Shown piece after piece: positions 1-64,000 of a DNA stretch of 64,000 bases. Below the pieces are notes generated by a model. That model was not told the DNA's origin. It saw nothing but the letters and a program-made list of their open reading frames with translations, and made no database searches. Positions within the stretch are counted from its first letter, which is position 1. Every line of letters starts with the position of its first letter. Source of the DNA: Agapetus fuscipes. Its lineage: Eukaryota; Arthropoda; Insecta; Trichoptera; Glossosomatidae. The DNA is taken from assembly GCA_951799405.1 (NCBI GenBank), contig OX637337.1, positions 21,016,347 to 21,080,346 of the forward strand, given 5' to 3'. Both the position numbers and the translations under genes were made by a program.

Positions 1-630
1 ATTGAAGAAAAAAAATTAAATAAAAAATATGAAATCTAAAATTAAACAAAGAAAAATTAAAAAAGAAAACAAAAACGAAAACGGAAAAAAGTCTAGACAA
101 AAAAGTATTAACTTTAAAAAAAATATGAAAAAAAATTAAAATAGAAAGAATTTAATAATTTAAAACAAGCATTCAAAAATGAAAAAAAAATTCAAAAGGC
201 AATAAAAAATTACACATAAAAATTAACAACTATTGCATAGAACAAACCATGAAATCAACAAAAATTTGAAAACATAGAATGACAGAAAAAAATAACGCAT
301 ATAAAAATTAAAAACTATTACATAAAACAAACCATGAAATCAAAAATTGAAAAAAACATATTAAAAACTAATTAAACAACAAAAATTTGAAAACGTAGAA
401 TGACAGAACAAAATTAGAACATAAAAATGGAAAAAAAAAAATGGAAAGACAAAAAAAAACACATTTAAAAATTAAAAACTATTGCATAGAACAAACCATG
501 AAATCAAAAACTGAAAAAAAACATATTAAGAAATAATTTATCAACAAAAAATTGAAAACTTAGAATTACAGAACAAAAATAAAATATAAAATTTGAAAAA
601 AAAGAAAATGGAAAGAATATAAAATTAAAA
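1..630. repeat. A-rich imperfect tandem repeat
   Basis: The first 630 bases are very A-rich. A unit containing ACTATTGCATAGAACAAACC followed by ATGAAATCAA and GTAGAATGACAGAA recurs near 230, 313 and 480 with heavy divergence. No coding potential is visible. It may be the end of a longer satellite or a decayed element that continues left of the window. Confidence 0.6.
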
Positions 631-660
631 AACGTGTACATTAAAGATTTTAAATTATGA

Positions 661-1472
661 TTACGGTCGTTAGACATTGTAAGGAATGAAAAAAAAAAAC
701 GGATTTTACTGACCGTGTAAAAGAGAAGAACGATTTTCTCTACGTTTCGTCGGAGTTATTGTTATTATGTTATTATATTATGTTGAATTATTGTTGTTTG
801 TTCGGGGCCGAAGGTTATAGGTATTTTTAATAACCTTCGGTGATGCGTCCATAGACCCCGTTGGATTCTCCAGGAGTGTACAGGGTCCCTTGCGAATGCG
901 GAGCCTTTTATATTGGACAAACCAAGCGCAGCATCAACACCCGGTTGAAGGAACACATTGGTGCAGTTAAGACGAATAACCCAAACAAGTCTGCTATCTG
1001 TGAACATTCACAGGAAGGGGTGAATCATCTTATCAATTTGATAAAACAAAGATTCTATCTAAAGAAAGATTTCTCATCCCCCGACTTGTGAAGGAAGCAA
1101 TCGAAATTCACAGGCACCCCAACTTCAACAGAGATGACAGCTACAAACTTTCCAGTATATGGAGGCCAGTACTAACCTCAATGATCCACCCTTTCATTAA
1201 TCGGACGATTTCACAACAAGACATAATATCGTCCTTCTGTACAACTGGAGCTATAGTGACATCTATGGACGCATCACCGAAGGTTATTAAAAATACCTAT
1301 AACCTTCGGCCCCGAACAAACAACAATAATTCAACAGTTCGTGGTTCCTTTTTGTGAAGGACACACGTCTCCTGAAGACGTCGGATATGACTCCGACGAA
1401 ACGTAGAGAAAATCGTTCTTCTCTTTTACACGGTCAGTAAAATCCGTTTTTTTTTTCATTCCTTACAACGTG
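661..1472 (+). mobile_element. Penelope-like element remnant with inverted ends
   Basis: The left end (about 677-855) and right end (about 1262-1472) are inverted copies of each other. The left arm lacks about 55 bases present in the right arm (about 1340-1395). Between them lies a fragment encoding a GIY-YIG endonuclease typical of Penelope-like elements. The flanks at 631-660 and 1467-1500 share AACGTGTACATT and AAATTATGA, which may be a long imperfect target duplication. Short 5'-truncated Penelope insertions with an inverted partial copy of their own end are a known outcome for this class. The RT part is missing. Confidence 0.7.
861..1357 (+). pseudogene. Penelope GIY-YIG endonuclease remnant, frameshifted
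   Basis: The first frame (861-1091) reads a GVYRVPCECGAFYIGQT motif, which holds the GIY-YIG core (GVY...YIG) and the Cys pair seen in Penelope endonucleases, followed by TRLKEH. The conserved downstream part (PRLVKEAIEIHRHPNFNRDD) lies in another frame, so a single-base change near 1038 breaks the protein. In intact elements this domain follows a reverse transcriptase, which is absent here. The piece therefore cannot act alone. The family call is made from motif recognition. Confidence 0.75.
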
Positions 1473-1704
1473 TACATTTATAAAAAAAAACAAATTATGA
1501 ATAATTGATTTCCATACAAAAGTCAGCTGCATAAATATAAAAATCAACTGTCTTCATGCTTAACTTGAGGTCTAATTTTGTACAATGTAATGATATGTAA
1601 GAGGACAATCACGCCGAGTGTATATTTCGCATACCCGAAATACAAACCAAAAACTTACATCGTTCCGCACATCGATTTAAAGAACTGGATCGGCTAGGAA
1701 ATCA

Positions 1705-2010
1705 ATCCTTTGAGAATTAGAAATACGCTGCCTCACTCATCATACAAAAATCCAAATTCAGTCTATTGGTAACCTTTTAACTGTCAACAGTGTGTTACCT
1801 AATTGGAAAAAAAATCCATGTAAATGCCAAACTGGGTAATTTCTAAACGTGCCAACAAAAGAGAATAAATGTGTTATAGAATATAGAATAATATTTCACT
1901 TTAATCACTATTCTAAATGATTACGTTGATAAAATTTATTTTTCGTTTGTCGAAATATTTTGTTCGCGAAAGTGAAGGCCATTTCTAGAACTAGTGATAT
2001 TCAAATAGCA
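1705..2010 (-). repeat. Dispersed repeat, inverted partner of 15735-16055
   Basis: The reverse complement of this stretch matches 15735-16055 over about 300 bases with scattered differences (shared words include TCCTTTGAGAATTAGAAAT and CATTTCTAGAACTAGT). The two copies face each other on either side of the BMP gene. The family is not recognised. Confidence 0.7.
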
Positions 2011-2063
2011 GGCGCGTGCATAGGGTGTAGGCAAATACATTTCAGAATAAATATTTTCTCACA
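2010..2063 (+). repeat. Short dispersed repeat shared with 28118-28172
   Basis: CAGGCGCGTGCATAGGGTG and the following bases recur as a reverse complement at 28118-28172, directly beside an LA-tail fragment. This is a small piece of an unidentified element. Confidence 0.5.
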
Positions 2064-2567
2064 TCCCTTCAAAATAACTCATTTGAATTTGGCTGAAGTG
2101 GTAACGATGGCTCCAATCAAACTTAAATCTTGAATTTTAAATCTCAATATCAACCTCAATCGCGTTTTTACCATATTTTACCATATGGCTGATCACTCAA
2201 AATCAATTTGAATTCTTTTTTTCAAGTATTTTTTTTCAACATTGAAATTGCATTTATGTAACAGAATTCAATATTGCAATTATAACAATGAGGTCCGCAT
2301 ATTTGAAGAAGACATTCAACTTATAAGCTGGAACTGTGAATTATGAAGATTTTCGGCAGTAACTCTGTGAAAGTCCATTTTAACAGAAAATGCAAATTTG
2401 GAACATCCTTCGAAAAATAATTTCCGATATTTTGCTACTGCGGATAAACCTCAGCTAACAATGGCACATAATGTCATTGTTATTTGACTCTTATCCGCCG
2501 AGACGAAAATGTATTTTTTTAACTTCCTTTATAACTTGAATTATTTACAACTTTTCAAATGAATTAC

Positions 2568-3645
2568 CATAATATATTCATTTAAAGCTCTCAGATGCAT
2601 GCCCACAAACAAACACGTGTAGTTCGCGCGTACAAATGCTGAATGTGTTCTTACAAATAAAATCCAAACCTCAAATGAACATAAGCGCTACAACTTTTTC
2701 CGACCTTTCCTAACACAGGGGTGACATTGGCAAAGTGAACCATTTTTTACAGTATGAGTGGTCAGTCTCATACTAACCTATAAGTCAAGGAATACAAATA
2801 AAAAATAACGTTTAAGTATAAAAAAAGAACAAAACCATAAAAAGAAATCTATACAAAAAAGTCAATAATTTCCTATCCAAAAAATGTAACAAATTAATAA
2901 ACCAACATTACAAATCAACATTGCAGGTTAGCCGCCACTTCTTCCTGTCGTTGCATACTTCTTTCATTTCATCCAGAGTTATTACCTTTTTCATACAAGC
3001 CCTCCTCTTATTATGACTCTGGAAATCCCATTCATTCGCTATTTCAAAAATTTGATCCATCTATACTTTTCTCGGTCTTCCTCTACCACGACATCCATCT
3101 ATTCTTGCAACATATATGGTCGGACTTCTTGTGAATCTTGTGGATGTTCGGCGTTGACTTTATTTCGAGGTTTCGGGGTGTGGAGATGACTTAACACATT
3201 GGTTTAATTCAACAATTTAATGGTCCCTTATTCCATAAAGATTACAAGGAGTTTTACAAAGGATTAAGTAAATAAAATTAGATGAACAGGTTGAGACAAG
3301 TTACCAGTGCGACGTGCGGAGAAAGAAGGAAGAAGGAAGTTGGTTTTTTACATGCCCGAAGCGTCTGTCAGAAATGTAATACCAACCCAACAAAATGTAC
3401 CAAAGACAAAAAGATTACTATTCTTGGTAGGTATATTATTTTAATTACTTTTGTCATATTAAATTTGGACCAATATACTTTCTTCGTCAGTCTTTCATCA
3501 CTCATTCTCTCCATATGCCCGAACCATCTTAGCAAACTTCTTTTAATCTTCAATTTCTCACTTTTTCTTACACCACATTCTGCTCTTACAAGATCATTCC
3601 TCACCCTGTCACTTCGTTTTTTTCCCAATCATACTTCTTAGATAG
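2568..3645 (-). mobile_element. LINE-A related 3' end, antisense, with nested insert
   Basis: Read on the - strand, 3628-3480 encodes the LINE-A C-terminal region (GKKRSDRVRND, LLRWFGHMERM). After an interruption at about 3119-3466, the frame resumes at 3118-2930 (the region matching RGRERPRKVWMDQI). It is followed by a diverged 3' UTR and an LA-tail (2790-2568). Compared with 32738-35263 this is a separate, 5'-truncated subfamily copy. A similar antisense copy lies at 46858-47360. Confidence 0.75.
3119..3466. mobile_element. Unidentified insert inside the LINE-A copy
   Basis: The LINE sequence breaks off at CAACATATAT and resumes at ATATACTTTCTTCGTC, with about 350 unrelated bases between and a short ATATA-type overlap. 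The insert has no recognisable coding region or clear terminal repeats. Confidence 0.45.
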
Positions 3646-3649
3646 TCCA

Positions 3650-5035
3650 TTTCTGAAATCATCTTCCTTAAAATAATTTCAGTCATTCATAATTACAACA
3701 TTTAACGAAATAAAAAACAAGGTCGCGAAATAAATATGTACCTTTGTAAAGTAAAAAGTAAAAAGAAATATACCTAGCAATAACAAAATTAAAAATAAAT
3801 TATAATTGTTTTCATTTCTCTTTCTAAGAATGAAACAATTATTTTACAGGTTCAATTTTTACTATTTACGAAAAATAAATATTTTCGAGTTTTAATGCCA
3901 CAAAAATTTCAAAATTACTAAAAAATATAAAGGGGCGCCTGCGGTGCCCCTTCACACCTGGCGCCCTGGGCGGTCGCCCGACCGCGCCCAACCCTAGCGC
4001 CGGCCCTGATTACATATAATATGGAATTATCTCAATTCTTAGGTAAGAGTGGTATAGAACCAAAGATGGCAATCTAGAATTTATTTGAAAATGAGACAAA
4101 TCTATTGAAAAAGAAAATGATCAGGAACAGCTGAGTTATACCTTTCATGGCGCCAGACGATATTATCTTTACTAGTGTACCTATTGTGCTATTGCAAAAT
4201 ATTATAGCAACCATTTACCTGCGAATGCTAAAAAAAATGCTTGGAGAGAAGAGTAAACTCTTCCAAATTCCAAGAAGCCGAAGTTATTTCCGTAACTTTT
4301 CGGATTGTTTCGTAAATTAGCTAAACAAACAAAAGGAAGCCATCTACTTATGCTACCTATCGATCAAAGCTTGAGAACTCTCATACAAATTGAGCAAGGT
4401 CGTATATAGTCATAGAGTTACAATGTATATAGTCCTAAAATTGGAGTGGCGTATATCAGAAACAAATAAAGCCATTATGGAAAAGTAATAATAAGACATA
4501 TCCATTAGAAAAACCGTGTTATGAAATGAAGATAAGTTAATGGACTCCACACGTGACTTAAGATAGACAAAATCATAACTTCATACGCTCAAATTGCTAG
4601 GAAAAAAAAACCCAATGGTTCTCAGTTTCGAAGAACCGAGAACAAAGTTCTGCTGACTCCATTCAGTGCATTCAGATCTTGCTCCCAAGTTACGATATAA
4701 CATTTTCACCTCATTTCGAAGGAGTCTTTGATATACGCCACTTCAACTGCGCATTATCCGACACTTTTCAACTTGTATCGGAGCTGTCAAATCCCATTTA
4801 TCAAAATATCTTGGAAAAAAGCTTCAAAATTCCTTTTCTACCTGTTCTATTATTTCTTATAATAGCGTCATACCATTCCAGGAAATATTAAATTGTATTC
4901 CTGACTTAAATTATTTGAATTAAATATATTTTTTAAATCTTTAATTCCGCGACGAAATAAAAAGTTTCTTGCCAAAACAAAAGTTGGCCTGTCAAAACTA
5001 TTGTTTTATGGATAAACTTCGCCTAAAACCTCGAA
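3650..5035. other. Upstream region of the BMP gene
   Basis: This is AT-rich sequence with a short GC-rich patch at 3940-4005. A repeat at 4058-4110 (GAACCAAAGATGGCAATCTAG) is shared with 13015-13075 and 53380-53420. No gene is visible. The last few hundred bases probably include the promoter and 5' UTR of the BMP gene, but I see no convincing TATA or initiator element. Confidence 0.4.
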
Positions 5036-5414
5036 ATGACCAATAAACATTGTTTTAAGTTTTTAATGCGTAGTTTAATACTGTTTAGTATTATTTTTGT
5101 GGTTAAAGCTTCTCTTTCCGGGTTGTATGTGGATAATGGCTTGGATCAGACTGTTATCCAGAGGTTTATGACTCCGAGCGAGAAGTTGCTGGTGGAACAT
5201 GAGATTTTGGATCTCCTGGGTCTGCCCACGCGGCCCAAGAGATCCAGGAGTGTTCCGCTGAACAAGTCTGCCCCCATATTCCTGCTGGATGTGTACAAGT
5301 CTCTGGCTGATGAACAGGACACGAGGCCTGTAAGGAGCTCTGATATCATTCTCAGCGGGGAAGACCTGCATGCCATAGATGAGAGTGACGTCATAATGAC
5401 CTTCCAGAGCAAGA
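5036..5414 (+). CDS. gbb: gbb exon 1: signal peptide and start of prodomain
   Basis: 126 codons plus one base. The hydrophobic stretch [10 protein letters not shown] follows a basic N-terminus. EILDLLGLP is the conserved latency-type segment of BMP prodomains. The donor is A|GTAAGT. A second in-frame Met at residue 11 could also initiate just before the hydrophobic core. Confidence 0.93.
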
Positions 5415-8400
5415 GTAAGTGTATATTTACTTGGCGTGATGAGTCGATAACAATAATCTATTATAGACTATAGGTAATTAAGTTGCAAAATTATATTAAC
5501 ATTTAAGGCTTATATTTAATGAACGTCCACAGGCAGACATGTGTAAGTTTGCGCTTAGATATGCTGCACATGTACTTACAAAAAAGGCCAAACAATATAC
5601 TTACTTACACAAATCTCAAGGCTTACACAACCATAAACCTTGCCAACTCCTGCCGCCCTTCCTTGAAACCGAGGTGGTATTGGCCAAAGTGAAACAAGTT
5701 TTACAGCATGCGGGTCAGCCTCATACCGACCAATAAGTCAAGGAATTTAAGAAAGCTAAATTGGTAGAAAGCTTGTGTTCAAAGTCAGAGGATCAAGATA
5801 TGATCCCCACCCAGGGGGTCAGGTATGATTTCCCGTTTTGGTGTTTATTTAAAATTAAAAATGTTGACAAGGCTTACTCAGATTTCAGTGAGTAACGCCC
5901 CTTGATCCCGTAAATAGAAAATGTGTATAAAAACTATATAAATGGAAGGTTGTGGATTCGGATCCCGGCGGAGCACAAAAATATACCATTTATATTTCGA
6001 ATGTGCTCTTCGCTGGGTTGAAAAATTCATTAACCTTTACCAATGACCGGTCACCAAAGGTCCATCCAGCCTTGCAGCAACTGGGTCTTGCTTGAGTATT
6101 GGCGCTTTGTAGCGACGACCAAGGTCGTACACCTCTGCGGCACTACAAAAAGTGTCATAGACCCCTAGAGTCTTTAGAATCTAGGGAGTCTCCCGCACAG
6201 GATTTCTTAAAAAAAAAAAAAATATCACTCACAAGAAGTGCTGTTGTATCTTTCACACATTTTTCTATTAAAGCCACCAAGGAGAAAGAATATGAGCCTT
6301 AAATGTCAAGAGGTATATCTTTGAAATTTAGATTTTAGGTTATAGAATATGTGTTGAAGTTTTGAGAACTCACCATTTGCATGCTTATGTAAGTTTGTCA
6401 TGTTATATTAGCTTCATATTCCTTGACTTATAAGTTATAGGTTGGTATGCGGCTGACCACCCATACTGTAAAAAATGGTTCACTTTGCCAATGTCACCCC
6501 TGTTTCAGGGAAGGACGGCAAGAGTTGCAGAGCTTATGTTCATTTGAGATTGGATTTTTATATTGTAGGTCCACATGCGGTATGTGTTAGCGCGAAATTA
6601 TACATGTCTGCTTGTGGGAATGCATTTAATATAAATCTTAAATGATATATATCTTTGCAGCTTAGATTAGATTAGATTAGATATTGAATTTGTCTCATTT
6701 CCAGATCACCATGGTGTTCCCATGCGCCACGAGCATGGCCGTAGACTTTGGTTTGATGTCTCAGAAGTTCCTCTCGGAGAGACCATCTTCAATGCTGAGA
6801 TCAGAGCCTACCAGTCTTCCAACTACACGGCGAGCAATCCTGATGACATCTACACCGTCAGTGCTCATAAGATCATTAGTGTTGACGATTCTGGGTGAGT
6901 GATTGTAGCGGCAAGCCAAAATAATGAAGTTTTTTTGAGCTGTGTTAATCCTATAGTTGAGTTGAGGAAAATACAAGAGACAATGCTCTATCAATTGATC
7001 TATGGACTAGACTCTCTCATAGAACGTGAGCCCAAATTGTGCATTGGTGCAAATGCTGCTAATCCAGCTCCTTTTTTCTGCTGCAGCCATTCGGCAACTC
7101 GCTACTTGAGCCGCCATTTTGCTAGCACTCCTAATGGCTGCATTTAGACAATCAAGATAGAATTTTTGCAAATATGTGTAAATTTCTCAAACACACTGGT
7201 GAGATAATTTGTCAATCCATTGTTCTCCTGGTCTGTAAAGATACTTAAAGGTTTATCAACATTGGAAAGCAATTAGGTAGACAATGAAAAAAGAGACACG
7301 AGATAGCAGCAACTCAAAAATAAAAAAAGGATAAAATAACAACAATTTTTGTTTATCAATTATCTTACTAACAGTACTTATGCCTTAGGTGTAGTTATTT
7401 TGGTAAGCCAAACCGCTCTTACGCTCCATCCATTTCTTTTACTTTGTTCAATGGTAAATACCTACCATTGCATAAACAGTAAAATGTATGGAAACACCTC
7501 TATTAAGCATTAGGGCCTTATCAGACACAATACGGGGTTTTGTTAAAGTGAAATTGGTTTTATGATTTAGTTTTTTATGTCCATGTATATATTGTTATTT
7601 ATTGATTTAAAAAAATGTAATTTGTCATGTATGTTCCTTGACTTATAGGTTGTTATGCGGCTGACCACCCATAATATAAAAAATTGGTTCACTTTGCCAA
7701 TGTCACCCCTGTTTCAGGGAAGGACGGCAAGAGTTGCAAGGCTTATGTTCATTTGAGATTAAGTTTTTATATTGTAGGTCCACATGCGGCATGTGTTAGC
7801 GTGAAATTATACATATCTGCTTGTGGGAATGCATTTAATATAAATCTTAAATGATATATATCTTTGCAGCTTAGATTAGATTAGATTAGATACGTTCTGC
7901 CCGGATTTCCTATGCCTATGGATTATGGAACCAACTGTGGGAAAACTTTCATACACTCGGCGCCAGATAGAATAAAGTAAAAAAAAGGCATACAGAAACC
8001 GGGCAGGATGTGGCAGAATGCATGCAGTGGGAAATGGCTGTTAAAGTTTCCACACATAGAGTTTTAATGTAAATACTCTTATTTGAAACAACGTAAGCAT
8101 CATTTCTCCCACATAATATATTTACCCTGTATAAACTTGTCTACACAAATTTGCAATTAATCTTCACGTGTCTGTGTGTTTACTCTCCCCGCAGCACGCT
8201 GGACCTAGAGTTGGTGTCTGCCAGGAACACGACTGCTTCCAAGCAAGGCTGGCTGGAAATAAACATCACCACGGCTTTCATTGATTGGATCGCTTTCCCC
8301 GATAAGAATAATGGCATCTATGTGGCGGTGCATTTACATTCAAAACCAGGTGAGGACATTATGACACAAAAACACACAACTTCTTAACGCATTGCATGTG

Positions 8401-11400
8401 GCTGGTGGAACCTATTCATTTTCACAGGCAGAGGGCTGGCTTTATGCTAACCAATTCACTTGACTTGGGGGCTCCCAGCTCTCGGGGAGGCTGAGTAAAC
8501 CTTTCTGGTATTTTATTTTGGGTTTGAAAGAAACAAAAAATAATAAAATTTACATGTGCATTACATTATTTAGAGGGCTCTTGAGGTGTGATTCACACAA
8601 AAACAGCGCTCCCCAAATAAGCCATCCTAATATTATTATTACCCAACGCAAACTCAATTAAGCTGCACATATGTAATATCTCCTTCCATCATTGATTCCT
8701 AAGGATTAGCATGTGGCATTTGGAAACCATTAATTTTCACAGTTAAGAGGGCTGGCATAACGCCAACCATTTCATTTGAAGTGGAAGTTTTTCAGCTCCC
8801 AAATTAAGCTAATTCTCATTTCATGTGAAGGCTGAGTATATAAACCTTGCCAGTATTTTTATTTTTGATGTGGAGATAACACCGAAATAGGAAATCAATT
8901 CTAGCACCCCAGGTGAGGACCTAGCCCTCTGATATTCCGTCAAATAGTTGAATCATGGAATTTCTAAGTCTGTTCTTACTATTTATTTCAGGTCACGAAG
9001 TGAAGCCAGAAGAGATTGGTCTTGTGAACACTAAAGGGGAAGATGAGAAACAGCCGTTCATGGTGGCCTTTCTGAAAGCGTCCTCGAACGTCAATGACAA
9101 AGTAGTGTCGAGGAAAAAACGACAAACGCGGAAACACAAAAAGAATAACAATTATGGGATATCAGATGCCAACTCCAGGAATCCTTTTACTGGTATGTAT
9201 ATTTTAACCTGCTTAATAAGTAATGATATTTTTAATGGTTTGTGTATTAACATTGAAAATTCATTGTTAGTTTTACAGAGAATCATAAAGAAAAAGAATC
9301 CTTATTTGTTACACTATTTATCTTCACTATTTTTTTTGTAAAAATTACAAACCTTTTCGGTTCTCCGTCGTCAGTATACCTGGACTGAGGACCGAAAATA
9401 TTTTTGATTTTTACAATCAAATAGTAAAAATAATCAGTGTTACTACGTCATAAGGAAATTTGTTTTTTCTCAATAGTTCTTTGTAAAATGGATAAGTAAT
9501 AATTTTTATAGTGTCATTCTAAGTCATCCTATAGAAGTGTTATAGCTCCAGCAACTACAAGCTGTCAGTCAATTTATCTTGTCTCTGATGTAGCAAGCAA
9601 GGCATTTTATTTTAATAAGATACTAGTTTCTAAAAATTATCATTTGCAAGTCTATTTTTCTATGGCATAATGCCAGTTTTTGTCAGAGGATCACTTATCC
9701 TTAGACAGGGCATTCCCAAGGTGGCGGACAGGGGAATGCTCGCCAGGCTTGGGTGGAGGGTAGGGATAAAATAAAATATTCCCAGCACATCAATCTAATC
9801 TAATCTTAGATTAGATTAGATTAGATTAGATTAGACATCAACAGGTCTGACTTACATTGTGTTTTATTACCAACTCCTTCTAATTTCATATCACAATTTG
9901 GAATTAAGAAAAAAAAACTAAAAACAACAGCTGATTGAAAGGCATCGAGACTATTCGAGAAGGTCGACGTGGAGGAGTGGAGGAAAAAAACTGAGGAAGA
10001 CGAAGAAGAAAAATGACAGTTTGGTGAACATGATCGTATTTTAATTTATGAATTTGTAAGCCTAGTCGATTATTGCCTGTATCAAACATTTGTTATTATT
10101 TTTCAGATCAATCTCCTACTCATTGGTCATCAAGAAATTGTCAAATCCAAACTCTGTATGTTAGCTTCAAGGATCTGGAATGGGAGGTAACACAATCAAA
10201 ATTGTTTATTTTTGTGCTCCTTTGGTTTCAATCTCTAGGACTGGCTAGAAGTAAGGTGTAGGTATATATCTCATATCACTGGTTGATTGCCTGCGTGTCC
10301 CACAATCATAGATACCAACCTGTTTTTGGCAAGCTGAAAACACATATTATTCTGTGAAATAATATTTCATGTATTACATTTAACAAATTGTTAATTGATA
10401 ATTACCTAATTTATACAGTACAGTACCTTTTATGTAAAAAACATTCATAGTTTGTATCTATCCAATACATTACAGAAAAGCCATTTTTGATAATCTGACG
10501 TTTCCTGTAATCCGACACCACCTTGGTCCTGCACTTGTTAGATTATCGCTCCTTAATATATATTTTTTCCTGTCCTAGGGTATTTTTCGATCTGATTCTG
10601 AATCGGGGCACAAATTTATTCTATCACATCTAGTTTCCTTAGGACTGCCGGATTACAGGGGGGCTCAAAGTAGTTTCAGCAAGTAAAAGTGAATTAAAAA
10701 AATGTTAAAAAATGGGCACATATTTAGCATTTGGTAAGTCCCTGTCAGTGTCCAGCAGTAATCTGCTGACATGCTGCTGAACTTTCCTTGGTAGAGTTTT
10801 TCCATGTGTAAATATCCTGGTGGAAATATTCACGTGATAGAAAGAATCTAAGCACAGATTCGGAATCAGCAAAAATAAGTCTTAAAATCACCCAACAATG
10901 TCTCTAGGACAACATCTTTGTTGACCAGTGATTTATCACGGGACAGCTGTACTGTAGTCATTTGGTTGTTTAATTTATATTGTGTATTCTTCTCAGGATT
11001 GGATTATAGCCCCAGATGGCTATGGAGCCTTCTACTGCAGCGGGGAGTGCAACTTCCCTCTGAATGCTCACATGAATGCCACCAACCACGCCATTGTGCA
11101 GACACTGGTGCATCTCTTGAAGCCCACCGAGGTAAAATAATCTACATCCTCCTACTTAACTTACTTTCTTAGGCTCAAAGCCTTGGAGGCTCAGCTCCTC
11201 CTACACTACAATCCTCCAGGACTCCGTGTCTTGAGCTGCTTCTCTCCGGCCTCAACTTTGTCTGCCCACCGCATCCTGGGATGTCAGAGTGGTCTTACAC
11301 TAGAGGGTGCAAGACAACATCTATCTATAATCTAAGTTGGAAAGATATATAACATTTAAGATTTGTTCTACATGCATTTTCACTAGCAGACACATAAAAG

Positions 11401-12866
11401 TTCGCGATTGCACATGCCGCATGTGGACTTACAACATAAAAACCCAATCTCAAATCAGCATAAGCTCTGCAGCTCTTGTCGACCTTCTCTGAAACAGGGG
11501 TGACATCGGCAAAATGAACCATTCTGTACAAAATGGGTGGTTAACTTCATTTTAGTTGCATTTGTTGAAAGTTTTGACAACCATCATGGTGATTTTTATT
11601 TTAACCTATAAGTAGGGACTAGAATAAAGTGGTGTTATTTTTTGCGAAATTCGCGTTATTTTTTTGGGAAATTCGCGTTATTTTTGATCAAAAACAGGGA
11701 AATTCGCGTTATTTTTTACGACAAACGGGGAGATTCGGTGTAATGTTTAGGGTTGATTTGATCGAAATAAAGGTTTATGTAATTGCAAAACTATAGATTT
11801 TACTAATATTTACAATTTATTATATAAACATGTACCTTCAAAAACAATGAATAAACAACATCTGAATCAATACGAGTTACAACTTACAAAAAACCATTGA
11901 TTGAAAAAAGTATTAATATTTGAATGGCACTCCGAATACCCTGCAATATCCTTTTAAAATATTAAATTTAGTCTCTCTAGATGAGGGTTATCTAATTTTT
12001 TCGAGGTATGTTGGCTTTTATGAAAGCCTCAAGTTGTGCTCTTAATCTAATCCAGCAGCAGCTTCACTCCTTGATGGATTTCCTATTTCATTGATGTCAC
12101 GATTCAAGTCTGTTTGGATGTCCAGGACAGTTCTGCTTATCATTTATTTTTTTAATAAAATAGATTTGTGAATAGGAATGCAATTCACCAACCTACTCTG
12201 CCTGGCCAGAAACAGGTATTAATATCATTAATGAAAAATTCATTACGAGTATTGTTCATTTTAATTAATTATTAATTTATAAGTACTCAATTACATTTGT
12301 TGAACCAGGGTCAAATTTATGGTCAAATGATCCAGGCGGGGATCGAACCCCGCGTCTAGCTTTCTAGCGTGTTTCAACGTTGAAAGATCAGCCCACTTGG
12401 CCCCCTCGGCTATAAAACCGACCTTTTTTTCTGTGCTTTGCACCTTGCAAAGGGTTTTCACAGGAATCTTTTCTTTCCCACAAAATAGTTGCGTTGCAGA
12501 AGCGTCACATAACAACTTTTTCGCACAATTTCTACCAAAAGTACGAAAATTCGCGATATTTGCGTAAAACCTCAAATTTCGCGTTATTCGCGTAAAAACC
12601 TCAAAATTCGCGAATAAATTCGTTTTATCGCGATCGCGAAATTTTCCAGTCCCTACCTATAAGTCGAGAAACAAAAATGTAAGCTAATATAAATTAGGTA
12701 CTTGTGTAGACATCTTGTAATATTTTTTCCCCTCTTACAGTTCCCAAAACCTTGCTGTGCTCCAACAAAGTTGACACCGATATCTGTTCTATACTACTTG
12801 GATGACTCCAACGTCATATTGAAAAAGTACAAGAACATGGTTGTGAAGAGTTGTGGCTGCCACTGA
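5036..12866 (+). CDS. gbb: BMP ligand, glass bottom boat/60A (BMP5-8) type, seven exons
   Basis: Secreted TGF-beta family ligand. In insects gbb signals through type I/II serine kinase receptors and Mad in growth, wing patterning and the neuromuscular junction. The coding exons are 5036-5414, 6705-6894, 8195-8349, 8992-9192, 10107-10186, 10997-11131 and 12741-12866; they total 1266 nt, or 421 residues. ATG 5036 has a good context (CGAAATG), and a hydrophobic signal segment follows at residues 11-26. The prodomain carries [20 protein letters not shown] in exon 4 is the furin cleavage site. The mature domain has [20 protein letters not shown], a PCCAP pair and the terminal SCGCH, giving the seven cysteines of the knot and dimer bond. 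Introns hold many SINE and hAT copies, yet every phase joins in frame. The family call is very secure; orthology to gbb rests on mature-domain similarity. Confidence 0.95.
5478..5750 (-). repeat. LA-tail repeat, diverged
   Basis: An antisense copy of the LINE-A 3' tail (5' end at AATAAGTCAAGGAATTT, right side) with many substitutions and no intact (TTAGA)n end. It lies in gbb intron 1. Confidence 0.7.
5770..5905 (+). repeat. tRNA-headed SINE body fragment (Lys/Asp-like family)
   Basis: Shares GGGGGTCAGGTATGATTTCCCGTTT and the region up to AAGGCTTACTCAG with the better preserved copy at 40788-41010. The head is degenerate. Confidence 0.55.
5938..6220 (+). mobile_element. SINE body, 5'-truncated copy of the 5S/tRNA SINE
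   Basis: From AAATGGAAGGTTGTGGATTC onward this matches 29538-29822 almost base for base, including the poly(A) end. It lacks the 5S part and most of the tRNA-like head. It lies in gbb intron 1. Confidence 0.8.
6419..6682 (+). repeat. LA-tail repeat with (TTAGA)n end beside gbb exon 2
   Basis: A well-preserved copy running from CCTTGACTTATAAG to four TTAGA units. It contains TATCTTTGCAG, a splice-acceptor-like sequence, about 45 bases before the real gbb exon 2 acceptor. Confidence 0.85.
6705..6894 (+). CDS. gbb: gbb exon 2: prodomain
   Basis: The acceptor TTTCCAG at 6704 lies only 22 bases after the end of an LA-tail repeat. The correct frame begins with a split Asn codon and reads the [13 protein letters not shown] prodomain motif. 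The donor is GG|GTGAGT. Confidence 0.93.
7545..7891 (+). mobile_element. 5'-truncated LINE-A 3' UTR with LA-tail
   Basis: Bases 7545-7640 match the LINE-A 3' UTR at 34915-35005 (AAAGTGAAATT, TTTTATGTCCATGTATAT). The full LA-tail and (TTAGA)n end follow. This copy shows that the LA-tail belongs to LINE-A. Confidence 0.85.
8195..8349 (+). CDS. gbb: gbb exon 3: prodomain
   Basis: The acceptor is CCCGCAG. The exon encodes GWLEINIT and [15 protein letters not shown], the usual C-terminal half of the prodomain beta sheet. The donor is CCAG|GTGAGG. Confidence 0.93.
8405..8535 (-). repeat. tRNA-headed SINE body, antisense (Lys/Asp-like family)
   Basis: GAGGGCTGGCTTTATGC through GGTATTTTATTTTGGGTTTGAAAG is the reverse complement of the body of the 40788-41010 element. 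The tRNA-like head is missing. Confidence 0.6.
8565..8630 (+). repeat. L2/CR1-like LINE 3' end fragment
   Basis: GAGGGCTCTTGAGGTGTGATT and the following CAGCGCT correspond to the 3' terminal motif seen at 42412 (reverse strand), 44285 and 24783. Only the last few dozen bases are present. Confidence 0.5.
8715..8960 (-). mobile_element. tRNA-headed SINE, antisense, in gbb intron 3
   Basis: The reverse complement runs from a weak tRNA-like head (GCTAGGTCCTCACCTGGGG region) into the same body as 21255-21510 and 40788-41010. It is diverged, and its left end is about 30 bases before exon 4. Confidence 0.6.
8992..9192 (+). CDS. gbb: gbb exon 4: prodomain end, furin site, mature N-terminus
   Basis: Encodes [11 protein letters not shown], then RKKR cleavage site and a strongly basic mature N-terminus ([10 protein letters not shown]). 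The donor is ACTG|GTATGT. Confidence 0.93.
9788..9836. repeat. Tail-to-tail (TTAGA)n palindrome
   Basis: ATCTAATCTAATC runs directly into six TTAGA-type units in the other direction. No LA-tail body is attached on either side. It looks like the junction of two opposed LINE-A-type tails. Confidence 0.6.
10107..10186 (+). CDS. gbb: gbb exon 5: first knot cysteine
   Basis: A short exon encoding [16 protein letters not shown] with the first conserved cysteine of the mature domain. It ends in phase 0 at GAG|GTAACA. Confidence 0.93.
10455..10672. mobile_element. Possible pogo/Tigger-type MITE
   Basis: CCTGTAATCCGACA at 10504 and the inverted GCCGGATTACAGG at 10648 form imperfect terminal-like repeats. 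GATAATCTGACG resembles pogo-family ends. No target duplication was resolved. Confidence 0.35.
10997..11131 (+). CDS. gbb: gbb exon 6: mature domain
   Basis: 45 codons starting [18 protein letters not shown] and including [13 protein letters not shown] with its conserved glycosylation site. The exon is phase 0 at both ends. Confidence 0.95.
11613..12655. mobile_element. hAT-type non-autonomous transposon with exact 8-bp TSD
   Basis: The ends are TAGGGACTAGAA and its inverse TTTTCCAGTCCCTA. The flanking bases 11605-11612 and 12656-12663 are both CCTATAAG, an exact 8-bp duplication as made by hAT transposases. Subterminal AATTCGCGTTATTTTT-type motifs are repeated at both ends. No transposase frame is visible. 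The element lies in gbb intron 6, inside an LA-tail repeat. Confidence 0.85.
12175..12430 (-). mobile_element. tRNA-Ser/Leu-headed SINE nested in the hAT element
   Basis: On the - strand an A-box-like GGCCAAGTGGGCTGATC and a B-box-like GGGGTTCGATCCCC are followed by ATTTGACCCTGGTTCAACA. The same body is found at 51850-52075. The tRNA fold is degenerate, so this is a SINE head, not a tRNA gene. Confidence 0.65.
12741..12866 (+). CDS. gbb: gbb exon 7: mature C-terminus and stop
   Basis: Begins FPKPCCAP and ends VKSCGCH followed by TGA at 12864. These are the last four cysteines of the knot. Confidence 0.95.
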
Positions 12867-13830
12867 TTTCTTTAAACTAGATAGTTGATAGTTTTATCAG
12901 AGAATTGTGTTTCATCATAATGTTATATGAAATTGCCAGTTAAAGAGTTTTAAGATGCTTGTTGTGTCTAACTTTGCTATAAGGTTGTTAAGTTCATTTT
13001 TTATTTGAGTCGTATAGAACCAAACGTGACAATCTAGGATTAATTTGGAAAATGAGATAAATAAATGGAAACACATAGAATTACATTGCTTAGATTGCTG
13101 TTTTTGGTTGGCTACGACTTTGGCCGATCATAAAATTAGCAGATCATTGTGGGACTTACGGTTCATGGAATCTAAATTGCAGAAATATCATTTAAGTACG
13201 GAAAAAATAAATTTACATGGAGTAGTGCATAAGCAATTATTTTTTTCAGAACGGCTCTTTGCTAAGTCAAATCATTCATCTACCCTTACACTTGTCACAA
13301 AAGGTCCGTACAGGCTGATAGCAATTTGGTGTAGCTTGTGAATTGGCACTTTCTATAGCGGGTACCAAGCCCGCAGAGGGCTTGTGAGGTGTTATTCATA
13401 CTAAAGCAGCGCTAACCAAATAAATCATTCTTATGATGCTGCAACTACATAAATAGATATGCCATGAAATCATCTAATTTTATGATCAGTCTGCAAAAGA
13501 TGAAAGATGGACGTAGATTTAATACTCAATCGCTATACTGTGTTTATAATATGAATATGTACACGTATAATAAGTGCCAATGCTTTCTTCCACTAAGTTT
13601 TAACATTTAATCCGAATTTCTTCTTCTTCTTGTGCCTGTTCAGTGAAAATTAGCGATCATCATAGTGATTTGTATCTTCGATAAAGGGATCTTGTGCTTC
13701 TGCCAAACAATTCTCAGGTTCTTCAACCAAGATGTTCTCTTTCAACCTGGAGCTGCTTTTCCCTCAAGTCTTCCCTGAATGATGAGATGTAGGAGTGAAT
13801 CTGTTTTTGTTACTGTATCCTGCGCCATTT
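12867..13830. other. gbb 3' UTR and downstream sequence
   Basis: AT-rich. Bases 13015-13110 carry the repeat also found at 4058 and 53380 (GAACCAAACGTGACAATCTAG). An AATAAA lies at 13060 inside that repeat, and another at 14834. I cannot tell which one ends the gbb transcript. Bases 13374-13420 resemble the L2/CR1-like 3' motif (GAGGGCTTGTGAGGTG). Confidence 0.4.
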
Positions 13831-13834
13831 CACT

Positions 13835-14128
13835 AGGGGGCTGTCCATATAATACGTCATTCGCATTAAGGGGGGGGGGGGTCTGGTCTGCGGATGATGG
13901 CAAATGATGTACGAGTACCAGAAGTGACGTCGATCTTGTAAATACTAATTTCTACAAAATATACAAAATAGTATGCAAGTAATATAACATTATTAATTAT
14001 TAAGCTCATCCATTATTACAGCAAGAGGGGGGGGGGTCATTAGATAATGACTATAGGATGATTGTAAGGGGGGGGGGGGGTCGAAAATCGGCAAAAATCG
14101 ATGACGTAATTTATGGACGGCTCCTAGG
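13835..14128. mobile_element. MITE with G-runs, inserted in a LINE fragment
   Basis: The terminal inverted repeats are GGGGCTGTCCATATAATACG and the inverse of CGTAATTTATGGACGGCTC. Three G-runs of 8-12 lie inside. The flanks read CACTAG on the left and CTAGGGGTGG on the right. The uninterrupted LINE at 30449 (CCCCTAGTGG) shows a single CTAG, so the duplication is TAG or CTAG. Confidence 0.75.
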
Positions 14129-14268
14129 GGTGGCCGGTACCTCCGCAGATGCGTCTCCACTTTTTTCTGTCCTTGCATACCTCCTTCATCTCTTCAACAT
14201 TCATCACTTTCTTCATACATAGGTACTCTTCTCTTATTCTCACTCTGCAGGTTCCATTCTAGAAAGTA
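14129..14268 (-). mobile_element. LINE 3' fragment, antisense
   Basis: The reverse complement matches the 3' end of the LINE copy at 30340-30450 (AAGAAAGTGATGAATGTTGA, GGCCACCCCTAG). The same LINE resumes left of the MITE at about 13800. Confidence 0.7.
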
Positions 14269-14269
14269 A

Positions 14270-15734
14270 AATTTAGTTTATTCTATACAAGATCTGAGAA
14301 ATGGGCTTAGCAAAAATTCCATTGACAAAAAATGTAAAGTCACAATACCAGGTTGTCATGGAAAAAGCAAACTTTTTTTTTTATGGGAAGCCAAGAATGT
14401 TTATCACGTAGCCTCGTGACATCTGTCCGCCGAGAAAATAAAATAATTTAGAATTTTGTGCCAAGGCTATTATTTTGTATGCTTTTCTTATATTTTTTAT
14501 GTAAGTAGGTACTTGTTTTATTTTATATACCATGATATTGTTATGCATAAACTCACTCCTTCCATAATATTAAGGTGCTTAAATTTTAGTTTTGTATCGC
14601 TTTTTGAACAAATTAAGTTTATTTACGTTTGTAATTTTTATAACCTTTTTCAATTACATGACATTCTTTATAGTTTTATTTGAATTATTGATTTACTTTA
14701 CCTATATTATGGATTGTATAAGAGTAATATTTAAAGAGCAATAGAAAGTTAATTTTGAACAAATCTTGTATACTTAAATGTGAAATTTTAAATTGTTTCT
14801 ACCAGTTTCTTCCAGTTTAGTTTTAGTATTATGAATAAACAGTGCCATTTTTCTATGTACCATTTTATTATAAATCAATTATTGTGAAAAACATGTATTT
14901 TTGTATTGAAAATACAATATTGTAAAATGAAAACCTTTTTAATTTATTACACGGTAATCAAATCTGCTGCAGCCCTGCAGGGCTGTATTAACATTTGGAA
15001 GTGGAAAAGTTTCCTTTGTATTTTTCAATGATAACAAAAATTGACACTGCTAGTCGGTTGCCGTCCTCTTGAGATGCGAATAGTAAGAGACATCCATGAA
15101 CCACTTCAAATCCTGGAATCATGAATTTCTTAGGCGACCTCTTGTTTGTCTTCCCAAGATTTTCCCTTCAAAGATGTTGCCAAAAAATGTGCTTTTATAA
15201 TAATAATATTTATAAAATTTTATATAGCGCCGTTTAGTGGCACTAGCCCCCCAAAGGACGCCTAGATGGATACTATACAATACAAAACCCTCCAAGAAAT
15301 TACAAACAATTGTAATAAATGAATGCGTAAAAAGGTTAACACAATTATTAAGTTTTTTTTTGTATCCCTCTGTTATGTACCCCATGGAGGAAATATTAAA
15401 TGGAGGGGCTGTAAATGTTATTAAGTACCAATCAACATGATGCACAGTCTTTGACACCATTGTTTATAATGCTGTCTCGCTCACGACATATGAAATGCTT
15501 TTGTTATTTTCTATGTAAGCAACGTGTCTCTACTCCGTCTTCAATCTATGTACATATCAACATGGAAACCCATGAAATCACTATGGTAACGTGTTTGTTA
15601 CTAGTGTTGTTGAAAGTATGAAAATATCTGATAAATTCTGAATTCAAAAATGTTCCTACCACATTGTGTACGGGATGATTTTCACAAGTATCTATTAACG
15701 CGAGCATGAAGTTACATACTTGAAGAAGCAAGTA
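14270..15734. other. Intergenic, AT-rich
   Basis: No gene is supported. Bases 15215-15450 contain a GCGCCGTTTAGTGGC motif and a weak open frame of unknown origin. An AATAAA at 14834 could serve gbb transcripts. Confidence 0.35.
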
Positions 15735-16055
15735 CCTATATATTTGAACATTACTAGTTCTAGAAATGGGTGTCACTTTCGCAAACAAAATATTTTGACA
15801 AATGAAAAATAGATTTATCAACGTTTTTACATAAAATAGTGATTAATGTGAAATATTATTCCATGTTCTATAACACATTTACTCCCTTTTGTAGGCACGC
15901 TTAGAAAATACCCATTTTGACATTTATATGGATTTTTTTTCCAATTAGGTACCTAACACACCTGTTGACAGTTGGAAGGTTACCGATAGAATGAATTTGG
16001 ATTTTTGTATGATGAGTGGGGTAGCACATTTCTAATTCTCAAAGGATTGATTTAT
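15735..16055 (+). repeat. Dispersed repeat, inverted partner of 1705-2010
   Basis: Shares over 300 bases with the reverse complement of 1705-2010, for example ATTTCTAATTCTCAAAGGAT and ACTAGTTCTAGAAATG. The family is unknown. Confidence 0.7.
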
Positions 16056-16984
16056 GAGCCCATCCAGTTCTATATATCCATGATGTACCCACATACATGT
16101 TATATTCTGTCTCATCCTGTTGTTTGAAAAAAATACTTATTAACATTGGACATACTTCCTGTTACTAGACTTGTTTACATAGGCGAGTTTTATTCACTAG
16201 ATAAACAGTACTTGTGGCTTTATAGATTGATAAGCAGGTAATTCAATAAAAGCTACTTATCTATGACATGGGGTAAATTTGTATCTGTATGCTTTTGCAG
16301 AGCCGTCTGAATGCAGTTCACAAAGTTATTTATACAAATTTGAAAACATGTTTTGTCTTTTACTTGGCATTATCCGTTGAGTGGCGAATGTAACCTTTTT
16401 ATATTTCAAAGCTAAGGGACACAGCCTTACACCAACCCCTTAATCTAGAGCAGGCCTGGCCAACCTAAATTGCACCCCGGGCCGCATTGATGGCCTAAAA
16501 TTTCCTCAAGGGCCACACATACAAACATTTTCCAAAAAAAAAAATCATAAAAAAACGAAACCACAACCTGATGTGAAAAGAAAACACGCATTGAACCAAC
16601 AACAAAAAATGTATTTATGTAGTAAACAACATAAAAAAAATTCAACAATAGAAAAATATTTTAACAATGAAAATTATTAATTAACCCTTAACTAGAGGAA
16701 AAAATTCTTAATTTTTCATTTCAAAACAATATTACAAATAAAACCAATTATCAGGGACTTCTCCTTTCAGTGCAAGATTTGAGATTCTTTTCGCTTACTT
16801 AATTTTTCTAAATCTAGGTATTTCAATATTTGAAGTTACACACCTTAACTGGTTTTCCAGATTTACGTCTGTTATAGACGCCCTATTTTTATTTTTATTA
16901 TATTTCTTTTTTATTTTCATCACACATGACCGCAGGCCGCACGTAAAGGCGCCCCGGGCCGCGGGTTGGCCAGGCCTGATCTAG
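16056..16984. other. Intergenic with an inverted-repeat element remnant
   Basis: Bases 16449-16495 (CAGGCCTGGCCAACC, GGGCCGC) and 16935-16980 (GGGCCGCGGGTTGGCCAGGCCTG) are inverted relative to each other. They enclose about 490 bases of AT-rich sequence, consistent with a small DNA transposon of about 530 bp. No target duplication was resolved. Confidence 0.5.
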
Positions 16985-17232
16985 AGTGAGGGTTTCCCTG
17001 TTCAAGAGGAAATATGTGGAAGATGCACACTGTAAACAAAACTTTCACTTTGCCAATGTCACCCCTGTTGCAAGAAAGGTCGGCAAGAGTTGCAGGGCTT
17101 ATGTTTATTTGAGATTGGGTTTTTATATTGTAAGTCCACATGCGGCATGTTTAAGCATGAACTTATACGTGTCTGCTTGTGAGAATGCATTTAATATGAA
17201 TCTCAAATGTAATATATGTATCTTTGCAACTT
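16985..17232 (+). repeat. LA-tail repeat
   Basis: Runs from about TTTCACTTTGCCAATGTCAC to CTTTGCAACTTAGATTATA. The 5' end is replaced by other sequence. Confidence 0.75.
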
Positions 17233-17299
17233 AGATTATAGGTGCATGATTGCGGTGCTGGTGTGGTGTGTGGTGGCGCATTATCGTGATTTCATCTTT

Positions 17300-17518
17300 T
17301 GTCTTATGGTCTTGTATGAGGCTGACCACCCATAATGTAAGCATTGGTTAACATAATAATGCCAGCCCTATTTCAGGGAAGGGCGGCAGGAGTTGTGAGG
17401 TTTGCTTTATCTTGTAAATACACATGCAGGATGTGTAAGCACGAACTAACACGTGTCTGCACTCTGTTTTAAATATGCACATATAATTTCAATATATCTT
17501 TGCAACTTAGGTTATATA
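17300..17518 (+). repeat. LA-tail repeat, diverged
   Basis: Begins near TTGTATGAGGCTGACC and ends at CTTTGCAACTTAGGTTATA, with internal deletions. Confidence 0.65.
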
Positions 17519-18589
17519 TTAATGTAGCACTTTTTTTTTAATGTTTTTATCTAATCCTATACTGTACTTTAAATAGTAAAAAAAACAATTATTACGAAAT
17601 ACCTACTAACGGATGTACTTACTTACACAAAAGTTGTCCGGCTTCGATTTTCATACTAAATTGATGTATTTTATCTTACCTACTTCTTAGTAAAGTAAGT
17701 AAATACTCATACTGACGAGTAATAGAATAATGGAGAAAAGTGAAGTACCTACCTATGGTGTTGCAAGGAAATGAGTGTTTTGCTGAAAGAAAACTGATTT
17801 TCTCCAGTGTGAATGACTCACTTATAAACAGTCCCAAGTGATAAGCTTGATAGGTACCTACTATAATTTATAAATTGGATTTGATTTCATATTTTTTTAT
17901 TTGCTTTGTTTTTGAAATTGGTATAGGTATAATAATTTGATTTGATTTATGTATTTTGTCCGTGATTGAATTTAATTTGATTTTATTTTTTGTTGGCATT
18001 TAATTTGTTTGATTTTTAGTATATTTTATTATTTGCATGAGCTGATTTTTTTTTACTGTTGATTTTTAAGAGCTTTTGAGGTGATTTGTCAGTTGGCGCA
18101 CAATACGCCGCCAAAGAAAAAAAATGACAAATAAAATACATAAAAAGATAGCATTTAAATTGAAAAGTATTTGTTTGTACCTATGTATGAAAAAATGTTA
18201 ATTATTTGAATTCGTGTTCTAGCTCAAGCTCTAGGCCCTTTTCACAAAAAACGGTTCGGTGCCGGTTCGGAAGTTTAGGAAGCGCGGGAATGTACGAGTG
18301 TGCAAGCTTTCCTCAGTTTGTCTGGCGATCCCAAACATTTCGCGACCGAATCCGGACCGCTTGACTTTTTTCTCGGTGGACAAACGTCACACTTGTATGG
18401 GACTGAGGTCCTTAGCAACCAATAAAACATTTGTCTTATCGCTAGGAGCCCGGCAGTGTGCCGTCACAATTTTTCTATGTCAAGTGCAGACTTCATTGTA
18501 ATTCAACAAAAAATATTATTTTTTCGTTTTTTAGTGCAAGATCAACGCAGATAATTTTATAATTTATTTTATAATATATGTTCGTTTTT

Positions 18590-18875
18590 TTGTGTGAATC
18601 ACACTTAAAGAGCCCTCGGAAAGCTTGGTCGTCGCTATAGAAAGCGCCAAATTCTCAAGCTGTTGTAAGGCTAGCCGCTAGATAGACACCTTGGGTGACC
18701 GGTCTTTGTAAAGGCATATGAATTTTCATTCCAGCGAAGAGCAAATTTTGAAAATTAAGTAATATTCTTTTGTGCTCCGCCGGGAATCGAACTCGGGCGC
18801 TTTGGTTTACAAGTCCGTAGCGTTAACCTCTAGACTACAGACCGATCCATGAATGTTTATGTAGTCTCTATGCTC
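18590..18875 (-). mobile_element. tRNA-headed SINE (GAGCACAAAA family), antisense
   Basis: On the - strand the A-box-like TAGTCTAGAGGTTAACGC and B-box-like GAGTTCGATTCCCGGC are followed by GGAGCACAAAAG and the body shared with the 5S/tRNA SINE. The 3' end carries AGAGCCCTC...GTGTGATTCACAC, the L2/CR1-like LINE tail, so it was probably mobilised by that LINE. Confidence 0.75.
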
Positions 18876-18929
18876 GAAATGTTTTTTTACTGAATTTGTG
18901 ACGTCATTGATACCAGCTGCTAATTTTCG

Positions 18930-19766
18930 AGCTTAATTTTGAGTGGGGGAGTTTTTCGAGTCAGACAGTCGGTGATCTCTGTCTTGGGTGAACTTGTGCC
19001 TGACGGTGTCCTCACTACATCGGTCTACAATTAAAACTGACGGAACTGAAGGAAAAATAAGAGAATCTTTTAGATGGGGTGTGTGATAGAGTGAAAAGTA
19101 CAAATAAAAGAAGTTAAATTAAGTGCAATTGATTATTGTTAAATTTAAGAAAATTTGAAAGAATTTAGTATTTAAAAATGATTACCATTGAGTGAATTTT
19201 TTTTTTAATGTAAATATAACTAAAATATGAGAGGAAAACATAACTATTGAAATAAATTAAACTTGAACATAATTGGAGGAAAAAATAATAAAGATTAAAA
19301 TTAAAAGCAAATACCGGTTGAAATAGCGTGGAAATAAAACAAAAACTTTCATAGGTACTTAAGATTCAAAATTTACAATAGAAAAAATTTCAAATACCAG
19401 AGGAAAAAATATTTTAAGAGTTAAAATAAAGAATAAGACAATTTAAGATTAGAAGACATTAAAATTGTTTAGGTAATATAAAATTTAAAGAATAACAAGC
19501 TGAAATAAAGTAAAAACTAAAATCTATTTGTGATCCTAAATGAAAATAAAGACAATTTAAGAATAAACAGCCTTAAAATTATTTTCGCTCTAAAAGTTGA
19601 AATAAGGAATCTATCATATTTGTTTATTTATCATTTTAGATTTATTCCAATTGCTTCATTGTTTGGTAAAGCAATAAACACTTTCAGACGCTTTGATTCA
19701 AGATTTGGCTAACCTTAATATTAAACAGAAATGTCGGATTTTATACATTAATTTAAATTCTTCAAA
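18930..19766 (+). promoter_or_regulatory. Candidate promoter and 5' UTR of the Methuselah-like gene
   Basis: The 800 bases before ATG 19767 are free of recognised repeats, unlike their surroundings. CAGACAGTCGGTG near 18962 resembles an arthropod initiator. This is a positional inference only. Confidence 0.25.
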
Positions 19767-48261
<28,495 letters not shown>

Positions 48262-48289
48262 TCATCATCATCATTGGAATTATAACGCG

Positions 48290-48415
48290 GTGTGGTTCTT
48301 GGCCTCCTCGAGGAGTTGCCTACACCCATTGAGTTATAATATTGGTGGAGAGGAAACTCGCTTACGGCATTGTAACATGCTATTAGACTAACCTGCCAAC
48401 CACGGAACGGTCAAA
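48290..48415 (+). repeat. Dispersed repeat shared with 36180-36315
   Basis: Starts just after the receptor stop codon. CATTGAGTTATAATATTGGTG and CATGCTATTAGACTAACCTGCC match the other copy. Confidence 0.55.
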
Positions 48416-48967
48416 CTACACAGAATACTTAACAATCATGTGAAATCCTATGTTTTCTTGCATTCTCCACCATATATTAAGTTCTGCACAAAATCTGCAC
48501 AAATTGCGCTCAAAATTTCCGTGCAGTCAAGGCATTGTGGTAATGCAGGAATAAATCTCGCATCCCTACCTCTTGCTTCGTGTGGTGACACTTTGAGTAT
48601 CATTGCTCTTTTTCTAACTAACGAGGAGTTGTGTTGGGTAAGTGGAAATGAATATAGTGTCTAATTGCACCAAACTAGTAGTTAAACTCTCCACTATATT
48701 ATAACTCAATGCATCTAGCTTTCCCTCTCCATCCCCTCTGGTCACAAATGGGTCACAACAAGTCATCAAAATCTAAGAAGTTGACTATTTGTGCAGCTAA
48801 GGGGCGTATGAGAGGCCCTTTACCCAAATTCAACATTCAAGTCTCAGCACGTATACAATGTGGGGTAAAGTGTGTGTCTACGGAAGAAGGTGGTTTGAAA
48901 ATAAACTAAAGCGTCGCGTACTGCATTTAGCATAACCGAAAACTGCACACGTTACACAATTCTGTTC

Positions 48968-49195
48968 TGTAACCTAAGTTGAATAGATATATTAACATTT
49001 AAGATTCTATTAAACACATGCAAACAAATAGGTACCTACGTGTAAGTTCGCCCTAGTACATGCTTCATGTGCAAAATCAAATAAAAACCCAAATCCCAAA
49101 TTTACACTCTGCAACTTTTGCCCATCTTCTCTGAAGCTGAGGAGACATTTTAAAGAATGGGCGATCTGCCTCATACCAACCTATTAGACAAAGAA
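48968..49195 (-). repeat. LA-tail repeat, diverged
   Basis: GTAACCTAAGTTGAATAG to CATACCAACCTATTAGAC, an old antisense copy. Confidence 0.6.
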
Positions 49196-49477
49196 CTGCA
49201 TTTATCCTAACCGTCAACTGTATACGTTTCGCAATGACTTGTTATGTTATATGAAAAATTCCGCGATTATCCGAAATCCTCTTTTATTGAAGTACCCACT
49301 ATGGGTGACGTCACATGGGCGAAATATTTTATTTTTGAGCCAAGTCCATTGGCAAATATAATATATTTCTTTGTTTATCAATGCATGTAACTTAACATGT
49401 AAGTACGACTAATTTATGCATTTTTAAAATTCTTGATGTTGAAGTTGTGTATGTTTGCTTGATAGATTTGTTTGCAG

Positions 49478-49682
49478 GAGGAATGTGTCCCACTCCGAAG
49501 TACTCTTCAAGCGTTGCCATGACTACGAGAGCATATTGAAGAAGTAAAGAAGAACGAGTTTATAAGTATTTTAGTATAAGTGCTTTGATTAGTCGGTTCA
49601 GTATTGTAGATTTAAGTTTGTATTAGATAGCTTTTATTTATTTTGTTGATGTGAATAATAAGAATATTGGCTTTTGAATAAA
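49478..49682 (+). other. Candidate alternative 3' exon with polyadenylation signal
   Basis: TTTGCAG at 49477 precedes a short frame RNVSHSEVLFKRCHDYESIL ending at TAA 49545. This is followed by UTR-like AT-rich sequence and GAATAAAATAATAA (AATAAA at 49677). This frame is phase-compatible with exon 6 of the receptor. Joined to exon 7, another frame gives a 20-residue tail ending at TGA. It could also be an untranslated last exon. Confidence 0.45.
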
Positions 49683-49689
49683 ATAATAA

Positions 49690-51260
49690 TTATTTATTAA
49701 ATGTATGACAACTAGAATTTTGTTTAATTTTCGTCAAATAGAAATAAAAGGAAACAATAATTATAGGTTGATGATTTTGCATTTCCAATTTTAGGGATTG
49801 TAATAAAATTCCCCATTTTTATCGGGAAAAGTTTCTGCCATATCTGCAATATCCATTGGAAAACCTGCGTATTTAAAATATATTTTTAAGTGAAATTTAA
49901 AAAGAGGATGGACTCGACATTAACTCAAAAGACAAAAAAAAATGACGTCACACGTCTGGACTGCTAGGGGAAAGTAAAAGTAATATTTTGATAACAAATA
50001 GATCAACCTCTGACGTTTACCTGGTGAGATTTTTTTATAATTGAGAATTTTGCGTTGTTGTAGAAAATTATTTTTCCCAATAAAACACATTTTAAATTAA
50101 TTTATGATTCATAAGTTGAATTTCATATTTTTTATACACTTTTTGATTCAGCTATTGATTCAATGATTTCTTATTTTGTTTCTCTGAGGGAGTGAAAGTG
50201 GTGAAAAACATAAATTTAAAGGCTTTTAATTTAAAAAAACTTTCAGAACAAGTTGTAAGGATTCAACGTACTTGTTGTCGATTTCTCGACAAATATGGGA
50301 AATGACATAAAACCTCCATTTTAGAGGCATAAAAATATCTGTCTTATTGTTTGTATTACCATAATAGAAGTTTTCCCTATTTTTACAACTTAGATACACT
50401 GAAAAACGTAATAAAAAACACTATATTTGGGAAAATACATTCTTATTTATTTTGCTATTAGGCATGGTAACATTTTTTCAATATTATTAATTAATAAATA
50501 CGTAAGTATTACTTGAAAGTCGGAATACTATATTTAAAACACTGCAAATTAAAATTACATTAAACAGGGGGCACAGCTATTCACATTAATAAATACACGT
50601 TTACCTAAAAATAAATAACGAAATTTAACAGTGCTAAGGTTTTATATTTTTTTATATATCGATATCTTAAAGGTAAAACTGAACAAGTGACATTTTCTAC
50701 GAGCAAAAAACACTAAAGAGTAAAAATTCTAAAGATTAGAAGTTTTTCATGAAAACTTCCTTATACTTAGTTCACGTACTATGAGAAATCATACACATAA
50801 AATGTCCATGATTTCTCAAATCAGTAAATCTACACTTATTTAGTTTTAGGTTTAAAGTGGCGATGTATCGTATTTGTAAAATAAGGTACTTGATTTACTA
50901 ATCTTATTGCTTGATATATTTACAATCAAATCTTTTACATTATTTTTACTATTCTTCTTGCTTGCTTGTGGAAAAATCTTACAAGTGAAAATGAATACAA
51001 TTGACGTCATCCAATCTAGCTGAAATTTTGCACGTCGACTTGATGTAAGTGACAGTGCATTCTTCACCCCAATTATAATACATTCCGTTGACTCTTCTCA
51101 ATCACGTAAATAATAAAATATGAAAGCTAAATCACTCACTTGAGGTGCTGTTGCATCTCCATACATTTTTCTATTTACTCAATTGAGGAGAATTTACAAA
51201 ATTGTGTTCTCGGAAAACTTATGGTTTATTTTCTCTGATATGTAGAACACATTTGCAAGG
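49690..51260. other. Intergenic between the convergent receptor and antiporter genes
   Basis: Very AT-rich. I see no coding or element signals. Confidence 0.4.
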
Positions 51261-51261
51261 A

Positions 51262-51648
51262 TCAAATTCAGGGTGTGATATGTTGATAGGTATCTACAGA
51301 AATACAAATTCAGGGTGTGATATGTTGATAGGTATCTACAGAAATACAAATTCAGGGTGTGATATGTTGATAGGTATCTACAGAAATACAAATTCAGGGT
51401 GTGATATGTTGATAGGTATCTACAGAAATACAAATTCAGGGTGTGATATGTTGATAGGTATCTACAGAAATACAAATTCAGGTTGTGATATGTTGATAGG
51501 TATCTACAGAAATACAAATTCAGGGTGTGATATGTTGATAGGTATCTACAGAAATACAAATTCAGGGTGTGATATATTTTGATAGGTATCTACAGAAATA
51601 CAAATTTAGGGTGTGATATGTTGATAGGTATCTACAGAAATACAAAAA
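51262..51648. repeat. 42-bp minisatellite, nine units
   Basis: Units of AATTCAGGGTGTGATATGTT plus GATAGGTATCTACAGAAATAC-type sequence recur at exactly 42 bases (51272, 51314, 51356 and so on to 51611). One unit has a G-to-T change and one is slightly longer. Because 42 is divisible by three, both strands stay open, but this is not evidence of a protein. Confidence 0.95.
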
Positions 51649-51849
51649 AAGAAATAGAACATTTTATGTCTTTGACATGAACATTCAAATAGGTATTTTT
51701 TTACGTGTTTACTTATTTAAACACGTCATTTTTTATCATTATGTATGTACTTTCATTTTTTTCTGCCATTTAAAAACAACTTTTTTTTTATTAAGGTATA
51801 CAATGACAATAAATTATGTATTTTTCTTGAAATAAATTCTTGTAAAAGA

Positions 51850-52090
51850 CTGGTTCACCAAGATAATGTTTCTGACCGGGAACAGGTATGAATAGTAATA
51901 TAATTTATTCATTTTTAATTTGACGAATTACTACATTAAAATTACCCAAATGCAGGTGTTGAATCAGGGTCAAAGTTATTGGCATTCGAACCATCGTTGT
52001 TTTTATTTTAAACACACCAGTTACAGTTACCATCTTGATCCGCTTGGCCACAGCGCCACCAATTATCATAATAAAGATTATAATGGAGAT
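51850..52090 (-). mobile_element. tRNA-Ser/Leu-headed SINE
   Basis: The - strand reads GCTGTGGCCAAGCGGATCAAG (A-box), GGTTCGAATGCC (B-box) and TTGACCCTGATTCAACACC. It is the same family as 12175-12430. Confidence 0.65.
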
Positions 52091-52099
52091 GTTCCAGAG

Positions 52100-53375
52100 A
52101 AAATTTGATGACAAAAATTGGAAAAATGACATTATTTGATCTACTTTTTAAATACTATTACAAATAATATTAAGTATAATAATTTATATTTTTTATGCTT
52201 AGCTAATACTGCTCTATATTTTTTTTAGAAAAATATTGCTCTTATAAAATATAATTATACTTAAATATAAATAATATAGAAATTGTAGAGCTAGACTGTT
52301 ACAAGTGTCATTTTAGAAAGAAATAAAACTATTTACTTTTTTTTCCTACTGCGAAAAAATGACTTGACTCCAGTATCAGTTTGGCCATTCGCTCTTTATA
52401 TAACACGCTGAATTAATTGTAATCCTACAAGCATTTTATTTACAAGTAAACATTAAACTATTAAATAAATTAAGTAATGATATGATAAACTGGCACACAT
52501 TCTTTCATAAAACCTCATCAACATTAGGACGGTTCAATATTTTTATTAATTTTAAAATTATTCATATTTTGTATTGAGGAAGCCACTCACGTACATAAAT
52601 TCATTCCAATCTTGCATCAGGAATACTTGGGAAATCGAGAAATGATTTAGAAAATCCTTTTTCACCTTTAAGTTAGACGTTTTTGTACGTTTACCCATGT
52701 TGATCATAACATTCAAAAGAAAATAAACATCCAAGGTGATCAAATAAATAAGGGCTCAAGTTACCTTGAATTCCCAATAATGACACCCTTGAATGACAAA
52801 TTTTGATGAACCGATTGTAAAGGAATACACACATTTCGTGATTTTTGTAGCGAGATACATTTGACCACCCATTTTTTTAATCAGAAACAAATTGATAAAA
52901 TATTGCACATGTGTAATTCGAAGGTAGATAATTTATATTTAAATTCCCTAGATTGGAAGTCATTGGTACCGTGAGGGGAACCCTTTGACTATTAAAAAAA
53001 TAGATTAATTTATAAATAAGCTATGTATGTACTTACGTATTAAAGCTCTAAAAATTATAATTTCATATACGCTTTAAAAACTTTTGATAAAAGGGAGAAA
53101 GAAAAAAAGATTTTCTTTAATTTTTATACAAATTGTCCTGGGACTTATTATGCTGGAAGGAACTCTTTATTTTATTTTTCTATTTAATACAAATTATGCA
53201 ACATTATTTTTCAAAAATATGTCGGCAGGACACCGTCTTTTAATACTCAAACTGAAAGCTTTAAAAAATCATTTTATAGTTATTTCTGTCAATCAATTGG
53301 TTTCCATTGTTTTTGCTTTTTGTTATGTATTTTCTTCATTGATTTTTTACCACAGAAATCGTCAAATTTATTTTA
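52100..53375. other. Intergenic, nothing recognised
   Basis: AT-rich sequence. The 110-codon frame at 53084 is hydrophobic and low-complexity, without homology I recognise. Confidence 0.35.
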
Positions 53376-53705
53376 TGAGTCGATCCAAAGGTGGCAATCT
53401 AGAGATTTTTAAGTAATGAGATAAATATGTGGAAATGATGAGAAAACGAAAAAATCTAGGTTGGCACTTTTGATACTATGTGACTCATTTAATACTTTTG
53501 TTTTGACGCAAAAGGAATCCAACAAAATTATGTTGCAAGATCTAAAAGAGAAAATATGGCTTAAAAGTCTCATTTGAAAGGGAAAGCTAAAACTCATTGG
53601 ACAAAGGTCATTCGATGAGACATACCACTCTTTTTAGCCACGTCTTTAAAGGATAGATCTTTAAAAAGGTCGCCCAAGTATTTCATACTTTGAGGATTTG
53701 AAGCG
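53376..53705 (-). repeat. Dispersed repeats
   Basis: 53376-53420 is the GATCCAAAGGTGGCAATCTAG repeat of 4058 and 13015. 53420-53700 relates to 43480-43745. The orientation of the second part is uncertain. Confidence 0.4.
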
Positions 53706-53744
53706 GCTCATGGGTTTTGCCTCGTACGTATTCACAACTTTTGA

Positions 53745-53750
53745 TTTATT
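53745..53750 (-). terminator. Candidate polyadenylation signal of the antiporter gene
   Basis: AATAAA on the - strand, 464 bases beyond the antiporter stop. It is supported by position only. Confidence 0.3.
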
Positions 53751-53847
53751 TTGGATGATAGTTCCAACTACATTGGCTTGCCCAACATGGCTTTGGTCTA
53801 GAAGATGGAGATGAATTCACCTTATAGTTCAAGGATAATTCAATCGG

Positions 53848-54113
53848 CAGACGTAAATGGCTAGCAAAACAAGGCACTGCCGTTTTGAGAGGATGGCAAC
53901 ATGTCGAGACCAAATATTTCGCACAACAGGCCCAATGCCTTCACAAGAGAATGGCAACCAGCGGAGATAAATGGCTGGCACAACATGGCACTGTCTTTAA
54001 AAGATGATGGAAACCAGTAGAGACCAAAAATTTAGCACAAAAACTCACTGCCATTACAAGGAGATGGCGACCAGCAGAAGCCAAATAGCTCGCACAACAA
54101 AGCAATGTTTTTG
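53848..54113. repeat. 58-bp imperfect tandem repeat, about 4.5 units
   Basis: Units with a GAGACCAAATATTTCGCACAA core and an AGAATGGCAACCAGCGG-type end recur about every 58 bases (near 53848, 53907, 53965, 54022 and 54079). They lie 100 bases downstream of the antiporter stop codon, probably in its 3' UTR. Confidence 0.7.
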
Positions 54114-54213
54114 ATTGACATTGAATTTGATCGAATATTTTCGGAGGACGAGCTTCACACGTCTTTTTCTTGATTTTCTTCAGTCTGTTTCTGAAGGAGC
54201 GGTTCAGTTGTTG

Positions 54214-54362
54214 TTACGCGTGGTTTGTTGCTGTTGCTACAGGTTTCGTCACTGGAGAGGCGGGCGGGGATCCAGCCTCTGCGTCTTCAGAATTCTCCTT
54301 TTCTTCTTCCTCGTCGATAATGGAGATGTCTCTGATCGAAGGACGATGAGAACGACGCCATC
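54214..54362 (-). CDS. Antiporter last exon: cytoplasmic tail
   Basis: The acceptor is CTTAACAG. It completes the Gly codon, then WRRSHRPSIRDISIIDEEEE and a Pro/Thr-rich end (PPASPVTKPVATATNHA) before TAA. It was found by phase and position; the acidic stretch suits a cytosolic tail. Confidence 0.8.
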
Positions 54363-57300
54363 CTGTTAAGAAAAAGACAAATATATGAGAGCGATGAATA
54401 GAGATTTTAAAGTAGAGGCGGTAGAGTCAACCGCTGTCCATATTCTTTTTGTATGTATAATTTTGGGCTATCACGGGTAGGGATTGCAATCCAGCAGCAT
54501 TTTCAATCCAGCTGGATTTTTGCTGGATCAACATCATTCCAGCTGGATCCAGCGCGGATCCAGCAGTTTATTGATTTTCGAAGAAATTGAATGTTTTTTT
54601 TTTAAATACTTAGGAAATGTGTTAATCAAACATTTTAACATAATAACAAATCACAATAATCAAAATTATAACTTAAACTCTTACTTTTAGAGTAGACACA
54701 CAGAGTAAAAGTTATAACAAAAATAAGTTTTTTCTTGACTTTTTATGAAGACAAAATTTATCTTTTTTTTCTGGTACCTAGTATGATCTCAAGAAACAAA
54801 TAGTATTAATGGTATTGTCTCCCAACCAGCTTCTTAATGAACTGCATATATATCCGGCTGCAGAGAAGGCCCTTTCTGCCTCTACGCTTGTTGGTTAGTT
54901 TCTGATAATCGTAATCTAACGTTCATAATCGTAAATAAAGTTAGGTTGTTAGGTTTTCTTTCTCACATTTTAGCTTAATCCCCAGATCTTGTTTCAATTC
55001 AAATTCAGTGAATCTGGTTTATCCTGTTCATAGTTTTTTACTTCCATTATATCTTCTTGCTCTTGCACTGTTGATGGTTCCACTAAATATGCGTTTACAC
55101 GAATCGGCATATTTTCATCTCCTGACGCATTGCATATTTTTTTTGCAATTTCTTCGTCATACTTCTTCGGGTTCTGTAGATAAATCTGCACACCTGTGAC
55201 ATCGGTAAGACGCCGTTTTTCGATTCTGTTGTGGAGTGCCTCAGCAAGGTCTGCACTCAAGATTATGCCCTGGCTTTTTAGTTTGTCTAAGACAAATTTT
55301 AGAGTTGTGTGATGTGTCAGCAGTTATCAAACTCGGCTCTCTTAACAGCTTAACCGGCTGAAAACTGGCGTCCTGGCGATCAACTCACTGATTAGTGACC
55401 ACTCGTCTGCTGAGAATTTAGTTTCTGAGGCAGTATCTATGAAGGCTTTATCGATGCAAACTTTTCAACTTTCAGCAAAAACGCTCCAGCATGCTGAGCA
55501 AACTGTTCCACTTAGTGCAGCAGTCAAGAATCAGACTCAATTCTTTGCCCTTTGCTTCCTTTATATATTTTTGCAAAAACATCTCATCTTTGGTAGCTAA
55601 TCTTTTAAAAGTCTTTGCAACTTTTCGCATTTTATTAAAAAGTTCACTGTATCGCTGAATCACTTCATGTTCAGCTGGTGTTTGTTCAATTATTACTAAT
55701 AAGCCTTCATTGGTGTCCGTGTCTTCGTCATCATAATAGAGCGGCAACATCGCTCTCGCCGAACTGTAAGAGCTTCTAGCAAACCGCCAATGCTGGCAAG
55801 CTAGACTTTGCGCCATTATTTGGAAAGTTTTATACTTGCGGATCCGCAGCGCTGGATCCAGCAGCCGGGGCTGGATCCAGCAGACCGAAAAATGCGCTGG
55901 ATCCAGCTGGATTGCTGGATGAGGGATCCAGCAATTGCAATCCCTAATTACAGGTGAATGTTTCAACTGTTCATCTACTTTACTGCTCATGGCGTGGCAT
56001 TGTAGAGGTATTTCAGGCCAGGACAATATTGAAGCACTCCTATTAAGTGCCGGACAGTCTTGATGACGATATCCAATTTATCTAAACATGATTTGCTGTG
56101 GATAATGGGGATGGTTGCAGATTCCCTACCTTCTAGCACTTGCGGCTGCCTGGTTTTGGTGAGCAGTCGGGGCCCAGACAGCGTGATGAGAATGGCTCCT
56201 AGGGGCGCCGTGCACACTATGGAGAGGATACAGATCATCAGCACGATCTCCGCCCAGGCCTTCTCCTCGTCCGTGCCGTTGTTCTTGATCACCATGTCGA
56301 GAGCCACGGGACCAAGGGCAGCCTGCAATACAACAAATGAAATTTCTCAATCAAGGTTAAGACATGATAGATTGGCCCATTGCCGAGGATCTTGACCGCT
56401 CTCCAGGGGGAATATAAAGACAGACGCTCATGTACCAAGAAGATAATTAGAAGATTTAATCTAACCCCTAGTTTAGTGGTAAACGCCACAGGTCTATAAT
56501 CGAAAGGTTTTCGTTTTCAATCGGAAGGTGTAGTATCACTTGTGAGAATATTTTTTTGCTTGAAACACATACTTCACTGTCTTCATCCCTGTTCAATCTT
56601 GTATTTCATGGCGCCATGATATTTGCTTTTTGCTGACACCTCGTTATACTTGTAAGCAATTCCCTCTCAGTTCTGGCTTTGCGGAGCACATCTGAGTTGC
56701 TACTTGCTGACCATATTTCTACATGATAACATTTTACAGTACAACCAAATTTAAAATGATTCAGATGCTTCATAATATTTATTCTAAGAAACTTTTTTAT
56801 TTGTAAGTACACATTCAGCATTTGTAAGCGCGAACTACACTTGTTGGTTTGTGGGCATACATCTGAGAGCTTTAAATGAATATATCCTTGCAACTTAGAT
56901 TATAGATTATTGTTTACATCAGTTAAAAAAAAACAGTTTGTGATCATTTTTGAAATTTGCAAGGCTTTTCTTTTCAATAATCCAAAGGTATCACCAACAA
57001 TTAATATACAGTAATGGATGAATAATGCAACTGCAAGTATGGAGAAGAGTAAACACCAATTACCTGAACTGTGGCTTTTGCCATCCAAGACAGTCCTACG
57101 AAGAACTTCTCCTTAGTGTTGAGGTTGCTGCCAAAGCCAATACCAGCTGTCACTAAGATACGGATCACAACTCCAGTGTAGAGACAGCCTACTCCAATAG
57201 AGACGATGTGGCCATCCAACTCATCCAACTGAAATTTATTTATTTATTTATTTATTTACGGCGTTAGCCTTTTACGAAATAAGTACATATCAAGGGAGTT

Positions 57301-60300
57301 TATACAAAACAACAATAACAATAAATATTACAAGAATAAAAAGTATAAAACATTACGGTAAAACATAAAAGAAAAGAAAAGAAAAAATAAACCCATATAT
57401 AAACACTAAACAGTAGGTTAGAAGCAAAAAAAAAAGCATATCAAAAATAAAAACTTCAGAAACCATTCAAATATCACTAATAAAGAAATTCACCAGGCAG
57501 ACATCGTTCATATAATAACAATCTAAAACAATATAATTTATTATATATTATGGATGTCCCAAAAACATTTTTTTCAGACCTTGGTTATAGGTATGATAAT
57601 TATTATTATGCAGAACCAAGTCAAGTGAGGCATACTCATTACCAACACGCTGTAAACGATGCATACAACTATTGCTTTGTGCGTTAGTGCTAGTAAATAC
57701 AGGGCGGTAAGAAACTAATTGTCTAGTCCCTGAACGTGGAGTAAAAAAATTCAACTCACCAAGTAGTGCAGGACAATCAATTAGAGCATGTTTTATTTTG
57801 AAGAGGGTGATTAAGTCAATAAATTTACGTCTGTCTGACATAAAGTTTAGATTTAGAATCGAATTTAAATAGAGCGGGTCGAAGTGTGACAGGGGAATAT
57901 TGAGTTTAAAATTAACTATTTTCAAAAATTTTAAGTGAACCTTTTCTATATTGTCTACGTGCACCATGTAGAGGGGGGACCAAACAGGCGAGCAATATTC
58001 CAAAACACTGCGAACCAATGTGGTATAAAGAATTTTGATTGCGGCAGTGTCCTGAAAGTCCTTGGTGATGCGGTTTATGAAACCAAGCATTCTCATGGCC
58101 TTGGCACAAATTGAAGCAATGTGTACATTAAAAGATAATCCACAGTCAAACACAACCCCCAAGTCGGTGACCTCCGTTACCACCCGAAGACTGTTTGAAA
58201 AAAGTGTATAGTCATATATAATGGGATTTTTTATTCTGAAGAAATTCATTACTAAACACTTCGAGACATTTAGAGGCAATTCATTTTTATTACACCAGGT
58301 TGCTAGATTATTCAAAGATAATTGGAGACTATTACAGTCAGCCACATTATCTATGACTTTAAAAATTTTTATATCGTCAGCAAACAGGAGAACATTTGTG
58401 TCAGGAAATTGCTTTGTAATATCATCAATAAATAGGAGAAAAAGTAGCGGGCCCAGATGGGAACCCTGGGGGACACCACTAGTTGGTGAGAAGGAGTGTG
58501 AGCTATTATTATCTATTCTGACAATCAAAGATCTATCAATAAGGTAGTTTCGGAGCCAAGACAGAAAACTACCAGACACCCCCATACCGCGTAGCTTACT
58601 AAGAAGGATAGTGTGTGATACCCGATCAAACGCTTTTGAAAAATCAGTGTAAATTACGTCAACTTGTTTTCGGCTAGACAAAGCATTAGAAAGGAAATTT
58701 TCAAACACCATTAAATTAGAAGTAGTTGATCGGTTTGGTAAAAAACCATGTTGATGGACTGAAATTGATCTGGTTGCAACGTACCGGATTTTAGTAAGTA
58801 CAAGCTTTTCAAGTAGCTTCGGAATGGCGGACAATTTACTTATTGGTCGATAGTTTTTGACGTTACTCCTATCACCAGACTTGTATATTGGAGAAAGATA
58901 CGATTGCTTCCAAAGGGCGGGAAAACATCCAGACGCGATGGACAAATTAAATACCGCACACAGAGGTTGAGACAAGCTATGTACACAGTTTTTCAACATT
59001 ACCGCTGGGACATTATCAGGGCCAGGATTAGTAAGTGGTTTCATTGATTCAATTTCTGTGATGACATCAACTACACTAAATGACAAATTAGACAGTTGTA
59101 AATCAATATGTGAAGAGAATTCAAACGTATTACAGTCAGGATGAATATCATAAACGCTTTTAAAGAAAGATGCAAAAAGGTTAGGAATTTCTTGAACATC
59201 ATCAGATGACACATCATCATAAAAAACATTTTGTGGGATACCGAGATCGCCCTTTCTCAGAGAGTTAGCATATGACCAGAATTTTTTCACATTATGGACA
59301 ATAGAGCGCTCAGTGTTGGAAATGTAATTTAAATAACAATTTTTGGACAGAATTTTGCAATCATTACGTAATTTCTTAAAATCTAGATAATCTGAAGAAG
59401 AATTAGAGATTTTATATTTCAGATGAGCCACTTTCTTATCCTTTATGAGATCAATTAAATCATGACTAAACCATTTGGGATATTTCCAAGAATAAGGACT
59501 AAGCTTAAAAGTAGGTACAAATTTAGTGATCGCTTCGGATAGAATAGAGTACAGATTATTTACTACAACTTCAATATCATCATTATTTACAAAAGAAAAG
59601 TCAACACTCTGAAAAAATATATTCATATGAACAAAATCAGCTTTAGAAAAGTCTACAATATAAGTGGTATTATGGTTTTTATGTTGGACATTAGATGGAA
59701 GAGAGATGGAAAGAGGTGGATGGTATGTATCGATGGGAACAAGGATATCAGATGATTCTATAGATTTAGCAGCATTATCACTGCAAAAAACTAGATCCAA
59801 AATACGATTACGAGCATTTAATGTGAAATTAATTTGAAAAAAGTTTAAAAAGTTACAAAGATTTAATATGGTAGTTTCCGCCAGTGAGAAGTTCGAAGTA
59901 TGGCATTTAGGTAACAAGGGATCAGCTTCATTCCATGATATATTAGGCAAGTTAAAATCACCTACAATCAAGAATTTTGAATGAGGGAACTTATTCCTCA
60001 TAGCTTCAACCTCAGCTGCAAAGCCACTGTAGAGCTCAACACAAGAGCTAGGGGGCCAGTATACACATGCAATTATATATGAAGGATCAGTAAGCAGCAG
60101 TACAAATATGAGTTCAGTGGTCTTGTTGATACAGGGGATCACTTTTGATTGAATGGATTTAGAAACAGCAAGTAGCACACCCCCTCCACGCGACTTGGTA
60201 CTTGTGCTAGTAGATCGATCAGCCGATATGTATTGTAATTATTAAAGCCAAGCTCTGAAGAATTAACGTCAGGCGTCAACCAAGTCTCGGTTAGTGCAAA

Positions 60301-63300
60301 AATATCAAACTTCAATAATGCGGAACTAGATCGGACCATATTCAGCTTGGAATTTAAGCCCCTTACATTTTGGTAGTACATTTTTAAAATTAGTTTTTTG
60401 ATGTTGAAGCTGTAGCGGTCTTGGATATAAAAGGTACCCCATCCCTGAATTTCATAATTAAACTGGTCTCCCCCGCTGACCTCCTCTCCTCCAGCTCCTT
60501 CCACTTAGATGCCAGGAACCTCTGTTGGAATGGAGTTAGGTCTGGCTTAATTTTTATTGATCTCCTCCGGTGAGATCGGGAGAAAAGTATTTTTCTCGCG
60601 GACTCCGCATCATTGAGGTATACTTTCAGAGGACGAACCTTCCCATCGGAAGGTTGACCAAGTCTGTAGCAGCGTATTATTTCCAAATCTGGCATTCCCA
60701 TCTCATCAACCAATTCTTTAATCTTCATTTTATCGCCCATTCTGTCTTCTACTTCAGGTACATTGAAGACTATTACATTTTTGGAGCGGACTTCCCGCTC
60801 CTTCACTTCAGTTAATGCTTCAATGAAGCTTGCTGGTTCATTCTTCACTCTTTTTATGGCATTTGTTTCCCCTTCGAGGCGTCCAATTTCGATTGCCATG
60901 GCTCCAACAGCACCGGATAACTCGGTAGTTAAAGGTGTTATTTTGCTAATTTGGTCTCTGGTAAACTTATTAGAAGAGTCCATAATAATTTTATTAAGTG
61001 TTTGTAAAATTAAATTTGCATTGGCCAGCAGGTCTTGAGCCATATTTATGATTATAATTATGATTTTGAAGTTAAATGTAAAAAGCGATGTCTATCGCCT
61101 GGTGGCGAAAGTTTTATTAAAATAAGTAGAATTACCAACTCAAAAAAGTAAAAATAAAAGGTTTAGTTTAAGATAGCGCCGCTATTTGGTCAGTAGAGAA
61201 AGCTTATTTTTGTTTTTAAATTTATGTACCCACTTAAAAGTCAGATTTCGTGTATATTACAATCCATTAAAAAGCACTAAAAACCGCTTGCGCACAAATT
61301 ATAAGCACTGTAAACAAAATGTTTTTTCTCTTAAAGCACTATTGGAACACTTTTGATAGAATTTAATTAAAATTGAAGACTAATTCAAATATTTTCGCTA
61401 GGAGCAAAATTGTGTGTTGTATTGTGATGTTGTGTATAATAGGTGAAATGGAAAAATCAGCGTTATTGAACTTCGTAACATAAATAAAGATTTCACCTAA
61501 TAACGTCAAAGGTTCAACACAGAAACGAGGCTTGAATATTTGGGAAACACAAAGTTTTCATCTATGAATGAAGGTAGGTTAAGTTTTGATAGCTTTGATG
61601 GAAGATAAAGTTTAGATGGCTTGACTCAAGCCACTATAATATGTACACGCCGTATTTTTCAGTTCTTCGAACACGTTGTCCGTAGCGATGAAGATACCTC
61701 GAAACAACTGATTGTGATTGGTAACTTGGACGGGAAGAGAGGAGGAGAAAGATATTCCACACTATGGACTGATCAAGTGAAAACAGCATCATGCACCTCG
61801 GTGGCTAGAGCGCTAGTCAAGAGAGAACTGGATAAGAGTGGTTTCTTCCACAAAAGTCACAACCCTCAGTAATGGATAGGATGAAGAAGGAAATACAGGT
61901 TTGCACAACTAAATATAAATTAAATAAAAAATACGAACACCTGAATTTTTACATTAGCTTGTATGTTAAGGTAAAAAAGATTTGCCCATTTGGCGCTAGA
62001 TGTCCATGTCCAATTTTTTTAAGGAATCCTGTGTGGGAGGCTCCCCAATTCTTGAGAGTCTCGGGGGCCTATGTCACTCTGGAAGGGTGCCGCAGAGGTG
62101 TTGCTTGGACTGTTGCTTTGTCGTGAGGTGCTGCAAGGAAGTGGCGATTGATGTTGGTTTTGAATAAAACCAGATTAAATTGGGAAGGGAACACAGATAC
62201 TGGTAGATCATTTCATAAAAATCGCAGTTTAACAAAGGAATGAGTCATGAAAACGCCAAGTTCTCATAGTTTTGAGATCGACTGCAAAGGGATGAATGAG
62301 AGTCGTACTACGAGTTTTCCTTTCTGAAATGCGAGAGAAGGGGGAAATTAATGAATAGAGCTCATTAGAACAAGCTCTGTGATATTATCGGTAAAAAAGA
62401 CTGAGCATTCCAACTTTTCTTCTGTGCCGGAGCGGCTGCAGATTGGATGTCAGAGAAGGATCATTGATCAACCTCACTGCCCTTCTTTGCACAGAATTAA
62501 GTTGAAACAATCAAATACAAGATGCAAATTCTATATACAAGCGGTGCATTCTAAATTCATATAAAATAAAAGCTTAGTAATTTTTAAATGAGTCATAGAT
62601 TACGAAAATATGACCGAACAAAGTGATCTCACGTGCTGGGAAAGAAGCCATTATAAACCAATCATTCAATTTGTTTGTTTTGCAATTTGTCTTATAAGTG
62701 AAAAACTATTAAGCAGCTAATCACTGACGCGTGTAAAGATGAGACATCCAAAATTAAATTAATTGTTGAACAATAATGCAATTCATAATTTTGTTAATAT
62801 CCATTTTACGAAACAGGGATTTCTGAAAATTTTAATGCATCAATTATTTTGGTTGAATGTTGTAGAGTATTTTGCTGGTAGCAATTTAAATGATTAATAG
62901 TAAAGAATCTCTTGGTTGGTTTTTAATTGTACGATTATTCTTCTTTGTACTTTAGGGAAATGAAAGAGCCCAGAGCATCCAAACCACTCATAAACAAATT
63001 CAACAGCACGACGAATAATTGCAATGCACGCGAATAAAGAATTGCATTTGTTTGTGCACTCCAGAATTTATCCTAACATACGCCCGAGCAGTGCAAACGT
63101 TCATTGCGAAAACCCAGCCTCATACCCGTTTGGTTTATATACTTTCCAATGGTAAGTATTGAACATAAATATGAATCAATAAATAAATAAAAACCCCTAA
63201 GAGCCACTGAGATTAAGCCACCACATTCCATTGCAGACAAAACACTTCTACACAGATTTGAAAACTTAAATGTCAGGAAAACATGAGATATCGATGATGT

Positions 63301-63643
63301 TATGTGGGGAAGAAGAGCAATAACAAGCTTTAAGAAAGATCATATGAGAAGAGCAAATCTAAAAAGTGGTAAGCGTAGAAACAGAAACCAAGAGACGCAA
63401 GTATAGCTGTTGGACATCCAAGGAACAGACTTCGCAATCAACACGAAGCAGTCATAAACTATAGAGGAAGATGACCAAAGATATCCACCTTGACTCCAGC
63501 TCCAGTTATTCCGAAAAGCAGTGGCTCGAAGACCATCCAGAAGATCTCAAAGGCCGTGGCAACAGGGTTGTGTTCCACGTCCCAACCTTGCTCAGACCAG
63601 TGCAGGCAGGAGACGAAGGCTGCGGTGATCACGGCTAAGGGAC
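54214..63643 (-). CDS. NHA/SLC9B-type Na+/H+ antiporter, last four exons
   Basis: CPA2-family cation-proton antiporter of the plasma or mitochondrial/vesicular membrane; the 5' exons lie beyond the window. Exons on the - strand are 63643-63489, 57228-57064, 56322-56130 and 54362-54214; all phases join, giving 219 residues and a TAA at 54216. Motifs: FEPLLFGITGAGVK, GVVIRILVTAGIGFG, SWMAKATVQAALGPVALD and APLGAILITLSGPRLL, then an acidic, Ser/Pro-rich cytoplasmic tail (DEEEEKENSEDAEAG). The Arg in IRIL and the Lys in AKATVQ align with residues studied functionally in human NHA2. The intron before exon 57228 holds a LINE that abuts its splice acceptor, and the last intron holds a hAT relic. The family is secure, the orthologue not decided. 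Confidence 0.88.
54478..55946 (-). mobile_element. hAT transposon relic with diverged 8-bp TSD
   Basis: The terminal repeats TAGGGATTGCAAT and its inverse sit at 54478 and 55946. The flanks ATCACGGG and ATTACAGG agree at six of eight positions. Both ends carry several GGATCCAGC/GCTGGATCC motifs, typical hAT subterminal binding repeats. Degenerate transposase pieces lie between. It is in the last antiporter intron. Confidence 0.85.
54994..55850 (-). pseudogene. hAT transposase fragments, broken
   Basis: The - strand upstream piece (about 55850-55472) reads LLVIIEQTPAEHEVIQRYSE, KYIKEAKGKELSLILDC and WNSLLSMLERFC, a typical hAT block. A second piece (55260-54994) reads LAEALHNRIEKRRLTDVTG and IYLQNPKKYDEE. 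Frameshifts and stops separate them. The BED finger and the C-terminal hATC region are not found, so it is inactive. Confidence 0.75.
56130..56322 (-). CDS. Antiporter exon
   Basis: Begins AALGPVALD after TTGCAG and ends RQPQVLE plus one base at GAAG|GTAGGG. It encodes the last helices. Reading through the donor would add 48 unrelated residues. Confidence 0.9.
56800..56910 (+). repeat. LA-tail 3' fragment
   Basis: ATTTGTAAGTACACATTCAGC to CCTTGCAACTTAGATTATAG, in an antiporter intron. Confidence 0.65.
57064..57228 (-). CDS. Antiporter exon with LINE at its acceptor
   Basis: 55 codons, phase 0 at both ends (LDELDGHIVSIGVG to SWMAKATVQ). The acceptor TTTCAG is preceded by five TAAA units of LINE tail instead of a pyrimidine tract. 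The donor is CAG|GTAATT. Confidence 0.9.
57548..60381 (-). pseudogene. LINE ORF2 (endonuclease and RT) with one frameshift
   Basis: The start MYYQNVRGLNSKLN opens the AP-type endonuclease, with LTETWL after it. A single indel near 60215-60235 shifts the frame; the rest (SRGGGVLLAVSKSI, IIACVYWPPSS, FLIVGDFNLPNISW) continues in the other frame to 57548. RT blocks: NYRPISKLSAIPKLLEKLV, HGFLPNRSTTSNL, YTDFSKAFDRVSH, SGVPQGSHLGPLLFLLFIDD and LLFADDIKIF. It is otherwise intact over about 944 codons, so it is a young copy disabled by one lesion, or by a sequencing error. Confidence 0.85.
60390..61043 (-). CDS. LINE ORF1 protein
   Basis: 217 codons, intact. The N-terminal half is helical and coiled-coil-like (AIEIGRLEGETNAIKRVK). 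The central region, about residues 85-165, is RRM-like (KNVIVFNVPEVEDRMGDK, IIRCYRLGQPSDGKVRPLKV). A basic C-terminal region follows (RRRSIKIKPDLTPFQQRFLA). This is the nucleic-acid-binding ORF1 seen in many two-ORF LINEs. The stop TAA lies 8 bases before the ORF2 ATG. Confidence 0.8.
   Translation of the reverse strand: MAQDLLANANLILQTLNKIIMDSSNKFTRDQISKITPLTTELSGAVGAMAIEIGRLEGETNAIKRVKNEPASFIEALTEVKEREVRSKNVIVFNVPEVEDRMGDKMKIKELVDEMGMPDLEIIRCYRLGQPSDGKVRPLKVYLNDAESARKILFSRSHRRRSIKIKPDLTPFQQRFLASKWKELEERRSAGETSLIMKFRDGVPFISKTATASTSKN
61145..61620. other. Antiporter intron with the displaced polypyrimidine tract
   Basis: On the - strand the bases just before the LINE read CCTTTTATTTTTACTTTTTT and then the GAG of the upstream target duplication. 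The rest is ordinary AT-rich intron. Confidence 0.6.
61640..61870 (+). mobile_element. LINE C-terminal fragment
   Basis: Encodes RIFQFFEHVVRSDED and DGKRGGERYSTLWTDQVK, the C-terminal pattern of LINE-A/B-like elements. It is short and isolated. Confidence 0.6.
62010..62150 (-). repeat. 5S/tRNA SINE body fragment, diverged
   Basis: The inverse of CACCTCTGCGGCACCC and CCTAGAGTCT-like phrases are present with many changes. Confidence 0.45.
62160..63455. other. Antiporter intron, nothing recognised
   Basis: No gene or clear element ends were seen. Confidence 0.35.
63489..63643 (-). CDS. Antiporter exon (first in window)
   Basis: The acceptor CTTGCAG precedes a split Gly codon. It encodes PLAVITAAFVSCLHW and FWMVFEPLLFGITGAGVK. 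The donor AAG|GTGGAT is weak but gives an exact-length match to the human NHA2 segment as I recall it. Confidence 0.88.
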
Positions 63644-63844
63644 CTGCAAGAGGGAGGCACAAAAGATGAGTCAAATAACATGTCGGTGAAGTCTTTGCGC
63701 ATGTTTGAAATAAAAGAGAAGCGGTTCGATCCCAGCTTGGCATGCTAGGGAAAAAGCTTTCCATTTAATTTTTAGGATAATCATAATCATTTATAAACAG
63801 TATCGTAATATATTCATCATAATCATCATCATCATATTCAGCAC

Positions 63845-64000
63845 CAAAGGCAAGTCGTTAGTCTAATGGCTAGTGCTACCGCCTCGTAATCCGAAGGTCG
63901 TGAGTTCAATTCCCAACTGAGCACAAAAATAAGTAATATATTTTGAAATATGCTATTCGTTGTTTGCAAAAAAAAACAGGTTACCTAAGGTACATCCAGG
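63845..64000 (+). mobile_element. tRNA-headed SINE running off the window
   Basis: TAGTCTAATGGCTAGTGC (A-box), GTGAGTTCAATTCCC (B-box), GAGCACAAAAATAAG and TGCTATTCG belong to the GAGCACAAAA family. The CTCGTAAT anticodon-like loop suggests a tRNA-Thr-type origin. It is not a tRNA gene, because no acceptor stem forms. Confidence 0.7.

Follow-up and report, generated by a model that had tools for sequence, protein, structure and literature searches.

A young LINE at the 3' end of an antiporter intron and the composite splice acceptor that it would form

A full-length LINE with a TAAA tail occupies, in sense orientation, the extreme 3' end of the intron that precedes exon B in an insect antiporter gene, within a window of 64 kb (the whole stretch of DNA analysed). 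The ends of other copies of the element indicate that it was almost certainly inserted into the acceptor of this exon, and the insertion would have duplicated approximately ATTTCA. The resulting acceptor would be composite: a branch-point-like CTAAC at −36 and a TAAA spacer free of AG would come from the LINE, and TTTCAG from the old site. Exon B is most likely still spliced from this site, at lower efficiency and with some in-frame skipping of its 55 residues. The reading as a whole, comprising the LINE in the acceptor, the composite site and weakened continued splicing, is given a probability of roughly 0.6. The locus is a clean natural experiment, in which a very young LINE has replaced the 3' intron end of a conserved transporter gene and has left TTTCAG only. 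Continued splicing of exon B would mean that the 3' end of a LINE can provide branch point and spacer where no pyrimidine tract is present; otherwise, the genome carries a broken antiporter allele.

A tblastn search with four insect homologs against 94 kb found about 12 coding exons of an SLC9B/NHA-type gene in order, and by this ordered set of homologous exons the gene is identified as an insect SLC9B/NHA-type antiporter gene. Its last four exons, A to D, lie inside the window on the minus strand (Table 1). Eight stretches past the window hold further antiporter exons in order, up to approximately 76.6 kb in extended window coordinates, where the exons near 76.6 and 74.8 kb are weak tblastn matches (E 0.035 and 0.019). 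No stop and no frame break were seen in the matched exon stretches, which counts in favor of the main reading. The intron between exons A and B measures 6.26 kb, with its donor about 2 kb upstream of the LINE. In matches to solved NHA structures, an arginine of exon B is aligned with residue 431 of 7p1i_B and residue 432 of 7b4l_A, and a review names R431 in bison and R432 in human (PMC9174904). This arginine and a lysine of exon B are both present in 120/120 homologs (the best 120 of 477 matches), all of which cover at least 50 of the 55 residues. The same review describes fly relatives of the antiporter as required for viability as well as under salt stress (PMC9174904). The earlier note had drawn exon B with its present limits directly behind TTTCAG, with a 0/0 phase that would let skipping preserve the frame, and had pointed to the Arg and Lys positions; the sequence, the structure alignment and the homologs agree with it on these points.

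Table 1. Positions of the LINE, its junctions and the antiporter exons in the window
Feature	Positions	Strand	Basis
Antiporter exon A (precedes exon B)	63489..63643	-	homolog alignment
GATTTTTCCATTTC, true 5' flank; probably the original tract, at present 4.2 kb away from exon B	61445..61458	-	element 5' end from other copies
Full-length LINE (non-LTR retrotransposon), ~4,210 bp including (TAAA)6 tail, sense to the antiporter gene	57235..61444	-	alignment of other copies
LINE 5' UTR, read in the earlier note as tract and GAG copy	61135..61164	-	30-mer in 18/18 copies reaching it
LINE ORF1	60393..61043	-	open frame, no internal stop; no Pfam match at E 0.001
LINE ORF2 (endonuclease and reverse transcriptase), one frameshift near 60222	57551..60381	-	homologs align in two frames
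Branch-point-like CTAAC in LINE 3' end; A at 57264, -36 from exon B	57263..57267	-	sequence
(TAAA)6 tail, five overlapping AATAAA hexamers	57235..57258	-	sequence
TTTCAG, present acceptor; its TTTCA falls in the downstream copy of a probable, short duplication of the target	57229..57234	-	sequence
Antiporter exon B (165 nt, 55 residues), roughly tenth among the coding exons	57064..57228	-	homolog/structure matches
Antiporter exon C (next after B)	56130..56322	-	homolog alignment
Antiporter exon D, last coding, with stop	54214..54362	-	homolog alignment

The second open frame of the LINE contains RVT_1 (E 2.9e-31) and Exo_endo_phos_2 (E 1.2e-10) domains by Pfam. With both domains in one ORF and dispersed copies that show shared ends, 5' truncations and a 3' tail, the element is classed as an EN+RT-type non-LTR retrotransposon, which may belong to the Jockey/CR1 group; one of its protein matches is named transposon BS-like. 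A search of the genome itself (618 Mb, 148 contigs) returned 42 LINE matches including that of the window, from 792 first-look candidates of which 39 were scored; 19 other matches begin at query base 1 (61250) and one at query base 3. No second copy was present within the 64-kb window. The LINE protein was not found in viral_contigs and genome_contigs in a related-locus search, and an exact 23-base pattern of the LINE 5' UTR was not found in viral_contigs.

Twenty other copies from the same genome were fetched for alignment of the boundaries. From approximately 61444 to the tail, they are 96.4–99.6% identical to the window copy, and their 5' starts fall within one base of 61444 in 12 cases, at 61403–61441 in 6, and further in for 2. 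Most copies start alike, with ACCTATTATACAC, and have differing flanks. The printed 3' ends have GGCT(A/T)ACGCCG in common, followed by the TAAA tail and again by differing flanks; a TAAA tail is seen at 36 further 3' ends, including one that is mostly A. Homology of the copies up to ~61444 makes the element longer than the 3900 bp of the earlier note, and the tail before exon B, which was rightly recognized, counts six TAAA units and not five.

Across an alignment of 4,176 columns with 15 near-identical copies (L009–L023), 10 substitutions and a single indel column are private to the window copy; L024–L026 (96–97%) and the truncated copies L027 and L028 were excluded. By this count, used in place of an age bound based on missing stops, the insertion is young, and it may be polymorphic. 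The ORF2 frameshift sits in the N-terminal part, with an indel column (60222) in which the window copy differs from at least 13 of the 15 other copies.

The first account of this locus had the LINE begin at 61134, with a 10-bp duplication of the acceptor whose upstream copy had mutated to GAG behind a perfect pyrimidine tract. The near-copy does exist, as TTTGAGTTGG at 61144–61135 on the minus strand with CCTTTTATTTTTACTTTTTT before it, and 9 of its 10 bases match beside a pyrimidine-rich stretch; CCTTTTATTTTTACTTTTTT is not a perfect tract because two A's stand in it. However, the claimed boundary is internal to the element: the 30-mer 61164–61135 occurs inside 18/18 fetched copies that reach this point (15 exact and 3 with one mismatch, the remaining two of the 20 being 5'-truncated), and the LINE homology extends to ~61444. 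The ten-base duplication, the GAG copy and the tract at 61161–61142 are all LINE 5' UTR, and next to no weight is left for this model. Within the window, the claimed pair had seemed plausible: the two strands together hold five ten-mers within one mismatch of TTTCAGTTGG, two of which are the pair itself. Yet, in 4,000 trials with random sequence, a match of 9 in 10 bases arose by chance in 19, 81, and 177 when the region measured 41, 151, and 351 nt, respectively. The supposed target duplication next to a pyrimidine-rich stretch was a coincidence, and it serves as a caution, since this was exposed only by other copies of the element. The candidate TGAGTTGG, upstream, as a better match to the inner GAGTTGG of exon B is moot, as that stretch is likewise internal to the LINE.

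At the true junctions, GCTGATTTTTCCATTTC stands before the LINE and TTTCAG/TTGGATGAG after its tail. The bases common to both junctions are ATTTCA (6 nt), of which only TTTC is unambiguous, and a short target duplication of about this sequence is probable. The six matching bases count in favor of the main reading: among mispaired junctions from 21 copies (n=420), 5 reach six bases and 19 reach five. The true junction pairs of the 20 other copies reach at least five bases in 4 cases and have four or fewer in 16, with none at all in 5, which counts against the main reading; the family appears to leave short or irregular duplications. With the duplication read once, the empty site would most likely have been CTGATTTTTCCATTTCAG/TTGGATGAG, an ordinary acceptor, and in the reconstruction exon B is preceded by GATTTTTCCATTTCAG, giving GATTTTTCCATTTCAG/TTGGATGAG. 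Since the old intron beside exon B is reduced to TTTCAG, the former tract must be upstream of the LINE, where TTTTTCCATTTC stands. With GATTTTTCCATTTC as the true flank and an ordinary empty site, it follows that the LINE did part the AG from its upstream tract, as the earlier note held, but without a duplicated GAG copy of the acceptor.

Pyrimidines were counted at −24 to −5 of the 11 acceptors of the antiporter gene, which were placed from frame and AG. The ten others have 10, 15, 13, 12, 13, 16, 12, 17, 12, and 15 pyrimidines of 20, whereas the filled exon B acceptor has 6/20 (30%), the fewest of the 11 and below the next lowest of 10, which counts against the main reading. The reconstructed empty acceptor has 13/20, inside the 10–17 range of the ten others, and a CTGAT at −15. 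The longest pyrimidine run at the filled site is 3, and the E2 and E5 acceptors likewise have none longer than 3. A YTNAY motif occurs between −15 and −50 in 9/10 of the other acceptors, placed in the same manner. No AG lies between the LINE CTAAC and TTTCAG, and among the printed LINE 3' ends (n=37), CTAAC is present in 32 and CTTAC in 5. When the pyrimidines of a tract were cut from 70% to 30%, AG recognition and 3' cleavage were unaffected in experiments cited by PMC10946897.

The insertion would be expected to lead to weakened inclusion of exon B, to in-frame skipping, or to early polyadenylation. With an effectively dead acceptor, exon B would be left out of the transcript, and the in-frame protein would lack 55 residues including the Arg and Lys, probably as a loss-of-function allele. 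This unlikely outcome would fit the poorest tract of the gene and the preserved frame, as well as two reported cases: exon skipping is reported for 4/4 Alu insertions that hit the AG or the polypyrimidine tract at NF1 3' splice sites (PMC3219598), a count against the main reading, and in pink bollworm exon 21 is reportedly lost through a non-LTR insertion of 4,739 bp (PMC6522560). On the other hand, the AG and a consensus-like branch point are present, and exon B is intact, although the copy is too young for decay to inform. The sequence does not establish a loss of the acceptor: TTTCAG remains in place, and a branch-point-like CTAAC is available in the end of the LINE. Weakened inclusion is favored because the branch-point-like site and the AG are both retained, and continued use of the composite acceptor is considered probable.

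A further outcome is that the tail acts as a polyadenylation signal, so that transcripts would terminate at the LINE end and encode an antiporter lacking everything beyond exon A. The five overlapping AATAAA are followed by CA and then by a G/T-rich stretch in exon B, they form the sole cluster of five AATAAA within 25 nt on either strand of the window, and the LINE lies in sense orientation with GTTGGATGAGTTGGATGG shortly downstream. The hexamers, however, follow from the repeat tail of the whole family and need not be used, and intronic polyadenylation signals are often suppressed. Truncation is graded as improbable, and weakened inclusion from the composite acceptor is retained as the preferred outcome.

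Retroelements in acceptors are already known; an intron whose new end would be the A-rich tail of a sense-oriented LINE is less usual. In canine merle, a SINE lies at the boundary of PMEL intron 10 and exon 11 (PMC7349775, PMC6091007). Like exon B, merle has a retroelement at the acceptor, with the original acceptor beside the exon and a simple-repeat tail close to it; a target duplication, of 15 bp in merle, is probable at exon B. In contrast, the SINE is inserted in antisense, where its poly(T) provides both a pyrimidine tract and a cryptic acceptor, whereas the antiporter LINE is in sense with an A-rich tail. The NF1 Alu elements resemble the LINE in their target-primed insertion into the acceptor region; they are disease mutations with RNA evidence of skipping, whereas an effect on exon B is predicted. 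The pink bollworm cadherin alleles r15 and r3 are described as insertions with mis-splicing (PMC6522560) and likewise concern a retroelement in an insect gene, although the r15 insertion is within exon 28. Introners take one of their splice sites from a duplicated target (PMC9860276), and exon B would share this origin of a splice site. Introners create new introns, while here an existing intron grew by 4.2 kb and the LINE is one part of the 6.26 kb, not the creator of its own intron. In a literature search mostly without subscription journals, no report was found of a sense, A-rich LINE tail as a new intron end or of a LINE that supplies the branch point at a disrupted acceptor, and PMC3329465 and PMC3976383 contributed nothing decisive.

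An exon test was applied to the L010 and L019 flanks only, among the 36 other LINE 3' flanks listed. L010 has TTACAG behind its tail, and it was rejected as an acceptor when the three following frames stopped after 17, 8, and 9 codons. L019 sits in sense orientation 39 nt upstream of an exon with a match to 26S proteasome subunit 6B, which counts for the main reading. YTNAY is absent from these 39 nt, and the nearest upstream is the LINE CTAAC at −61. As one case among 36 flanks with two tested, L019 says nothing about targeting. It is a tentative and rather unlikely proposal that the family acts as a portable intron end, where a sense copy just before an AG would replace the branch point and the number of TAAA units would set the distance and tune the inclusion of exon B. 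If true, repeat-length variation would be the sense, A-rich counterpart of merle, and L019 would be a second instance. At the exon B site, the distance from branch point to exon equals 12 + 4n for n TAAA units, which is 36 here.

The first bases of exon B of the SLC9B/NHA-type antiporter gene, TTGGATGAG TTGGATGG, form a near tandem repeat, and an AG located in frame 9 nt into the exon could serve as an alternative acceptor. In the annotated homolog from Phthorimaea operculella (P0122), an exon-B-like stretch occurs three times in tandem, perhaps as an annotation artefact or as duplicated exons.

The antiporter introns carry other repeat or repeat-like sequences in addition to the young LINE inserted at the exon B acceptor. 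A segment of ~110 bp in the intron 3' of exon B is a dispersed repeat, also present at 91–100% identity in 5 of the 20 fetched stretches of the same genome that each hold another copy of the LINE (L009, L012, L015, L017, and L024). The intron containing the LINE also has degenerate frames that resemble, by eye, the C-terminal part of another LINE, and the intron that separates exon C from exon D has a weak match to the hAT dimerisation domain. These features and others elsewhere in the window are listed in the table.

Features in the antiporter gene and elsewhere in the window
Feature	Position	Strand	Detail
5S rRNA	29376-29494	+	full-length match, Rfam RF00001, 77.3 bits
Open frame with reverse transcriptase domain	32712-34928	+	738 codons
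Tandem repeat	51263-51646		42 bp, ~9 copies, 97% matches
hAT dimerisation domain match	54781-54894	-	E 0.0032, below Pfam cut-off
Dispersed repeat	56795-56911		
Near tandem repeat, start of exon B	57228-57211	-	
Degenerate LINE-like frames	62072-62510	-	

The 5' junctions of the LINE family look irregular, because in some copies (L009, L011, and L015) the bases 5' of the LINE start resemble, by eye, the first 20 bases of the LINE itself, as partial 5' repeats. In another fetched stretch, L019 (G000:C24:1387043-1393356), the 3' flank of the LINE copy holds an exon with a match to 26S proteasome subunit 6B, and the LINE lies in sense orientation 39 nt upstream of this exon. The YTNAY branch-point motif is absent from the 39 nt retained between the two.
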